From: Alphaproteobacteria bacterium
Lineage (GTDB): Bacteria; Pseudomonadota; Alphaproteobacteria; Sphingomonadales; JAKSBY01
Reading direction: 5' to 3'
Assembly: GCA_021774625.1 (NCBI GenBank)
Contig: JAJFIV010000008.1
Span: 1-64,000 of the forward strand
Length of the DNA stretch: 64,000 nucleotides
A model generated the notes under the pieces. That model searched no databases and was not told the DNA's origin. It was given only the letters and a program-made list of their open reading frames with translations. The position numbers and the translations under genes were made by a program. The number at the start of each line of letters is the position of its first letter. The first letter of the stretch is position 1. Positions 1-64,000 of this stretch are shown here, piece after piece.

Positions 1-657
1 GCGCGGCTTTGGTCCGCGTTTTTGGGGGGCGAGCGTTTGGCCGGTTTGTGTTTCCAGTCTTTTGATCCACTCCGCACTGCCAATCGGGCGGCCCGTTGTT
101 TCCGATTGGCGAAGCGATTGCCAGGCCTTTGCCTCAGCAAAATCCTGAGCCAGAAAATCATTGAAACGGCCATAGCGTTCAAGAATGGGCGAGACAGTGA
201 CCAGGGCGTCATCCTCACCGGTCAAATGCGCCCGCACACTCGACCATTGCCAGTCCCCCGGGCGCTTCACCAGCTCCGCCCGCACCGGATTGAGCGAGAC
301 ATAGCGCACAGCATGGGCCAGATGATCCTCATCCATCACCACCGCGCCAAACCGCCCCTGCCACAGGTGCCCGGTCCAGCGGTTGCGGGCATTGATAAAA
401 CCGGTATAGCGCCGGTGCGCATCGGCAAATGTGCGCCGCAAACCGTCCTCATCCGAGGGCACGATGATCACATGCACATGATTGGGCATCAGGCAGTAAG
501 CCCAGACCTCCGCCCGCGCCTTCGCCGCCGCTTCGGCAAGCAGATCGCGATAGAGTTCATAATCGGCATCCTCGAAAAAAGTCCGCGCAAGCCGATTGCC
601 GCGCTGGGTCACATGATGTGCAAGACCGGGAACAACAAGACGACGGAGACGGACCAT
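1..657 (-). CDS. REP-associated tyrosine transposase (RAYT, Y1_Tnp family), 3' end cut by window edge
   Basis: The reverse strand encodes a single-strand DNA transposase of the Y1/HUH superfamily. The start MVRLRRLVVPGLAHHVTQRG is the typical RAYT N-terminus. The HUH metal-binding motif is seen as NHVHV (His60 and His62), followed by a GHLWQGRF motif and LNPVRAELV typical of the family. The frame is open for 219 codons to the window edge with no stop, so the C-terminus lies outside. No clear ribosome binding site was noted. RAYTs are usually single-copy, domesticated transposases that act on REP-like hairpins; a repeat array lies immediately upstream (690-798). Family assignment is firm; activity is unknown. 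Confidence 0.88.
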   Translation of the reverse strand, partial: MVRLRRLVVPGLAHHVTQRGNRLARTFFEDADYELYRDLLAEAAAKARAEVWAYCLMPNHVHVIIVPSDEDGLRRTFADAHRRYTGFINARNRWTGHLWQGRFGAVVMDEDHLAHAVRYVSLNPVRAELVKRPGDWQWSSVRAHLTGEDDALVTVSPILERYGRFNDFLAQDFAEAKAWQSLRQSETTGRPIGSAEWIKRLETQTGQTLAPQKRGPKPR

Positions 658-689
658 GCGATAACCATTACATATTTAGTGTATTCAGT

Positions 690-798
690 AAACTGGCACC
701 GTAATCCAAACTGGCACCGTAATCCCCACCGTAATCAACACCGTAATCAAAACTGGCACCGTAATCAGTAAACTGGCACCGTAATCGGCACCGTAATC
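690..798. repeat. Seven-copy short repeat array upstream of the RAYT gene
   Basis: The core CACCGTAATC occurs seven times (697-706, 715-724, 727-736, 739-748, 757-766, 777-786, 789-798). Four copies carry the longer form AACTGGCACCGTAATC. On the transposase strand the unit reads GATTACGGTGCCAGTT. Spacing is irregular (12 to 20 bp) and the copies abut, so this is not a CRISPR. The array lies 33 bp from the RAYT start codon, so it may be the transposase's recognition sequence or a promoter-associated array. The rest of 658-996 is AT-rich and holds nothing else that I recognise. Confidence 0.8.
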
Positions 799-996
799 CC
801 AAACACAATTATTTGGATTTCTTCGTATTTCATTTCTTTTTTATCGGAATCGGATTAAGGGGATACAATACTTAATTATTTGTTTTGAAAACAGATACCT
901 TCGAGATACCATTCCGTATAGGGTGCTGAGGTATATTTTTAACACGCCTCATTCAATGACACGGCGGCGTTATCATTATTATCGCGTGAGGTAAGA

Positions 997-1467
997 TTGA
1001 AAAATCCTTTATCCCGTGCAACATTCATTCCCATCCGGCTTTATGTCGGTCTGGCTTTTTTCCTATCAGCCATAGACATCCTTGCGGACGGTTTACCGAC
1101 ATGGATAATTACATTTTCTGAAACAGCAACGAAGGGGATAGAATCCGACCGGGTGTGGGCTATATACAAGCCAATCCTGTCAGGTCTGGTTGTACCTAAT
1201 ATCACATTCTTCGCCTGGGCAGTTTTTCTTGGATTCATTTTCTTGGGATTCGCGATCGTAGTTGGTGCCTTCATGCGTATCGCAGCATTATTGGCTTTGT
1301 TCTTGCAGGTTAATTTCATGCTGGCCAGAGGGGAATCATTTCTTGGCCCACATTCTGACGGTTTGCTTATTGGTATGGAATTAGCGTTGATTCTGGCTGC
1401 GGCAGGACGGGTATGGGGCGTTGACCAATATCTTCACCGGCGTTGGCCGCAACCTTATCTTTATTGA
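997..1467 (+). CDS. DoxX-like integral membrane protein, first of a tandem pair
   Basis: A 156-residue hydrophobic protein of the DoxX/DoxD-like superfamily, with about four membrane segments. The end AAAGRVWGVDQYLHRRWP is typical of this group (a conserved AGRxWGxD after the last helix). The start is a TTG preceded by a GTGAGGTAAGA purine stretch. DoxX relatives are linked to thiosulfate or quinol oxidation or to oxidative-stress complexes, but the substrate cannot be inferred here. The gene lies in an AT-rich patch unlike the surrounding DNA, which suggests recent acquisition. The second DoxX gene follows after 13 bp. Confidence 0.75.
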   Translation: MKNPLSRATFIPIRLYVGLAFFLSAIDILADGLPTWIITFSETATKGIESDRVWAIYKPILSGLVVPNITFFAWAVFLGFIFLGFAIVVGAFMRIAALLALFLQVNFMLARGESFLGPHSDGLLIGMELALILAAAGRVWGVDQYLHRRWPQPYLY

Positions 1468-1480
1468 GGAAAAATTTCGG

Positions 1481-1984
1481 ATGCCCGCACACACTACTGT
1501 GTTTGCTCAAAAGAAAGCAGGTCACCAATCACTTGGGCGAGCCGCGGCGATAATACGTATTGTTACCGGCATTGCGTACGCCACGTCTGCAAGCTTCAAA
1601 ATAAGAGCCGGGCACAATGGTTTCACTGAAACCATGAACTGGATGATAAATGAACGATGGATTGATGAGACATTTTCATTTTATCGGCCCTTCCTTGATG
1701 CCATCGTTTTACCGAATGCCGAGTTGTTCAGTTTTCTTGTAACCTGGGGGGAAGCCGCAGTCGGTGTTGGCCTGATCCTCGGTATATTTACGCGCTTCAC
1801 GGCCGCGTTTGCCTTGTTTATAAGTCTCAACATCGTGATGGCCTCCGGCGTGCTTCCCGGTGCTCCGCAGGCTGATTGGGCATTTGTTATTGCTGGTCTG
1901 ACTATTCTTATAACTCGGGCGGGCCGAACCTGGGGAATTGACAAAATACTATTGGCTCGTTTTGGTCATAAGCCATGGTGGTGA
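1481..1984 (+). CDS. DoxX-like integral membrane protein, second of a tandem pair
   Basis: A 167-residue homologue of the preceding protein, with the same four-helix pattern and the same C-terminal ITRAGRTWGIDKILL signature. The ATG at 1481 is chosen because GAGGA lies about 10 bp upstream. An in-frame start at 1421 would overlap the previous gene by 47 bp and has no such site. The two genes form an operon, probably from a tandem duplication, and the products may form a heteromeric membrane complex. No partner enzyme (thiosulfate dehydrogenase, SodA or rhodanese) is next to them, so the role is open. Confidence 0.75.
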   Translation: MPAHTTVFAQKKAGHQSLGRAAAIIRIVTGIAYATSASFKIRAGHNGFTETMNWMINERWIDETFSFYRPFLDAIVLPNAELFSFLVTWGEAAVGVGLILGIFTRFTAAFALFISLNIVMASGVLPGAPQADWAFVIAGLTILITRAGRTWGIDKILLARFGHKPWW

Positions 1985-2028
1985 AAACAGGGTGCGTTTT
2001 CAAGCGCCTGTATTAGCTCGGGAAAACA

Positions 2029-2077
2029 GGAGTTCCGGAACTCCCCCGGAACTCCAGAACTCGCCGCTGCTTGCGGC
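2029..2077. repeat. Palindrome and hairpin between convergent genes
   Basis: GGAGTTCCGGAACTCC (2029-2044) is a perfect 16-bp palindrome. A further GGAACTCC half follows at 2048-2055, then a GCCGC-TGCTT-GCGGC hairpin at 2063-2077. They lie between the stop of the DoxX pair and the stop of the nuclease gene, where a bidirectional terminator would be expected, but no U-tract follows. The function is uncertain. Confidence 0.4.
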
Positions 2078-2108
2078 AGGTCCAATTTGTACCGAAATCT
2101 ATCAACAA

Positions 2109-2690
2109 TTATCTTTGTGAATTCCTGAATATGTAAGGTTCAATAAAGTCCCCTCGCCATATTCCGTCCTTCTTAAACTTCGCCCCTGTTTGCTCGCCGA
2201 AATAATCATTCGAATAGTAGAGATATGCAATAGCGTTTCCGCTAGATACCATTTTAGAATTTATATCGATGTTTTCGTAATTAAAACATTTCGACACGTC
2301 ACGCCCGTATTTATCAGTGTTAATTGTATTGCAAATCACGTCTTGATAGTTGATCAGGCGTTGCAAATATGCTTTGGAATCAATTCCACAAGAGTATGTT
2401 TTTGAGTTGATTTGGCAGGTCTGTTGTAATTCCGGAGCATCAATTCCATGTAAGCGAATTATTGTTTCATCTATTTCTATTGTATCGCCATCAATGATAC
2501 GTGCTAATCCCTTAATATTGCCCCTGGGTGTTGGAACAGCTTCCCGGAACGTAGAATTGGTATCCAAAATCCCTTTTGGCAGAAAGTCATTTATTGCAAA
2601 TCCCGCCAACCCGGCGACCGCAATTGTAATTGCGAGATCGGTGCTGGATTTCTTTTTTTTCCGAAATTTGTGAACATTGCGAGATCTCAT
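2109..2690 (-). CDS. Thermonuclease-like (SNase fold) membrane-anchored protein
   Basis: A 193-residue protein. A basic N-terminus (residues 1-16) is followed by one hydrophobic segment (about 18-32), which suggests a signal anchor. The nuclease domain starts near residue 60 with RIIDGDTIEI. The three catalytic positions of staphylococcal nuclease are present: Arg79 (IRLHGID), Glu87 (DAPEL) and Arg130 (YGRD). Such proteins cleave DNA or RNA with calcium, here probably on the outer face of the inner membrane. Codon use is strongly AT-biased compared with neighbours such as the ABC genes, consistent with transfer. Confidence 0.85.
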   Translation of the reverse strand: MRSRNVHKFRKKKKSSTDLAITIAVAGLAGFAINDFLPKGILDTNSTFREAVPTPRGNIKGLARIIDGDTIEIDETIIRLHGIDAPELQQTCQINSKTYSCGIDSKAYLQRLINYQDVICNTINTDKYGRDVSKCFNYENIDINSKMVSSGNAIAYLYYSNDYFGEQTGAKFKKDGIWRGDFIEPYIFRNSQR

Positions 2691-2861
2691 GGGAGAAAAT
2701 TATGCAAGCTATATTAAAAGCAGGTAAATAGACTTGGCAAAGATTAAACCCAATATTTTAGGATTGCTGGAACCCCCGTGTTACCATATGGAGAATGATC
2801 CTAACGCAATTACGCTATGTCCCCTGGTTGCCCTGATTGAAGCATGTCGAAGGACTGCCAT

Positions 2862-2936
2862 GAGATCGCCACGTCGCACTTGCTCCTCGCGATGACAACA
2901 AGGCTGTCATTGCGAGCAAAGCGAAGCAATCTGGGA
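2862..2936. repeat. Dispersed imperfect inverted repeat (small palindromic element)
   Basis: The two halves are inverted copies: CTCGCGATGACA (2886-2897) against TGTCATTGCGAG (2905-2916), one mismatch, extending outward into related GATCGCC/GCAATC ends. The TGTCATTGCGAG type of repeat recurs in many unrelated bacterial genomes as an intergenic palindromic element. It lies just past the 3' end of the ABC permease gene. The rest of 2691-2949 shows no gene. Confidence 0.65.
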
Positions 2937-2949
2937 ATTCAGGGACAGG

Positions 2950-4536
2950 CTACGCCGCCTTGCCGGTCACCTGCCGCCAGATGGTTTTCAGATTGGGCGC
3001 GGCGCCGGAATGGAAGATCCCGAAACGGTAGAGCTTTTCGCCCATCCTGAGGAACAGCGCGATGGTGACAATCAGCAGGACAATGGTGCCGGCAATCTCC
3101 CACCAGGGCGGGTTTTGCGCCATGCGGACAATCATGGTGAAGGGGGTGGAAAAGGGAATCCACGGGATGATTTTCGCCAGAAGCGAATCGGCATTTTCAA
3201 AATACACCACCGGCGCGAACAGCGATGCGAAGAGCAAAATCTGCATCGGGGCGGCGATGGCCGAGGCTTCCTTTGAGGATTCGAACATCGAGCCGATCGA
3301 CAGGTAAAGGGTCGCATACAGCCCATAACCCAGAACAAAATAAACAAGCAAACCAACAAGGTAGAACGGATTGCTCAGTAATTCTCTCAAGACAAGAAGC
3401 AGGAAATCGATGATGTCCGAGCTGAAAATGGTCAGCATGCCCGAGATCACGATGGCGGCGATCAGCACGAAGGTCAGTGTCGCCGCGCCGAGGCCGATCA
3501 GTTTGCCGCGCATCAGCTGGCGCACGGACACAGCGGTCAGCAGGGTTTCGTAAATCCGGTTGGCCTTTTCCTCGATGGCGCCGGCCATCAGCAGCTGGGA
3601 GGAAATCAGCAGAATAATGGCCAACCCGTATGCCAGGGCGAAAGGCAGGCCATTCTGGATCAGCGTTTCAAAGGAGGATTCACCGCCATTGCCGCCTTCG
3701 CCGATTTTTTCCGCTGCAAGGGGCAACCGCTGAGCGGCAACCCGCTCATCCCAGGCGGCAATCTCCGGATTGGCCGCTATTTCATCCTCACGCCAGAGGT
3801 TATAAAGCCGGTTTTCGAATGTCGCGGCCTGTTCCAGAATATCCTCATCTTTCGAAAACAACATGGCCTGAACGGTAACGGAATCTCCCAGCTTCAAATG
3901 GGCCTCGCTGCCCTGCGGGACCGTGGTGATGTCCCCTGGAATATATAATACGGCCGCCGGGGCGTCATTTTCTTCGGCGCCGGGCAGGGGCGTTTCATTT
4001 TCCAGGGACGTCCGAAGGACGCCAATAATGGCGTCACCCGCCATGCCGCCCGGATTTGACACCAGATAATAGCGCGTCAGATTGGGTCCGGGCAGAAACG
4101 GGCTGGCATCTTCCTTCAGGAAAGCAAAGGCCTGCTGGCTCAGCCACTGCAGTCCGCCAAACTTCCGGTAATCGGCAACGTCCTGATCGGTGATATGCTG
4201 TTCTTCAAGCCGCAAGATGGGCGGCAGTCTGGTTAAATCAGCCCTGCCGTCGCGCCGAAAGCCCGCCTGCACATTGTTGCGGGCATAGCGGCCGAAATCG
4301 GCGATGGTTTCCCGGATATCCTGTTCTTCAGCCGCCGCGATCAGACGGGCGCCATAGCGGCCGGTTTCATCCCATACGGCAATACTGCGCTGGTTGCCGC
4401 CGCCGCCCTGAATCAGATTGGGGATCAGAAAGGCAAGAACGATAAAGGCGGGCGCAAGCACGGCGAGGGCCATGACCACCCTGTTGCGGATCAGGGTCAT
4501 ATATTCATGGCTGGCGACGATCAGACTGGCTTTCAT
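2950..4536 (-). CDS. ABC-2 type (NatB-like) transporter permease
   Basis: A 528-residue permease. One transmembrane helix lies near residues 19-42, then a large extracytoplasmic domain (about 45-290), then a cluster of five or six helices. The cytoplasmic motif EEKANRIYETLLTA after the second helix is the hallmark of NatB/ABC-2 permeases. It should form the membrane channel of an exporter with the ATPase encoded just upstream, whose stop overlaps this ATG by 4 bp. The NatAB family exports sodium or other substrates; the substrate here is unknown. Confidence 0.88.
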   Translation of the reverse strand: MKASLIVASHEYMTLIRNRVVMALAVLAPAFIVLAFLIPNLIQGGGGNQRSIAVWDETGRYGARLIAAAEEQDIRETIADFGRYARNNVQAGFRRDGRADLTRLPPILRLEEQHITDQDVADYRKFGGLQWLSQQAFAFLKEDASPFLPGPNLTRYYLVSNPGGMAGDAIIGVLRTSLENETPLPGAEENDAPAAVLYIPGDITTVPQGSEAHLKLGDSVTVQAMLFSKDEDILEQAATFENRLYNLWREDEIAANPEIAAWDERVAAQRLPLAAEKIGEGGNGGESSFETLIQNGLPFALAYGLAIILLISSQLLMAGAIEEKANRIYETLLTAVSVRQLMRGKLIGLGAATLTFVLIAAIVISGMLTIFSSDIIDFLLLVLRELLSNPFYLVGLLVYFVLGYGLYATLYLSIGSMFESSKEASAIAAPMQILLFASLFAPVVYFENADSLLAKIIPWIPFSTPFTMIVRMAQNPPWWEIAGTIVLLIVTIALFLRMGEKLYRFGIFHSGAAPNLKTIWRQVTGKAA

Positions 4537-5462
4537 GCCGCATCCTCCAGTTCGGCCATACCGACAATATGAACGAACACATCCCTGAGATTGGGCTCCA
4601 GCGTGTGGAAGGCGGTGATGGAGGCATTACGTTCGGAAAACCAGCGGAACAGGGCGGTCATGTCGAGGGCGCGGTCGGCCTCGAACCGCCAGACCGTGCT
4701 CTCGCCTTTGGGGGCGGCACTGAGTTTCATCCCGTTGACGGATTCAAGGGGCCTGAGATCGCCGGGGCTGTCAATCTCGATCTGGCGCGGCAGCAGCGCC
4801 TTGGCTTCGGCAACCGTGCCGGAAAACACCTGGCGGCCGTTAGCGATCAGTGAAAGCGAATCGCACAGCCGTTCCGCATGCTCCATGACATGAGTGGAGA
4901 AAATTACAGTTTTGCCGCGATCCATCAGATCGGTGATCAGTTTTTCGATCACCTGCTGGTTGACCGGGTCAAGGCCGGAAAAAGGCTCATCCAGAATAAC
5001 AAGTTCGGGATCATGGATGATCGCCCCCAGAATTTGCACTTTCTGCGCCTGGCCTTTGGAAAGCGTCTTGACCCGGCGTCTGGCAAGATCGGTAATGCCA
5101 TAGGTTTCGAACAGCTGCTCGGCGGTCTTCCTGGCGGCGGCGGCACTCATACCTTTCAGGCGGCCGAAATAAGTGAGGGTCTGTATCGGCGTCAGGCCGC
5201 GGTACAGGCCGCGTTCCTCCGGCAGATAGCCCAGCCGGTTGCGAATGGCGCCGATATCGGCCGTGCCGAGAACCTTTCGTTCGCCCCGGTCGGGCCGGAG
5301 AATATCCAGAATCATGCGGATGGTTGTGGTTTTGCCGGCGCCGTTCGGACCCAGCAGGCCGTGAACGCCGCCGGCTGGAATATTGAGCGAAACGCCCCTG
5401 ACCGCCTGAACCGGGCCAAATGATTTATGGACGTCCGTAAGCCTAACAGCGGATGCCGTCAT
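4533..5462 (-). CDS. ABC transporter ATP-binding protein (NatA-like)
   Basis: A 309-residue ATPase. Walker A is GPNGAGKT (residues 38-45). The signature reads LSKGQAQKVQ, with Lys replacing the usual second Gly, and Walker B is LVILDEPFSGLDP. The C-terminal extension of about 80 residues fits the DUF4162-type domain found after NatA-like ATPases. It powers the NatB-like permease encoded next, with which it overlaps by 4 bp (translational coupling). Transcription is leftward; the NDUFS4-like gene is divergent. Confidence 0.9.
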   Translation of the reverse strand: MTASAVRLTDVHKSFGPVQAVRGVSLNIPAGGVHGLLGPNGAGKTTTIRMILDILRPDRGERKVLGTADIGAIRNRLGYLPEERGLYRGLTPIQTLTYFGRLKGMSAAAARKTAEQLFETYGITDLARRRVKTLSKGQAQKVQILGAIIHDPELVILDEPFSGLDPVNQQVIEKLITDLMDRGKTVIFSTHVMEHAERLCDSLSLIANGRQVFSGTVAEAKALLPRQIEIDSPGDLRPLESVNGMKLSAAPKGESTVWRFEADRALDMTALFRWFSERNASITAFHTLEPNLRDVFVHIVGMAELEDAA

Positions 5463-5580
5463 GATAACCCTCCCTCAAGATTTAATGAATATGGTCACAG
5501 GGTTCCGCTTTTCAAGCTTGCATCTTGACGCCGCGGTTCGGGCAGCGCATTTTACGCGGGATATTTTGAGGGATAGAGAC

Positions 5581-5859
5581 ATGCTTGCACGCATTTACCG
5601 GCCGGCAAAAACCGCCATGCAGTCGGGCCGCGCCAATACGCGGAAATGGCTTCTGGACTATGAACCCGATGACGCCCGCACGCTTGACCCGCTGATGGGC
5701 TGGACCGGCTCCGGCGATACCAGACGCCAGGTACGGCTGACATTTGAAAGCCTGGATGAGGCGGTGGCTTATGCCAAACGCAACAAAATCCCCTATCAGG
5801 TGGCGCCCGAACATGAGCGCAAGCCCAAATTCCGTACCTATGCCGAAAATTTCAGATAG
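5581..5859 (+). CDS. NDUFS4-like NADH dehydrogenase (complex I) accessory subunit
   Basis: A 92-residue protein resembling the 18-kDa complex I subunit (ETC_C1_NDUFS4 family): LARIYRPAKTAMQSGRANTR at the start, a GWTGSGDT segment, and the FESLDEAVAYAKRN and KPKFRTYAENF motifs near the end. The family is confined to alphaproteobacteria and mitochondria and sits on the peripheral arm of complex I. The ATG at 5581 is chosen because GAGGGA lies just upstream; an in-frame start at 5461 would add about 40 residues absent from the family. A tRNA gene follows 40 bp downstream. Confidence 0.85.
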   Translation: MLARIYRPAKTAMQSGRANTRKWLLDYEPDDARTLDPLMGWTGSGDTRRQVRLTFESLDEAVAYAKRNKIPYQVAPEHERKPKFRTYAENFR

Positions 5860-5899
5860 CCGGCTGCGGCGTTTTATATTATCAAACCCGAACCCGTCA

Positions 5900-5976
<77 letters not shown>

Positions 5977-6265
5977 GCTTTCATCCTCCAGGGAATGCGC
6001 ATCGATTATATCGCGCGTGATTTAAACTTTAGTAAGTTTCGGCCTGACCAACCATCTGCAGGTAATATACGGTATGGACTATGTGCCCGATTTAAGCGGT
6101 CAGGAAAGCCGTTTCCTAAATGTTGCGGCGGCCCCCCCGGGGAAATGCGCGAAAACAGGATACCGTGGCACGGGGCGGGATCCGGGTCATGCCCGATCAT
6201 CGCACACTCATCGATGACATTTACTCTGGCGGTTTCCGTCAGTAAACAAAGGAGGGTCGCTTTGG

Positions 6266-7264
6266 TCATTCCACACTCAGGATTTTTCGTATTAATTCCG
6301 GATCATCGGGCAGCAGGCCGGCCTCGGGCAGGCGGGTGACGAGTTCGCGCCAGTCGGGCCACATATCGAAGGCTTTCTTGAACAGGGGCAGGGATTCCTC
6401 CACCTTGCCGGCGGCGGCAAGGGTCGCGGCGTGCCAGAAAATCATTTCATGGCTGTCCGGAACAATGGCCTCGGCGGCGGAATAGGCTTCGACCGCGGCT
6501 TCCACATTGCCTTCGGTCATATGGGCGTCCCCTTCATTCATCAGCGTATAGGCGCGGGCGACGGTCAGCAGGCGGCGCATTTCCGCTATGGGGTCCGCAT
6601 GATCCTCAATCCGGAGGTCAAAAACCCGGCCTTCCCAGCTCGGCACGCCGGCTTCGCCCGTGACCACTTTCAGGGCGGCAGACTGTTTGCCGCGGATATC
6701 GCCGCCTTCAGCCTGCGCGGCTTCCAGCGCCGCCATCATACGTTCGGCAAGATCACCTGCGGTATTCTCATAGGCCTCCGCCATGGCGTCGCACACCGTA
6801 TCCTTCAGCATCAGATTGGCCTGCACCGCATAGCCGTCTCCGGTGTGGTCACAATAGGCGATGATGGCGTTTTCGCCGGTATGATTGACGGCATTGCCCC
6901 TGGCGTCCACCATGCCGATCTGACGAACATCCGTATGCTCGTCGCTTGACATCAGGGCGGATAACGCCTGCCCCGCCGTCTTGCCCGCCCGCATCAGCTC
7001 AAGACCGAGGGGGCCATAACTGACCTTTATGAAAGATTGTGTCGCGACCGCGCCAACGCCGGGTTCCGCCCAGGCCACATCCGATCCCACCGAAAACCAG
7101 TGCGACTGGACGGCCACGCCGATTTGCCCCGTCGCCGCATCGCGCGCAACGATGGAATAGGTATGCGCGGGCCGGATTGGCCGGGGTGTCCATTCTTCAG
7201 CAAAGACGGGCGCCGCGGTGATCAATGCGGCAGCGATCATTGAAGGCGGAATCAAGCGTTTCAT
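6266..7264 (-). CDS. Exported DUF1028 (Ntn-hydrolase-like) protein with a C-terminal TPR-like region
   Basis: A 332-residue protein. Residues 1-22 form a signal peptide ending in PVFAEE. The DUF1028 domain (about 33-235) has the typical HTYSIVARDAATGQIGVAVQSHWFSVG start and a GMVDARG motif; this family belongs to the Ntn-hydrolase fold with unknown substrate. The C-terminus (about 245-332) looks like tetratricopeptide helices (VEAAVEAYSAAEAIVPDSHE). The ATG at 7264 is preceded by AAGGA; a 23-residue longer start has no signal sequence and was rejected. The 5977-6265 gap holds no gene that I can support. Confidence 0.82.
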   Translation of the reverse strand: MKRLIPPSMIAAALITAAPVFAEEWTPRPIRPAHTYSIVARDAATGQIGVAVQSHWFSVGSDVAWAEPGVGAVATQSFIKVSYGPLGLELMRAGKTAGQALSALMSSDEHTDVRQIGMVDARGNAVNHTGENAIIAYCDHTGDGYAVQANLMLKDTVCDAMAEAYENTAGDLAERMMAALEAAQAEGGDIRGKQSAALKVVTGEAGVPSWEGRVFDLRIEDHADPIAEMRRLLTVARAYTLMNEGDAHMTEGNVEAAVEAYSAAEAIVPDSHEMIFWHAATLAAAGKVEESLPLFKKAFDMWPDWRELVTRLPEAGLLPDDPELIRKILSVE

Positions 7265-7344
7265 GAATAATCCTTTGGGACAGATGGTACAAAAAATTTG
7301 AGCGAGAATGCCACAGGCATGGCTGCCTGGCAACTGACCCCTGC

Positions 7345-8016
7345 TCAGTTGCTTTGCGGTCGCTGTCCGTCGGGCCGGCGGCGGCCATCCTGGCGAAATT
7401 CATCGCGCTCCCGGTCACGGCTGGCCCGTCCGCCCGCCGGAATGGAGGCGATGGGCTTCCAGACGACCGGCCGCCAGCTTTGCGCCAGACGGTCGCCTTC
7501 TGCGCGGTCCGCTGCATTCAGGGTGGTTTTCAGTCTATCGATAGAGGCCGTCGCCAGCGGCGTGAAGCCGAGGCGTTTCTGGCCGATATTATTTTCGTAG
7601 AGATTCAGCCACATGGCGGCTTCAACCGGGTTGCGCATATTTTGCGGCCCTTCGAGATACTGGACGGCCAGAGCGCCCTGCGCTTCCGGCCAGCCGGCTT
7701 CCGCCGCCCGCCGCAGCCACACCAGACCCTCCAGATAATCGGTGGAAAAATCCGCAGTCCCGGCCAGCCGGATCAAGCATTCGCCGAGACGGTATTGCGC
7801 ATCTTCATACCCCTTTCCCTGCATGGCGACCTGAAAATAGATGGCCGCGGCCTCCCGGCACTTGCCCCTGGCATGCAGTTCGGTTGCGGTAGCGTATGCC
7901 TGATTGAGATTAAACCCCCGTCCCGCGCCACGGTCGCGGGGACCGGACGCACAGGCGCTCAGCACGATGCCGGCAATGGCAGCAATAAAAATATGACGCA
8001 AGAAGGAATTGGGCAC
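7345..8016 (-). CDS. Sel1/TPR-like repeat lipoprotein
   Basis: A 223-residue lipoprotein. The signal ends in the lipobox LSAC (Cys21 or so). The following region has Sel1-type helical repeats (YRLGECLIRLA, WLRRAAEAGWPEAQGALAVQYLEG, EAAMWLNLYE). The last 30 residues are rich in Arg, Asp and Gly and probably disordered. The start is GTG, with AGGAG about 9 bp upstream. Such proteins are periplasmic scaffolds. It is co-directional with the DUF1028 gene 80 bp downstream and divergent from the acetamidase-like gene. Confidence 0.75.
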   Translation of the reverse strand: MPNSFLRHIFIAAIAGIVLSACASGPRDRGAGRGFNLNQAYATATELHARGKCREAAAIYFQVAMQGKGYEDAQYRLGECLIRLAGTADFSTDYLEGLVWLRRAAEAGWPEAQGALAVQYLEGPQNMRNPVEAAMWLNLYENNIGQKRLGFTPLATASIDRLKTTLNAADRAEGDRLAQSWRPVVWKPIASIPAGGRASRDRERDEFRQDGRRRPDGQRPQSN

Positions 8017-8129
8017 TTTTATGACTCCTGTGGATGATACCTTGTAGTACGCCGGATCAAAGCAAACCCTTTGACCTTTGGCCGATTATCCCCGATATTC
8101 CCCTGCACAATAAAAACGGGGAGGCTGAA

Positions 8130-9383
8130 ATGCTACATAACAGAATTATGACCGGTCTGGGATTTCTTTTGCTTTCCAGCATTGCCGCCGCCGGCGCCCG
8201 CGCCGATGACGGGGTGCTGACCGTCGGCGGGGAGGGGGAAAATTGCCGGATTGATCCCGGCTGCATCAACCGGCTGCATCCGGACATTCCGATGGCGGCG
8301 ACGGCAAGACCGGGCCAGACCATTCTGTTCCGCACCCGTGATGCCGGCGATGTTTTCGATGCCATCAACAAGGGCGGCCCTGTCCCCGATGACGTGGCGG
8401 TTGATTTCGGCCCGGTGCATGCGGTGACCGGACCGGTTGCAATTGCAGGCGCCAGGGCGGGCGATGTTATCGCCGTGACCCTTACACATATTGATCCCGG
8501 CCCCGTCGGCTGGACCAGCGCCGGGTCCTTCGGCTTTGCCTCCGACCTTGTCCCCGGCGACAAACTGGTGCTGTGGCGGATGGACCGGAATTTTGCCACT
8601 ACGGACGCCATTCCCGGCGTCAAAATTCCCAATGGCAGTTTTCCGGGCGTTGTGACGACGCTGCCGGGACCCGATCAGCTTGAAAAGATATTGCGGCGGG
8701 AACAGGCGCTGCTGGATGCCGGCGGCGTTGTTTTCATGCCGGATAGCAGCGAAGCGGATCCGGCCGGTCTTTGCGGCCCGAATGGCAGTGACAAGGACCG
8801 CTGTCTGCGCACTATTCCACCCCGCGAACATGGCGGCAATATGGATATCCGGTATCTTGCCGCTGGCGTGACCATTTATCTGCCCTGTTATATTGACGGC
8901 TGCGGACTGGCGATCGGTGATCTTCATTATGCTCAGGGGGACGGTGAAGTGGCCGGTTCCGCCATTGAAATGTCGGCGGATGTCTGGGCCACCGTGCAGG
9001 TTGTGGCGAAGGAAAATGCACCCGACCTGACCCACGGCCCGCAATATGAAGGCCCGGCGGCGCTGCTGGATATTCCATCCCGGCGTTTTTATGCGGTGAC
9101 CGGCTTTCCGTTTAAGAAGGCGGGGGAAGTGCCGCCGGATATGGCCTATCTGGAATCGCCGAAGCTGGCAGGGCTGGAAAATCTGTCGAAGGATATCAAT
9201 CTTGCCGCCCGCAACGCTTTGGACGCCATCATCGATTATATTGTCAATACCTATGGCTATGACCGCCAGCAGGCCTATATCATCGCTTCGGTCGCGGTTG
9301 ACATGCGGATCGGACAATTGGTGGATGCGCCGAATTTTGGTGTGACAGCCGTCCTGCCGCTTGATATCTTTGAGACGCAATAA
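8130..9383 (+). CDS. Exported acetamidase/formamidase (FmdA/AmdA) family protein
   Basis: A 417-residue protein with a signal peptide (about residues 1-25, ending ARADD). The fold is that of the acetamidase/formamidase family: GPVHAVTGPVAIAGARAGDVIAVTL, REHGGNMDIRYLAAGVTIYLP and the metal-site region GDLHYAQGDGEVAGSAIE are all typical. These enzymes hydrolyse short amides to ammonia and an acid. Export is seen in some members. The ATG at 8130 is preceded by GGGGAGG; the upstream in-frame start lacks a site. Confidence 0.85.
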   Translation: MLHNRIMTGLGFLLLSSIAAAGARADDGVLTVGGEGENCRIDPGCINRLHPDIPMAATARPGQTILFRTRDAGDVFDAINKGGPVPDDVAVDFGPVHAVTGPVAIAGARAGDVIAVTLTHIDPGPVGWTSAGSFGFASDLVPGDKLVLWRMDRNFATTDAIPGVKIPNGSFPGVVTTLPGPDQLEKILRREQALLDAGGVVFMPDSSEADPAGLCGPNGSDKDRCLRTIPPREHGGNMDIRYLAAGVTIYLPCYIDGCGLAIGDLHYAQGDGEVAGSAIEMSADVWATVQVVAKENAPDLTHGPQYEGPAALLDIPSRRFYAVTGFPFKKAGEVPPDMAYLESPKLAGLENLSKDINLAARNALDAIIDYIVNTYGYDRQQAYIIASVAVDMRIGQLVDAPNFGVTAVLPLDIFETQ

Positions 9384-9399
9384 CCGGGGCGAAAACTTT

Positions 9400-9657
9400 A
9401 TGTTGGCAAACGAATTGATATGGTGGGGGGTGAGTGCCGTTATCATTGCCCTCTTGCTGTTCGGATTGGGTTATGTGCGCCGCAGGAACGGCAAGGCTCC
9501 TAAATTCCACTGGATGGGGGTGATTATCCTGTCATTGGTCGGTGGATTTTTTGTGGTTATCGCGCTCCATCTTTATTCCGGCGAACAGCAGGATATCCCC
9601 GAAGGGGCGGGGGAATTCGAGCTCGGCTCTTTGGGGGCGGGGGCGATCAATCACTGA
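9400..9657 (+). CDS. Small membrane protein of unknown function
   Basis: An 85-residue protein with two clear hydrophobic helices (about residues 7-26 and 38-58) and a short acidic tail. It starts 16 bp after the acetamidase-like gene, so it is probably co-transcribed. Its 3' end overlaps the 3' end of modC on the opposite strand by 11 bp. The ribosome binding site is weak. I do not recognise the family. Confidence 0.55.
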   Translation: MLANELIWWGVSAVIIALLLFGLGYVRRRNGKAPKFHWMGVIILSLVGGFFVVIALHLYSGEQQDIPEGAGEFELGSLGAGAINH

Positions 9658-10735
9658 ATAATTTCCGGGTGACCGCCACCGCCTTGATCAGGGCGAAAAC
9701 CGGTTCGCCGGGTTTCAGTTTCAGTCTTTCGGCGGAATGATGCGTGATGCGGGCGATCAGGTTGCTGGCGCCACCGTTGTCATTTGCGACAGCCACGCCG
9801 ATATCCACTTCATCCCCGTGCCCGCGGATGCTGGTGATGCGCCCTTCAAGGATATTCAGGATGCTGATATCCTTTGGCCGGCGGCGGGAAAGGGAAACAT
9901 CGCGCGCCTGAATGCGCAGGCGGATATTCTGCCCGAGGGCAAAGGGCTCCACCGTCAGTAAATGCCCGCCGGGAAAATCGAGCCGGGTCAGGCCATCTTC
10001 GCGGCTTTCGGCCCTTGCGGTCAGAATGGCGCCCGCATCATGTCTGCCGATCAGGCGCTGCATGACCGGATGGGAAAAAGCGTCCTCCAGCGGCAGCGCG
10101 GGGACAGTCCGGCCGTTTTCGATCAGCTGTATATAATCGGCAAGGCGGATGACCTCGTCGATCTGATGACTGATGAACAGGATCGGCAGTTTATGATTGC
10201 GGCAGATCTTTTCCAGATAGGGATAAAGCCGTTCTTTCCGCGCCGGGTCAAGCCCGGCCAGCGGCTCATCCAGGATCAGCAATTCCGGTTCCGAAAGCAG
10301 CACCCGGCCAATAGCGACCCGCCGGGCTTCGCCGCCGGAAAGTGTGCCGGGCCGCCGTTCCAGCAGCGGCTTCAGGTCCAGCATGCCCAGAATGTCCTCC
10401 CACCGCCGCATGCCGGCAGCCATCCCGTAACGCAGATTGGTAGCCACCGACAAGTGCGGGAACAGCCGGGCATCCTGAAAAACATAGCCGATCCGCCGCT
10501 GTTCCGGCCGCAACATAACCGATGATCCTTGATCGGCCAGGACCCTGTCGTTTAACCGGATATGACTGAAGCCGGCGCGTTGCAGTCCGGCAAGAATATC
10601 GGCAAGACTGGTCTTGCCGGCGCCGGAGGGGCCGACAAGGGCGGTGACGCCCGCCGGAAGATTGATCGAAGCCCTGAGATGCAGCGTACCGATCAGGGAC
10701 TCTATTTCTGCGGCAAGCAGGATTTTTGCGCTCAT
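9647..10735 (-). CDS. modC: Molybdate ABC transporter ATP-binding protein
   Basis: A 362-residue ATPase. Walker A is GPSGAGKT (35-42), the signature LSGGEARRVAIGR, Walker B ELLILDEPLAGLDPARK. A C-terminal TOBE/molybdopterin-binding-like domain (about 290-360) senses oxyanion. This layout is specific for ModC rather than phosphate or iron importers. It overlaps the ModB gene by 4 bp. The binding protein gene modA is not in the window. Confidence 0.9.
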   Translation of the reverse strand: MSAKILLAAEIESLIGTLHLRASINLPAGVTALVGPSGAGKTSLADILAGLQRAGFSHIRLNDRVLADQGSSVMLRPEQRRIGYVFQDARLFPHLSVATNLRYGMAAGMRRWEDILGMLDLKPLLERRPGTLSGGEARRVAIGRVLLSEPELLILDEPLAGLDPARKERLYPYLEKICRNHKLPILFISHQIDEVIRLADYIQLIENGRTVPALPLEDAFSHPVMQRLIGRHDAGAILTARAESREDGLTRLDFPGGHLLTVEPFALGQNIRLRIQARDVSLSRRRPKDISILNILEGRITSIRGHGDEVDIGVAVANDNGGASNLIARITHHSAERLKLKPGEPVFALIKAVAVTRKLFSD

Positions 10736-11421
10736 GACAGATGTCCCAGCTGGCGGGTCACCCTGCGGGCCAGAATATCCGACGCAAACAAGGCGCCAAG
10801 AGCAATAGCGAGGGATATCATCATCAAACGAAAGGCCGCATCTTCGCCGCCCGGGGCCTGCACCGCGCTGAAAAGCGCCAGCGGCAACGTCTGGGTCAGG
10901 CCGGGTATATTGGAAACAAAAGTGATGGTCGCGCCGAATTCGCCTAGGGCGCGGGCAAACCCGAGCAAAGCCGCGGCGATCAGGCCGGGGGCCGCCAGCG
11001 GCAGCGAAATGGTGAAAAAGCTGCGCACGGGTCCCGCGCCCAGGGTCCGGGCGGCTTTCACCAGTTTTGGATCGCCGGATTCAAAGGACAGGCGGATCGC
11101 GCGGACCATCAGCGGAAAACCCATAATTCCGGCGGCGAGCGCCGCACCGGTCCAGGAAAAGGCAAAGCTGAACCCGAACAGCGAGTCCAAAAGCCGCCCC
11201 AAGGGCGCGTTCGGATTGAAACTGATCAGCAGCAGATAGCCGATGACCACCGGCGGCACCACCAGCGGAGCATGGATCAGGGCGTTGACCAGGCTTTTGC
11301 CCCAGAAAGCATGGCGCGCGAGACCCCAGGCGGCGGCAATCGCCAGCGGCAAACCGATGGCGGTAGAAATAACGGCGACCTTCAGGGATAAGAGAAGCGC
11401 TTCGATTTCCAGTTCGCTCAC
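10732..11421 (-). CDS. modB: Molybdate ABC transporter permease
   Basis: A 229-residue permease with about five or six helices. The EAA loop reads VKAARTLGAGPVRSFFTISLPLAAPG, and the ALGEFGATITFVSNIPG segment is characteristic of ModB. It starts at GTG. Together with ModC it imports molybdate for molybdenum cofactor. No modA lies upstream: the next gene is a PLP lyase 15 bp away on the same strand, so modA must be elsewhere or another binding protein is used. Confidence 0.9.
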   Translation of the reverse strand: MSELEIEALLLSLKVAVISTAIGLPLAIAAAWGLARHAFWGKSLVNALIHAPLVVPPVVIGYLLLISFNPNAPLGRLLDSLFGFSFAFSWTGAALAAGIMGFPLMVRAIRLSFESGDPKLVKAARTLGAGPVRSFFTISLPLAAPGLIAAALLGFARALGEFGATITFVSNIPGLTQTLPLALFSAVQAPGGEDAAFRLMMISLAIALGALFASDILARRVTRQLGHLS

Positions 11422-11436
11422 ATTCGTCCCCTTTGG

Positions 11437-12630
11437 TTATGAGGCCGCGAACCGGTCAAAGGCGGCGGCGAGATCGGCGATCAGGTCATCCGGATCCTCA
11501 AGGCCGATATGGAGCCGCAACAGCGGCCCCGGCGCTTCCCATCTTTGCGCAGTCCGGATGGCGGCGGGATTTGCCGGCAGGATCAGACTTTCATAGCCGC
11601 CCCAGGAAAAACCCATTTTAAAATATTTCATACCATCGACCAGTGTACCAATGTCCTCATAGGCGCCGCTGTTCAGGATAATCGAAAACAGGCCGGTGGC
11701 GCCGCCAAAGTCCCGCCGCCAGATTTCATGGCCGGGGCAGGTGGCCATGGCCGGATGCAGGACGGTTTCCACTTCCGGCCGCCCGGACAGCCATTCTGCG
11801 ACTTTCAGAGCATTTTTCTGATGCCGTTCCAGCCGCACGGACAGCGTCCTGAGCCCCCGCAGCGCCAGGGAAATATCATCGGGCGAGGTAATCTGACCGA
11901 GGCTGCCTGAGGTCCGGCGCAGTTTCGGCCAGGCACGTTTATTGGCTGCGGCGCACCCCATCATCAGGTCCGAATGCCCGCCGATATATTTGGTAATGGC
12001 GTGAACGACGATATCAGCCCCGTGATCAAAGGCATTGAAATAAAGCGGGGTCGCCCAGGTGTTATCAGCGATGACACAGGCGTCATGGCCATGGTCATAG
12101 TCATGGGCTACAGCGGCGATGGCCGGAATATCCTGCAGCTCAAATGTCAGGGAACCCGGTGATTCAACAAAGACGGCGCGGGTGTTGGGGCGGAACAAAT
12201 CCCCGATTTCCTCTCCGGTCTGCGGGTGATAATAGGTGGTCTCAACGCCGAAACGGGATAGTAGCCCGTCGCAGATTTTCCGGGTCGGCTCATAGGCGGT
12301 GTCAACCATCAGTAAATGGTCCCCGGCATTGAGCGCGGCCAGCAAGGATGTGGCAATCGCCGCCATGCCCGAGGGAAACAGCCAGCAGCCGGCGCCGCCT
12401 TCGAGTTCCAGCATTGCCTGTTCCAGCGCCCGCGCGGTGGGTGTTCCCATGCGGCCGTAAAAGGGGGCCTTGTCAAAATTCCTGACCCCGTCGCGTAAAT
12501 CCTGATGCTTGTCGAACAGGATGGTCGAGGCACGATACACCGGTGGATTAACCAGGCCATGCGTTATGCTTTTTGCGCGTCCCGCTGTCACCAGGCGGGT
12601 ATCAATCCCGGTAGTTTTTTTCTTTTTCAT
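11437..12630 (-). CDS. metC: Cystathionine beta-lyase type PLP enzyme
   Basis: A 397-residue fold-type I PLP enzyme of the Cys/Met metabolism family. The PLP lysine lies in HAITKYIGGHSD. GRMGTPTARALEQAMLELEGG and the C-terminal FSWGGYESLI and RLHIGLEDPDDLI motifs fit bacterial MetC, which cleaves cystathionine to homocysteine, pyruvate and ammonia. The ATG at 12630 is preceded by GGAGAG and overlaps the stop of sseA by 4 bp, so the two are translationally coupled. A second trans-sulfuration enzyme of this superfamily lies at 56388-57545. Confidence 0.85.
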   Translation of the reverse strand: MKKKKTTGIDTRLVTAGRAKSITHGLVNPPVYRASTILFDKHQDLRDGVRNFDKAPFYGRMGTPTARALEQAMLELEGGAGCWLFPSGMAAIATSLLAALNAGDHLLMVDTAYEPTRKICDGLLSRFGVETTYYHPQTGEEIGDLFRPNTRAVFVESPGSLTFELQDIPAIAAVAHDYDHGHDACVIADNTWATPLYFNAFDHGADIVVHAITKYIGGHSDLMMGCAAANKRAWPKLRRTSGSLGQITSPDDISLALRGLRTLSVRLERHQKNALKVAEWLSGRPEVETVLHPAMATCPGHEIWRRDFGGATGLFSIILNSGAYEDIGTLVDGMKYFKMGFSWGGYESLILPANPAAIRTAQRWEAPGPLLRLHIGLEDPDDLIADLAAAFDRFAAS

Positions 12631-13496
12631 GCCGGCTCTCCAGAGGTGCCGGTCGCGACCGGGGTATCGGCGGCGCTGCCCCATTCGACCCATGAGCCAT
12701 CATAGAGTGTGACATCCTGCTTGCCGATCCGGTGAAGAGCGAAGGCCAGGATGGCGGCGGTCACGCCGGAGCCGCAGGTGGTGATGACGGGCGCGGCAAG
12801 ATCGACGCCCAGCCGGTCAAGCTCGGCGCGGATCGCCTTTTCACCGGCCATGGTATGATCCGCATTGAACAATCTGGCATAATGCAGATTCAGGCTGCCG
12901 GGAATATGGCCGGACCGCAGGCCTGCGCGCGGTTCCGCTTCCGCCCCGGAAAAACGTCCGGGTCCCCGGGCATCAAGAATCTGCGGCTTTCCGTCCTCCA
13001 GTCTGTTCAGGATATCCGGCAGTGCACACACCATTTCCGGCCGGAATCCGGCGGCGTAATGGCCGCTGCGGGGAAGGGTCGGCAACGTTTCCACCGGCAA
13101 GCCCCGGGCCCGCCATTGGTGCAAGCCGCCATCCAGCACCGCCACGGCGGGATGGTCGAAGATGCGGAACATCCACCAGGCCCGCACCGCCGCATAAACG
13201 CCGCCGCCGTCATAAACCACAACGCGGCTGTGATTGCCGATGCCCAGTTTGCGCACGGCGCTGGCAAATTTCTCCGGTCCCGGCAGCATATGGGGCAGCG
13301 GGCTCTCCTGGTCGGAAATTTCATCCAGATCGAAAAACCCGGCGCCGGGAATATGCCCCGCTTGATACTCGGCGCGCGCATCCCGGCCGTCATTCGGCAG
13401 ATACCAGGAGGCGTCCAGCACGCGGATATCCGGCGCCTGCAGATGTTTCGCAAGCCAGTCTGCCGTTACCAGCGGTCCGAACGTCACTGACTCCAT
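12627..13496 (-). CDS. sseA: 3-mercaptopyruvate/thiosulfate sulfurtransferase (tandem rhodanese)
   Basis: A 289-residue protein with two rhodanese domains. The first is inactive-type (YDGGGVYAAVRAWWMF) and the second carries the catalytic loop CGSGVTA, which favours 3-mercaptopyruvate over thiosulfate. The ending YDGSWVEWG is typical of SseA. The ATG at 13496 has AGAGGCG upstream; an in-frame start 93 bp further up would add a non-conserved leader. It is coupled to the metC-like gene, so the pair probably works in sulfur amino acid turnover. Confidence 0.9.
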   Translation of the reverse strand: MESVTFGPLVTADWLAKHLQAPDIRVLDASWYLPNDGRDARAEYQAGHIPGAGFFDLDEISDQESPLPHMLPGPEKFASAVRKLGIGNHSRVVVYDGGGVYAAVRAWWMFRIFDHPAVAVLDGGLHQWRARGLPVETLPTLPRSGHYAAGFRPEMVCALPDILNRLEDGKPQILDARGPGRFSGAEAEPRAGLRSGHIPGSLNLHYARLFNADHTMAGEKAIRAELDRLGVDLAAPVITTCGSGVTAAILAFALHRIGKQDVTLYDGSWVEWGSAADTPVATGTSGEPA

Positions 13497-13525
13497 AGCC
13501 GCCTCTTTTGATCGGGGATTCTTTA

Positions 13526-14767
13526 TTAGCCTTTTGTCAGCCGGGTTTCCACTTTGATTTCCGAATGGAGGGTCCGGTGCACCGGACACATATCGGCAAT
13601 TTCCAAAAGCCTTTGTCGCTGTTCTTCGGTTAAATCGCCGGCAATCTCCAGTTCCCGTTCAATCCGGTCGATTTTCCCCGCTTTGGTTTCGCAGTCATCG
13701 CAGTCTTCGGCATGAATTTTATCATGCTGTAATTTGACCGCAATGCCGGTGACCGGCAGTTTTTTGCGGTCCGCATACATTTTTATCGTCATGGCGGTAC
13801 AGGAACCAAGGCTGGAAAGCAGCAGGTCATAAGGGCTCGGCCCGAGATTATCGCCGCCATAATCCAGCGGTTCGTCGGCAATCAGATCGTGGCCGTTCGC
13901 ATCCATGTTGCAGGTGAATTTGCCGGTTTCACTTTTGATGACCAGCGTATCGCCCGCCCCGGTCTTGAGGGCGGGCCGGAATGCCGGCTCTGGCCTGCTG
14001 ACGCCGATATAGCGGCTGGCCCAGGCGGCCAGCAGATCAGCGGCATATTCCGCATCGGCGCGGCGGGTCAGCAAATGATCCGCATTATCCAGCGAAACAA
14101 AGCTTTTCGGGTGCTTGGCGGCGATAAAAATATTGCTGGCATTATCGATGCCGACAATTTCATCTGTCGGCGCGTGTAGAATCAAAAGCGCTTTTCGCAA
14201 CCCGGCAATCCGCGTTTTCTGGTCCTGGCTTTCGATATCATCCAGAAACTGTTTCTGGATGCGGAAGGGCCGTCCGGCCAGGGTGACCTCCGCTTCCCCT
14301 TTTTCCTTGATTTCCCTGATATGGTCACCGAAATTATCAGCCACATGGCCCGGATCGTAAGGGGCGGCGATGGTAGCGACGGCCTTGACCTCGGGAATTT
14401 CGCCGGCAGCGGCAAGAACGGCAGCGCCGCCCAGGCTGTGGCCGATTATTATTTCCGGCGCCGATAATTTCTGGCGCATATGGTCAGCAGCTTTCAACAG
14501 GTCCGCGATATTGGACGTGAAATTGGTGTTGGCGAAATCGCCTTCACTCGCGCCCAGACCGGTAAAATCAAACCTGAAAACGGCGATGCCGTGCGCGGTC
14601 AGGCCTTCGGCAATGCGGGCGGCGGCAAAAACATCCTTGGAACAGGTGAAGCAATGGGCAAACAGCGCACAGGCCCGGGGCGTTCCGGGCGGCCGGTCAA
14701 GCCGGGCGGCAAGTTTGCCCTGTGTTCCGGTAAACATGATCTTTTCTGAGCGGACAGACACCGACAT
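13526..14767 (-). CDS. Bifunctional alpha/beta hydrolase - OsmC fusion protein
   Basis: A 413-residue fusion. Residues 1-255 are a serine hydrolase with nucleophile elbow GHSLGG (Ser111) and likely acid and base Asp202 and His231. Residues about 270-413 are an OsmC/Ohr-type domain with the two redox cysteines Cys323 (SLGSCTAM) and Cys394 (DMCPVHRTL). The fused form is known in proteobacteria; it may hydrolyse an ester and detoxify a peroxide. AGGAG touches the ATG at 14767 directly, so the GTG two codons in (14761) or the ATG at residue 11 could be the true start. Confidence 0.85.
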   Translation of the reverse strand: MSVSVRSEKIMFTGTQGKLAARLDRPPGTPRACALFAHCFTCSKDVFAAARIAEGLTAHGIAVFRFDFTGLGASEGDFANTNFTSNIADLLKAADHMRQKLSAPEIIIGHSLGGAAVLAAAGEIPEVKAVATIAAPYDPGHVADNFGDHIREIKEKGEAEVTLAGRPFRIQKQFLDDIESQDQKTRIAGLRKALLILHAPTDEIVGIDNASNIFIAAKHPKSFVSLDNADHLLTRRADAEYAADLLAAWASRYIGVSRPEPAFRPALKTGAGDTLVIKSETGKFTCNMDANGHDLIADEPLDYGGDNLGPSPYDLLLSSLGSCTAMTIKMYADRKKLPVTGIAVKLQHDKIHAEDCDDCETKAGKIDRIERELEIAGDLTEEQRQRLLEIADMCPVHRTLHSEIKVETRLTKG

Positions 14768-14965
14768 CTCCTTATTTCTGAGGATTATTTTGTCAGACGG
14801 TGCCCGGAAATGAGCGGGATGTCAAAGCACAGGAATGTCAATCTATTCCGAAAAGACTCTAATCATCACGGCGGACGGCGGCGCTGGCGATTTTCACAGC
14901 ACAAAAAGACCGGCGATGGCCAGTCCTGATGAAGGGTGTTGCCTGATTAAGTGCGCGTAAGCTGC

Positions 14966-15148
14966 CTAAGCGTCGATATCGACGCGGCGGCCGACGTTGC
15001 GGCCGGCTTCCGAACGCTCGGTTTCTTTCCGCTCGATTTCCGAATCTTTGGCGGCACGGTCCTGTTCCGCGGCATTTTCCGCTTTGGCATTCCGTGTTGC
15101 GGCCAGACTTGTCTGATTTGCCGCCTGGGTGGCTGACTGGATGTCCAT
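14966..15148 (-). CDS. Small hydrophilic protein of unknown function
   Basis: A 60-residue protein, very polar and helical, rich in Ala, Glu, Arg and Asn, starting MDIQSATQAAN. The ATG at 15148 has a good AGGAG site 7-8 bp upstream, which favours a real gene although it is short. A CtrA-type box lies 100 bp upstream in the divergent promoter region shared with the TadD-like gene. I do not recognise the family. The N-terminus faintly resembles small motility-associated proteins, but I do not rely on that. Confidence 0.6.
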   Translation of the reverse strand: MDIQSATQAANQTSLAATRNAKAENAAEQDRAAKDSEIERKETERSEAGRNVGRRVDIDA

Positions 15149-15247
15149 GTCATTTCTCCTGAGCCGGTGTGTCAATTCTGCGCACGGCTCGTTTCCGGAA
15201 TCTGGGAGGGACCCTATTTCCGGTCTTTTCACCCTATTGCGACGCTG

Positions 15248-15263
15248 TTAAGACTCGCTTAAG
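15248..15263. promoter_or_regulatory. Candidate CtrA box in divergent promoter region
   Basis: TTAA (15248-15251), seven bases, TTAA (15259-15262): the CtrA consensus TTAA-N7-TTAAC except that the last base is G. The spacer contains GACTC, a GANTC CcrM methylation site. A further GTTAAC lies at 15271-15276. It sits between the 60-residue gene and the TadD-like gene, within the usual distance for control of either. Confidence 0.5.
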
Positions 15264-15370
15264 AAATATCGTTAACACTTTATGCCGGTATTTTTTCTTT
15301 TTGGATAAATTTGTCTTTTGTTTCCAGTTAGTTACTGTTTTAATCCTGATTAACCATAGTGGGAAAAATC

Positions 15371-16798
15371 ATGGCAAACCGGGCATTTCCTTTTTTTCTG
15401 CGCCTTTCGCCGCTGTTTCTGGCTTTTGCGGTCGCCGCCTGCGGCGGCAACTCCTATCCCTATGCGACGCAACCCGCCGGCCCCCTGTCGGCCCGGGCGC
15501 AGAATGAAATCGCCGATATGGACAGTAAGGCGCTGAGCCGCATTGGCCGCAGTTTCGAACTGGCCGGCGATATGAATTCCGCCATGAATATGTATAAGCG
15601 GGCGGCGGCTCTCGACCCCGCCGATACCCTTGCACTGGTTGGCATGGGGAATATTTTCTCGGCCCTGGGCGCCGCCGGGCAGGCGGAGGAACAGTATAAC
15701 AAGGCGCTTGCCATCGCGCCGGCAAACAAGGAGGCAATGGCCGGGCTTGCCAAGGTGCGGATTGCCGAGGGCCGGGCGGAGGAAGCCAAACAGTTGCTGG
15801 TAAACTATATGACGGCACACGGGGCGGATGCCGCCATTTATAATTATCTGGGGGTCGCCCACGACCTGCTGGGCGAGCATGATGCGGCGCAGCTGGTTTA
15901 TGCAAAAGGGCTGGACACGGCCAGCGATAATTCCGCGATCCTGAATAATATGGCGCTGTCCTTTGCCGTCGCCGGTCACTATGAAACCGCCATTGGCCTG
16001 TTGCAGCAGAATCTCAACAATCCGGCCATTCAGTCCGGTGCGCGGCAAAATCTGGCGCTGGTCTATGCGCTTTCCGGCGATCTGGAGACCGCAGTGGATA
16101 TCGCAGGAACGGAACTGAGCGAAGAGGACGTCAATGTCAACCGGCCGTTTTATGCCCGACTGGCCGCCCTCAATAACAGGGACCGTGCGCGGGCGGTCTT
16201 TCTTGGCACCTTGCCGGCCCTGGCGGAAGAGCCCGCACAGCAGGCGACCGTCGATCCGAACCCCGTTGCCATCGGGCCGGACCAGAAACGCCGTGAAGCG
16301 CAGCAGATTGCCCGGCATGTCGTAGAAGTGACCCGGGAAGCCGCCGAAACGCCGCCCGTCATTGCGCCGCCCGTTCAAGTCACACCGGAGCAGGACGGAC
16401 AGGAAACCGTCTTGGCAATGGCGGATCTATCTGACGAGGTTATGCCGGAGCCGTCCGCTGCGGAAATTTTCACGCCACCAGCCACAGTCCCGGCCCCGAC
16501 AGCGGCCTCTTCACCGGCGTCCGTGAGCGATGTCTACCGCATTCAGCTTGCCTCCTATCAAAACCCGGACGGTGCGCTGGCGGGATGGATGCTGCTGATG
16601 GCGGACCATGAAGATTTGCTTGCCGGGGAAACGCCGGTGGTCCAGACCGTGGAGCGCGACGGCGGCGCCTTTTACCGTTTGCTGATTGCCGGAAAAGCGA
16701 CCATCGTTGAGGCCCGCGCTCTTTGTGACAGTCTGACAGCCCGTTCCGTCGATTGTCTGATTATCCGGGCAAAAGGCGACGTCGCCGCCCTCCAATAA
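15371..16798 (+). CDS. TadD-like TPR lipoprotein with C-terminal SPOR domain
   Basis: A 475-residue lipoprotein (lipobox around AVAAC). TPR units fill about residues 40-260, with the pattern ARQNLALVYALSGDLETAV followed by ELSEEDVNVN that is typical of TadD proteins of Tad pilus systems. A Pro/Ala-rich linker (about 290-385) leads to a C-terminal SPOR-type domain (YRIQLASYQNPDGALAGW to the end), which binds denuded peptidoglycan at septa. No other tad genes are near. The ATG at 15371 is used; a GTG four codons earlier is possible. A CtrA box lies 108 bp upstream. Confidence 0.78.
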   Translation: MANRAFPFFLRLSPLFLAFAVAACGGNSYPYATQPAGPLSARAQNEIADMDSKALSRIGRSFELAGDMNSAMNMYKRAAALDPADTLALVGMGNIFSALGAAGQAEEQYNKALAIAPANKEAMAGLAKVRIAEGRAEEAKQLLVNYMTAHGADAAIYNYLGVAHDLLGEHDAAQLVYAKGLDTASDNSAILNNMALSFAVAGHYETAIGLLQQNLNNPAIQSGARQNLALVYALSGDLETAVDIAGTELSEEDVNVNRPFYARLAALNNRDRARAVFLGTLPALAEEPAQQATVDPNPVAIGPDQKRREAQQIARHVVEVTREAAETPPVIAPPVQVTPEQDGQETVLAMADLSDEVMPEPSAAEIFTPPATVPAPTAASSPASVSDVYRIQLASYQNPDGALAGWMLLMADHEDLLAGETPVVQTVERDGGAFYRLLIAGKATIVEARALCDSLTARSVDCLIIRAKGDVAALQ

Positions 16799-16802
16799 GT
16801 TT

Positions 16803-18227
16803 TCAGCCCTTCAGCCGGCTGAGATCAAGGCCCGGATATTGGGCTATATCTGATATTTTTTTTGCCCCGTCATAGCATTTGTTCAGCGATGAAAAAGACA
16901 GCCGCCGGCTGTCCAGAGCGCAGGAACGGATCAGGCGCCGGAACCATTTGGAGAAAGGGCCGGAAAAATAACCGTCCGCACCCCTGGTTAATTCCGGAAA
17001 AAGCCGCCCGCTGGCATTTTCCAGCAGATCATCAAAACCCAAATCCCGCAGCAAAAGCGGCAGGCGGCAGGATTTCCCGTCAACGTGAAGCACATAGCCG
17101 TCCTCGACCGGTTTCACCGCGCTTTTGGTGAGGGCGCAGGCGTCATGAAGCCGCAATCCGGAATAAAGCGAAATCAGCGGCACCCAGAAGCGGCCGCGTT
17201 TCGGGTGATTTTTCCCCGGTGTTGCGAAGCCCTTGCGGTCATCCCGGCAGCCGGTAAAGACCGGTGCGGCGAAGAGGTGATCCAATTCTTCCAGGGTAAA
17301 GGCGCGCTGTTCCGGGCGGCTGGCATGGCTGCCAATATCCGGATTGAACGTATCGAACGGATTTTTTTTCAACAGGCGGTTCTTCACGGCCCACCGGCAA
17401 AAGCCTTTGATATTGTTGATATAAGACCGCGCGCTGGAGGCGCTGAGCCGGCCGAGGTTGAACTGTTTTGCCACATGCGCCGCCTGGGCCAGCTGCAGAC
17501 CGTGCAGATTGGGGTTGGTGGAAATATTGGGCGGCAGATCCCGCAGGCATCGCACCACTTTTTCAATTTCCTTTGGAGAAATTCTTGCGACCGGAAAATT
17601 ATCCCCCAGCACTTCCCTGAGCGCCCGAAAGGCAACGTGGTTGCTGGTCTTGGTCTTGTCGCACCAGCGATCCTCGCGTTCCTGCCGGAAACGGTTGATT
17701 ATTTCTTCCAGCGCGTCTTTCGGATAGTCGTCCGCGTCAAGGAACGCGGCGGAAAGCGGGACGGGCGGCGCGAACATTTCGGCCAGCCGGTTGCGCAGGG
17801 CGGCAAAGGGCGGCGCGGTGGTGGGGACAATAAACCCGTGTTTTTTCAGCATCCGGTCGACGGCGACATTGATATCCCGGCTCCAGTTGCCGCGGGCGAG
17901 GCCGGCATTCCAGTCATGAGAGGCGAAACGCGCCGGTGTCGCCGTCATCGACATGCGCTCAATATCTTCCGAGCGCAGTTCGCGCACGGAGTGGATGTCG
18001 GGCGGCAGCTCCGCTTCCTTCTGCGCGCGAATGCTGGCAAATTTCTGATCTGCCTCTTTCGAAGCCGCATGCAGCTTCTGGATGGCCTCCGCCTTCGATT
18101 TGGCTTTGAGGGAATATTTGATTTCGCGCTTGCCGATCAGGGGCGAAATATCTTTCGGTACCTTGGCGCGGAACCAGTAAATTTGGCCGCGTATATAGAG
18201 TCTGGGATGATCGGGGAGCGCTTTCAT
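16803..18227 (-). CDS. Integrase-like protein lacking catalytic residues
   Basis: A 474-residue protein of the phage integrase family: an N-terminal region (RGQIYWFRAKVPKDISPLIGK) as in DUF6538-type integrases, a core-binding domain (about 175-290), and a catalytic domain with the first arginine (SLYSGLRLHDAC, Arg359) and FPELTRGADGYFSGPFSKWF. The HxLRH box is replaced by LSFSS (443-447) and no canonical GH or catalytic tyrosine follows, so strand cleavage is unlikely. Its ATG overlaps the glpD stop by 4 bp. No att repeats or cargo surround it. It is either an intact but repurposed DNA-binding protein or a slowly decaying integrase. Confidence 0.8.
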   Translation of the reverse strand: MKALPDHPRLYIRGQIYWFRAKVPKDISPLIGKREIKYSLKAKSKAEAIQKLHAASKEADQKFASIRAQKEAELPPDIHSVRELRSEDIERMSMTATPARFASHDWNAGLARGNWSRDINVAVDRMLKKHGFIVPTTAPPFAALRNRLAEMFAPPVPLSAAFLDADDYPKDALEEIINRFRQEREDRWCDKTKTSNHVAFRALREVLGDNFPVARISPKEIEKVVRCLRDLPPNISTNPNLHGLQLAQAAHVAKQFNLGRLSASSARSYINNIKGFCRWAVKNRLLKKNPFDTFNPDIGSHASRPEQRAFTLEELDHLFAAPVFTGCRDDRKGFATPGKNHPKRGRFWVPLISLYSGLRLHDACALTKSAVKPVEDGYVLHVDGKSCRLPLLLRDLGFDDLLENASGRLFPELTRGADGYFSGPFSKWFRRLIRSCALDSRRLSFSSLNKCYDGAKKISDIAQYPGLDLSRLKG

Positions 18228-19732
18228 GACGTCATCCCGTGTGCAAATGCCTCATCAAATGCCTGGCGTTCCGCTTCGCTCATATGAAGTCCCCGTTTGG
18301 TTCTCCGCCATAAAATATCGGCGGCCTCAAGCGCCCATTCCTGTTTTTTTAAATAGTCCACTTCCCGCGCATAGAGCCCGGCCCCGAAATGCTGCCCGAG
18401 ATCGGACAGGGATGCCGCATTCTCTAACAGTTTATTTATGCATGTTCCATACTGACGCGCAAGACGGAGCCGCAACTGGTCCGGCAGCCAGGGGTAGTGT
18501 TCGGCGGTTTTTGTAAGGAAGGCGGTAAAGTCCGCTCCTGACATATCGCCTCCGGAAAGGGGCTTGTGCCCGGTCCACGGGGCGGTTTTAGGCAGAAACG
18601 GCGCGAGTTTTTCCAGGCAATGCTCGGATAGCCGCCGGAAGGTTGTGATCTTGCCGCCGTAAACCGTCAACATCGGGGCCTGTTCACTGTCAAGCTGCAA
18701 GACATAATCGCGGGTTACGGCGGCCGCGGTTTCCGCCTGATCGTCATAAAGCGGCCGGACGCCGGCATAGGTCCAGACAATATCCTGACGGCGCACCGTG
18801 ATTTTGAAATGGTGGTTGATGGATTCCAGAAGATAGGCAATTTCCGTCGGCTCAATCGCCGCCTCTTTGGGGTCGCCGCGAAATTCCACTTCCGTGGTGC
18901 CGATCAGGGTGAATTTTTCCTCATATGGAATGGCGAAAATCACCCGGCCGTCATGATTTTGCAGGATATAGGCGTGATCGCCGTCAAATATCCGTTCCAC
19001 GACAATATGGCTGCCTTTGACCAGCCGGATGCGTTTTGGATCATTCAGATCAAGCACATTGTCCTTGATAAGCCGCACCCACGGCCCGCCGGCATTGACC
19101 AGGATTTTCGCCTGCCGCTCTGTCCGTTCGCCGGTTTTGGTGTTTTCCAGCGTTATTGCCCAATGGCCGTCGCCGCGGACAGCCTTCACGGCGCGGCTGC
19201 GGGGCAGAATTTCCGCCCCGTGATCCCGAGCATCCTGCGCATTGAGAACCACCAGCCGGGCGTCGTCGACCCAGCAATCGGGGTAGGAAAATCCGGCGCT
19301 GAAACCGTCATTAAGCGGCGCGCCCAGCGCCGTGCCTGCGAGATCGACCTTGCGGGATTTGGCAAGACGGCTTTTTCCGCCCAGCCGGTCATAGAGTTTC
19401 AGGCCCAGCCAGATCATCCATTGCGGCCGCTGATGGCGGTTATGGGGCAGGATAAAACGCAGCGGCCAGACAATATGCGGCGCCAGCGTCAAAAGCCGCT
19501 CCCGCTCCTGCAAGGCTTCGCGGACCAGCCGGAATTCATAATATTCCAGATAGCGCAGTCCGCCATGGATCAGTTTGGTGCTGGAAGATGAGGTGCCGCT
19601 GGCCAGATCATATTGTTCGGCCAGGGTGACGCTCAGGCCGCGGCCCGCCGCATCGCGGGCGATCCCGCAGCCATTGATCCCGCCGCCAATAATGAAGATA
19701 TCCCGCATCCCTGACATGCCGCACAGTGGCAT
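18224..19732 (-). CDS. glpD: Aerobic glycerol-3-phosphate dehydrogenase
   Basis: A 502-residue FAD enzyme. The dinucleotide-binding motif FIIGGGINGCGIARDAAGRG is near the N-terminus, followed by GTSSSSTKLIHGGLRYLE, and the C-terminal DAO domain ends in LHMSEAERQAF. It oxidises glycerol 3-phosphate to dihydroxyacetone phosphate at the inner membrane and passes electrons to quinone. AAGGG lies about 9 bp upstream of the ATG at 19732, which supports the longer start over the internal MRDIF start. It diverges from glpK over a 77-bp gap, so the two share a control region. Confidence 0.95.
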   Translation of the reverse strand: MPLCGMSGMRDIFIIGGGINGCGIARDAAGRGLSVTLAEQYDLASGTSSSSTKLIHGGLRYLEYYEFRLVREALQERERLLTLAPHIVWPLRFILPHNRHQRPQWMIWLGLKLYDRLGGKSRLAKSRKVDLAGTALGAPLNDGFSAGFSYPDCWVDDARLVVLNAQDARDHGAEILPRSRAVKAVRGDGHWAITLENTKTGERTERQAKILVNAGGPWVRLIKDNVLDLNDPKRIRLVKGSHIVVERIFDGDHAYILQNHDGRVIFAIPYEEKFTLIGTTEVEFRGDPKEAAIEPTEIAYLLESINHHFKITVRRQDIVWTYAGVRPLYDDQAETAAAVTRDYVLQLDSEQAPMLTVYGGKITTFRRLSEHCLEKLAPFLPKTAPWTGHKPLSGGDMSGADFTAFLTKTAEHYPWLPDQLRLRLARQYGTCINKLLENAASLSDLGQHFGAGLYAREVDYLKKQEWALEAADILWRRTKRGLHMSEAERQAFDEAFAHGMTS

Positions 19733-19809
19733 ATTCTTAACCCTTCATCAATTACTCTTGAAATGTCGCCCGAGCATGCGACAATCAGGGCGCGAAATGG
19801 GTAAATGAC

Positions 19810-21315
19810 ATGCAAGACGACAAAGACTATATCCTCGCCATTGATCAGGGCACCACATCCAGCCGCGCCATTGCCTTTACTTTGGACGGCAAACCATTGG
19901 CCATTGAGCAGGCGGAATTCACCCAGATTTTTCATCGGCCCGGCTGGGTCGAACACAATCCGGAGGAAATCTGGGAGACAACCGTCAAAACGGCACGGGC
20001 GGCTATTGAAAAAATGGCCGCCGACGGCTGGCATCCGGCAACCGCCGGCATCACCAATCAGCGGGAAACCACGGTTATATGGGACAGAAAAACCGGTGCA
20101 GCGGTATATAATGCCATCGTCTGGCAGGACCGCCGGACGGCCAGTCTCTGCCGCAAGCTACAGGAAAAAGGCTATGAGAAAACCGTGGCCGAAAAGACCG
20201 GCCTGCGACTGGATCCCTATTTTTCCGCAACGAAAATTGCCTGGATTCTGGAAAACGAGTCCGACCTTAAAAGCCGGGCAAAAAAGGGCGAACTGGCTTT
20301 CGGCACTATCGACAGCTTTCTGTTGTGGCGTCTGACCGGCGGCGTTCATGCAACCGATGTGACCAATGCCTCCCGCACTTTGCTGCTGGATATAAAGAAA
20401 CAAGCCTGGAGTGCGGAACTCTGCAATCTGTTCAATATTCCTAAGCAGTTGTTACCGGAAGTCCGGGAAAATGCCGGTGAATTCGGCGCCACCCTCAAAG
20501 ATGTCCTGGGCGCGGAAATCCCCATTAACGGCATGGCCGGGGACCAGCAGGCCGCCAGCATCGGGCAGGGCTGTTTTTCGCCGGGCTCAGTGAAAAGCAC
20601 CTTCGGAACCGGCAGTTTTATGATGCAGAATACCGGCGATGAACCGGTTAAATCCCAACACAGGCTGTTGTCCACCATCGCCTGTCAGATTGACGGCGCG
20701 GTGTCGTACGCTCTGGAAGGCAGCATCTTTATTGCCGGAGCGGCGATTCAATGGCTGCGCGACAGCCTTGGTATTGTGAAAACGGCGGAGGCAACGCAGC
20801 AATTGGCGGAACAGCTTACATCGAACCACGGGGTTTATTTCGTCCCCGCCCTGACCGGCCTGGGCGCGCCGCACTGGGATCCTGATGCCCGCGGTCTGAT
20901 CACCGGCCTGACCCGCGATACCGGGCCGGCGCATCTGAGCCGGGCGGCCCTGGAAGCCGTGGCTTATCAGACCCTTGATCTTCTGTCAGCGACCGCCAGG
21001 GATGGCGTCGGCGAGCCTGATGAGATAAAGATTGACGGCGGCATGGCCCGCAATGACTGGTTTGCGCAGTTTCTCGCCGACATCACGGGCAAGAGCGTTG
21101 CCCGGCCGAAGGTGACGGAAACCACGGCGCTGGGGGCGGCCTTTCTTGCCGGGCTGGGAGCCGGAATTTACCGCAACACCGGCGATTTCAAACATTTATG
21201 GGCGTTGGACCGCCTGTTTGAGCCAAAAATGGCAGGCGCCGACCGTCAGGCCCATATCGAAGGCTGGCAGCGGGCGCTTGCACAATGCTTGTCATCCCGG
21301 CCGCTCAAGGCTTAA
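19810..21315 (+). CDS. glpK: Glycerol kinase
   Basis: A 501-residue FGGY-family kinase: AIDQGTTSSRAIAF at the N-terminus, QDRRTA, GDQQAASIGQGCFSPGSVKSTFGTG, and WDPDARGLITGLTRDT with the C-terminal FGGY region KIDGGMARNDWFAQFLADI. It phosphorylates glycerol to glycerol 3-phosphate, which GlpD then oxidises. No glpF facilitator or glpR repressor is next to it. A small membrane protein and an MFS carrier follow on the same strand. Confidence 0.96.
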   Translation: MQDDKDYILAIDQGTTSSRAIAFTLDGKPLAIEQAEFTQIFHRPGWVEHNPEEIWETTVKTARAAIEKMAADGWHPATAGITNQRETTVIWDRKTGAAVYNAIVWQDRRTASLCRKLQEKGYEKTVAEKTGLRLDPYFSATKIAWILENESDLKSRAKKGELAFGTIDSFLLWRLTGGVHATDVTNASRTLLLDIKKQAWSAELCNLFNIPKQLLPEVRENAGEFGATLKDVLGAEIPINGMAGDQQAASIGQGCFSPGSVKSTFGTGSFMMQNTGDEPVKSQHRLLSTIACQIDGAVSYALEGSIFIAGAAIQWLRDSLGIVKTAEATQQLAEQLTSNHGVYFVPALTGLGAPHWDPDARGLITGLTRDTGPAHLSRAALEAVAYQTLDLLSATARDGVGEPDEIKIDGGMARNDWFAQFLADITGKSVARPKVTETTALGAAFLAGLGAGIYRNTGDFKHLWALDRLFEPKMAGADRQAHIEGWQRALAQCLSSRPLKA

Positions 21316-21324
21316 TATTATCGG

Positions 21325-21510
21325 ATGACGTTCTTAGACGTGATATTGGCACTGTCCGGTGTGATCGCACTGATTATGATTATTGCGGGCGCCCGGAAGT
21401 TACACACCGCTGATGAGGATCGCCTCAAATGGCTGCTTTTTATCGCGGTTGGCGTGATGACACTCCTGAACCTGCTGTTATTCTGGCTTGATCCGGTATA
21501 CGCTTTATGA
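21325..21510 (+). CDS. Small two-helix membrane protein
   Basis: A 61-residue protein with two hydrophobic helices (about 5-23 and 36-56) joined by a short charged loop (KLHTADEDRLK). It starts 9 bp after glpK and its stop overlaps the start of the MFS gene by 4 bp, which supports it as a real, co-translated gene. I do not recognise the family; an accessory to the carrier is only a guess from position. Confidence 0.6.
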   Translation: MTFLDVILALSGVIALIMIIAGARKLHTADEDRLKWLLFIAVGVMTLLNLLLFWLDPVYAL

Positions 21511-22715
21511 ACGCCAGGACGGTTTCCGTCACTCTTATTATCATCAGTCAGGTCTTGGCGCTTTCCCTGTGGTTTTCGGCCTCCGCCGTCGTTCCGCAAT
21601 GGCAGGCGGAATTTGGTATTTCCGACACCGTGGCGGCGTTTTTTACCAATGCCGTGCAGATCGGCTTTGTGATCGGAACCCTGGTCAGCGCAGCTTTCGG
21701 GTTGGCGGACCGTCTCGATGGCCGGTATTTTTTTGCCGTTGCCGCTGTTCTTGCAGCGCTGGCCAATCTGGCTATTCTCGGACTTGACCCGCGGTCCGGC
21801 GGAGTGATCGCGCTGCGCTTTATTACCGGGCTCGCCATGGCCGGCATTTATCCGGTGGGGATGAAACTGATGACCACCTGGGCAAAGGGTAATATGGGGC
21901 TGATGGTGGGATTGCTGGTCGGCGCCCTGACCCTGGGGTCTGCCAGTCCGCATCTGTTTAACGCTTTGGGGGCCATCGACTGGCGCTTTACGTTACAACT
22001 GGCCTCCGCTGCGGCTTTTCTGTCAGGGCTGCTGATCCTGATCGTGCAAACTGGGCCCAATAGCAGAAAGGCGGCAAAGTTCCATCCGGCCATGGTTCTG
22101 GCGGCATGGACCAATAAACCCCTGCGGCTCGCCAATCTGGGCTATTTTGGTCATATGTGGGAACTTTATGCGCTGTGGACATGGATCGGCGTTTTTCTGA
22201 GCGCAAGTTTTTCCCTGACTTTCAGCGACCCTTTTATGGCCAGCATTTATGCCGCCTATCTGACCTTTGCCACAATCGGAATTGGCGCTTTGGGCAGTGT
22301 GTTTGGCGGGCTGTTTGCCGACAGGCTTGGGCGGACCACCCTGACAATGATTGCCATGGCCGTCAGCGGCGCGTGTTCGCTCGTTGCCGGATTTTTGTTT
22401 GGCGGCGATCCGGTTATTCTAACCCTGTTGTGCCTGGTCTGGGGGATCGCAGCGGTCGCCGATTCGGCGCAATTTTCCGCCAGTGTCGCCGAATTGTCCG
22501 AACCGGAAACCGTGGGGACCATGCTGACGGTGCAGACCAGTATCGGCTTTCTGCTGACGCTGGTCAGCATACAGCTTGTGCCTTATCTGGTGGAGCTTGT
22601 CAGCTGGCGTTATGCTTTTGCGTTTCTTGCCATCGGGCCCTTCCTCGGCGTGGTTGCGATGGCATGCTTGCGTGCACATCCTGATTCGATCAGGCTGGCC
22701 GGCGGTCGCCGGTAG
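21507..22715 (+). CDS. MFS transporter
   Basis: A 402-residue carrier with twelve hydrophobic helices. The N-terminus (SLWFSASAVVPQWQAEFGIS) and GFVIGTLVSAAFGLADRLDGR, and the loop GGLFADRLGRTTLTM between helices in the second half, are typical major facilitator motifs of a nitrate/cyanate-like subgroup. Substrate is unknown. Position after glpK and a small membrane protein suggests one transcript, but a glycerol-related role is only inference. Confidence 0.85.
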   Translation: MNARTVSVTLIIISQVLALSLWFSASAVVPQWQAEFGISDTVAAFFTNAVQIGFVIGTLVSAAFGLADRLDGRYFFAVAAVLAALANLAILGLDPRSGGVIALRFITGLAMAGIYPVGMKLMTTWAKGNMGLMVGLLVGALTLGSASPHLFNALGAIDWRFTLQLASAAAFLSGLLILIVQTGPNSRKAAKFHPAMVLAAWTNKPLRLANLGYFGHMWELYALWTWIGVFLSASFSLTFSDPFMASIYAAYLTFATIGIGALGSVFGGLFADRLGRTTLTMIAMAVSGACSLVAGFLFGGDPVILTLLCLVWGIAAVADSAQFSASVAELSEPETVGTMLTVQTSIGFLLTLVSIQLVPYLVELVSWRYAFAFLAIGPFLGVVAMACLRAHPDSIRLAGGRR

Positions 22716-22768
22716 GATTAGAGCCCGTTGCAGTGAAGAGGAACGGAGATGCTTTGGTCAAAAGGGGG

Positions 22769-22913
22769 AAGGCTTTAGCTGGTCGCCGAATCCCGGGCTT
22801 CGATACGTTGCTGCGCAACACTCAACTTGAATTTTATTTTACTCCCATCCCATCCGTTCGCCCTGAGTGGCCGAACGCAGTGAGGGTGTATCGAAGGGCG
22901 GAAAGGCTTTAGC
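22769..22913. mobile_element. Small non-coding inverted-repeat element flanked by an 11-bp direct repeat
   Basis: AAGGCTTTAGC occurs at 22769-22779 and again at 22903-22913. Between them, CTTCGATAC (22798-22806) and GTATCGAAG (22888-22896) form an inverted pair, with GTTCGCCCTGAGTGG-type sequence resembling dispersed repeats of other alphaproteobacteria. The right copy of the direct repeat covers the stop codon of the DUF417 gene, as if an element inserted there and duplicated the target. It carries no gene. Confidence 0.5.
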
Positions 22914-23805
22914 CGCGGCGGACATGCGGTATTCCGGCCAGCAGCAGGGTTGCCGCCAAAAGTCCCAGATCTTTCAGCAGAAACTGTCCGGTGCCGCCAA
23001 CGGCGGGAAATCCCAGATCAGGGTGCCAGCCGGGTAGGGTGACCAGAAAACTAAGCGTCAGCACAAAGGTCGCCGCCGCTATCAGCGTGCCGAGGCCAAA
23101 CAGCCGCCCATTCACCCACCACAGCAAAAGCAGCAGGGCGGTGAGGATTTCGGTCACGCCGATAATATTGGAGGCCGTCTGAAGGGAGAAACTGTCGAGC
23201 ATCCAGGAAAAGGCGAAGTGGGTTTTCAGCAGCGGCTCGATCCCTGCGGCTTCGACGGCGGTAAATTTCATACCGCCGATCCAGAGCAGGACGGTAACCA
23301 GACCCAAAAGCATGATCTTCAGCGACCATTGTTCCAGTTTCTCGGAATAAACGCCGCCGGCCTGTGTGCGGCTGTCGGCAAGGAGATAAAGGGCGAGGCC
23401 GGAAAGCGTGATATATTTGATAATTCCCTGTCCGGCGCCGATGGCGGGAAAGCCGCCAAGGCCGTCAATCCACACCGGATTGGTAAAAAGCTGCGTCAGC
23501 GGCGCGGCAAACAGCAGCAGCGCGAGATAGGCGCCGGCCAGCCCCGTCTTGGCAAGGCGGTCGCGGGTGATCAGCAGGACGGCAGCCCCGACAGAGAGCC
23601 CGCCGAGAATTTTCGACAGGATTAGACCATGGCCGGTAATGCCCGTATCCTTTAGAAGGCTGTTCGCGCGCAACGCCTCTGCCAGGCTCTCCCCTTCGCC
23701 AACAGTGAATTTCATGACGCCGGTCCAGATGAGAAGGATCACCAAAGTCCATTGCGCCAGGAGGGTCTGGACATTTCTGTCGCGCATGTAATCTGAAAAA
23801 ATCAT
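22909..23805 (-). CDS. Membrane protein with two tandem DUF417 (YkgB-like) domains
   Basis: A 298-residue protein made of two homologous halves. The first (about 12-150) has QWTLVILLIWTGVMKFTVGE; the second (about 160-298) has LKIMLLGLVTVLLWIGGMKF followed by TAVE, and both end with GFPA(I/V)G-containing loops. Each half has about four helices and is a DoxX-superfamily unit. Single-domain YkgB proteins are about 190 residues, so this looks like an internal duplication and fusion. The ATG at 23805 is used; a 25-residue longer frame lacks support. Function is unknown, with a redox or reactive-chlorine stress role in relatives. Confidence 0.75.
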   Translation of the reverse strand: MIFSDYMRDRNVQTLLAQWTLVILLIWTGVMKFTVGEGESLAEALRANSLLKDTGITGHGLILSKILGGLSVGAAVLLITRDRLAKTGLAGAYLALLLFAAPLTQLFTNPVWIDGLGGFPAIGAGQGIIKYITLSGLALYLLADSRTQAGGVYSEKLEQWSLKIMLLGLVTVLLWIGGMKFTAVEAAGIEPLLKTHFAFSWMLDSFSLQTASNIIGVTEILTALLLLLWWVNGRLFGLGTLIAAATFVLTLSFLVTLPGWHPDLGFPAVGGTGQFLLKDLGLLAATLLLAGIPHVRRG

Positions 23806-23903
23806 AAAATAATCCCGCCAGTTTCGAGTCTTGAACCCGATCCTGGCGGGATTATGATCTGAAGAAACGGCTATCGGCAAGCTGTTTCAGATGGGGGGCT
23901 CCG

Positions 23904-26066
23904 TTAGCTTGCCAATTTTTGCGCCGTTCCTTCAATCACTTCAGAAATACTGCTGCTGAGATTTTCAATGTCGTCTGAAAGTGAATCAGCAAGGCTTTTT
24001 AGTTCACCGGACAATGCGCCGGTTTCGTTTGCCGACTGTGCAATGTCGGTAATGCGGGCGGAAACCTCTTTGGACGCCTGGGTGGTTTCCTGCACATTGG
24101 AGGAAATTTCGGTCGTCGCCGATCCCTGTTCGGTTACCGCGGTCATAATTTCCGTCGTTGAGGAGGAAATTTTATTGATAATTTCCGTGATGACCTCGAT
24201 TGCCGAGACGGATGCAGCGGTGTTTTCCTGCATTTCATTGATCTGCCTGGCAATATCGTCGGTCGCCTTGGCCGTCTGACTGGCGAGATTTTTGACTTCC
24301 GAGGCGACAACGGCAAATCCTTTTCCTGCCTCGCCGGCGCGGGCTGCCTCGATCGTTGCGTTTAACGCAAGCAGGTTTGTTTGTTCGGCAATATCCTGAA
24401 TGAGACCGACCACTTCGCCGATCTGATTGCTGGCGCCGGACAGGTTTTCGATGACATTCGCCATGCCCTGTGCCTTTTCCGTCGCATCGCGGGCGATATC
24501 CGTCGAATGGTTCACCTGACGGACAATTTCACCAATAGAGGCGCTCAGTTCCTCGCTGGCCGACGCCACGGTCTGGGCGTTGGCGGTGGTCTCTTCCGCC
24601 GCAGAGGCCACAGCCTGGGAATTCTGGCCCATGCTCGTGGTATTATGCGCCAGTTTTTCCGCCATATCCAAAAGCGTTTTAGTCTGATCGATCACCCTGC
24701 CAACCAGTTCGCTGGTTTTTTCATTGACTTCGGCGACCATGCTGCCCAGCATTTCATTGCGTTGCTTCCTGGCTTCTTCCTGCCGGACAATTTCCTGCTT
24801 TTTCTCTTCTTCAACGCGCAGCGCTTCTTTCTCCTGATGAGCGCGTTCTGTTGCTTCCCTGGCCTCCTCCTGTTTTTTCGCTTCGGCCTCCAGGCGTTTA
24901 TTTTCAATGGCGCTTTCCTTGAATACTTCCAACGCACGGGCCATGTCGCCAATCTGGCTGCCAAAAGCCGTGCCCGGGATTTCGGACCCAAGGTCACCCC
25001 TGGACAGATTTCCCATCGCATTGGAAAGGCCGCCCAAAGGTTGGGACAGACTGCGGCTTACAAGAATCACAATGGCGATGACAGCCAGCGTGATAATTAC
25101 CGCTTGTATTATAAAGAGCGTGAAGCTGGACTCGGCGGCCTCTTTGATTTCCAGGGTTGTCGCGAGCAGGATTTCGCTAAGTTTGTTTTCAATGCCATTC
25201 ATCAGGTCGATTCTCTTGGTGATTTCATCGAACCAATAGGCAGCGGTGATTCCCTCCAAAGAGTGAGTGAACGGCGAACGGGCGCCGATGTCACGCAAAC
25301 GGTCGACTTCCTGAATTGCACTGCCGGTGTAACCCTGTTCGAACAGGGTAAGCGCGCCATCGGAAGCATAGCCCTTAAAAACCGAGATAAAGCTTTGTCC
25401 CGCAGCAATCAGGCCCACAAATTCGCGAAGTTCGTTCGCATCAAACTCGGCATCGGAAAAACCATTGACCCCGAGCGCGCGTTCCTGACCCATGGTTTCT
25501 TTCGCTTCAATGAGGGCAACAAGGGCCATGAGCTCCTTGCTGATGGACGCATTGGTGCTGATGTCTCCAATTCTGTTAATAATGCCGATGAGTTTGGTGA
25601 TGGTTTCCGTATAATAACCGCTCATTTCCGTCCCGCTGCGCGTAAGTTGCAAGACACCGTTCCGTTCATTCCCCAAATTGGCAATAGCCGTGCCGACGGC
25701 TGAAAGGCGGGCGGGAATTTCCGACCGGAAAGCCGAAAAGTCGAAATCTTCCAAAGCCCTATTAAAGGCCGTAACAACCCGGTCGGTTTCCTGATGCTGC
25801 CCCGTCAACCGGGCGCGGAAATCTTCGGCGCCCTGTGACCGGATATAGCCGGCCGAAATGCCGCGTTCCTTTTGCAATTCGTGGATAACATTGCCAATCT
25901 TCGGGGCAAGGGCGGCTAAATTTTCGATCCGCTCCATCTCGATCACATTCTGACGGTGATCGGCGATCAAAAGCGCCGCAAAAAAAAGCATGGCAGCGAG
26001 CGGGATCAGGGCAGAGAACAGCAGGCGCGGTGTAATGCCAAAACGGTTTAAGAATGCGATCATCAT
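23904..26066 (-). CDS. Methyl-accepting chemotaxis protein with NIT sensor domain
   Basis: A 720-residue chemoreceptor. A first helix (about 14-36) is followed by a periplasmic NIT domain (about 40-310; the [13 protein letters not shown] motif is the family mark), a second helix (about 318-340), HAMP (about 340-385), a long charged coiled coil (about 385-440) and the MCP signalling domain with hairpin tip [33 protein letters not shown] domains sense nitrate or nitrite in known members. There is no C-terminal CheR-binding pentapeptide. AGGA lies 6 bp before the ATG. The gene lies next to the left end of the integrated element but belongs to the host side. Confidence 0.92.
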
Positions 26067-26351
26067 TGGTATTCCTGACTCGTTGCAAAATATTGATATA
26101 CACGGAATACGATAGAAAGCTTAATTAAATGTATACTAAAAAGAGTATTTGTTTCCGATCCTTTGACTGAATTACGGGTCGTTCTTGCTTTTGGTATCCA
26201 CATATTTGCCGCAGTTTTCACTGCAGTCCGCTAAAAGGTGCCAGCTGTCACCACGGGGGGCCGCACTGACGCCATCATGGTTTACGGGATTGTTGGCGTT
26301 GATCAAAACGGTCTGCTTGGGTTGCAAATTTCCGTTTCAAAAACGGCAATA
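26067..26351. other. Host intergenic DNA between the chemoreceptor gene and attL
   Basis: No confident gene. The reverse strand has a possible 51-codon frame (26172-26327, TTG start) ending LLADCSENCGKYVDTKSKND, which reads like natural protein but has no ribosome site. Just left of the att core lies CCGTTT-CAA-AAACGG (26332-26346), a hairpin that would have stood directly downstream of the tRNA-Ser before insertion and may be its original terminator. Confidence 0.4.
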
Positions 26352-26367
26352 ATGGCGGATGGGGTGG
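26352..26367. other. attL core (16-bp direct repeat)
   Basis: ATGGCGGATGGGGTGG, identical to 35024-35039. Read on the reverse strand it is the last 15 bases of the tRNA-Ser gene (end of T-stem, acceptor strand, discriminator and CCA) plus one base. Identity stops exactly at both sides. This copy is the displaced original 3' end of the tRNA gene. Confidence 0.85.
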
Positions 26368-26401
26368 TTTTTCCCCGATATAACAGAAACAGTAACTTGC
26401 G

Positions 26402-26463
26402 GTGTCTAACGCATCAAAAACGCGGCGTTGATATTAAAAGGTTATTCGGAAAAAGGTCTAACC
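26402..26463. other. Candidate integrase arm-type sites, left end
   Basis: GTCTAAC occurs at 26404-26410 (in GTGTCTAAC) and 26457-26463 (in GGTCTAACC), 37 and 90 bp inside the attL core. The same heptamer occurs twice near the right end (34954-34960 and, inverted, 34972-34978). Lambda-type integrases bind such short arm repeats on both sides of the core. The rest of 26368-26671 shows no gene. Confidence 0.5.
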
Positions 26464-26671
26464 TGGATAAGCCCCCGTGCGGAGAAGAAACCGCCGCCCG
26501 GGGGACAACCAGGGCGACGGAATATCAAAACAATCTGCCCAAAGATCATAGCCGATCCCGCGGGCGAATTCAAGGAAGATTGAGCCTCCGTTTTCCGACA
26601 CCAAGAGACCGGGAAATATCGTCTTTTGTCCGCAATGAATTCTATGAGGCGCGGTTCGCCGGGAGGGGGCG

Positions 26672-27610
26672 ATGATGTTTGATGCTTTTGATGACGCGGT
26701 GCATTTCATATTGGAGAATTCTTCGGATGAAAACCGCTCATATCTTGCTAATCTGAAATTCAATTTCATTGAAGCTTTAACCACCGACACCAGCCTGACA
26801 GCGGCAGATATTGCTGTCGGTGTCGTGATGGCGACCCGGTTTTTTTATCGTTTTGAAGGATGCTGCCACCCGTCTTTGGATACGATTGCGGCTCGTACTG
26901 GCCGGGATAAAAGGACGGTCCGAAGAGCAATCCGGAAATTGGCTCCGAAATACCTTTTGATTCGTGAATCGACGGGGCGCGGCAGGAGTAATGAATACAC
27001 AATCCCTTTCAAGAATTGGGATACAGAAACGATAAAAAAGGAGGACAAGCCTGTCCCCCTTAATGAAGGCGCAAACCGTTTCGAAACCGTTCCGAAAGGG
27101 TCAAAAAGGGGGACAAGCTTGTCACTAAAGGGGGGCGAGGATTGCATAAAGGAGGACAAGCTTGTCACTAAAGGGGGGCGAACTGACCCCCCCAACCCTT
27201 CTCTTAACCCGGTTCTTAACCCGGTTCTTAACGCCGTGGCGATTTCTGACCAAATAGCCATCACGCCTTTGAAGGAAAATTCTAAGGAAGATTTCAGCAA
27301 GCCTGGAAGCACCGAACCTGATCGAACCGACGGCGCTTTGGCTCGGCAGGAAAACGGAGCACATTTCGATGTTGAGCCATTCGCTTCGAAACCAAATCAG
27401 GCGGAACCAAAACAGATCAGCTTGTTCGACTTGTTCGAAGCACTTGGTCTGGATGACGATAAGGCGCGAACGTCACTGGTCGAGAAACTTTGGGACCTTG
27501 AAAGCGATGAGTACGAAAACCTCATGACAGCGTGTCATCGCAAACCGCCGGAGGAGATAGCCCGTCTTCTCGGCGGGGCGCTTGCTATCGGGCGGGAGGC
27601 GGCGGAATGA
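26672..27610 (+). CDS. Winged-helix replication-type protein of the satellite
   Basis: A 312-residue protein. Residues about 40-112 look like a winged helix-turn-helix (HPSLDTIAARTGRDKRTVRRAIRKL, then RGRSNEYTI as the wing), as in phage replication initiators of the lambda O kind and plasmid Rep proteins. A polar linker (about 115-245) follows, encoded by DNA with palindromic repeats, then a small helical C-terminal domain (ISLFDLFEALGLDDDKARTS onward). GGGAGGGGG lies just before the tandem ATGs at 26672 and 26675. It is the first gene of the element and probably starts replication; a transcriptional regulator is the alternative. Its TGA overlaps the next ATG. Confidence 0.6.
   Translation: MMFDAFDDAVHFILENSSDENRSYLANLKFNFIEALTTDTSLTAADIAVGVVMATRFFYRFEGCCHPSLDTIAARTGRDKRTVRRAIRKLAPKYLLIRESTGRGRSNEYTIPFKNWDTETIKKEDKPVPLNEGANRFETVPKGSKRGTSLSLKGGEDCIKEDKLVTKGGRTDPPNPSLNPVLNPVLNAVAISDQIAITPLKENSKEDFSKPGSTEPDRTDGALARQENGAHFDVEPFASKPNQAEPKQISLFDLFEALGLDDDKARTSLVEKLWDLESDEYENLMTACHRKPPEEIARLLGGALAIGREAAE
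27044..27181. repeat. Palindromic repeats inside the replication gene (candidate origin)
   Basis: GACAAGCTTGTC, a perfect 12-bp palindrome, occurs at 27112-27123 and 27155-27166, with a one-mismatch copy at 27044-27055. The last two lie in identical 28-bp direct repeats (27111-27138 and 27154-27181). The copies are 43 bp apart and so are read in different frames, which points to conservation of DNA rather than protein. A CTTAACCCGGTT repeat follows at 27203-27232. The arrangement resembles the lambda origin inside gene O. Confidence 0.6.
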
Positions 27611-27819
27611 CCCCGAAGCAACTGAGCAATGATTTGGTGGCGCTGGTTAATGATTCCATCGAGCGCGGTGTCGGCCCCGATGAGGCGGCCAATGTGATGT
27701 TGGCGGCCTTGTTCCGGCTTCTGGCCGATTATCACGGCAGCGAAGTCACCGCTATGAATGACCTTTGCGGCGGTGTGCATTGTATCGCCCGGCGCACTGA
27801 AGGGAGGATGATGCAATGA
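27607..27819 (+). CDS. Small protein of unknown function in the satellite
   Basis: A 70-residue, mainly helical acidic protein (MTPKQLSNDLVALVNDSIER, then GVGPDEAANVMLAALFRLLADY). The ATG overlaps the stop of the replication gene by 4 bp, which supports translation. I do not recognise the family. Nothing shows whether it acts in replication, packaging or control. The 27820-27984 gap that follows holds no convincing gene. Confidence 0.55.
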   Translation: MTPKQLSNDLVALVNDSIERGVGPDEAANVMLAALFRLLADYHGSEVTAMNDLCGGVHCIARRTEGRMMQ

Positions 27820-27984
27820 CGGTTGGCCGCCAAGCGGGTTTTCAAAAGTTTTCTCCGCAAAATGGCCGGGATTACTCGTGAGTGCCCGAGCTAACATTCA
27901 AAAACCGCGAGCGCCCGTGGGTGTATCTCCCACCGCGATGGGCACTAATTCCCGGAATTTCCGGGCAAATTGAAAGGAAAGAAT

Positions 27985-28371
27985 ATGGCGAAGTGGCCAT
28001 ACAGCACCGCCGCATGGCAGCGCCTAAGGCGTCTTAAACTGGCACAAACGCCGATCTGTGAACTGTGCCCGCCCGGCTATGTGACACCGGCAGACACGGT
28101 GGACCACCGGCTTGCTATAAGCGAGGGCGGCGACCCGTGGGCATGGGATAACCTGACTTCCTGCTGCGCCAAATGCCATAGCATGAAAACGGCGAGAGGC
28201 AAGGAAGCAGGGGCCGCCAAGACGAAAAAACCCATGAAAGGCTGTGATGCAAAGGGCAATCCGCTTGATCAGGCGCACCCCTGGAATCAAGAAAATCGCT
28301 CACAACTGAAGGTTTATAGACCGCGTGGGGAGGCACTTTTTGACTTAGTTGGGGATAAGTCGTGGGATTGA
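27985..28371 (+). CDS. HNH endonuclease (packaging type)
   Basis: A 128-residue HNH nuclease. Zinc cysteines are seen as CELC and CAKC, the metal-binding core as VDHRLAISEGGDPWAWDNLTSC. The start MAKWPYSTAAWQRLRRLKL is typical of HNH proteins encoded next to terminases in HK97-like phages, where HNH and TerL together cut cos sites. The ATG at 27985 follows AAAGGAAAG; the TTG 15 bp upstream lies inside that site. It overlaps terL by 10 bp. This gene is a fixed member of capsid-forming satellites. Confidence 0.88.
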   Translation: MAKWPYSTAAWQRLRRLKLAQTPICELCPPGYVTPADTVDHRLAISEGGDPWAWDNLTSCCAKCHSMKTARGKEAGAAKTKKPMKGCDAKGNPLDQAHPWNQENRSQLKVYRPRGEALFDLVGDKSWD

Positions 28372-29984
28372 GGGGCATCGGATCCAAACGGCGCGGGATT
28401 GCTGCCGCCATGGTGGCAGAGGAGGGCACTCAGCCGCATTCGTGGGAGGCGGAGGGGTTGACCCGCGCCGGGCGCGTGATCGTGTTCCTGGAGTCGCTGC
28501 CGGTCACCAAGGGCATAGGGGCCGGTGAGCCGCTAAAACTTGAACCTTTTGAGACGGATTGGGTTAATTCCATTTATCAGGAACACGACGGCGTTCGCAC
28601 GGTCAGGACCGGGCTTTTATCCGTGGCGAGGGGAAACGGGAAAACGTTACTTGTCGCCGGCTTGTGCCTTGCTCATTTTGTCGGGCCTGAGGCTGAGCCC
28701 CGGGGCGAATGTTATTCGGCGGCTGCAAACCGCGACCAGGCGGCTTTGATCTTTGCGGAAATGGAGGCCATAATCCGCGCAGTGCCCTGGATGGAGGCGC
28801 GGCTTAACATCAAGCGTTTTGGCAAGATCATCGAAGACCTGGAAACCGGGGCCCTTTACAGGGCGCTCGCCAGTGATGCGCCGGGCGTTCACGGGCTCGC
28901 CCCAAGTTTTATTGCTTGCGATGAACTTGCACAGTGGAAGCGGCGGGAGCTGTTTGACGTGTTGCGCACGTCCATGGGCAAGCGAGCGCAACCGCTTATG
29001 CTGGTTATAGGGACGCAAAGCCCTAACCCCGAAAATATCATGAGTGAACTGGTCGATTACGCGGAGCGAGTGAATTCAGGCGAGACCCCGGACCCGGCCT
29101 TTCACGGTAAACTGTACGCCGTTCCTGATGATGCGGACCCCTGGGATGAAAAGAATTGGTACAAAGCGAACCCCGCGCTGGGGATTTTTCGCTCGCTGGA
29201 AGAAATTCGCGTCGAGGCAAAGCGGGCGCAGCGGATGCCAACGTTTGAACCCGCGTTCCGGAATTTATACTTGAATCAGCGGGTTGATGCTGAGCCGAAG
29301 GCGATCGATCCGGCGGAATGGGCCCTATGCGGGGGCAAGGTGAGCGCGAAGAAGCTAAAGGGCCGTCCATGCTGGGGCGGGCTGGATTTGTCATCCACAA
29401 GGGACCTCACGGCCCTGGTGCTCTATTTCCCTGACGACGGCGGGGCGGTCCTGCCCTTTTTCTGGTGTCCTAAGGCCGGATTAGCGGAAAAAGAGGAAAA
29501 GGACAGGGTGCCTTACAGGACGTGGGAAAAACAGGGACATATCACCGCAACGCCGGGCAAGGCGATTGATAAACGGGCGATTGCGCGTCGCCTGCAACAG
29601 ATTGCGGGCGATTATGACATCAAGGGCATTGCCTACGACCGATTCGGCTTTAAAGACCTGGAATCGATCCTTGGACACGAAGGCATTGAACTGCCCCTCG
29701 TCGAATTTGGGCAGAGCTTTGTGAGTATGGGACCGGCAATCGATGCTTTTGAAACCGCGATGTTAAACGGCAAACTTCGGCATGGGAATCATCCGGTCCT
29801 GCGCTGGAATGCTTCGAATGCGGTGTTTGAACCTGACGCCGCAGGCAACAGAAAATGCAGCAAAAATAGGAGCATAGACAAAATTGACGGGCTGGTGGCA
29901 TTGATAATGGCGACGGGCTTGCACGCGAAGGCACCTGTTGAAGAAACCTATGATTTTGATCGTGATCTTGTGCTTACGGCGTGA
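28362..29984 (+). CDS. terL: Phage terminase large subunit (HK97-type)
   Basis: A 540-residue packaging motor and nuclease. Walker A is SVARGNGKT (87-95), Walker B FIACDE (183-188), and the coupling motif LVIGTQS (214-220). The RNase H-like nuclease has acidic residues at Asp342 (GGLDLSST), Asp426 (AYDRFG) and Asp509 (KIDG). Full family length and no missing motif, so it looks functional. It starts at GTG with GGGGA upstream, overlapping the HNH gene. No recognisable small terminase lies before it, which is unusual. Confidence 0.93.
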   Translation: MGLRGIGSKRRGIAAAMVAEEGTQPHSWEAEGLTRAGRVIVFLESLPVTKGIGAGEPLKLEPFETDWVNSIYQEHDGVRTVRTGLLSVARGNGKTLLVAGLCLAHFVGPEAEPRGECYSAAANRDQAALIFAEMEAIIRAVPWMEARLNIKRFGKIIEDLETGALYRALASDAPGVHGLAPSFIACDELAQWKRRELFDVLRTSMGKRAQPLMLVIGTQSPNPENIMSELVDYAERVNSGETPDPAFHGKLYAVPDDADPWDEKNWYKANPALGIFRSLEEIRVEAKRAQRMPTFEPAFRNLYLNQRVDAEPKAIDPAEWALCGGKVSAKKLKGRPCWGGLDLSSTRDLTALVLYFPDDGGAVLPFFWCPKAGLAEKEEKDRVPYRTWEKQGHITATPGKAIDKRAIARRLQQIAGDYDIKGIAYDRFGFKDLESILGHEGIELPLVEFGQSFVSMGPAIDAFETAMLNGKLRHGNHPVLRWNASNAVFEPDAAGNRKCSKNRSIDKIDGLVALIMATGLHAKAPVEETYDFDRDLVLTA

Positions 29985-30008
29985 GCGCGGAGGGGGCGGA
30001 ATTCACTT

Positions 30009-30052
30009 TTGTGGATTATTTATTTTTCGGGTATTGTATATCTCATTGAGAT
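30009..30052 (+). promoter_or_regulatory. Candidate promoter with palindromic operator
   Basis: In the only real gap of the structural block, TTGTGG (30009-30014) and TATTGT (30032-30037) stand 17 bp apart as possible -35 and -10 boxes. ATCTCATTGAGAT (30040-30052) is a palindrome with a one-base centre just downstream, placed where a repressor would block initiation. It would drive the unknown gene, capsid, protease and portal separately from the packaging genes. Confidence 0.35.
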
Positions 30053-30067
30053 CGAATATCATAGGGC

Positions 30068-30787
30068 ATGGCTAAACTTACAAATTTGGTTGATCTGACC
30101 GCCAGAATCGCCGCCGTACCCCGCAAAAGCGCAAAAGTTTGGGGCGCTGGGCTTCGCAAGGCGGGCATGATCTCAAAATTCGGGCGGGGTCCGCATGCAG
30201 CGGATATGGTAGCCAGCGATGCCGCGAATATGCTTTTAGCCGCGATGCAATTTGGCGCAGCGGTGGAAATTGCGCAGACTGTTAATAGACTTCGCGAATT
30301 GCCGTTTTTTTCTTTTAAAATTGATCCGGGGGTTGATCGGGAGTGGCGCGAGCTGGAAGCGATAATTTATGCACAGGAGTCAATGGAAGGCGACAGACAT
30401 CCGACGTTCCGCGACATGGACGAAACTTGCACGCTTGGAAAGTTTTTAGACCGCATGATTCGCGCGGGCAACAGCGAAGGCAGCGCCGTTTTTGAGAATC
30501 GATGGGACAGAGTACGCCTGGAGCAAACGACTCATGCAACAAAATTTATAATCGAACTCGCTGAGCGAGAATATGGCGTCCAGGACGACGGGTGGCACAG
30601 CGAAAAAAAAAAGGGGTGGAAATTTGAATTCTCTGCATCATCGCAATCCGAAGATCAGTTTGGAACGCGTCGATCGACAGAAATTTACTGTGAATCGCTT
30701 CGCGCATTAGCGGAGCTAATTAGGAAGCCAGCGCTGGACAAAGCGGGGGCACACTCGGTGCCCGGGCCAAGTGCCCGGGCCAGATAG
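30068..30787 (+). CDS. Unknown satellite protein between terminase and capsid genes
   Basis: A 239-residue soluble protein. The N-terminal 60 residues (DLTARIAAVPRKSAKVWGAG, then LRKAGMISKFGRGPHAADMV, then a hydrophobic helix) look like a compact helix-turn-helix. The middle and C-terminus (about 90-220) have mixed helix and strand with Trp/Arg-rich parts and no motif known to me. It occupies the head-gene block, where a small terminase, a head-size factor or a connector might be. A DNA-binding start would fit a small terminase or regulator, but that is only inference. The upstream ribosome site is weak. Confidence 0.6.
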   Translation: MAKLTNLVDLTARIAAVPRKSAKVWGAGLRKAGMISKFGRGPHAADMVASDAANMLLAAMQFGAAVEIAQTVNRLRELPFFSFKIDPGVDREWRELEAIIYAQESMEGDRHPTFRDMDETCTLGKFLDRMIRAGNSEGSAVFENRWDRVRLEQTTHATKFIIELAEREYGVQDDGWHSEKKKGWKFEFSASSQSEDQFGTRRSTEIYCESLRALAELIRKPALDKAGAHSVPGPSARAR

Positions 30788-30801
30788 AAAGGAAGAAAAC
30801 C

Positions 30802-32061
30802 ATGAATAAGCACATTAAAATCAATGACTTGGAAGAACAGCGGGCCAAGCTTTTAGAAGAAGCCCGGGCCGCATGCGACCTCGATGACGGCGAAAAATTC
30901 GCAAAAATTGAGGAGGAGATTGACGAAATCACCACGCGAATTTACCGCGCCGCGAAAATCGATGAACTCGACCGCCGCGCGCAAGGTCGCGCCATCACCG
31001 GCAGCGAGGATGAGAATCTGGATCAGGAGCTCCGCCAATTTTCCATCGTCAAAGCCATTGCCGGCGCGGCTGGCCTGAGCGTCGACTGGGGCAGGGAACG
31101 TGAATTGCAGGCGGAACTTGCAAAACGCGCCGGACGCCCGGCCAAGGGTATTTTAATTCCCACGCAAGTGTTTGAAAAGCGCGTTCTGACTACCGGCCTG
31201 CCAGTTGCTGGGCCGGGCTCCAACATTATAGCAACCGATCATCGCGGGGATCAATTTATCGACATTTTAAGGAATCGGCTCGCAATTAATATGCTGGGCG
31301 CGACGGTTTTGAATGGCCTGACCGGCAACGTTGACATTCCCCGCCTGAAGGCAAGCGGATCAACCGGCTGGGTTGCCGAAAATGCCGCGTTAACCGCCGC
31401 TGACAACCAATTTGACAAGGTTGCGATGACCCCCAAACATGCCGGGGCGCTCACCGAATTATCGCGCAATATGTTGCAGCAGTCGTCCCCCGATATTGAG
31501 GATTTGGTTCGGCGGGATTTTGCCGCCCTGCTGGCCGAAGCCATCGACACGGTGGCGATTAACGGCGGCGGAACCAATGAGCCGACCGGCGTACTGGCGA
31601 CCACCGGCATCCCGACGGTGGCGCTCGGAACGAATGGCGCAGCGATGACGGTGGACACCGCCACGGACCTGATCGCCAAGATAGATGACGCCAACGGCCC
31701 GGCGGCCCGGCGCGGGTTTTTGAGCAACACGAAGGTGAAAGCGGCGGCGCTTAAGTTGAAAGACTCGAATTTGCGGCCATATGGGTTGGCGGAAGTCTTC
31801 AAAAACGAGCGTGTCGAATTCTCAAACGCCGTTCCTGCGGACCTCGCCAAGGGCACCGGCAGCAACCTCAGCGCAATACTTTATGGCGATTGGTCCGAAT
31901 TGATCATCGGGTATTGGAGCGCATTTGATTTGCTGGTTAACCCCTACGAATCAACCGCTTTCAAGAAGGGCAACGTTCAAATCCGGGCCATGATGACCGC
32001 CGATATCGCACTTCGACATGTTGAATCCTTCGCAGTCGTCAAGGATGCAATCGCATCATGA
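30802..32061 (+). CDS. Major capsid protein, HK97 family
   Basis: A 419-residue HK97-fold capsid protein. Residues 1-about 105 are a charged coiled-coil delta/scaffold domain (LEEQRAKLLEEARAACDLDD). The mature part has typical motifs: WVAENAALTAADNQFDKVAMTPKHAGALTELSRNML, then NEPTGVLATTGIP, and the C-terminal FDLLVNPYESTAFKKGNVQIRAMMTADIALRHVESFAVV. AAGGAAG precedes the ATG. Its stop overlaps the protease ATG by 4 bp. It should form the satellite's own prohead, probably with the N-domain removed by the protease. Confidence 0.93.
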   Translation: MNKHIKINDLEEQRAKLLEEARAACDLDDGEKFAKIEEEIDEITTRIYRAAKIDELDRRAQGRAITGSEDENLDQELRQFSIVKAIAGAAGLSVDWGRERELQAELAKRAGRPAKGILIPTQVFEKRVLTTGLPVAGPGSNIIATDHRGDQFIDILRNRLAINMLGATVLNGLTGNVDIPRLKASGSTGWVAENAALTAADNQFDKVAMTPKHAGALTELSRNMLQQSSPDIEDLVRRDFAALLAEAIDTVAINGGGTNEPTGVLATTGIPTVALGTNGAAMTVDTATDLIAKIDDANGPAARRGFLSNTKVKAAALKLKDSNLRPYGLAEVFKNERVEFSNAVPADLAKGTGSNLSAILYGDWSELIIGYWSAFDLLVNPYESTAFKKGNVQIRAMMTADIALRHVESFAVVKDAIAS

Positions 32062-32600
32062 ACCGGGCCGACATAGAACGCCGGACTTTTGCAGAATTTC
32101 GCGCCAAAGGCCGCCGGCTTGAGGGTTATGCCGCCAAGTTTGGCAATGAGGCGCGTATCGGCCCATTTGTGGAAACCATTGCCAGCGGCGCATTTGCCGC
32201 GTCGCTGGCATCCGGGGCCGACATTCTCGCGCTGGCGGATCATGACGCCAAGGCGGTTTTAGGGCGCACCCGCTCAGGTTCGCTTAAATTATCAGAAGAC
32301 GAAACCGGCCTTGCCTTTGAACTCGACTTGCCCGCAACCCGCACGGCGGATGACCTTTTAGCATTAGCGGAGCGGGGCGATTTGGGCGGAATGAGTTTCG
32401 CCTTTACCGTCCCGAAAGGCGGCGATATCTGGAAAGGCCAACGGCGCGAATTGCGCAGCGTGAACCTTCATGAGATTTCGGTTGTGTCGGCGTGGCCCGC
32501 TTACCCGGATACGGAAGTTACGGCCCGTTCCCGGTCAGACACCGCCGCGCAGCGACGGGCCCGCCTGGTGCGCCTATGGGCCATGGAGGCCAGAAAATGA
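32058..32600 (+). CDS. Prohead protease, HK97 family
   Basis: A 180-residue serine protease of the HK97 gp4/herpes assemblin fold. The catalytic His62 (ALADHDAKAVLGRT), Ser113 (LGGMSFAF) and third residue Glu139 (NLHEISVVS) are all present. It cuts the scaffold domain from the capsid protein during head maturation. Capsid, protease and portal follow each other with 4-bp overlaps in an order that is the reverse of HK97 and lambda-like phages (portal, protease, capsid). Confidence 0.92.
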   Translation: MNRADIERRTFAEFRAKGRRLEGYAAKFGNEARIGPFVETIASGAFAASLASGADILALADHDAKAVLGRTRSGSLKLSEDETGLAFELDLPATRTADDLLALAERGDLGGMSFAFTVPKGGDIWKGQRRELRSVNLHEISVVSAWPAYPDTEVTARSRSDTAAQRRARLVRLWAMEARK

Positions 32601-33748
32601 GCATTCTTGACCGATTCCTAAGCCGCCCGGAAAAACGCGCTCATGACCCCTCCTGGGCCGCGCTGGCCGATATCGACGCCACGGGCCAGGCGGTCAATGC
32701 CCGCACAGCGGAAAATCTTGCGACCATTCTCGCAGCTGTGCAAGCTATCAGCGGCTCCATATCGGCTTTGCCAGCCCGCGTTCACCTGCTGGGCCGCAAG
32801 GGCCGCCAATTGGCCCCGGATCATCCGGTTTCACGCCTGATAAGCGACGGTCCGAACGCCCACCAAAATTGGTGCGATTTCATGGAATGGCTTATCGCTT
32901 CGGCACTTTTACGCGGCAACGGGCTCGCGGAAATAGTTACTGAGGGCGGCGCGGTGGTCGAATTAAAACCTATTCCATGGCAACACGTCGGCGTTCAGCT
33001 ATTACCCGCTGGGAGGTTGGTTTACGATATTTCCGACACGACCGGCGGCGGCAGGCGACGGCTCCTGGAGGGCGAAGTTCTCCACCTTAAAGACCGGTCC
33101 GACGATGGCCTCGTGGGCCGCTCGCGGCTATCGCGCGCAGCCAAGACCATCTCCGCCGCCTTGTCCCTACAAGACCACGCGGGCGCAATGCTGGCGAATG
33201 GCGTCTATCCAAGCGGCACGCTGGAAGCGGAAGGCAAACTAAGCACGGAGGCCTTAAGCAAACTTAAAGACCTTTTCAAAGCGGCCTTCAGCGGCCCGAA
33301 TAAGGCCGGCAAGGCGCTTGTGCTCGATCAAGGGATTAAATGGAACGGAATCTCGCCCATGTCGCCTGAGGACGCTGAATTGCTGGGCTCGCGCCGGTTT
33401 AGTGGCGAGGAAATCGCCCGCATTTACAATATCCCACCCGCAATCGTCGGCGACCTCACGCATGGCACCTTCACGAATTCCGAAACCGCCGGGCGCTGGT
33501 TTGCCCAGCACACGTTAACGCCATGGATATGCAAAATTGAAGCGGAATTCCGCCGGTCAGTATTTAGCGCCCACGACCGCGCCGCATACGGCCTTGATAT
33601 TGACCTGTCCGGCATGCTGCGCGGCGACCCGGAAACCAGATGGAAGAGTCACAAGATCGCCCGCGACGCGGACATTCTCGATATTAACGAAATTCGCGAA
33701 ATAGAAGGTTTCAACCCGCGACCTGCAACGGCGGAGGTTGTGGCATGA
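32597..33748 (+). CDS. Phage portal protein, HK97 family
   Basis: A 383-residue portal. Typical motifs: RTAENLATILAAVQAISGSI at the start, PDHPVSRLISDGPNAHQNWC, the stem region LVLDQGIKWNGISPMSPEDAELLGSRRFSGEEIARIYNIPP and the C-terminal DILDINEIREIEGFNP. It forms the dodecameric ring through which TerL pumps DNA. The ATG at 32597 overlaps the protease TGA; an earlier in-frame start would lie inside the protease gene. Somewhat shorter than HK97 portal but all conserved parts are there. Confidence 0.93.
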   Translation: MSILDRFLSRPEKRAHDPSWAALADIDATGQAVNARTAENLATILAAVQAISGSISALPARVHLLGRKGRQLAPDHPVSRLISDGPNAHQNWCDFMEWLIASALLRGNGLAEIVTEGGAVVELKPIPWQHVGVQLLPAGRLVYDISDTTGGGRRRLLEGEVLHLKDRSDDGLVGRSRLSRAAKTISAALSLQDHAGAMLANGVYPSGTLEAEGKLSTEALSKLKDLFKAAFSGPNKAGKALVLDQGIKWNGISPMSPEDAELLGSRRFSGEEIARIYNIPPAIVGDLTHGTFTNSETAGRWFAQHTLTPWICKIEAEFRRSVFSAHDRAAYGLDIDLSGMLRGDPETRWKSHKIARDADILDINEIREIEGFNPRPATAEVVA

Positions 33749-33927
33749 GCCGGCGCGTGGCATTTCGGCAAGCGGACATCACCCGCGCCCTGAAAGGGGC
33801 GAAAAAAGCGGGAATGGCCCCCAAATGCTTCGTGGTTCACCCGTCCGGGAAGATTGTGGTTTACGAGGATGATAAATATATCAATGCGGCGAATGAATGG
33901 GATGACGTCCTGAATGAAACAGCGTAA
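33745..33927 (+). CDS. Small basic protein before the integrase
   Basis: A 60-residue protein (MSRRVAFRQADITRALKGAK, then KAGMAPKCFVVHPSGKIVVY). Proteins of this shape commonly precede integrases in alphaproteobacterial phages and islands. The N-terminal half could be a helix-turn-helix, so an excisionase-like role is possible but not shown. Its ATG overlaps the portal stop by 4 bp and its end overlaps the integrase start by 14 bp. Confidence 0.65.
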   Translation: MSRRVAFRQADITRALKGAKKAGMAPKCFVVHPSGKIVVYEDDKYINAANEWDDVLNETA

Positions 33928-34996
33928 GCGCCTGCCAAAATATGTAACGGAGTTTCATGATCGCCACGGCAAGAGTCGCGTCCGGTTCCGCCGCAAGGGG
34001 CAGACGTCCTATTATTTTAAATCCGCCCCATGGTCTCCGGAATTCATGCAGGAATATCAGGCTTGTATGGAGGGGAGGGCGGCTCCCCGGATTGAGCCGG
34101 GCGCAGACAGGACGGTACCGGGCAGCTTTTCGGTCCTGATCGTTAAGTATTACCGTTCGGCCTATTATCTTGATCAGAGGGCCAGTACAAGGGCCACATA
34201 TCGCGGGATACTGGAAAGGTTCCGACGGGAATATGGCGACAGGCGGGTTGCCACTATCCAGAAGCGTCACATTGTGGCGATTCTTGCGAGGAAGGCTGAC
34301 ACGCCGTCGGCGGCCAATAACCTTCTCAGAATGCTGAAAATCCTGATGAAGGTCGCGAAAGATTGCGAAATCCGCAAAGATGATCCGACGGCGGACATTA
34401 AATCCAGAAAAATAACAGGGGACGGATTCCACACATGGACAGAAGAACAAATTGCGGCTTTTGCACAGGTGCACAAGATAGGAACGAGGGCGCGGCTGGC
34501 CTTCTCGTTGCTTCTGTATACGGGCCAGCGGCGATCCGACGTCGTTAGGATGGGATATCAGCACATCGAGGGCGAATATGTGCAGGTGCGCCAGCAAAAG
34601 ACAGGGACCAGCCTAAAGATCAGGATGCACCCGGAATTACAAAAGGTTTTGGCCCGGACGCCCCGCGATAACCTCACCTTCCTCACAACCGGATTCGGCA
34701 AGCCTTACACGCCCGCCGGCTTTGGGAACTGGTTTCGCGACTGCTGCAATCAGGCAGGGCTGAGGCAATGCTCGGCACACGGACTGAGGAAAGCGGCTGC
34801 GCGGCGCATGGCGGAAGCGGGCTGCACCGAGGAAGAAATCAAGTCTGTAACCGGCCATAAAACATCGCGGGAAGTGTCCCGATATACGAAAGCGGCGAAT
34901 CAGGTTTTGCTGAGTGACAACGCCATGGCGAAGGTCACGAAAGCGGAAAAAGTGTCTAACCTCCCGAAAAGGTTAGACAAAACGAACAGTAAGTAG
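33914..34996 (+). CDS. int: Tyrosine integrase of the satellite
   Basis: A 360-residue tyrosine recombinase. A short arm-binding-like start (VTEFHDRHGKSRVRFRRKG) is followed by a SAM-like core-binding domain (about 70-165) and the catalytic domain. Catalytic residues are all present: Arg206 (YTGQRRSD), Lys229, His289 and Arg292 (AHGLRK), His315 (TGHK) and Tyr324 (VSRYTKA). It should recombine the 16-bp core in tRNA-Ser. It reads toward the tRNA gene, which is on the opposite strand, ending 27 bp from the att core. Confidence 0.95.
   Translation: MKQRKRLPKYVTEFHDRHGKSRVRFRRKGQTSYYFKSAPWSPEFMQEYQACMEGRAAPRIEPGADRTVPGSFSVLIVKYYRSAYYLDQRASTRATYRGILERFRREYGDRRVATIQKRHIVAILARKADTPSAANNLLRMLKILMKVAKDCEIRKDDPTADIKSRKITGDGFHTWTEEQIAAFAQVHKIGTRARLAFSLLLYTGQRRSDVVRMGYQHIEGEYVQVRQQKTGTSLKIRMHPELQKVLARTPRDNLTFLTTGFGKPYTPAGFGNWFRDCCNQAGLRQCSAHGLRKAAARRMAEAGCTEEEIKSVTGHKTSREVSRYTKAANQVLLSDNAMAKVTKAEKVSNLPKRLDKTNSK
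34952..34978. other. Inverted GTCTAACCT/AGGTTAGAC pair at the right end (arm sites or hairpin)
   Basis: GTCTAACCT (34954-34962) and AGGTTAGAC (34970-34978) form a 9-bp inverted pair around a 7-base loop, inside the last codons of the integrase gene and 46-70 bp from the attR core. The heptamer GTCTAAC also occurs twice near attL. It could be a pair of integrase arm sites; as RNA it would form a hairpin, but no U-tract follows, so a terminator is less likely. Confidence 0.5.
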
Positions 34997-35023
34997 TTGC
35001 AATGAAAGGAATAAAAAATGAGT

Positions 35024-35039
35024 ATGGCGGATGGGGTGG
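35024..35039. other. attR core (16-bp direct repeat)
   Basis: ATGGCGGATGGGGTGG, identical to 26352-26367. It overlaps bases 35025-35039 of the tRNA-Ser gene, supplying the last part of the T-stem, the acceptor strand, discriminator and CCA. The tRNA therefore stays intact after insertion. Confidence 0.85.
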
Positions 35040-35114
35040 GATTCGAACCCACGAAGAGCTTGCACCCTTGCCGGTTTTCAAGACCGGTGCCTTCAACCGC
35101 TCGGCCACCCATCC
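35025..35114 (-). tRNA. tRNA-Ser (anticodon UGA), attachment site of the satellite
   Basis: A 90-base class II tRNA on the reverse strand. Acceptor stem GGATGGG/CCCATCC with discriminator G and encoded CCA. The D-arm begins TGGCCGAGCGG, the anticodon loop is CTTGAAA (anticodon TGA), a long variable arm is present, and the T-arm is GTGGGTTCGAATCCCAC. Tyrosine integrases often use the 3' ends of such genes; here the 3' end is supplied by the element. Confidence 0.95.
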
Positions 35115-35251
35115 GCAGTGCGGCAAGCAATAACGCAAAATAGACGCCAGCGTCCAGCCGAAATAAAAGGCGCCGGAGTGGGGGGGTATAATTTGCTGCC
35201 GGGTTCCTGTATAAAGAGGATAAAGAGCTTAAAATCATCAGGAGACATAGA

Positions 35252-36094
35252 ATGAGAGGCGTTTTCCATTTTTTAACCGTGGCGGCTTTGGCAATGATTC
35301 CGCTATCGGCCGTCCTGGCGCAATCGGCGCCCGTGCGGGAAATCACCCATGTGGCCGGCGATCTTTACCGCTTTCAGAATAATGCGCATGTTTCGGTGTT
35401 TCTGGTGACGGACGAAGGGGTGATCGCCACCGATCCGATCAGCGAGGACGCCGCCCGCTGGCTCGAAGCCGAAATCACAAAACGGTTCGGCAAGGAAATC
35501 AGATATGCGATCTACAGCCATTCCGATGCCGACCATGTTTCCGGCGGACAGGTTTTTGACGACACCGCCACCATTGTCGCGCAGGAAAAAGCCAAACCGG
35601 TCATTGAGGCCGGTGACTATACCGCCGTACCGGAAGAAACTTTCGAGCGGAAACATGTGGTCGAACTCGGCGGCAAGAGGGTGGAGCTTTATTATTTTGG
35701 TCCCAGTCATACCGACAATCTGATCGCCATGCGTTTCCCGGATGAACGGGCGGTTTTTGTGGTCGATGTCCTGTCGGTCAAACGCCTGCCATACCGGACC
35801 ATGGGAAGCTATCATATGCCGGAGGCCATCCGGTTTATTGAGGGCGTCGAGGCGCTCGACTTCGATATTCTGATCCCCGGCCATGGCCCCATGGGCGTCA
35901 AGGCCGACGCCGCCGCTCACCGCGAATATCTCGAAGCCCTTATGGCCGCCGTTAAAGACGCCCGTGAGCGCGGCCTGTCGCTTGCGCAGGCAAAGGCAGA
36001 AATCACGCTGGACGCCTACAGGGACTGGAGCCAGTATGACGCCTGGCGCGAAGAAAATATCGAGGGCATGTACCGCCTGCCCAGCGAAAAATAA
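35252..36094 (+). CDS. Secreted metallo-beta-lactamase-fold hydrolase
   Basis: A 280-residue protein with a signal peptide (about residues 1-23, ending VLAQS). The metal motif is HSDADHVSGG, further ligands are in FGPSHTDN and VVDVLS, and the last histidine in LIPGHGPMG. This is the general MBL fold (glyoxalase II, quinoprotein relay or lactonase-like), not a proven beta-lactamase. AGGAG lies 7 bp upstream of the ATG. It is the first host gene to the right of tRNA-Ser. Confidence 0.85.
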   Translation: MRGVFHFLTVAALAMIPLSAVLAQSAPVREITHVAGDLYRFQNNAHVSVFLVTDEGVIATDPISEDAARWLEAEITKRFGKEIRYAIYSHSDADHVSGGQVFDDTATIVAQEKAKPVIEAGDYTAVPEETFERKHVVELGGKRVELYYFGPSHTDNLIAMRFPDERAVFVVDVLSVKRLPYRTMGSYHMPEAIRFIEGVEALDFDILIPGHGPMGVKADAAAHREYLEALMAAVKDARERGLSLAQAKAEITLDAYRDWSQYDAWREENIEGMYRLPSEK

Positions 36095-36203
36095 AAAACC
36101 TAACTGCCGGATTGCTCTATTTCCATTGCCTTCATCGCCGGTTCTGAAATCCAGCGGTGATGGTGAAACCTGCGACCGTACTCAAGCGGTGTCACATCGC
36201 GGT

Positions 36204-39200
36204 TCAATAAGTCCATGACCAGCGGATGGCGAGGCTGGAATCCCGGCGGGAATTCATTTTGGTTTCCAGGCTGAGATTGTGCGTCAGTTCGGCCTCGATC
36301 CGGGCCGTTGTTTCACCGGTTCCGGACGCCGTATCGACCTCCAGATAGATATTGTTGGTCAGGTATTTGCCGCCGGATATGGTCGTGCCCCGGCCTTCCT
36401 CGCGGCTCTCTTCGATGGATAGCCGGTCAATACCCAGAGTCCGCCGCGCCGCCGTTACCGGATCAAATCCTCCGCCACCATTGGCAAGAGACGTCACGAC
36501 ACCGGCAAGCTGCACTGCCTCGATCGGGCTGAGGCTGGTGGTCGTGGTGCCGAACAGAATGCGGGCGATGATCTCATCCTGGGGCAGGGACGGAATCGAG
36601 GTCAGGCTAATGGTTGGCAGGGAAACCCTGCCGCCTATCCGCAGATCCGCCGAGAAACCCTGTTTCTGGTAATTTGCAAGAATGTTTAACCTGGGATCGA
36701 TGTCGCTGCCGCCATCGAAACGGATTTCTCCCTCCTGCAAATCAAACCGCCGGCCGATAAATTCGAAATTACCACGCAGAATATCCAGCGAGCCGGTCAG
36801 GCGAGGCGCATCAACCGAACCTGTGACGGCCAGCGCCCCGCCCCATTCCGAGTCTATCCCTTTGCCGCGGATAAAGATTTCCTGGGGCGCGTTGACGGTC
36901 AGGTCGAAGGAGAGCGGTTTTTCCTGTTCCCGGGCGACACCGTTCTCCTCTGCTTCCGTTTCCGGCCCGTTGATCTCCACCACAGCAATTTTCACGACAC
37001 TGGGCGGCAGGCGGTCCAGAAGCTCAATTTCCGCCCGGTTGATGTCAACGGTTCCGGAAAGCAGCGAGGTGGCACTTTCCCGTTTATATAATAGTTCTGC
37101 CGATGTCCGAACCCTGGCCTCCGTGCGGCGGACCAGAAGCGCATTAGCAACCGAAAGGTTAAGTTCTGCGGGAAAGCGGTCTTCGGGTAACAGGTCCAGC
37201 CAGCCGGAAAGCATGATCCGGCCGTTCCCGCCATCGGTGCCGCTGGCCTGCTGAATGGTAAAACGGCGTCCGTCGATGGCTGCCGAAATATTGAGGCCGG
37301 CCAGGATCAGTCCGGCATCAAAATATTCATAATGGCCCTCTGCCAGGGTCAATGATCCGGTGACATGCGGCGCAGCAACCGTGCCGGCTACCGTCAGATC
37401 CAAGTTTAAATTTCCCTCGACAAGATGATCCGGCATATCGAAAAGATCCCAGACCGGCGCCACCTGTCCTCGCCACCTGAAAGAGCCGGCGACGGAACCC
37501 TCGGCCGGAATATCGGCGGCAAGTGTTACAGCATCAATGACCAGCGGCACTTCCGCAGAAAAATTTGCCGTCATGGCGTCATCCGCCGAAAATATGCCTT
37601 CCGCCTGTAAACGGTTGTCCGCAAGGCTGCCGCTGATCTCAAGGTCTGCCCACCGCTCATCATCGCCGGGACGGAAGGCCGGGCGCAGATTTTCCGCCCG
37701 TATCTGAAAGTCTGCTTTCGGTGTTGCGCCGGGCTGTGTCTCAAACCGGATATCACCGGTCATAACCGCCACAATCGGCCATATGGGCACGAAGGCGGCG
37801 ACCAGCGACAAATCCGCATTTTCCAGGCCGATGGATGCCCGGGTCAGGCCACTGGGTTGCCGCAGCGCCTCCAGCGTCAGACTGCCTTCCCCCAGCATGA
37901 CAGTGGCGGGCTGGATCGTCATTTCGCTCTCATTGGTTTGATAGATAATCGGCTCGGGGGTCGAGATGGTTTCATCATCCACCGTCCCGTTCAGGGTCAC
38001 CGCGATCACCTGACCCGCTTCGGCGCTTTGTATTTGTCCCTCAATGGCCAGATCAAAGGGCGCGCCGGCCCGGCCCATGGGCGCTATTTCAAAATGAATG
38101 CCACCATTTTCATTTTCAGCGCTCGCGGTCAAAGACTCAAGGGCGATAAAGCGATAGCCGATGTCTTCCCCGGTGAGCCTGATATCCACAACCGGGTCGC
38201 CGTTACCCGTCACCACGGTCCCGGTCGCATCAAAACTTTCGACGCTCAGCAGATCAGCTTCATTTAATACGGCCCGTAAGTTGGCGGCATCAGCCGTGAA
38301 ATCGATCTTTTGCCGGTCATTCTCGTCCGCCAGAATGACGGTTAGATTAACGGTTCCCCGCAACCCGTACGGCGCCGGATTGATCTCCGCCCCGGTCAAT
38401 TCCACGGTTCCAACAACGAGCGACCCGATGATGGGTTTTTCGGGCTGGATTATCAGATTTCCGCCAAGCGTAGCCGGGCCAATGGCCCCGTCGATATTCT
38501 GGATGAGAAAACTTCCGGCATCGTTCCGGTCAAGGCCGATATGAAGACGTAATGGTCCGAGAGTTGAGTCACCAGTCAGAGAAAAAATTCCATGAATTCC
38601 ATGAGTTATATCCATTATGTCAAGTTTTGACTGAACATTAAAAAAGCGGATCGACTGGATTGTCAGGTCGGAAAAATGCGATTCCGCCGTGGCATCAATC
38701 TGCTCGGTGGTTCCACCGATGGTGCCGCTGACCGCCAGGCCTCCCTCAAGGTTCAATCCGCTGTCTCCGGTCAAGGGTGTCAGGTCGCTGATTATCGCTT
38801 CATAATCAGCGGAAAGGGCGTTGGCAGCGCCGCCATACTGCCCGGTCATAGTCACCGTCATGGCCTTTGCCAGAATTTCGAGCGCCGTGACCTGCAATCG
38901 GCCGTCGCGCCCGAGGCTGACGGCTGCCGCAAGGCTGGGCGACGGTCCGGCAAGACCATTAATGATGGTGTCCTCGGCGCTGAAATTTTCCGCTCGCGCG
39001 GTGAGCGCGATCTGATAAGGCGACGTGCTGTCAGCGGCCTCAACCGTACCATTGAGTGTGATTGAGCCCGATAAAGGAATGCCCGCCATATCGCCAAGCG
39101 GGGCAAGGGAGGGCAGGGCGGCCGTGAATGCCAGATCGGCCGCGCCCGCCATATCCAGCTCGCCCCGGGTCTCAAGCGACAGCGTGTCGGCGTTCACAGT

Positions 39201-40559
39201 CAGGTTTTTAAAAGCGAAGGTCTGTCCCTGCGGGTCCCAGCGGCCGCTGGAGGTGATTTTGACAGTCCGGCCGAGCAACGCCGTAAACCCGGGCGATTGA
39301 TCCAGCTCTGGTTCAAGCACGCTGCCCTCAATTTCAAAGAGAAGAGTGGCGGGCAAAAGGGTTGCGGTCAGGTCCGCGGTCAGGGTTTTGGTCGTGAATC
39401 CTTCGGCTCTCACGTCATTGACGGTGACAGCGGTCTGAATAACCGGTTTGGAAAAAGTGCCGCTGACCGTGCCTGCCGCCTCTATGGCTGCCAGTTCCAC
39501 CGGCCTGATATAATCCTTGATCAGATCAAGATCGCGCGCGGTGATCCGGAAGTCCGCCGGGGCGGGCAGACTGAAATCCTCAAGGTTGATGGAACCGGTC
39601 AGCCGGACATCGGCGGCGCGGGGCTGAAGGCGGGCCTGAATGGCCACGCAGTTATCACAGGGGGCGGCAAATTCCATGGCGAGCGACAGCGGCGCGCTTT
39701 CCCCGGTGAAGCGCAGCACATCGCTTCCCAGAAAGCCCGGCGGGTGAGCTGTTCCATCCAGCGAAAACGTGCCATCCTTCAGCATGACCGAGGCATTCAG
39801 AACCGTCTCGCCATCCACCAGACCGGTCAGATCGCCCTGCCACAGGTCCAATGAACCCTCGCCGCTTACGGTGGCGGCTGTCGTGTGGTTAAACCCGAGG
39901 ACCCCGGATATCACCCCGCCCCCGGGGCTTTCAACATCAAGATCAAGGTCGAAGGCGCGGCTGACGGTATCAAGAACAATCTTAGCGGTCACCCGGTCAG
40001 AAGCCGCATCGGTCCGGCGGATATCGAGATCAAGCTTGGCCGCTGCCCCTTCTTCATATTGCGCCCCCGCCTGCAGTTCAAGACTGGCCGGAAAACCGGC
40101 GACGGGTTCGGCGAGGGTGATCCCGGTTACGGCGATCCGCTCGATAAGAAAGTCAATGGGCGGTTCCGGCAGACCACGCCCGGAATCCGATGTTTCAGCG
40201 GACGGCAATGGCTGGCGCATCACCAAAATGGTTTCCGCTTCCAGACTGACAACGTGCAGCTTCCCATCCAGTAAAGCCGCGGGCCGCCAGTCTATGCGGG
40301 CGATGGGGATCCGCATCCACGGGCCGTTGGCATCGCGGATATCGATGCCGGTAACGGTCAAGTCGCCGTAAATGGAGCCATCCAGACGGTCAATATGAAA
40401 GCCGTCGCTGTTGATCCGGCCAAGAATCCAGCGATGACCGGCCGCGGTATCCAGAAAGACCGCCGCCGCACCGGTCGCAATCAGCAAAAGAGCGAAGACT
40501 GTGCCGAATCCCAGTGCGGTCTTCTTCAGGATGCTCTTATAGGATCGGGTCCGGGCCAT
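36204..40559 (-). CDS. tamB: Translocation and assembly module subunit TamB
   Basis: A 1451-residue protein. One N-terminal anchor helix (about 13-33, LGFGTVFALLLIATGAAAVF) leads to a very long beta-rich periplasmic region with many AsmA-like repeats, and a C-terminal DUF490/TamB domain (GNFEFIGRRFDLQEGEIRFDG, and GTTTTSLSPIEAVQLA near the end). TamB bridges the periplasm and works with TamA in outer-membrane protein insertion or lipid transport. It starts 2 bp after tamA. Length is within the range of the family. Confidence 0.93.
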   Translation of the reverse strand: MARTRSYKSILKKTALGFGTVFALLLIATGAAAVFLDTAAGHRWILGRINSDGFHIDRLDGSIYGDLTVTGIDIRDANGPWMRIPIARIDWRPAALLDGKLHVVSLEAETILVMRQPLPSAETSDSGRGLPEPPIDFLIERIAVTGITLAEPVAGFPASLELQAGAQYEEGAAAKLDLDIRRTDAASDRVTAKIVLDTVSRAFDLDLDVESPGGGVISGVLGFNHTTAATVSGEGSLDLWQGDLTGLVDGETVLNASVMLKDGTFSLDGTAHPPGFLGSDVLRFTGESAPLSLAMEFAAPCDNCVAIQARLQPRAADVRLTGSINLEDFSLPAPADFRITARDLDLIKDYIRPVELAAIEAAGTVSGTFSKPVIQTAVTVNDVRAEGFTTKTLTADLTATLLPATLLFEIEGSVLEPELDQSPGFTALLGRTVKITSSGRWDPQGQTFAFKNLTVNADTLSLETRGELDMAGAADLAFTAALPSLAPLGDMAGIPLSGSITLNGTVEAADSTSPYQIALTARAENFSAEDTIINGLAGPSPSLAAAVSLGRDGRLQVTALEILAKAMTVTMTGQYGGAANALSADYEAIISDLTPLTGDSGLNLEGGLAVSGTIGGTTEQIDATAESHFSDLTIQSIRFFNVQSKLDIMDITHGIHGIFSLTGDSTLGPLRLHIGLDRNDAGSFLIQNIDGAIGPATLGGNLIIQPEKPIIGSLVVGTVELTGAEINPAPYGLRGTVNLTVILADENDRQKIDFTADAANLRAVLNEADLLSVESFDATGTVVTGNGDPVVDIRLTGEDIGYRFIALESLTASAENENGGIHFEIAPMGRAGAPFDLAIEGQIQSAEAGQVIAVTLNGTVDDETISTPEPIIYQTNESEMTIQPATVMLGEGSLTLEALRQPSGLTRASIGLENADLSLVAAFVPIWPIVAVMTGDIRFETQPGATPKADFQIRAENLRPAFRPGDDERWADLEISGSLADNRLQAEGIFSADDAMTANFSAEVPLVIDAVTLAADIPAEGSVAGSFRWRGQVAPVWDLFDMPDHLVEGNLNLDLTVAGTVAAPHVTGSLTLAEGHYEYFDAGLILAGLNISAAIDGRRFTIQQASGTDGGNGRIMLSGWLDLLPEDRFPAELNLSVANALLVRRTEARVRTSAELLYKRESATSLLSGTVDINRAEIELLDRLPPSVVKIAVVEINGPETEAEENGVAREQEKPLSFDLTVNAPQEIFIRGKGIDSEWGGALAVTGSVDAPRLTGSLDILRGNFEFIGRRFDLQEGEIRFDGGSDIDPRLNILANYQKQGFSADLRIGGRVSLPTISLTSIPSLPQDEIIARILFGTTTTSLSPIEAVQLAGVVTSLANGGGGFDPVTAARRTLGIDRLSIEESREEGRGTTISGGKYLTNNIYLEVDTASGTGETTARIEAELTHNLSLETKMNSRRDSSLAIRWSWTY

Positions 40560-40561
40560 GA

Positions 40562-42358
40562 TCAGAAACTCTGCCCCAGGCTGATATAAAACTGGATGCG
40601 CCGGTCACCCTCCCGCCGGTCAAGCGGGAAAGCGATATCAAAACGGATCGGCGCAAAGGAGGTATAATAGCGAAAGCCGAGCCCAGCGCCAAATCTGAGG
40701 CTGGAAAATTGCGGCAACCGCTGTTCATAGACATTCCCACTCTCGATAAAAGGCACCAGACCAATGGTTTCGGTGATGCGGGCGCGGAATTCCAGACCCA
40801 GTTCCACCAGGGAGCGGCCGCCGGACGGGTCGCCCTCTGCATCGCGGGGACCGACTTCCTGAAAGCCGAAGCCCCGGATTGATCCGCCGCCGCCGGCATA
40901 AAAGCGCTTGGTAGCCGGCAGACGTTCCAGCGACGCCCCGTTAATGGTTCCCAGCCTGGTTCTCCCGGCAATGATAAAGCGCTCCTCGTCATCGACCGGC
41001 AGATAGGCGGATGCACTGATTTCCGTGACCGTAAAATGAAAGGGGGAGTTTTGTTCGGCGAGATACGGGGTTGTGCGAAAGGCAACGCGGCCGCCTTTCC
41101 GGGGGTCCAGAAGATCATTGGTGCTGTCCCAGCGAATTGTCACCGGAAGTCCGGTCAGCAGGAAATTCCGGCGTTCATCGCCATCCGTTTCACTGGTATA
41201 TTCGAGATCCACGCCTACAGACCCGGCCCAGCGTTCGCCAAAGACCCGGTCTATTCCGGCGCTGGCTTCGGCTGTACGGGAGTTGAAGGCATCCGTGTCT
41301 TCCCTGGCAAAGCCGGTTTGCAGAAGCAGTGTCTGATCGAAGCGCCGGAAATTAGGCTTGGAAAAATTCGCCGTCAGGGATTGTTCAATCTCCGCCACTT
41401 TGGCGGTCAGACGCAGCTTTTCCTGCCGCCCCAGCAGATTGCGGTGTTCCCAGAACACATCACCGCCAAATCCTTCGGTCGAGGAAAAACCTGCGCCGAC
41501 ACCAATGGTCCGGTGTTCTGCTTCCGCCAGCCGGACGATAATATCCCGGCTGGCGCCTGCGCCCTCTTCAGCAACCCGGATATCAACCACGGAAAAAAGT
41601 CCGGTGACATAAAGCCGGGCGCGCAGTTTATCAATTTTGCGCTGATCAAAAATTTCGCCCTGCTGCCAGGAAATAAGGCGTTTCAGATAGACGGTGCTGA
41701 CGCTTCCTGCTCCTTCGAATAAGGCTGAACCGAAGCGTGTTTCCGGCCCGGCGTCGATCTCATAAGTCACCTGGAGGGACTGGTCCGCATGATCAACCAC
41801 AACCGTCCGTTTGCCAGCCTTGGCGAAGGGATAGCCGATTTCCGGCAGGGTGGAAACCAATCGGCGCCCGGCATTGACGATATCCTCGGACCGGCCCGGC
41901 GCCTTTTCAGTCAGCGCCATATGATCGGCAACGGTTTGCCGTGTTGCGGCATCCGGGGCTGTCCCGGAATAACTGATTTCCGCTGTTTTAATCCGGTAAA
42001 GGGGACCGGGCGCCACATCAATTGTGATATCTATCGGACGCCGCGACCGGTCAATTCTGTTCGCTATCAGAGAATTATAATATCCTTCCGACTCAAGCAC
42101 TTCCTTAAATATCTTTAAGTCACGGTTGAGGCGGCTGCGGAGATTTCCGAAGGAAAGCGGCGGCTGGGCTTCCTGCCGTTTGAGCTCGGATACGCTTTCC
42201 AGCAGGCCTTTCAACCCGGTCCCGTTGAGACCCTCGATGCGTGTCACATAACGGATCGGTTCGGCGCGGCTCTGCTCATCCTGCGCACTTGCGGCGCGGG
42301 TCTGGCATGACATTCCCGCGGCAAGCAACAAATAAAGAAAAAAAACGGTTCGGCTCAT
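40562..42358 (-). CDS. tamA: Translocation and assembly module subunit TamA (Omp85 family)
   Basis: A 598-residue outer-membrane protein. A signal peptide (about 1-25) is followed by three POTRA domains (about 40-280) and an Omp85 beta-barrel (about 285-598) with the FYAGGGGSIRGFGF motif and the ending IRFDIAFPLDRR...FYISLGQSF with terminal Phe. It forms the outer-membrane half of the TAM complex with TamB. The upstream 155 bp are shared with a divergent small exported protein gene. Confidence 0.93.
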   Translation of the reverse strand: MSRTVFFLYLLLAAGMSCQTRAASAQDEQSRAEPIRYVTRIEGLNGTGLKGLLESVSELKRQEAQPPLSFGNLRSRLNRDLKIFKEVLESEGYYNSLIANRIDRSRRPIDITIDVAPGPLYRIKTAEISYSGTAPDAATRQTVADHMALTEKAPGRSEDIVNAGRRLVSTLPEIGYPFAKAGKRTVVVDHADQSLQVTYEIDAGPETRFGSALFEGAGSVSTVYLKRLISWQQGEIFDQRKIDKLRARLYVTGLFSVVDIRVAEEGAGASRDIIVRLAEAEHRTIGVGAGFSSTEGFGGDVFWEHRNLLGRQEKLRLTAKVAEIEQSLTANFSKPNFRRFDQTLLLQTGFAREDTDAFNSRTAEASAGIDRVFGERWAGSVGVDLEYTSETDGDERRNFLLTGLPVTIRWDSTNDLLDPRKGGRVAFRTTPYLAEQNSPFHFTVTEISASAYLPVDDEERFIIAGRTRLGTINGASLERLPATKRFYAGGGGSIRGFGFQEVGPRDAEGDPSGGRSLVELGLEFRARITETIGLVPFIESGNVYEQRLPQFSSLRFGAGLGFRYYTSFAPIRFDIAFPLDRREGDRRIQFYISLGQSF

Positions 42359-42513
42359 AGATGATTACTACAAAATTTCAGCGGCTTATGCGTTAGAATT
42401 CTGATGATAATAAGGCAGTGCTGTAATAATGCCAGCGCTTGTCGCCGGTTCCTGTGCTAGGATCAGGACCTGTCAAACTGGTGGCAAATTATGATGGATA
42501 GAAGGAAAGTAAA

Positions 42514-42807
42514 ATGAGAATCACCGACCGCATCATTCTGATATCCCTGACGGTGGGGGTTTTTACTCTGGCAGGTGTAGAGATAACCGGAAGCAAGAGC
42601 GCCAGCGCCTATCACGGCCTCACGCGTTATGATGTGGAAAGCGCAGTGCGAAGCGCGCTTCGGGAAATGCAGGCCGGCCAGCGGCAGCAGCCGGATACCG
42701 GTCAGGTGGTGCGCGCCACCCTGCAAAATTGCACCCTCACCGGCCATTTTGTGGAAAATAAAGAAACCGGCGATGAAACGGATTTCATTGCGCGGCTGAG
42801 CTGTTGA
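42514..42807 (+). CDS. Small exported protein of unknown function
   Basis: A 97-residue protein. Residues 1-30 form a signal peptide ending SASAYHG. The mature part has a helix (DVESAVRSALREMQ) and a strand pair with two cysteines (QNCTLTGHFV and the C-terminal Cys). AAGGAAAG precedes the ATG. Its TGA shares one base with the ATG of the hotdog-like gene. I do not recognise the family. Confidence 0.65.
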   Translation: MRITDRIILISLTVGVFTLAGVEITGSKSASAYHGLTRYDVESAVRSALREMQAGQRQQPDTGQVVRATLQNCTLTGHFVENKETGDETDFIARLSC

Positions 42808-43517
42808 TGGTTCGGGAAACGGTCGTTATCAGTCCGCGGTTTCGCGGCCCGCCGCAATCGGGCAATGGCGGCTATACATGCGGGCTGCTGGCACGACCCT
42901 TGAAGGGCGCGGTTGAAGCCTGGTTGAAAATACCGCCGCCGCTGGACAGCCCGCTGACCCTGCAATCCGGGGACGGGCGGTCGCGATTGCTAAAGGAGGA
43001 GGCCCTTGTCGGTGAGGCGCGGGAGATCAGTGGCTTTAACCTTGATATCCCTGCCGTTCCGGGCCTTGAGGAAGCCGGCGCGGCAAGCAAAGCCTATATC
43101 GGTTTCCAGCATCACCCCTTCGCCGGCTGTTTTGTCTGCGGCCCGGAACGCACGGCGGGTGACGGCCTTTGCATTTTTCCCGGCAGACTGCCGGAGGGCG
43201 CGGCCGTTGCCTGCGTCTGGACGCCCGATGCCTCGCTTGCGAATGAAGACGGTGTGATTGATCGGGCCTATCTTTGGGCGGCACTCGATTGTCCCAGCTA
43301 TTTTGCCCTGGAAAAAGCGGGACAGATGGTCGCCCTGCTTGGCCGGTTAACGGCCGGCCTTGACGGGAATGTCAGGCCGGGCGAGCCGGTGGTCGTTATG
43401 GCCTGGCCGCTTGGCCATGAGGGGCGCAAGCATTATTCCGCCACGGCGCTGTTTGATCGGGAGGGTGCGCGCATCGCATCAGCCAGAGCGGTCTGGATCG
43501 AGATTGAGTCAAAATAA
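42807..43517 (+). CDS. Hotdog-fold-like thioesterase-type protein
   Basis: A 236-residue protein. The FAGCFVCGPERTAGDGLCIFPG segment and the later RLTAGLDGNVRPGEPVVVMAW and HYSATALFDREG parts fit hotdog-like proteins related to acyl-CoA thioesterases. No specific substrate can be given. The ATG at 42807 overlaps the preceding TGA by one base. Its stop codon abuts the stop codon of fliP on the other strand with no base between them. Confidence 0.6.
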   Translation: MVRETVVISPRFRGPPQSGNGGYTCGLLARPLKGAVEAWLKIPPPLDSPLTLQSGDGRSRLLKEEALVGEAREISGFNLDIPAVPGLEEAGAASKAYIGFQHHPFAGCFVCGPERTAGDGLCIFPGRLPEGAAVACVWTPDASLANEDGVIDRAYLWAALDCPSYFALEKAGQMVALLGRLTAGLDGNVRPGEPVVVMAWPLGHEGRKHYSATALFDREGARIASARAVWIEIESK

Positions 43518-44300
43518 TTACGGGCCGAAGCTTTGCACCAGGCTGCCGGCGACGAGATGCCAGCCATCGACCAGCACAAAGAAAATTATCTTGAATGGCA
43601 GGGAAATCATCACCGGCGGCAGCATCATCATGCCCATGGACATCAGGATTGAGGCGATGGCCAGATCGATGATGATGAAGGGGACGAAGAGCAGAAAACC
43701 GATCTCGAACGCCCGCTTCAGCTCGCTGATCATAAAAGCCGGGATCAGGACGGTCAGGGGCGTTTCCTCGACATTTTCCGGCGGCGCCGCTTCTGAAAGG
43801 TCGAAAAAAAGCGTCAGGTCCTGCTCCCGCACTTGGCGCAGCATGAAGGTGCGGAAGGGTGCTGTCGTCAGGCCAAAGGCCTCCTCCTCGCTGATCTGTT
43901 CCTCGATCAGCGGGCCGATCCCTGCTTCATAAGCCTGCTCGAAGGTTGGGGCCATGATGAAGGCGGTCAAAAACAGCGCCAGGGAAATCAGCACCGTATT
44001 GGGCGGTGTCTGCTGGGTGCCGAGCGCGCTTCTCAGCAGTGAGAACACGATCACAATCCGGGTGAAGGACGTCATGACGATCAGGATCGAGGGTGCGAGG
44101 CTGAGCACCGTCACCAGCAGGATCAACTGAATAACCCGGCCCGTCAGGGAGCCTTCTTCACCGAGATTGACACTGAGTTCCTGCGCGTTGGCGGCATTAC
44201 CCGAAGCGATCAACAGTCCGAGAATGACCGGCAGCATCAGAATGCCGCCATACGTCCTGATCAGGCGTCCGGTCGTAAGGATGGTTTTTTTGTTGCTCAT
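43518..44300 (-). CDS. fliP: Flagellar export gate protein FliP
   Basis: A 260-residue protein. A cleavable signal-like start (about 1-40) is followed by four transmembrane segments and the FliP signatures VMTSFTRIVIVFSLLRSALGTQQTPPN and FEIGFLLFVPFIIIDLAIASILMSMGMMMLPP. FliP forms the core export gate with FliQ and FliR, encoded across the divergent promoter region. It overlaps fliO by 4 bp. Confidence 0.97.
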   Translation of the reverse strand: MSNKKTILTTGRLIRTYGGILMLPVILGLLIASGNAANAQELSVNLGEEGSLTGRVIQLILLVTVLSLAPSILIVMTSFTRIVIVFSLLRSALGTQQTPPNTVLISLALFLTAFIMAPTFEQAYEAGIGPLIEEQISEEEAFGLTTAPFRTFMLRQVREQDLTLFFDLSEAAPPENVEETPLTVLIPAFMISELKRAFEIGFLLFVPFIIIDLAIASILMSMGMMMLPPVMISLPFKIIFFVLVDGWHLVAGSLVQSFGP

Positions 44301-44611
44301 TGGCTGCCGCCTTGTCCCGCGGGCGTTTCTTTTTCTGGCTGGATATTGCTTTCAACCACCAGGTCACCGGATGCGGATAGTAAAAGCAGATGTTCCAGAC
44401 CATCGCGGCGGATCAGCACAAGCCGGCGCTTGGCATCGATGCCTCTGGATTCCAGTATTTCAAGACGGCGGCTATCCTTTGACCGTGAGCCGAAGGGGCT
44501 GCCGGACAGGTATCCGAAACGTTTTCCGGCCCAGGCGGCGGCGGCAAGAAGACCGAGCACAAACAGCAGCGCCGCGAAGTAACGCAGATAATCGAGACCG
44601 TCCACATCCAT
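44297..44611 (-). CDS. fliO: Flagellar biosynthesis protein FliO
   Basis: A 104-residue protein with one transmembrane helix (about 8-28) and a cytoplasmic domain (RRLEILESRGIDAKRRLVLIRRDGLEHLLLLSASGDLVVE) typical of FliO. FliO assists FliP assembly. It lies directly before fliP with a 4-bp overlap and one base after the FlhB-like gene. Confidence 0.88.
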   Translation of the reverse strand: MDVDGLDYLRYFAALLFVLGLLAAAAWAGKRFGYLSGSPFGSRSKDSRRLEILESRGIDAKRRLVLIRRDGLEHLLLLSASGDLVVESNIQPEKETPAGQGGSQ

Positions 44612-44612
44612 G

Positions 44613-44924
44613 TCAGTATTCTCCGTCTTCCCGTTCGGCTTGCGCCATATTGCCGTTCAACTGATAAACGTAACGGAGAATTTCCGTCACCGCGCTGAGG
44701 GCTTCGAGTGGAATGGGGCTTTCCACTTCCAATTGTTCCAGAATATCCGTCAGATCACTGTCCTGACGGACCTTCACCTGATTTTCGAAGGCGAGTTCGA
44801 GGATTTTTTCCGCGATTTTACCGCGCCCGCTGGCGGTGATCCGGGGCAGGGCCGCCTCGTCCGAAGTCTGCACGGCGACCGCCTTCTGAAACCGGTCTTT
44901 CGATGGAGATGGCGTATCAGTGAC
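44613..44924 (-). CDS. FlhB C-terminal-domain-like protein (EscU/YscU family fragment)
   Basis: A 103-residue protein matching the last part of FlhB: LPRITASGRGKIAEKILELA followed by ENQVKV, LTDILEQLEVESPIPLEALS and AVTEILRYVYQLN. It lacks the membrane domain and the NPTH self-cleavage site. Free-standing copies beside fli genes are known and may stand in for the released FlhB tail in substrate switching. The ATG at 44924 is chosen because upstream sequence is AT-rich and promoter-like; its ribosome site is weak. First gene of the leftward fli operon. Confidence 0.8.
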   Translation of the reverse strand, partial: VTDTPSPSKDRFQKAVAVQTSDEAALPRITASGRGKIAEKILELAFENQVKVRQDSDLTDILEQLEVESPIPLEALSAVTEILRYVYQLNGNMAQAEREDGEY

Positions 44925-45025
44925 CATTCTTGCGACTCGTCCGCTGTTGCAATCTGTCAGAGCTTCAAGCTCTTGTTTTGACAAAAATTTCCTAAAATTT
45001 TCCTCATATTCTTTCTTTTTTATGT

Positions 45026-45041
45026 TTAAGAAAATCTTAAC
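45026..45041. promoter_or_regulatory. Perfect CtrA box between divergent flagellar operons
   Basis: TTAA (45026-45029), seven bases, TTAAC (45037-45041): an exact match to the CtrA consensus TTAA-N7-TTAAC. A second TTAAC half-site is at 45053-45057. It lies 102 bp before the FlhB-like gene and 185 bp before flgB, in AT-rich DNA (44925-45225) that otherwise holds no gene. CtrA control of early flagellar genes is known from Caulobacter. Confidence 0.7.
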
Positions 45042-45225
45042 GCCGGGAATTATTAACCATATAAAGTTCTGGCCGGATTGTGCTTTCCCCAACGTCCGGC
45101 TTTTCAGGTAAAATTTCAGCTTTACTTTTTGTTAAGGGATGCGAGCCCAAAATGGCCATCCGGACAGGGTGCGACCCATAAAACAGCGTCCTGTAAAACC
45201 GGGAAATGGAACGGAAAGCGGGCCA

Positions 45226-45654
45226 ATGGATCTCAATTCAATCCCTTTGATGAATGCCGTCGTCAAAAAGATGGGATGGCTGACACAAAAGCAGCGGATG
45301 CTGTCGCAGAATATCGCCAATGCGGACACGCCCGGCTATGCGCCAAAGACGCTGAAGCCCCAGGATTTTAAAAGTCTTCTTGCCAAAGCGCCGCAGGGGC
45401 CGAGCGGAAAGACACAGATTGGCGTAGCCATGACCGATGACAGGCACATGCCGGGAGTTGGCGGCACGGCCGAGGGCAAGATCGTCGAGACCAAGGGGGA
45501 CAGTTATGAATCAACCCCCAACGGCAATTCCGTGATTCTGGAAGAGCAGATGATGGACCTGACCAATACCCAGATGGAATACGGATTAATGGTCAGTCTT
45601 TACCGCAAGCATATCGATATTTTACGGGCCTCATTAGGCCGGCCGGGCCGCTAA
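45226..45654 (+). CDS. flgB: Flagellar basal-body rod protein FlgB
   Basis: A 142-residue rod protein: the N-terminal WLTQKQRMLSQNIANADTPGYAPKTLKPQDF motif and the C-terminal ILEEQMMDLTNTQMEYGLMVSLYRKHIDILRASLG are diagnostic. It forms the proximal rod. The ATG at 45226 has GGAAAG upstream; a longer in-frame start at 45139 adds non-conserved residues. First gene of the rightward operon flgB-flgC-fliE-fliQ-fliR-flhB. Confidence 0.95.
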   Translation: MDLNSIPLMNAVVKKMGWLTQKQRMLSQNIANADTPGYAPKTLKPQDFKSLLAKAPQGPSGKTQIGVAMTDDRHMPGVGGTAEGKIVETKGDSYESTPNGNSVILEEQMMDLTNTQMEYGLMVSLYRKHIDILRASLGRPGR

Positions 45655-45677
45655 CCGGCTGAACAGGAGCTATTGAC

Positions 45678-46085
45678 ATGGACTTTCAACAATCATTGAT
45701 GATTTCCGCCGCCGGGCTGCGCGCCCAGAGCGTGCGTATGCGGGTGATCGCGGAAAATATGGCCAATCAGAATTCCATCGCCGCGGAAGCCAACCAGGAT
45801 CCTTACCGCAGAAAGACCATCCTGTTTAAAAACGTCCTTGACCGTGAGTTGGGGGTTGATGTTGTGAAAGTGGACCGGATTTCCTTCGATAAATCGGAAT
45901 TCGGCCAGAAATATGATCCGGGCCATCCGGCAGCCAATGCTGAAGGCTATGTCACAACCACCAATGTCAGCGGTATTGTCGAAAATATGGATTTGCGCCA
46001 GGCCCAGCGCACCTATGAATCCAATCTCAACGCCATCGAGGCGGCCAAGAATATGATGACGCGCACTGTTGAATTGCTGCGTTAA
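45678..46085 (+). CDS. flgC: Flagellar basal-body rod protein FlgC
   Basis: A 135-residue rod protein with the FlgC start SLMISAAGLRAQSVRMRVIAENMANQNS and the C-terminal MDLRQAQRTYESNLNAIEAAKNMMTRTVELLR. AGGAG lies before the ATG. It stacks on FlgB in the proximal rod. The gap to flgB is 23 bp and to fliE 29 bp. Confidence 0.96.
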   Translation: MDFQQSLMISAAGLRAQSVRMRVIAENMANQNSIAAEANQDPYRRKTILFKNVLDRELGVDVVKVDRISFDKSEFGQKYDPGHPAANAEGYVTTTNVSGIVENMDLRQAQRTYESNLNAIEAAKNMMTRTVELLR

Positions 46086-46114
46086 ACCACGGTATTTGAT
46101 CCGGGAGAACCGAT

Positions 46115-46426
46115 ATGGAAGCCAATAGTCTGGGGGCGATCAATGCCTACACCAAAGCCCTTGATCAGATCAAGGACGGCAAGGGCAGCGAGCCGGGCGC
46201 CAATTCAGCCTCCGGTTTTTCATCGCTGGTAAACGGGCTGATCGGCGATACCGTCGATGCGACTGCGAAGTCGGAAACCGCCGGCATCAGCGCCGTCAGC
46301 GGTACCGGTGATCTGGTCGATGTGGTAACCTCGGTTGCCAATGCGGAAATTGTCGTCGAGACTGTGGTTGCCGTGCGCGACCGGGTCATTCAGGCATACA
46401 ATGATATTATCCGTATGCCGTTATAA
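46115..46426 (+). CDS. fliE: Flagellar hook-basal body protein FliE
   Basis: A 103-residue adaptor between MS ring and rod. The C-terminal half (VTSVANAEIVVETVVAVRDRVIQAYNDIIRMPL) carries the conserved FliE motif ending in MP(I/L). The N-terminal half is Gly/Ser rich. GGGAGAACC precedes the ATG. It is co-directional with flgC and fliQ. Confidence 0.94.
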   Translation: MEANSLGAINAYTKALDQIKDGKGSEPGANSASGFSSLVNGLIGDTVDATAKSETAGISAVSGTGDLVDVVTSVANAEIVVETVVAVRDRVIQAYNDIIRMPL

Positions 46427-46475
46427 ATAACCTCAGGCAACAAACAGCCAGGAATTGCAGAAAGGCAAGAGGCGG

Positions 46476-46742
46476 ATGACGGGAGGAGATGTTCTAGATA
46501 TCGCCCGGGACGGGATTTTCACCCTGCTGGTGGTCGCGGGCCCGGTGATGGCCATTGCGCTGGCTGTCGGGCTGTTTATTGCGCTTTTTCAAGCCCTGAC
46601 GCAAATTCAGGAAATGACTCTCACATTCGTCCCGAAAATCTTTGCGCTCTTTCTCTCGCTGCTGCTGCTGATGCCGATGATGGGGTCGGCCATGGGCGGC
46701 CTGATGACCCGGCTGGCCGAACGCATTGTGGCCGGAGGCTGA
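46476..46742 (+). CDS. fliQ: Flagellar export gate protein FliQ
   Basis: An 88-residue protein with two transmembrane helices and the motif VGLFIALFQALTQIQEMTLTFVPKI that identifies FliQ. The ATG at 46476 follows AAAGGCAAGAGGCGG; the TTG at 46455 adds seven residues not seen in the family. Three bases separate it from fliR. Confidence 0.96.
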   Translation: MTGGDVLDIARDGIFTLLVVAGPVMAIALAVGLFIALFQALTQIQEMTLTFVPKIFALFLSLLLLMPMMGSAMGGLMTRLAERIVAGG

Positions 46743-46745
46743 TTT

Positions 46746-47507
46746 ATGTTGGGGCAGATCCTGCCGCAGGAAGCCTTCGGTTTTATTCTTATCTTCACGC
46801 GGCTCGGCGCCATGATCATGATCTTGCCGGCATTGGGGGAAAACACCATTCCGCCGCGCATCCGCATTACGCTGATCGGGCTTTTCAGTCTGCTGATCTA
46901 TTCCGTCGTTCGTGAAACTCTGCCGGTTATGCCGGCGTCGCCCTTCCTGCTTGGCGGGCTGATTGTCAGGGAGGTTTTGATCGGCGTCATGATTGGCGGA
47001 ACGGCGCGCCTGTTGATGTCTGCTCTGCATGTGGCCGGCACGGTGATCGCCTTTCAGGGCGGTCTGGCCGCCGCCCAGAGCTTCGATCCCAATCAGGGCG
47101 TGCAAAGCGCGCTGGTTTCCAGTTTTTTAAGCATTCTGGGCGTGACGCTGATTTTTGCGACGGGTCTTCATCATCTGCTGATCGGCGCAATGCGGAACAG
47201 TTACTTTATCTTTCCGGCGGGGGAAACGCTGCAGGTCAGTGATTTCGCCACGCTGGTGGTGGATATTGTCGCATCCTCCTTCAAGCTGGGGGTGCAGTTG
47301 TCCGCGCCCTTTATCGTTTACGGCCTGATCTTCAATATCGGACTGGGCATCATCGCCCGCCTGATGCCGCAGCTTCCGGTTTTCTTTATCGGCATGCCGG
47401 TCAATATTCTGGTTGGCTTCATCATTCTGATGTTCGTCCTTTCGTCTGTCATGGGCTGGTATCTGATGTATTTTGAAGACCAGCTATCGACATTGCTGGG
47501 GGGTTAG
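46746..47507 (+). CDS. fliR: Flagellar export gate protein FliR
   Basis: A 253-residue protein with about six helices. RLGAMIMILPALGENTIPPRIRI near the start and LPVFFIGMPVNILVGFIIL near the end are typical FliR motifs. It completes the FliPQR gate. Three bases separate it from flhB. Confidence 0.96.
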   Translation: MLGQILPQEAFGFILIFTRLGAMIMILPALGENTIPPRIRITLIGLFSLLIYSVVRETLPVMPASPFLLGGLIVREVLIGVMIGGTARLLMSALHVAGTVIAFQGGLAAAQSFDPNQGVQSALVSSFLSILGVTLIFATGLHHLLIGAMRNSYFIFPAGETLQVSDFATLVVDIVASSFKLGVQLSAPFIVYGLIFNIGLGIIARLMPQLPVFFIGMPVNILVGFIILMFVLSSVMGWYLMYFEDQLSTLLGG

Positions 47508-47510
47508 CCC

Positions 47511-48584
47511 ATGGCGGACGACAAGGATGATGCCCAAAAAACAGAAGAGCCGACGCAAAAAAAGCTGGATGACGCCCATGAAAAAGGCGATGTCGCCAAA
47601 AGCCAGGAGGTGCGGCACTGGTTTGTGCTGACGGCCATTGCGCTGGCGCTGATGATCACCGGGACCTCAACGGCTTCGGCAATCAAGGCGTCACTGACCG
47701 ATTTTCTTGCTTATTCAGGGTCGATACCGGCCAACGCCGATGGCCTGTTATCCGCCGTGCGCGGACTTGCGGTTGAGATCGGCCTCGCCCTCTCTCTGCC
47801 GGCCCTGATTCTGATTATTGGTGCGCTGGGCGGTGCGCTGATTCAGCATAAGCCTGTTTTTACGACGGAACGGATGAAGCCGAAACTGGACCGTATTTCG
47901 CCCCTCGGCGGGGTGAAGCGCCTGTTTTCCATGCATTCGATGATGGAATTCAGCAAGACGGTTTTCAAATTTGCGGCCGTTGGCGCAATTTCACTGTTTA
48001 TTATCTGGCCGGAACGCGACCGGCTGGATCAGCTGATGACCATATCCCTCACCGATGTGATGCTGCTGGTGCAGTCGCTTTCCCTGCGTCTGCTGGCCGG
48101 TGTGATTGCTGTGATGGCGGCCATTGCCGGGCTTGATTTCATGTTCCAGCAGGCGCAGCATATCAAAAAAATGCGCATGACCAAGCAGGAGGTGAAGGAC
48201 GAGCACAAACAGCTGGAGGGCGACCCGCATGTCAAGGCGCGGCTGCGGCAAATCCGCATGGAACGTTCACGCAGCCGCATGATGGCGGCGGTGCCGGAGG
48301 CCGATGTGGTGATCACCAACCCGACCCATTACGCTATTGCCCTTTCCTATAAGCATGAGAATATGGACGTGCCCAAAGTGCTCGCCAAGGGCGTTGATCA
48401 CATGGCGAAGAAAATCCGTGAACTGGCCGAGGAACATGGCGTGCCGCTGGTCGAAAACCCGCCGCTTGCCAGAACCCTGTATGCCACTGTCGAACTGGAT
48501 GAGGAGATAAAGCCCGAGCATTATAAGGCCGTTGCCGAGGTCATCGGCTTTATCATGAAGCTCAGAAAACCGTCCCGGCGTTGA
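47511..48584 (+). CDS. flhB: Flagellar export switch protein FlhB
   Basis: A 357-residue protein. A cytoplasmic start (KTEEPTQKKLDDAHEKGDVAKSQEV) is followed by four helices and a cytoplasmic domain with the autocleavage site NPTHYAIAL (Asn near residue 269). It switches export from rod/hook to filament substrates. The FlhB-tail-like protein of 44613-44924 may complement its cleaved fragment. cckA begins 78 bp further on. Confidence 0.97.
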   Translation: MADDKDDAQKTEEPTQKKLDDAHEKGDVAKSQEVRHWFVLTAIALALMITGTSTASAIKASLTDFLAYSGSIPANADGLLSAVRGLAVEIGLALSLPALILIIGALGGALIQHKPVFTTERMKPKLDRISPLGGVKRLFSMHSMMEFSKTVFKFAAVGAISLFIIWPERDRLDQLMTISLTDVMLLVQSLSLRLLAGVIAVMAAIAGLDFMFQQAQHIKKMRMTKQEVKDEHKQLEGDPHVKARLRQIRMERSRSRMMAAVPEADVVITNPTHYAIALSYKHENMDVPKVLAKGVDHMAKKIRELAEEHGVPLVENPPLARTLYATVELDEEIKPEHYKAVAEVIGFIMKLRKPSRR

Positions 48585-48662
48585 TCATATGGCAAATCGC
48601 TTTATTCGTACTGCCCGAGGGGTTAAACTGAGGACGCGTCATAAAGGACCAAAGAAACACCG

Positions 48663-51137
48663 ATGCAGAAATCAAGGACATTGAGTGCATTTTCACCCAC
48701 CGCCTTTGCCGGACAGCGGGGATCGCTGCCGGGCAGCGTGTGGCGGGCGGCGGAACGGATATCCCATCCTGGGCTTGATCTGCGGGTGCTTGTCGCGGTG
48801 GGCCTTGGTGGTATATTGGTCTCGCTGGCGGCTCTTGCCTTAAGCGGGGTTGCCGGCCGCTGGGATGTGGGACTTCTGGCGTCCGGCGTTGCACTGCTGT
48901 CATCCGCCGGTTTGATTGGGGGCCTGATTCTTCACGGCAAGCGGCAGGCGCATGTTCTGGACCAGTCGTTGCTGACGGCGGCGCTGGAAGCCTCGCTTCA
49001 TGCCCGGGCCATCAGCGATAAAAAAGGCAATCTCCTTTGCGCCAATTCGGCCTACTTGCGGCTTTTTGAAGGGCGGATGCCGGCACCCTGTGACTATGGC
49101 GCGGATGGCCCGGACAACGCAGCGAAACTGAAACAGATTTTCACCGGCCTCAAAAAAACCGCGCGCGGCAAGGGAGAGTTCGAGTTTTCCGCAGAGGAGG
49201 GGAAGACATCCTTTTTCGTCACCGCCCGGTCATCAGGCAGATATGTGATCTGGACCCTGCCCATCGCCTCCAACCGAAGTCTTCTGAAGGACGCGGAGTT
49301 CTATGCCCGCCAGAGCCTGGAGAGCGGTCTGGCGGCGATGAATATGGGGTTAACCCTGTTGGATCAAAAGGGCCGGATGTGTTATCTGAGCCCGACCCTG
49401 GCCGAAATGGTCGGCGAAGACACGGCGGCGGATTTACGGGACAAGCCTGTCGGCGCCCTGATTGACCGGGATGCCGGAATATTCACTGCGGGCATATTGA
49501 AGGGCAGGGATGTCGAATTTTACCGTCTGCCGCTTCCGGGTGACAATGAGGGTGAGCCGACCGGTGTCTACTTATTGCTCCGCCCCATCACTGTGCCGGA
49601 CGAAAAACCGGCGCCTGTGGAAACCACATCCGCCGACCTTGCCAATATATTCGATCAGGCGCCCATCGCCATGGCGACGGTAGGGAACACGGGTGCGCTG
49701 CGGGCCTTCAACAAATCCTTCTGCAAGCTGGTTCCGGAAGGCAGTGCCCAAAAGGGTCAACCGCTGGCGGAACTGATCGACAAGGCGGACCGGCGCGAGT
49801 TTGAAATCCGGCTGAAAGCGGCCATTTCCGGTCTGCCTCCGGCTCTTCCCTTTGATGTTCATCTGGCATGCGAGAAACCGACCATTGTCCAGGTTTACTT
49901 CGGGTTCCGGCAAACTGAGGACGGTCCCGGCGCGGTGCTTTACTGGCTTGATCTGACCGAACAGAAAAGTTTAGAGCTGCAATTCGTTCAGGCGCAGAAA
50001 ATGCAGGCTGTGGGTCAGCTTGCCGGCGGCGTTGCCCATGATTTCAACAATCTTCTGACCGCCATTATCGGCTTCAGCGACCTTTTGCTGATGCGCCACA
50101 GCGCCGGTGATCAGTCTTTTTCCGACATTATGCAGGTCAAGCAGAATGCCAACCGGGCGGCCAATCTTGTGCGCCAGCTGCTGGCTTTTTCCCGGCAGCA
50201 GACCCTGCGGCCCAAAATACTGATCGTAACGGATGTGCTGGCGGAAATATCAAATCTGGTCCGGCGCCTGATCGGTGAGAATATCGAACTGAAAATGGTG
50301 CATGGCCGCAGCCTTGGAGCGGTCAAGGTCGATCAGGGGCAGCTGGAACAGGTGCTGATCAATCTGGCGGTCAATGCCCGCGACGCCATGCCCGATGGCG
50401 GAACCCTGTCCATTCGCACCGCCAATATCGATCATCATCAGGCCGCGGAGCTTGATCATTCCATCATGCCGGCGTCGGAATATGTGATGATTGAGGTTGC
50501 CGATACCGGCGCCGGCATTTCGCAAAAAAACCGGGAAAAGGTCTTTGAGCCCTTCTTTACCACCAAGGAAGTCGGGCAGGGAACCGGCCTCGGACTGTCC
50601 ACCGTTTACGGGATAGTCAAACAGACCGGCGGCTTCATCTTTGTCGATAGCGAAGAGGGCAGGGGCGCCGTCTTCCGCATTTATCTGCCCACCCACAGGG
50701 AAAGCGAAAAGGAAACCGGTGCGGCGGCGTCAAGAAAGGAACAGGAATCCAAAGCCAAGGATCTGACCGGCAAAGAAACCATCCTGATTGTCGAAGATGA
50801 GGAGCCGGTCCGCATGTTTGCCGTCCGCGCCCTCCAGAACAAAGGCTATAAAGTGCTGGAAGCGGTGAGCGGAGAAGAGGGGCTGGAAATTGTGAAAAGC
50901 TATGACGGCGCCATCGACCTGATGATTTCCGATGTGATCATGCCCGGCATGGACGGCCCGACCCTGGTGGCTGAAGCGCAGCAGATTCGCCCGAAGACCA
51001 AAATCATCTTTATTTCCGGCTATGCGGAAGACGCCATCCGCAAAAATCTGAGTGACCATAAATATTCCTTCCTGCCCAAACCGTTCAGTCTGAAACGCCT
51101 GGCCGAAGAAGTGCGCGACATACTGGAAGAAAAATAG
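48663..51137 (+). CDS. cckA: Hybrid histidine kinase CckA
   Basis: An 824-residue kinase. Two helices (about 40-95) are followed by PAS-like regions (about 100-430), HisKA with phosphoacceptor in [21 protein letters not shown] (His near 459), HATPase with [23 protein letters not shown] and [18 protein letters not shown], and a C-terminal receiver domain with the phospho-Asp in [12 protein letters not shown] (near 755). This is the CckA architecture. CckA phosphorylates CtrA through ChpT, and loss affects division and flagella. Location after flhB is common in alphaproteobacteria and fits the CtrA boxes in this window. Confidence 0.93.
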
Positions 51138-51227
51138 GCCGCCGAATCCAGCCGCGCAATCGCCGGCGGGACATAATAAGAACAAATGTTATTTTTTCTT
51201 TATTTCGCAATAAGATAAATATTTTGC

Positions 51228-51255
51228 TTGCATATGAGAACAAAACATGTACATA
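51228..51255 (+). promoter_or_regulatory. recA promoter overlapped by a LexA-like box
   Basis: TTGCAT (51228-51233) and TACATA (51250-51255) are 16 bp apart as likely -35 and -10 boxes. GAAC-N7-GTAC (51238-51252) lies between and over them; the alphaproteobacterial LexA consensus on this strand is GAAC-N7-GAAC, so one base differs. Overlap with the promoter is what SOS repression of recA requires. Confidence 0.5.
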
Positions 51256-51304
51256 AGGATCATTGCAAACGAATTCAGGCTGTGAAATAACCAGGGAGAT
51301 AAAA

Positions 51305-52393
51305 ATGATAGCGGCAAATCTGAAAATTGTGGGAGGCCCGTCGGTGGATAAGACGAAAGCATTGGACGCGGCGTTGGGGCAAATTGAGCGGGCCTTCGGC
51401 AAGGGTTCGGTCATGAAGCTCGGCCAGCGGGAAAGCTCCATCGAGGTGGATACCATTTCCACCGGCTCGATCAGTCTGGACGTGGCGCTCGGGATCGGCG
51501 GCTATCCGAAGGGCCGGGTCATCGAAATTTACGGGCCGGAAAGTTCGGGCAAGACAACACTGGCGCTCCATGCGGTGGCGGAATCGCAAAAGGCGGGCGG
51601 CATTGCGGCCTTTATTGATGCGGAACATGCGCTTGATCCGGTTTATGCCCGCAAGCTTGGCGTTGATATCAATGAGCTTTTGATTTCCCAGCCGGATACC
51701 GGCGAACAGGCGCTGGAAATCGCCGATACGCTGGTCCGTTCCGGCGCGGTTGATATTCTGGTGGTGGACAGTGTCGCGGCGCTGACGCCGCGGGCGGAAC
51801 TGGAAGGCGAAATGGGCGACACCCATGTGGGTCTTCAGGCCCGGCTGATGAGCCAGGCGTTGCGCAAGCTGACCGCCTCCATATCCCGCTCGCACGCGCT
51901 GGTGGTGTTTATCAATCAGATCCGCATGAAGATCGGCGTCATGTATGGCAGCCCGGAAACCACGACCGGCGGCAATGCGCTGAAATTCTACTCCTCGGTC
52001 CGGCTTGATATTCGCCGCATCGGACAGATCAAGGAAAAGGACGAAATTGTCGGCAACACGACGCGGGTCAAGGTGGTCAAAAACAAGGTGGCCCCGCCTT
52101 TCAAAGTCATTGAATTCGACATTATGTATGGTCAGGGCATTTCCAAAACCGGGGAACTGATCGATCTTGGCGTCAAGGCCGGGGTGGTGGAAAAATCCGG
52201 CTCCTGGTATTCCTATGACAGCCAGCGGATCGGCCAGGGCCGGGAAAACGCCAAACGCTTCCTCATCGAAAATACCGATATTGCCGATGCGATCGAAGCC
52301 GCCATCCGCCGTAATGCAGGTCTGGTGACGGAAGCGATGATGCTGGGCGAGGAAGTGGCTGCGGTTTCCACGGACGGTGAAGCGGCGGAATAA
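51305..52393 (+). CDS. recA: Recombinase RecA
   Basis: A 362-residue RecA. Walker A is [10 protein letters not shown], and [50 protein letters not shown] are diagnostic. It forms the strand-exchange filament and the SOS co-protease. The ATG at 51305 follows GGGAG; the track of in-frame codons upstream has no site. A strong terminator follows 32 bp after the stop. Confidence 0.98.
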
Positions 52394-52425
52394 ATACCGA
52401 AGACTCCCTGAAGCCAACCAGGACT

Positions 52426-52452
52426 GGCGGCCATGTTGGTCGCCTTTCTTTT
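52426..52452 (+). terminator. Rho-independent terminator after recA
   Basis: GGCGGCC-ATGTT-GGTCGCC (52426-52444) forms a 7-bp stem with one G-U pair and a 5-base loop, directly followed by TTTCTTTT. It lies 32 bp after the recA stop and before the alaS leader. Confidence 0.75.
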
Positions 52453-52551
52453 GCCTGTGATTGCGTGACACTGCTGGACAGCCTCCATGTCAGCCGGTAA
52501 AAGCGGTCTGAGTAAAACGGCTCTGGCCGTGACGGAATTGTTGAGGACATA

Positions 52552-55218
<2,667 letters not shown>

Positions 55219-55228
55219 TAGGGAACCT

Positions 55229-56401
55229 ATGTCGAATGAGCGAAGCCTGCGCGCCCGGGTCCACGATCTGGTGGAACTGGGATCTTATGGCCATCGCTAC
55301 GGCGCTTTCTTTGATGGTTTTCTGGTTGTTCTGATTGTCGCCAACGTGGCGGCGGTTGCCGCGGAAACCGTGCCGGAATTCAGAACCCGCTATCAGGCGG
55401 AATTCATTGTGTTTGAAATTTTCTCGGTGGTGGTTTTCACCGTCGAATATCTGACGCGGGTCTGGGTCAGTGTCGAAAGCCACGCCCGGCCGGGGCAGTC
55501 GCATCTGAAGGCCCGCCTGCGTTACATGGCGACGCCTTTTGCGCTGATTGACCTGATATCAATTCTGCCGTTTTATCTCGCTTTCTTCGCCGGGCCGGAT
55601 TTGCGGTTCCTGCGGGTCTTCCGGCTGCTGCGACTGTTTAAACTGGTGCGCTATTCTCCGGCCCTCGAATCCCTTGGCCGGGTGATTTATCATGAAAGGC
55701 GGGCGCTATTGGCGGCCCTGGTCATCATGCTGGGCATTCTGTTTGTTTCCGCCAGCATCATGTATTTTGTGGAACGCAGGGCGCAGCCTGAAGATTTTGG
55801 CTCCATCCCTGCGGCGCTGTGGTGGGCGGTGACGACGCTGACCACGGTCGGTTACGGCGATGTTGTGCCGGTGACGCTGCCGGGGCGGCTTGTCGGCGGC
55901 ATTGTGATGATATTCGGCCTGGGTCTTTACGCCATTCCCATCGGCATTATCGCCTCGGGCTTTTCCAACGAAATCCACCGGCAGGAAATTGTCGTCCGCT
56001 TCGATCATGTCCGCCGCATTCCGCTGTTCGAAGGGCTGGAACCGAAAGCCCTGAGCGATGTGGTGCGGCTGTTCCGTTCTTCGGTGACGGAACCAGGCGA
56101 GGTCATCAGCCGCAGCGGCGAGAGCGGGGCAGGGGTTTATTTCATTCTGTCGGGCTATGCCGACGCCATCGCGCCGGGCAGCAAGGTGCCCCTGGGTCCC
56201 GGCGATATTTTTGGCGAGAGCGTGCCGGTGGGCGGCAGCTTCAGGGAGATTGCGGTGATTGCCAGAACCACCTGCCGTTTGCTGATAATGGATAGTCTAG
56301 ATTTTCGGCATCTTTTGACCGTCGAGCCGGAGATAAAGGTCCGGCTGGAATCCGTGCTAGAAAAATACCGGGAGGCCAGTGAGAACCATGACGCGACATA
56401 G
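55229..56401 (+). CDS. Voltage-gated-like potassium channel with cyclic-nucleotide-binding domain
   Basis: A 390-residue channel. S1-S4-type helices fill about 20-150, with an arginine-bearing S4 (LRFLRVFRLLRLFKLVR). The pore loop has the selectivity filter TTVGYGD near residue 205. A C-terminal cNMP-binding domain (about 265-385, FEGLEPKALSDVVRLF and GDIFGE) follows. This is the MlotiK1-like layout of a tetrameric channel gated by cAMP. AGGGA lies just before the ATG at 55229. Its end overlaps the next gene's start. Confidence 0.9.
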   Translation: MSNERSLRARVHDLVELGSYGHRYGAFFDGFLVVLIVANVAAVAAETVPEFRTRYQAEFIVFEIFSVVVFTVEYLTRVWVSVESHARPGQSHLKARLRYMATPFALIDLISILPFYLAFFAGPDLRFLRVFRLLRLFKLVRYSPALESLGRVIYHERRALLAALVIMLGILFVSASIMYFVERRAQPEDFGSIPAALWWAVTTLTTVGYGDVVPVTLPGRLVGGIVMIFGLGLYAIPIGIIASGFSNEIHRQEIVVRFDHVRRIPLFEGLEPKALSDVVRLFRSSVTEPGEVISRSGESGAGVYFILSGYADAIAPGSKVPLGPGDIFGESVPVGGSFREIAVIARTTCRLLIMDSLDFRHLLTVEPEIKVRLESVLEKYREASENHDAT

Positions 56402-57545
56402 CAAACAGCGGCCTTTCAGGCCCGCAACCCTGTTGGCGCAGGGGATGCCGTCCCCGGACGCCGGCCATGGCGCAATCGTGCCGGTGATCGATATGGCAAC
56501 GACCTATGCCCGCGGCCATGAGTATGAACTGATTGACGGCCAGGAATATTCCCGCGATCACAATCCGACATACCGGCCGGCGGAACTGCTCCTTGCAAGG
56601 CTGGAGGAAGGGGCCGACGCCATACTGTTCGCTTCCGGAATGGCCGCGGCAAGCGCTGTTTTAGCGACGCTCAAGCCCGGCGATCATATGGTTCTGCCGA
56701 AATGGGGTTATCACGGTCTGCGCCGCCATTTCAGCGACTTTTGCCGGCAATTCGGCATGGAAGTCGATCTGTTTGACGCCGAACGGCCCGACAGTCTGCA
56801 GGCGGCGATCAGACCGGGAAAAACCAGATGGGTCTGGGTGGAAACACCGGCCAATCCAACCTGGGTCGTCACGGATTTAAGGCGGGCGGCGGATCTGGCC
56901 CACCATGCCGGCGCTTTGCTGGCCGTGGATGCCACTGTCATGACGCCCATTTTATGCCGGCCGCTGACTTTGGGGGCGGATCTGGTCATGCATTCGGCCT
57001 CCAAATATCTTAACGGCCATTCGGATGTCATAGCCGGGGCCCTGGTGACGGCGAAAATCGATGATCAGTGGGGGACAATCAAGACCCAGCGTAAATTTGG
57101 CGGCGGCATTATCGGCCCGTTTGAAGCCTGGCTGCTGTTGCGCGGCATGCGCACGCTTCATGTGCGTGTGCGCGAAGCGTGCAATACGGCGCTAAAAGTC
57201 GCCCGCTATTTTGACGGGCATGAAGCGATTAAGGCGGTCCTTTATCCGGGTCTGCCCTCGCACCCCGGTCATGAAATAGCAAAAGCCCAGATGGCGGCCG
57301 ATATCGGTTATGGCGGCATGCTGTCACTGCGGGTGAAGGCGGGCAGGGCGGCGGCCATCCGTGCCGCCACCCGCACGAAACTCTTCAAACCCGCAACCTC
57401 CCTCGGCGGCGTTGAAAGCCTGATCGAACACCGCGCCACCATCGAAGGGGCGGACAGCCCGACCCCCGATGACCTGCTCCGCCTTTCCATCGGACTGGAG
57501 GATGCGGATGATCTGATCGCCGATCTGGAACAGGCGTTCGGCTGA
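56388..57545 (+). CDS. Trans-sulfuration family PLP enzyme (cystathionine lyase/synthase-like)
   Basis: A 385-residue fold-type I PLP enzyme of the Cys/Met metabolism family. The PLP lysine is in MHSASKYLNGHSD; NPTYRPAELLLARLEEGADAILFASGMAA and the C-terminal SLGGVESLIEH and RLSIGLEDADDLI fit. The exact reaction (cystathionine beta-lyase or another gamma/beta family member) cannot be fixed. It starts inside the channel gene; the ATG at 56388 is used, though a GTG at 56379 is possible. It is a paralogue of the enzyme at 11437-12630. Confidence 0.8.
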   Translation: MTRHSKQRPFRPATLLAQGMPSPDAGHGAIVPVIDMATTYARGHEYELIDGQEYSRDHNPTYRPAELLLARLEEGADAILFASGMAAASAVLATLKPGDHMVLPKWGYHGLRRHFSDFCRQFGMEVDLFDAERPDSLQAAIRPGKTRWVWVETPANPTWVVTDLRRAADLAHHAGALLAVDATVMTPILCRPLTLGADLVMHSASKYLNGHSDVIAGALVTAKIDDQWGTIKTQRKFGGGIIGPFEAWLLLRGMRTLHVRVREACNTALKVARYFDGHEAIKAVLYPGLPSHPGHEIAKAQMAADIGYGGMLSLRVKAGRAAAIRAATRTKLFKPATSLGGVESLIEHRATIEGADSPTPDDLLRLSIGLEDADDLIADLEQAFG

Positions 57546-57566
57546 TTTTGGAAACTTCTTTGGCCT

Positions 57567-57595
57567 CTCCGCGTTATGAATTACTGTTCGCGGAG
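57567..57595 (+). promoter_or_regulatory. Stem-loop in the leader of the DUF4139 gene
   Basis: CTCCGCG (57567-57573) and CGCGGAG (57589-57595) form a perfect 7-bp inverted pair around 15 bases, ending 20 bp before the ATG. There is no U-tract, so it is more likely an operator or a translation-affecting hairpin than a terminator. Confidence 0.35.
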
Positions 57596-57615
57596 ATCAA
57601 AAGAGGGGATGTTTC

Positions 57616-59094
57616 ATGAAAACCGGCGCCACCATCTTTTCCCTTTGCAGTTTTCTGTTTATTGCCGGCGCGCAGGCGCAGGATATTCCGGAGGTGGAAG
57701 TCACCAAAGAGGACCGGACGGGCCTCGCGCTGACAATCTATAATGGCGGTTTTGCGCAGGTGCTTGATCAGCGGCACGTGGCATTGGGCGCAGGCCGCAC
57801 CCGGCTGCTCTTTTCCGACGTCGCTCCCAAAATGGACGCCGAATCCGCGCTTCTGACAACCGATGCCCTCTCTATTATTGAAAAGAATTTCGACTATGAT
57901 CTGCTATCGCCTGACAAACTCCTTGTAGCGTCAATCGGCGAGGAAGTCTTTGTCATCAGAGGAAAAGATGAAAATGGCGAAGATAAATATGAGTTGGGTA
58001 CACTTTTATCGGTTACTGATTTAAACAACTTCGGTTCCAATGTCGCGGTTGTTGAAGTTGGCGACCGCATCGAAACAATAGCACTTTCAAGTGCGTATAG
58101 CTCCAGCAGTATCAGATTGGCTTTTAAAGGTTTGCCCGAAGGTTTTTTGCGGAAGCCGACGCTTTCTATGACGGTCAGTAATCAGGCTTCGTTTGATGGG
58201 GAAACTAATCTGGCTTATCTGGCAGATGGCATCGGCTGGCAGGCGGATTATGTCGCCTATCTTGCCTCCGATGAAACCTCCCTGGAATTAAAGGGATGGA
58301 TAACGATTAACAATCAATCGGGTATGGATTTCACTAATTCAAAAATAAGTGCCGTCGCGGGAACGATTAACAGGAGTCAGGCAAAATGGAATTTGCAGCG
58401 CCGGGTGGATAACCGCTCTTATAGTATAAGTGGGGGTGCTATGAGCCAAGCCCCGGTATTTTCGGAATATCACGAATATATTCTGCCCGAACGCACGACC
58501 ATTCTGAACAATCAGACAAAACAGGTGGCGTTTCTTGAGCGGGACAGTGTCCGGGTAAATAAAGTATTGTCGTATCTTACTTTTTCTCAGCTTATATATA
58601 ATTCCGCCAACGACGATCAGCTTCAGCCCATGAATGTGGTGTATGAGATCGGGAATAAGGAGGATCAGGGTCTGGGCGCGCCATTGCCGGAGGGAATTTT
58701 TCGCGTTTACAAGACCGATGCGGATGGCAACCCCCGTTTTATCGGTGACAATCAGATTCCGCACACACCAAAAGGCGAAATGGTCAAGGTTGCGGTCGGC
58801 AAGGCCTTTGACGTTACATTTCGCGAAAAGGTCAGCAACCTGGCGCAGGAGGGGACCGGGATTTCCCAACCGCGTTCAAGGATTTACAACGCGACGGTAA
58901 CGGTCTCTTTTTCGAACGCAAAAGACGAACCGGCAAGTGTTAGATATGGCGTGCAGTTCGGCGGCAACTGGTCGGTGGAAAAAGAGTCGCTGCCTCATGA
59001 AAAAACCTCCGCCGCCACAGCCGAATGGGAAATCCTGATCCCCGCCAATCGCACCCGCGACCTGACCTTCACCATCCGCGAGGAAATTTTCTGA
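57616..59094 (+). CDS. Exported DUF4139 domain protein
   Basis: A 492-residue protein with a signal peptide (about 1-21, ending AQAQD). LTIYNGGFAQVLDQRHVALGAGRTRLLFSDVAPKMDAESALL is the conserved start of this exported family, followed by a DUF4139 region (about 205-490) rich in beta strands. The function of the family is unknown. Parts of the middle (58,000-58,600) are more AT-rich than the ends. GAGGGGATG precedes the ATG. Confidence 0.8.
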   Translation: MKTGATIFSLCSFLFIAGAQAQDIPEVEVTKEDRTGLALTIYNGGFAQVLDQRHVALGAGRTRLLFSDVAPKMDAESALLTTDALSIIEKNFDYDLLSPDKLLVASIGEEVFVIRGKDENGEDKYELGTLLSVTDLNNFGSNVAVVEVGDRIETIALSSAYSSSSIRLAFKGLPEGFLRKPTLSMTVSNQASFDGETNLAYLADGIGWQADYVAYLASDETSLELKGWITINNQSGMDFTNSKISAVAGTINRSQAKWNLQRRVDNRSYSISGGAMSQAPVFSEYHEYILPERTTILNNQTKQVAFLERDSVRVNKVLSYLTFSQLIYNSANDDQLQPMNVVYEIGNKEDQGLGAPLPEGIFRVYKTDADGNPRFIGDNQIPHTPKGEMVKVAVGKAFDVTFREKVSNLAQEGTGISQPRSRIYNATVTVSFSNAKDEPASVRYGVQFGGNWSVEKESLPHEKTSAATAEWEILIPANRTRDLTFTIREEIF

Positions 59095-59243
59095 TTTTAG
59101 CTGGTTTATCCCACAAATAACCCGCTTCCCCGCTTGCTTCCAACCCCATCACTTGGTATGAAGAGGGTCAGGAAATCACAATATTTCGTTATGGGACCGC
59201 AATTCAGGCCTAACGGCCATCTCACAGTCAAAGGGCAGTCATT

Positions 59244-61961
59244 TTGAGCGACGAAACCCCCGTCAATCCGCACCCGCGGAATGTCGAGACCATCACCATC
59301 GAAGAGGAGATGCAGACCTCTTATCTCGATTATGCCATGAGCGTGATCGTCTCCCGTGCGCTGCCGGATGTGCGGGACGGGCTGAAGCCGGTCCATCGCC
59401 GCATTCTCTATTCGATGCACGAAAACGGCTATGAATTCGGCAAGCCGTTCCGCAAATCCGCCCGCATTGTCGGCGATGTCATGGGTAAATATCATCCCCA
59501 TGGCGACAGTTCGATCTATGACGCCCTTGTGCGCATGGCGCAGGATTTTTCCATGCGGCTGCCGCTGATTGACGGCCAGGGCAATTTCGGCTCCATGGAC
59601 GGCGATCCGCCTGCGGCGATGCGCTATACGGAAGCCCGCATGGCCAAGGTGGCGGGCTCGCTTCTGGCCGACATCGCCAAAAACACGGTTGATTTCCAGT
59701 CCAATTATGATGATTCCGAACGGGAGCCCAAGGTGCTGCCGGCGCGCTATCCGAACCTGCTGGTTAACGGGGCAGGGGGCATCGCGGTCGGCATGGCGAC
59801 GAATATTCCGCCGCATAATCTCGGCGAAGTGATCGACGGCTGCGGCGCCTATATCGACAATCCCGCCATCACCAATATGGAACTGGCGGAATATGTGAAA
59901 GGGCCGGACTTTCCGACCGGCGGGCTGATTCTCGGTACTTCCGGCATCCGCCAGGCCTATGAAACCGGCCGGGGATCGATCACCATCCGCTCCCGCACCC
60001 ATATCGAGGAGGTGCGCAAGGACCGCGAAGCGATCATCATCACCGAAATTCCCTTTCAGGTGAATAAATCGTCGATGATTGAAAAGATCGCCGACGCGGT
60101 CCGGAACAAGAAGATCGAGGGGATTTCCGATCTGCGCGACGAATCCGACCGCGACGGCGTGCGGGTTGTCATTGAATTGAAGCGCGACGCGGTGGCGGAT
60201 GTGGTGCTCAATCAGCTTTACCGTTTTTCGCAGGTGCAAACCTCTTTCGGCATCAATATTCTGGCGCTGGATGGCGGCCGCCCGGAACAGATGACGCTGC
60301 GCGATATCTTCCAGAGTTTCGTCAAGTTCCGCGAAGAGGTCATCACCCGGCGCACCAAATTCGATCTGGAGAAAGCCCGCGACCGCGCCCATATCCTGAT
60401 CGGTCTGGTGGTTGCCGTTGCCAATATAGATGAGGTGGTGGCGATTATCCGCCATGCCGCCAACCCGCAGGACGCCCGTGAAAAACTGGCAGCAAAGGAA
60501 TGGGACGCCGCTGACGTTGTGCCCTATCTGGAGCTGATTTCCGAACCGCTGTCCGACGATGCAAACGGCAAATACCGTCTGAGTGAAACCCAGATCAAGG
60601 CCATTCTCGACCTGCGCCTGCATCGCCTGACAGCTATCGGCCGGGATGATATATCCGGCGAACTCAAAGAGTTAGCGGAAAAAATTGAAGAGCTGCTTCA
60701 AATATTAAAAAGCCGGGTCCGGCTTTACGAAGTGCTGCGCGAAGAAATGCTGGAAGTCCGTGAGCTTTATGCCAATCCGCGGCGCACCGAGATCGAGATT
60801 GGCGACTTTGATCATTTCGAGGATGAGGACCTGATCAAACGGGAAGAGATGGTGGTGACCGTCACCCACACCGGCTATATCAAGCGGGTGCCGTTGGTGG
60901 CCTACCGGGCGCAGCGGCGCGGCGGCAAGGGCCGGTCGGGCATGTCGACCAAGGATGCGGATTTTCTCACCACTGTCTTTGTCGCTTCGACCCACACACC
61001 GGTGCTGTTTTTCTCCACCACCGGACAGGTTTACAAGCTGAAAGTCTGGAAACTGCCCCTGTCGAGCCCCCAGGCCAAGGGTAAGGCGCTGATCAATCTT
61101 CTGCCTTTGCAGCAGGATGAGACGATTTCCACCATTCTCCCGTTGCCCGAGGACGAAGACACCTGGGCCGATCTGAATGTGATGTTTGCCACCGCGCGCG
61201 GCAATGTGCGCCGCAATTCCATGGGCGATTTCGCTAATGTGCCGTCCAACGGCAAGATCGCCATCCGCTTCGATGAAGGCTCCAACGACCGGCTGATCGG
61301 GGTCAGTCTCTGTAACGAAGAGGACGACGTGCTGCTGGCCGCCCGCGACGGTAAATGTATCCGCTTCCCGGTCCGTGATGTTCGGCAGTTCAAGGGCCGC
61401 ACGGCGACCGGCGTGCGCGGCATGCGGCTTGCAAAGGATGACCGGGTGGTTTCCATGTCCATTCTGGCTGGCCAGGATGCCACGGTTGAGGAGCGCTCGG
61501 TTTATCTGAAAAGCGCCGCCTGGAAACCGGACCCGGCCGACCCCGGGTTGGCTGCGGACCGAATGACGGAACTGGCGGCAGGAGAGCAGTTTATTCTCTC
61601 GGTCACGGAAAACGGCTTTGGCAAGCGGACCAGCGCTTATGAATACCGGACAGCGGGCCGCGGCGGGATGGGGATTATCAATATCGAAACCTCAGAGCGC
61701 AATGGCCAGGTCATCGCAGCCTTTCCCATCGAGGAAAACGGCCAGATCATGATGGTGACCGATGCCGGCCGCCTGATCCGCACACCGGTTCACGATGTCC
61801 GCATTGCCGGGCGCTCGACCCAGGGTGTGACGCTGTTCCGCGTAGAAGAAGACGAAAAGATCGTTTCCGTCGCCAAGGTGGAAGGCGAAGAGGATGGCGA
61901 GGATGAGGAGGGTCCGGCCGCAGACGCCACCGATGAAGATGGCGACAGCGCAGAGGCATAG
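59244..61961 (+). CDS. gyrA: DNA gyrase subunit A
   Basis: A 905-residue type II topoisomerase subunit. The catalytic Tyr is in [10 protein letters not shown] (near residue 130). The quinolone-resistance region reads [18 protein letters not shown], with the usual Ser and Asp at the positions equal to E. coli 83 and 87, so no classical resistance mutation. The C-terminal DNA-wrapping blades and the acidic tail are present. It starts at TTG after AAAGGGC. Followed by coaD. Confidence 0.98.
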
Positions 61962-62031
61962 CGGCCTTGCCCTTTTGCCCGGTCCGCGATAATGCTTATT
62001 CTTTTGCAGATAACAAAAAAGGGGCAGGCTC

Positions 62032-62547
62032 TTGGCTGATCAGAAAAAGAGACGCACAGGCCTCTATCCGGGCACATTCGACCCCATTACCTATGGCCAT
62101 CTGGATATCATCAAGCGCGGCCTTAAACTGGTTGACCGGCTGATTATTGGCGTTGCCACCAATCCCAGCAAGAACCCGCTCTTTTCGCTGGAAGAAAGAG
62201 TGGCGCAGGTCCGCCGGGAAACAGCGCATCTGGCGCAGCAATCCGCCAGCGAGGTCGAGGTGCTGGCGTTTGATGAATTGCTGATGCATTTTGCGGAGAG
62301 TGCCGGCGCATCGATTATTATTCGCGGCTTGCGCGCCGTGTCGGATTTTGAATATGAATTTCAGATGGTTGGCATGAACGCGCATCTGAATCCGGAGATT
62401 GAAACGGTTTTTCTGATGGCTGATGCGAAATATCAGCCGATCTCGTCGCGTCTTGTAAAAGAAATCGCCGCTTATGGCGGAAAAATCACCGGGTTTATTC
62501 CGCCGCGCATGGTGTCGGAGGTGGCTGACAGGATGAAAAGCAGATAA
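62032..62547 (+). CDS. coaD: Phosphopantetheine adenylyltransferase
   Basis: A 171-residue nucleotidyltransferase. GLYPGTFDPITYGHLDIIKRG carries the TxGH motif; IIRGLRAVSDFEYEFQMVGMN and YQPISSRLVKEIAAYGG complete the signature. It makes dephospho-CoA. The start is TTG with GGGGCAGG upstream. Synteny gyrA-coaD-cyclophilins-queA is common in alphaproteobacteria. Confidence 0.96.
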   Translation: MADQKKRRTGLYPGTFDPITYGHLDIIKRGLKLVDRLIIGVATNPSKNPLFSLEERVAQVRRETAHLAQQSASEVEVLAFDELLMHFAESAGASIIIRGLRAVSDFEYEFQMVGMNAHLNPEIETVFLMADAKYQPISSRLVKEIAAYGGKITGFIPPRMVSEVADRMKSR

Positions 62548-62589
62548 GTTCCATAAGAATTTACATTAATTAAAGACAATAAGGTATTG

Positions 62590-63183
62590 ATGTTGAAAAA
62601 ATTATCTATTATTTCTCTGATTGTTATTTCTCTGATGACTGTTGCGGGGACGTCCTCCCGGGCAGATGAAGATCTGGAAAATACGCTTTATCTCGATCTT
62701 TCCACCGGTGGCCGGGTTGTCATCCAGATGCGGCCCGATATTGCCCCCAATCATGTGGAGCGGATCAAGACCCTGACCCGGATGGGATTTTATGATGGCG
62801 TTGTTTTCCACCGGGTCGTTGACGGATTTATGGCGCAGACCGGCGATCCGTCCGGCACCGGACGGGGCGCGTCCGAGCTTCCCGATCTTGCGGCCGAAAT
62901 CACCTGCACGCCGCATCTGCGCGGCACCGTCTCGATGGCCCGTGGGCCGGATTATGACTCTGCCAACAGCCAGTTTTTTATCGTTTTTCAGCCCAGCTTC
63001 AATATCGATAACCAATATACGGTCTGGGGCCGGGTGATATCCGGCATAGAATATGTTGACGCAATCCAGCGCGGCGTCGGGGAAATGGGCATCGTGCCGG
63101 AAGGCCAGAGAGACCGCGTGATAAAAGCGGTCATTGCCGCAGATGCAGAATCGGTTGAGGAAAACGCCGGAGAAAGCCAATGA
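62590..63183 (+). CDS. Periplasmic cyclophilin-type peptidyl-prolyl isomerase
   Basis: A 197-residue cyclophilin with a signal peptide (about 1-24, ending SSRADE). The active-site motifs VVFHRVVDGFMAQTGDPSGTG and SANSQFFIVF are intact. It speeds proline isomerisation in exported proteins. The ATG at 62590 is used; a TTG just before it is possible. Its stop overlaps the second cyclophilin's ATG by 4 bp. Confidence 0.92.
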   Translation: MLKKLSIISLIVISLMTVAGTSSRADEDLENTLYLDLSTGGRVVIQMRPDIAPNHVERIKTLTRMGFYDGVVFHRVVDGFMAQTGDPSGTGRGASELPDLAAEITCTPHLRGTVSMARGPDYDSANSQFFIVFQPSFNIDNQYTVWGRVISGIEYVDAIQRGVGEMGIVPEGQRDRVIKAVIAADAESVEENAGESQ

Positions 63184-63782
63184 AAAAGATGATTCCCGTA
63201 CTTGCTGTTCTTGCTGTTTTTGTTCTTCTTGCAGTTGTTTTTTTGGTCTGGTTTTCCGGCAAAGACGATGGAACGGAAGAAGCCGCGCTCTCAAGCGAGG
63301 GAACCACCCTGATTTTGGAACTCTCCACCGGCGGCCCCGTGGTGATTGAAATGTTCCCCGACAAGGCCCCCAATCATGTGCAACGTTTCAAGACCCTGGC
63401 CAACCAGGGTTTTTACGACGGCGTTGTCTTCCACCGGGTGCTAGAGGGCTTTATGGCCCAGACCGGCGACCCCACCGGCCAGGGTGACGGCAGTTCCGAG
63501 CTGCCGGACCTGCAGGCGGAATTTAATGATGTCATGCATACCCGCGGCATTGTCTCGACAGCCCGCACGGCCGATCCCAACTCAGCCAACAGCCAGTTTT
63601 TCATCATGTTCGGCGACGCGCCGCAACTGGACGGGCAATACACGGTGTGGGGCGTGGTGATGGAGGGCATGGAATATGTCGACGCGATCCAGCGCGGCCC
63701 ACGGGAAAATAACGGCATTGTGCCACTGGAGGAACGCGACCGCATCATTACGGCGCGGGTTGCGGGTGATGAGGACGATTAA
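63180..63782 (+). CDS. Membrane-anchored cyclophilin-type peptidyl-prolyl isomerase
   Basis: A 200-residue paralogue of the preceding protein. The N-terminal helix (MIPVLAVLAVFVLLAVVFLV) has no clear cleavage site, so it is probably an anchor. VVFHRVLEGFMAQTGDPTGQG and SANSQFFIMF show an intact active site. The tandem pair arose by duplication, with one soluble and one anchored copy. Confidence 0.92.
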   Translation: MKKMIPVLAVLAVFVLLAVVFLVWFSGKDDGTEEAALSSEGTTLILELSTGGPVVIEMFPDKAPNHVQRFKTLANQGFYDGVVFHRVLEGFMAQTGDPTGQGDGSSELPDLQAEFNDVMHTRGIVSTARTADPNSANSQFFIMFGDAPQLDGQYTVWGVVMEGMEYVDAIQRGPRENNGIVPLEERDRIITARVAGDEDD

Positions 63783-63823
63783 GCGCTTGAGATAACGCGG
63801 CTGGCGCTATACATCCATTTTCC

Positions 63824-64000
63824 ATGGATATTTCCCTGTTCGATTTTGATCTGCCGGAAGGCAGAATTGCCCTGCGCCCCGCGGCGCCGCGGGATTCCGC
63901 GCGGATGCTGGTGGTTGCGGAAAGCGGGACCTCGGATCATGGCGTACGGGAGCTGCCTGATTTTCTGCGGACCGGTGACGTGCTTGTTTTTAACAACACG
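63824..64000 (+). CDS. queA: S-adenosylmethionine:tRNA ribosyltransferase-isomerase, 5' part
   Basis: The first 59 codons of QueA: MDISLFDFDLPEGRIALRPA, then PRDSARMLVV and DFLRTGDVLVFNNT, all typical of the family start. QueA makes epoxyqueuosine in tRNA. The gene runs off the right edge. No good ribosome site is seen before the ATG. Confidence 0.93.
   Translation, partial: MDISLFDFDLPEGRIALRPAAPRDSARMLVVAESGTSDHGVRELPDFLRTGDVLVFNNT

Follow-up and report, generated by a model that had tools for sequence, protein, structure and literature searches.

The closest described systems are the cf-PICIs. As given in papers that cite the primary reports, their definition includes head–tail connectors (PMC10690885), their hosts are mainly Enterobacteriaceae, Pasteurella, Morganellaceae and several groups of Firmicutes (PMC10803314), and their capsids fall into three radiations (PMC11389934). 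The published gene list (PMC10690885, PMC13230959) is the gene set of an element of Pseudomonas aeruginosa PA7. Alphaproteobacteria were not found named as cf-PICI hosts in the literature searched, the coverage of which was partial. The cf-PISP satellite-plasmids of Vibrio are tail-less and encode a capsid (PMC13230959). MulchRoom and MiniFlayer of Streptomyces encode a head and the packaging functions themselves; the former seems to rely on the tail of its helper, and both are reported to have no significant homology to cf-PICIs (PMC10690885). The alphaproteobacterial element described here is tail-less and capsid-encoding like the cf-PISPs and, like the Streptomyces pair, has head and packaging genes of its own. 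It is probably an integrated cf-PICI-like satellite which assembles a small head from its own proteins, packages its DNA there and uses the tail of a helper. It differs from the cf-PISPs in being integrated and in carrying an integrase and an O-like initiator (PMC13230959). MulchRoom and MiniFlayer differ from the element in that key replication genes are missing, a scaffold gene is present and their helpers are virulent (PMC10690885).

The element occupies positions 26352–35039 of the window, that is, of the whole stretch of 64,000 nucleotides that was analysed. Both ends are formed by the exact 16-bp direct repeat ATGGCGGATGGGGTGG, to which no strand is assigned. The left copy is attL (26352–26367) and the right copy is attR (35024–35039), and the repeat search, allowing up to two mismatches, returned only these two copies in the 64 kb. 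The unit measures 8,672 bp, and its GC content is similar to that of the surrounding DNA. The right copy overlaps the 3′ end of a tRNA-Ser(TGA) gene (35025–35114, minus strand), which is the integration site; the repeat at a tRNA-Ser 3′ end reported in the earlier note is exact. An empty site was sought in relatives, in which the flanks matched the tRNA alone, no sister species being close enough.

All genes of the element lie on the plus strand, and their frames are free of frameshifts and stops. Overlaps of 4 bp (ATGA) join rep to orf71, capsid to protease, protease to portal, and portal to orf60. The first gene, rep (26672–27610), encodes an O-like replication initiator of 312 aa with an HTH_36 domain (PHROG 678, 1.8e-10). 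It is followed by orf71 (27607–27819), to which no function was assigned. The packaging module consists of an HNH endonuclease (27985–28371; profile 2.6e-21) and the large terminase TerL with ATPase and nuclease domains (28362–29984; profile 1.6e-140), in the translation of which the P-loop GNGKT can be read by eye. The next gene, orf239 (30068–30787), encodes a protein with an N-terminal helical (HTH-like) domain and a beta-rich C-terminus, and occupies the slot of a MerR-type protein in relatives. The head genes encode an HK97-fold major capsid protein (30802–32061; profile 3.8e-69), a prohead protease of family S78 (32058–32600; profile 7.7e-51) and an HK97-type portal (32597–33748; profile 7e-88). 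The gene orf60 (33745–33927) lies in the slot of an AlpA-type excisionase in many relatives. The last gene encodes a tyrosine integrase (33914–34996; profile 7.8e-36), whose catalytic motifs R, HxxR, H and Y were read by eye in the translation as GQRRSD, HGLRK, GHKT and SRYT. Profile searches thus bore out every protein named in the earlier note, namely the integrase, replication-type protein, HNH, TerL, capsid, protease and portal, and its account of a single strand, 4-bp overlaps and unbroken frames was also correct. Its list omitted orf239 and orf60, though both are conserved in relatives, and it overlooked three iterons inside the replication gene.

These iterons are 19 bp long (27037–27055, 27105–27123 and 27148–27166, plus strand), and the palindrome GACAAGCYTGTC forms their core. 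None of 200 codon shuffles of the gene reproduced them. Six of 12 homologous rep genes contain at least three copies of similar repeats of their own, and such repeats were found in none of the 46 other core genes checked. The iterons are likely to be the replication origin. Phage lambda likewise has iterons inside its replication gene O.

The predicted genes of the element gave no profile match (PHROG, Pfam) to tail, lysis, connector or small terminase (TerS) genes, except that the HNH protein weakly matches an HNH-containing PHROG labelled small terminase. An Stl-like repressor was likewise not recognised by profiles among these genes. A gp6-connector profile built from the sequences of relatives had no match in any frame of the window (best E 3.9), and an AlpA profile did not find its target there either (best E 0.1). 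The modules that the earlier note had not seen were not found by profile search either, apart from the weak match of the HNH protein. A complete tailed prophage was rejected on the tail, lysis and connector searches, and PICI, P4 and PICMI elements, which have no capsid of their own, on the presence of the capsid, protease and portal genes.

The element and the cf-PICIs are both integrated, with an integrase and att repeats. Capsid, protease and portal genes are present in both, as are HNH and TerL, and neither has tail or lysis genes. The likeness extends to the capsid–protease–portal order and to a sister capsid clade, both judged on the PA7 element. The element differs in that its integrase is at the opposite end, its packaging genes precede the capsid gene, and its length is 8.7 kb compared with about 14 kb on average. 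TerS and connectors were not found, orf60 takes the place of AlpA, and the host belongs to the Alphaproteobacteria and not to the families described for published cf-PICIs. The element is not filed as a canonical cf-PICI, since searches for connectors, TerS and AlpA did not find them.

Relatives are numerous. A capsid with 63% identity is that of Alpha proteobacterium Q-1, which belongs to another family of the same order, and capsids with 40–52% identity occur in several further families. Among GTDB species genomes the capsid profile detected at least 82 loci, and in IMG/VR at least 437. About 90 homologous loci contain the gene block with no tail module. The gene order in most alphaproteobacterial loci is HNH–TerL–(gene)–capsid–protease–portal–(small gene)–integrase, with a primase-helicase or an O-like initiator upstream of HNH. 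The head gene order emphasised in the earlier note is thus present but not peculiar to the element, being the rule in relatives and in the gamma/beta sister clade. Where the earlier note proposed looking for the same 8–10 kb set at tRNA-Ser, 38 loci are bounded by att repeats of at least 16 bp, a few of these loci being near-duplicates, with units of 8,494–11,350 bp (median 10,434). Their sites comprise ten kinds of tRNA (Tyr, Arg, Gln, Ala, Thr, Val, Ser, Phe, Met and Lys), so that the expected tRNA-Ser is only one among them. The element is, as had been supposed, among the smallest, since a short O-like gene replaces a primase of about 620 aa. Two relatives (L059 and L100) lie about 46 kb apart on one contig of Sphingobium wenxiniae, and their proteases are 94% identical.

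The HK97-type head genes and the tRNA-linked integrase would be plausible leftovers of a tailed prophage that decayed by losing its tail and lysis genes. We consider this origin very improbable, since an att-bounded unit of near-constant size recurs across many genera and tRNA sites, its genes are intact in the element, and circular contigs exist among relatives. Selection argues in the same direction. Median pairwise dN/dS is 0.17 for capsid, 0.19 for protease, 0.18 for portal, 0.12 for TerL, 0.18 for HNH and 0.16 for integrase, the per-gene medians spanning 0.09–0.19. Throughout the family the core genes evolve under purifying selection, and the relaxed selection on orthologues named in the earlier note as a sign of decay was not observed. 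Relatives with full tail and lysis modules, the other such sign, were not encountered; the tail searches in relatives took in coding-strand ORFs of at least 75 aa, up to three per cluster. The only att-bounded relative with a recognisable tail gene is a 9.5-kb unit (L066), in which a tape-measure-like gene of 592 aa (6278–8056) is found where HNH and TerL normally sit. A deleted prophage was discarded on conservation, size, selection and circular forms.

The capsid clade is also separate from tailed phages. In a quick tree, supported by SH-aLRT only and with long branches to the outgroup, separate groups were formed by 80 capsids, mostly from Alphaproteobacteria and IMG/VR, by 15 gamma- and betaproteobacterial capsids and by those of seven isolated tailed phages, with a few sequences outside them (e.g. 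L053, L085, L101 and L105). The alphaproteobacterial group is sister to the clade holding the PA7 element. The phages S-LBS1, CRP-811, RcRhea and VP882 have HK97-fold capsids of the same broad family with at most 37% identity, the limit for the isolated tailed phages, but they possess full genomes of about 32–38 kb. The PA7 element (L084), roughly 11 kb long and near a tRNA-Thr, has an integrase and the genes capsid–protease–portal–HNH–TerS–TerL–Ad1–Hc1, Ad1 being the adaptor and Hc1 the closure protein.

Five IMG/VR contigs of 9.8–10.7 kb have terminal repeats of 118–127 bp and are therefore circular units; an integrase was detected in one of them. The other four (L138, L149, L150 and L021) contain the same capsid block, and L150 also has a TerS gene (PHROG 83). 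These four are possibly satellite-plasmids, and the circular relatives, some with no detected integrase, look similar in kind to the cf-PISPs (PMC13230959). Such circular 10-kb relatives, some with no detected integrase, could also belong to a very small autonomous virus, whose short tail or entry apparatus would come from orf71, orf239 or orf60 or whose particle would be tail-less; genes with no family assignment are present, and the use of a helper is itself deduced. This is unlikely. Only a few small genes are unassigned; orf239 lies in a slot of DNA-binding proteins and orf60 in that of an excisionase, and no lysis gene was found by profiles in the element. A gp6-like adaptor (PHROG 40), a protein whose presence implies that the head is joined to a tail, is encoded between portal and integrase in 30 of 93 relatives; it is missing from the other 63 and from the element.

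The remaining small gene in the portal–integrase gap of relatives is often of the AlpA or orf60 type. From its slot, orf60 is probably a recombination directionality factor that directs excision. The MerR-type protein of relatives usually lies between TerL and capsid; its model (pLDDT 86) best matches in the PDB the MerR regulator CvkR (E 2.6e-4). The model of orf239 (pLDDT 70) had no match in the PDB or BFVD, and its link to the MerR-type slot proteins is weak (hhalign E 0.007, probability 5%). In 96 loci either a MerR-type or an orf239-type protein is encoded, never both together, and orf239 therefore probably does the job of the MerR-type protein. It is probably a DNA-binding specificity factor, either a regulator or a substitute for TerS.

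The head-building genes with no tail genes, together with dozens of relatives adjoining tRNAs, make a satellite that borrows tails probable. The tail-less, capsid-encoding satellite proposed in the earlier note thus finds support in the 38 att-bounded loci, the circular contigs and purifying selection. We propose the following route. The integrase inserts the element at the 3′ end of the tRNA-Ser gene and the tRNA stays intact, as the anatomy shows. When a tailed phage is active, the element would excise as a circle, the form seen in relatives, and replicate from the iterons within its own O-like gene. Judging from the protein families, its capsid, protease and portal would assemble into a small prohead, into which the element DNA would be packaged by HNH and TerL. 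Volume scaling from HK97 (T=7, about 40 kb) predicts a T=3 head for about 11 kb, and the unit size would match such an HK97-type head. The filled head would receive the neck and tail of a helper phage, and the helper would lyse the cell, as the missing neck, tail and lysis genes and the precedent of cf-PICIs suggest. With TerS and connectors missing from the element, the attachment of a tail would require neck proteins of the helper or an unrecognised protein.

The host has, on contig C32 (G000, ~21000–42000; L035, L218), one other unit with the same portal type, encoding TerL, portal, protease, capsid, adaptor, neck and major tail protein. The cluster also encodes a non-contractile tail sheath protein, BR0599, NlpC/P60 and Rcc01698-like tail proteins, and may be a prophage or GTA-like. 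Alphaproteobacteria commonly carry gene transfer agents, and with such a separate head–tail cluster in the host the element could be regarded as a gene transfer agent or a domesticated capsid system. This is highly improbable, as the integrase, att sites and own rep gene with iterons argue for a selfish element, as do a patchy distribution (a close capsid in seven of 248 genomes of the order) and many different tRNA sites. The resident agent was rejected as the identity of the element because the C32 cluster, which encodes a head and a tail itself, is distinct from the element, and a gene transfer agent in general because integrase, att and rep are present in the element and a tail was not found. 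As a tail donor for the satellite the C32 unit is only a possibility. More tentatively, and with some doubt, one may picture an alphaproteobacterial radiation of mostly connector-less satellites whose portals dock on foreign necks, with C32 as a possible resident donor. In such a radiation, the portals of members with no connector genes would have to dock straight onto the neck proteins of the foreign tail. What least equipment a head needs to accept a foreign tail is testable, since members with and without the adaptor gene exist, and several hosts of relatives are culturable.

The gene set of the element is near the minimum for a satellite making its own head. It looks like part of a further widespread lineage of capsid-making satellites in Alphaproteobacteria, with hosts in Sphingomonadales, Rhodospirillales, Acetobacteraceae, Hyphomicrobiales and Caulobacterales. 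A 12.5-kb plasmid of Planctomyces sp. SH-PL62 (NZ_CP011277.1) also encodes an HK97-type capsid and is a possible satellite-plasmid outside the Proteobacteria.
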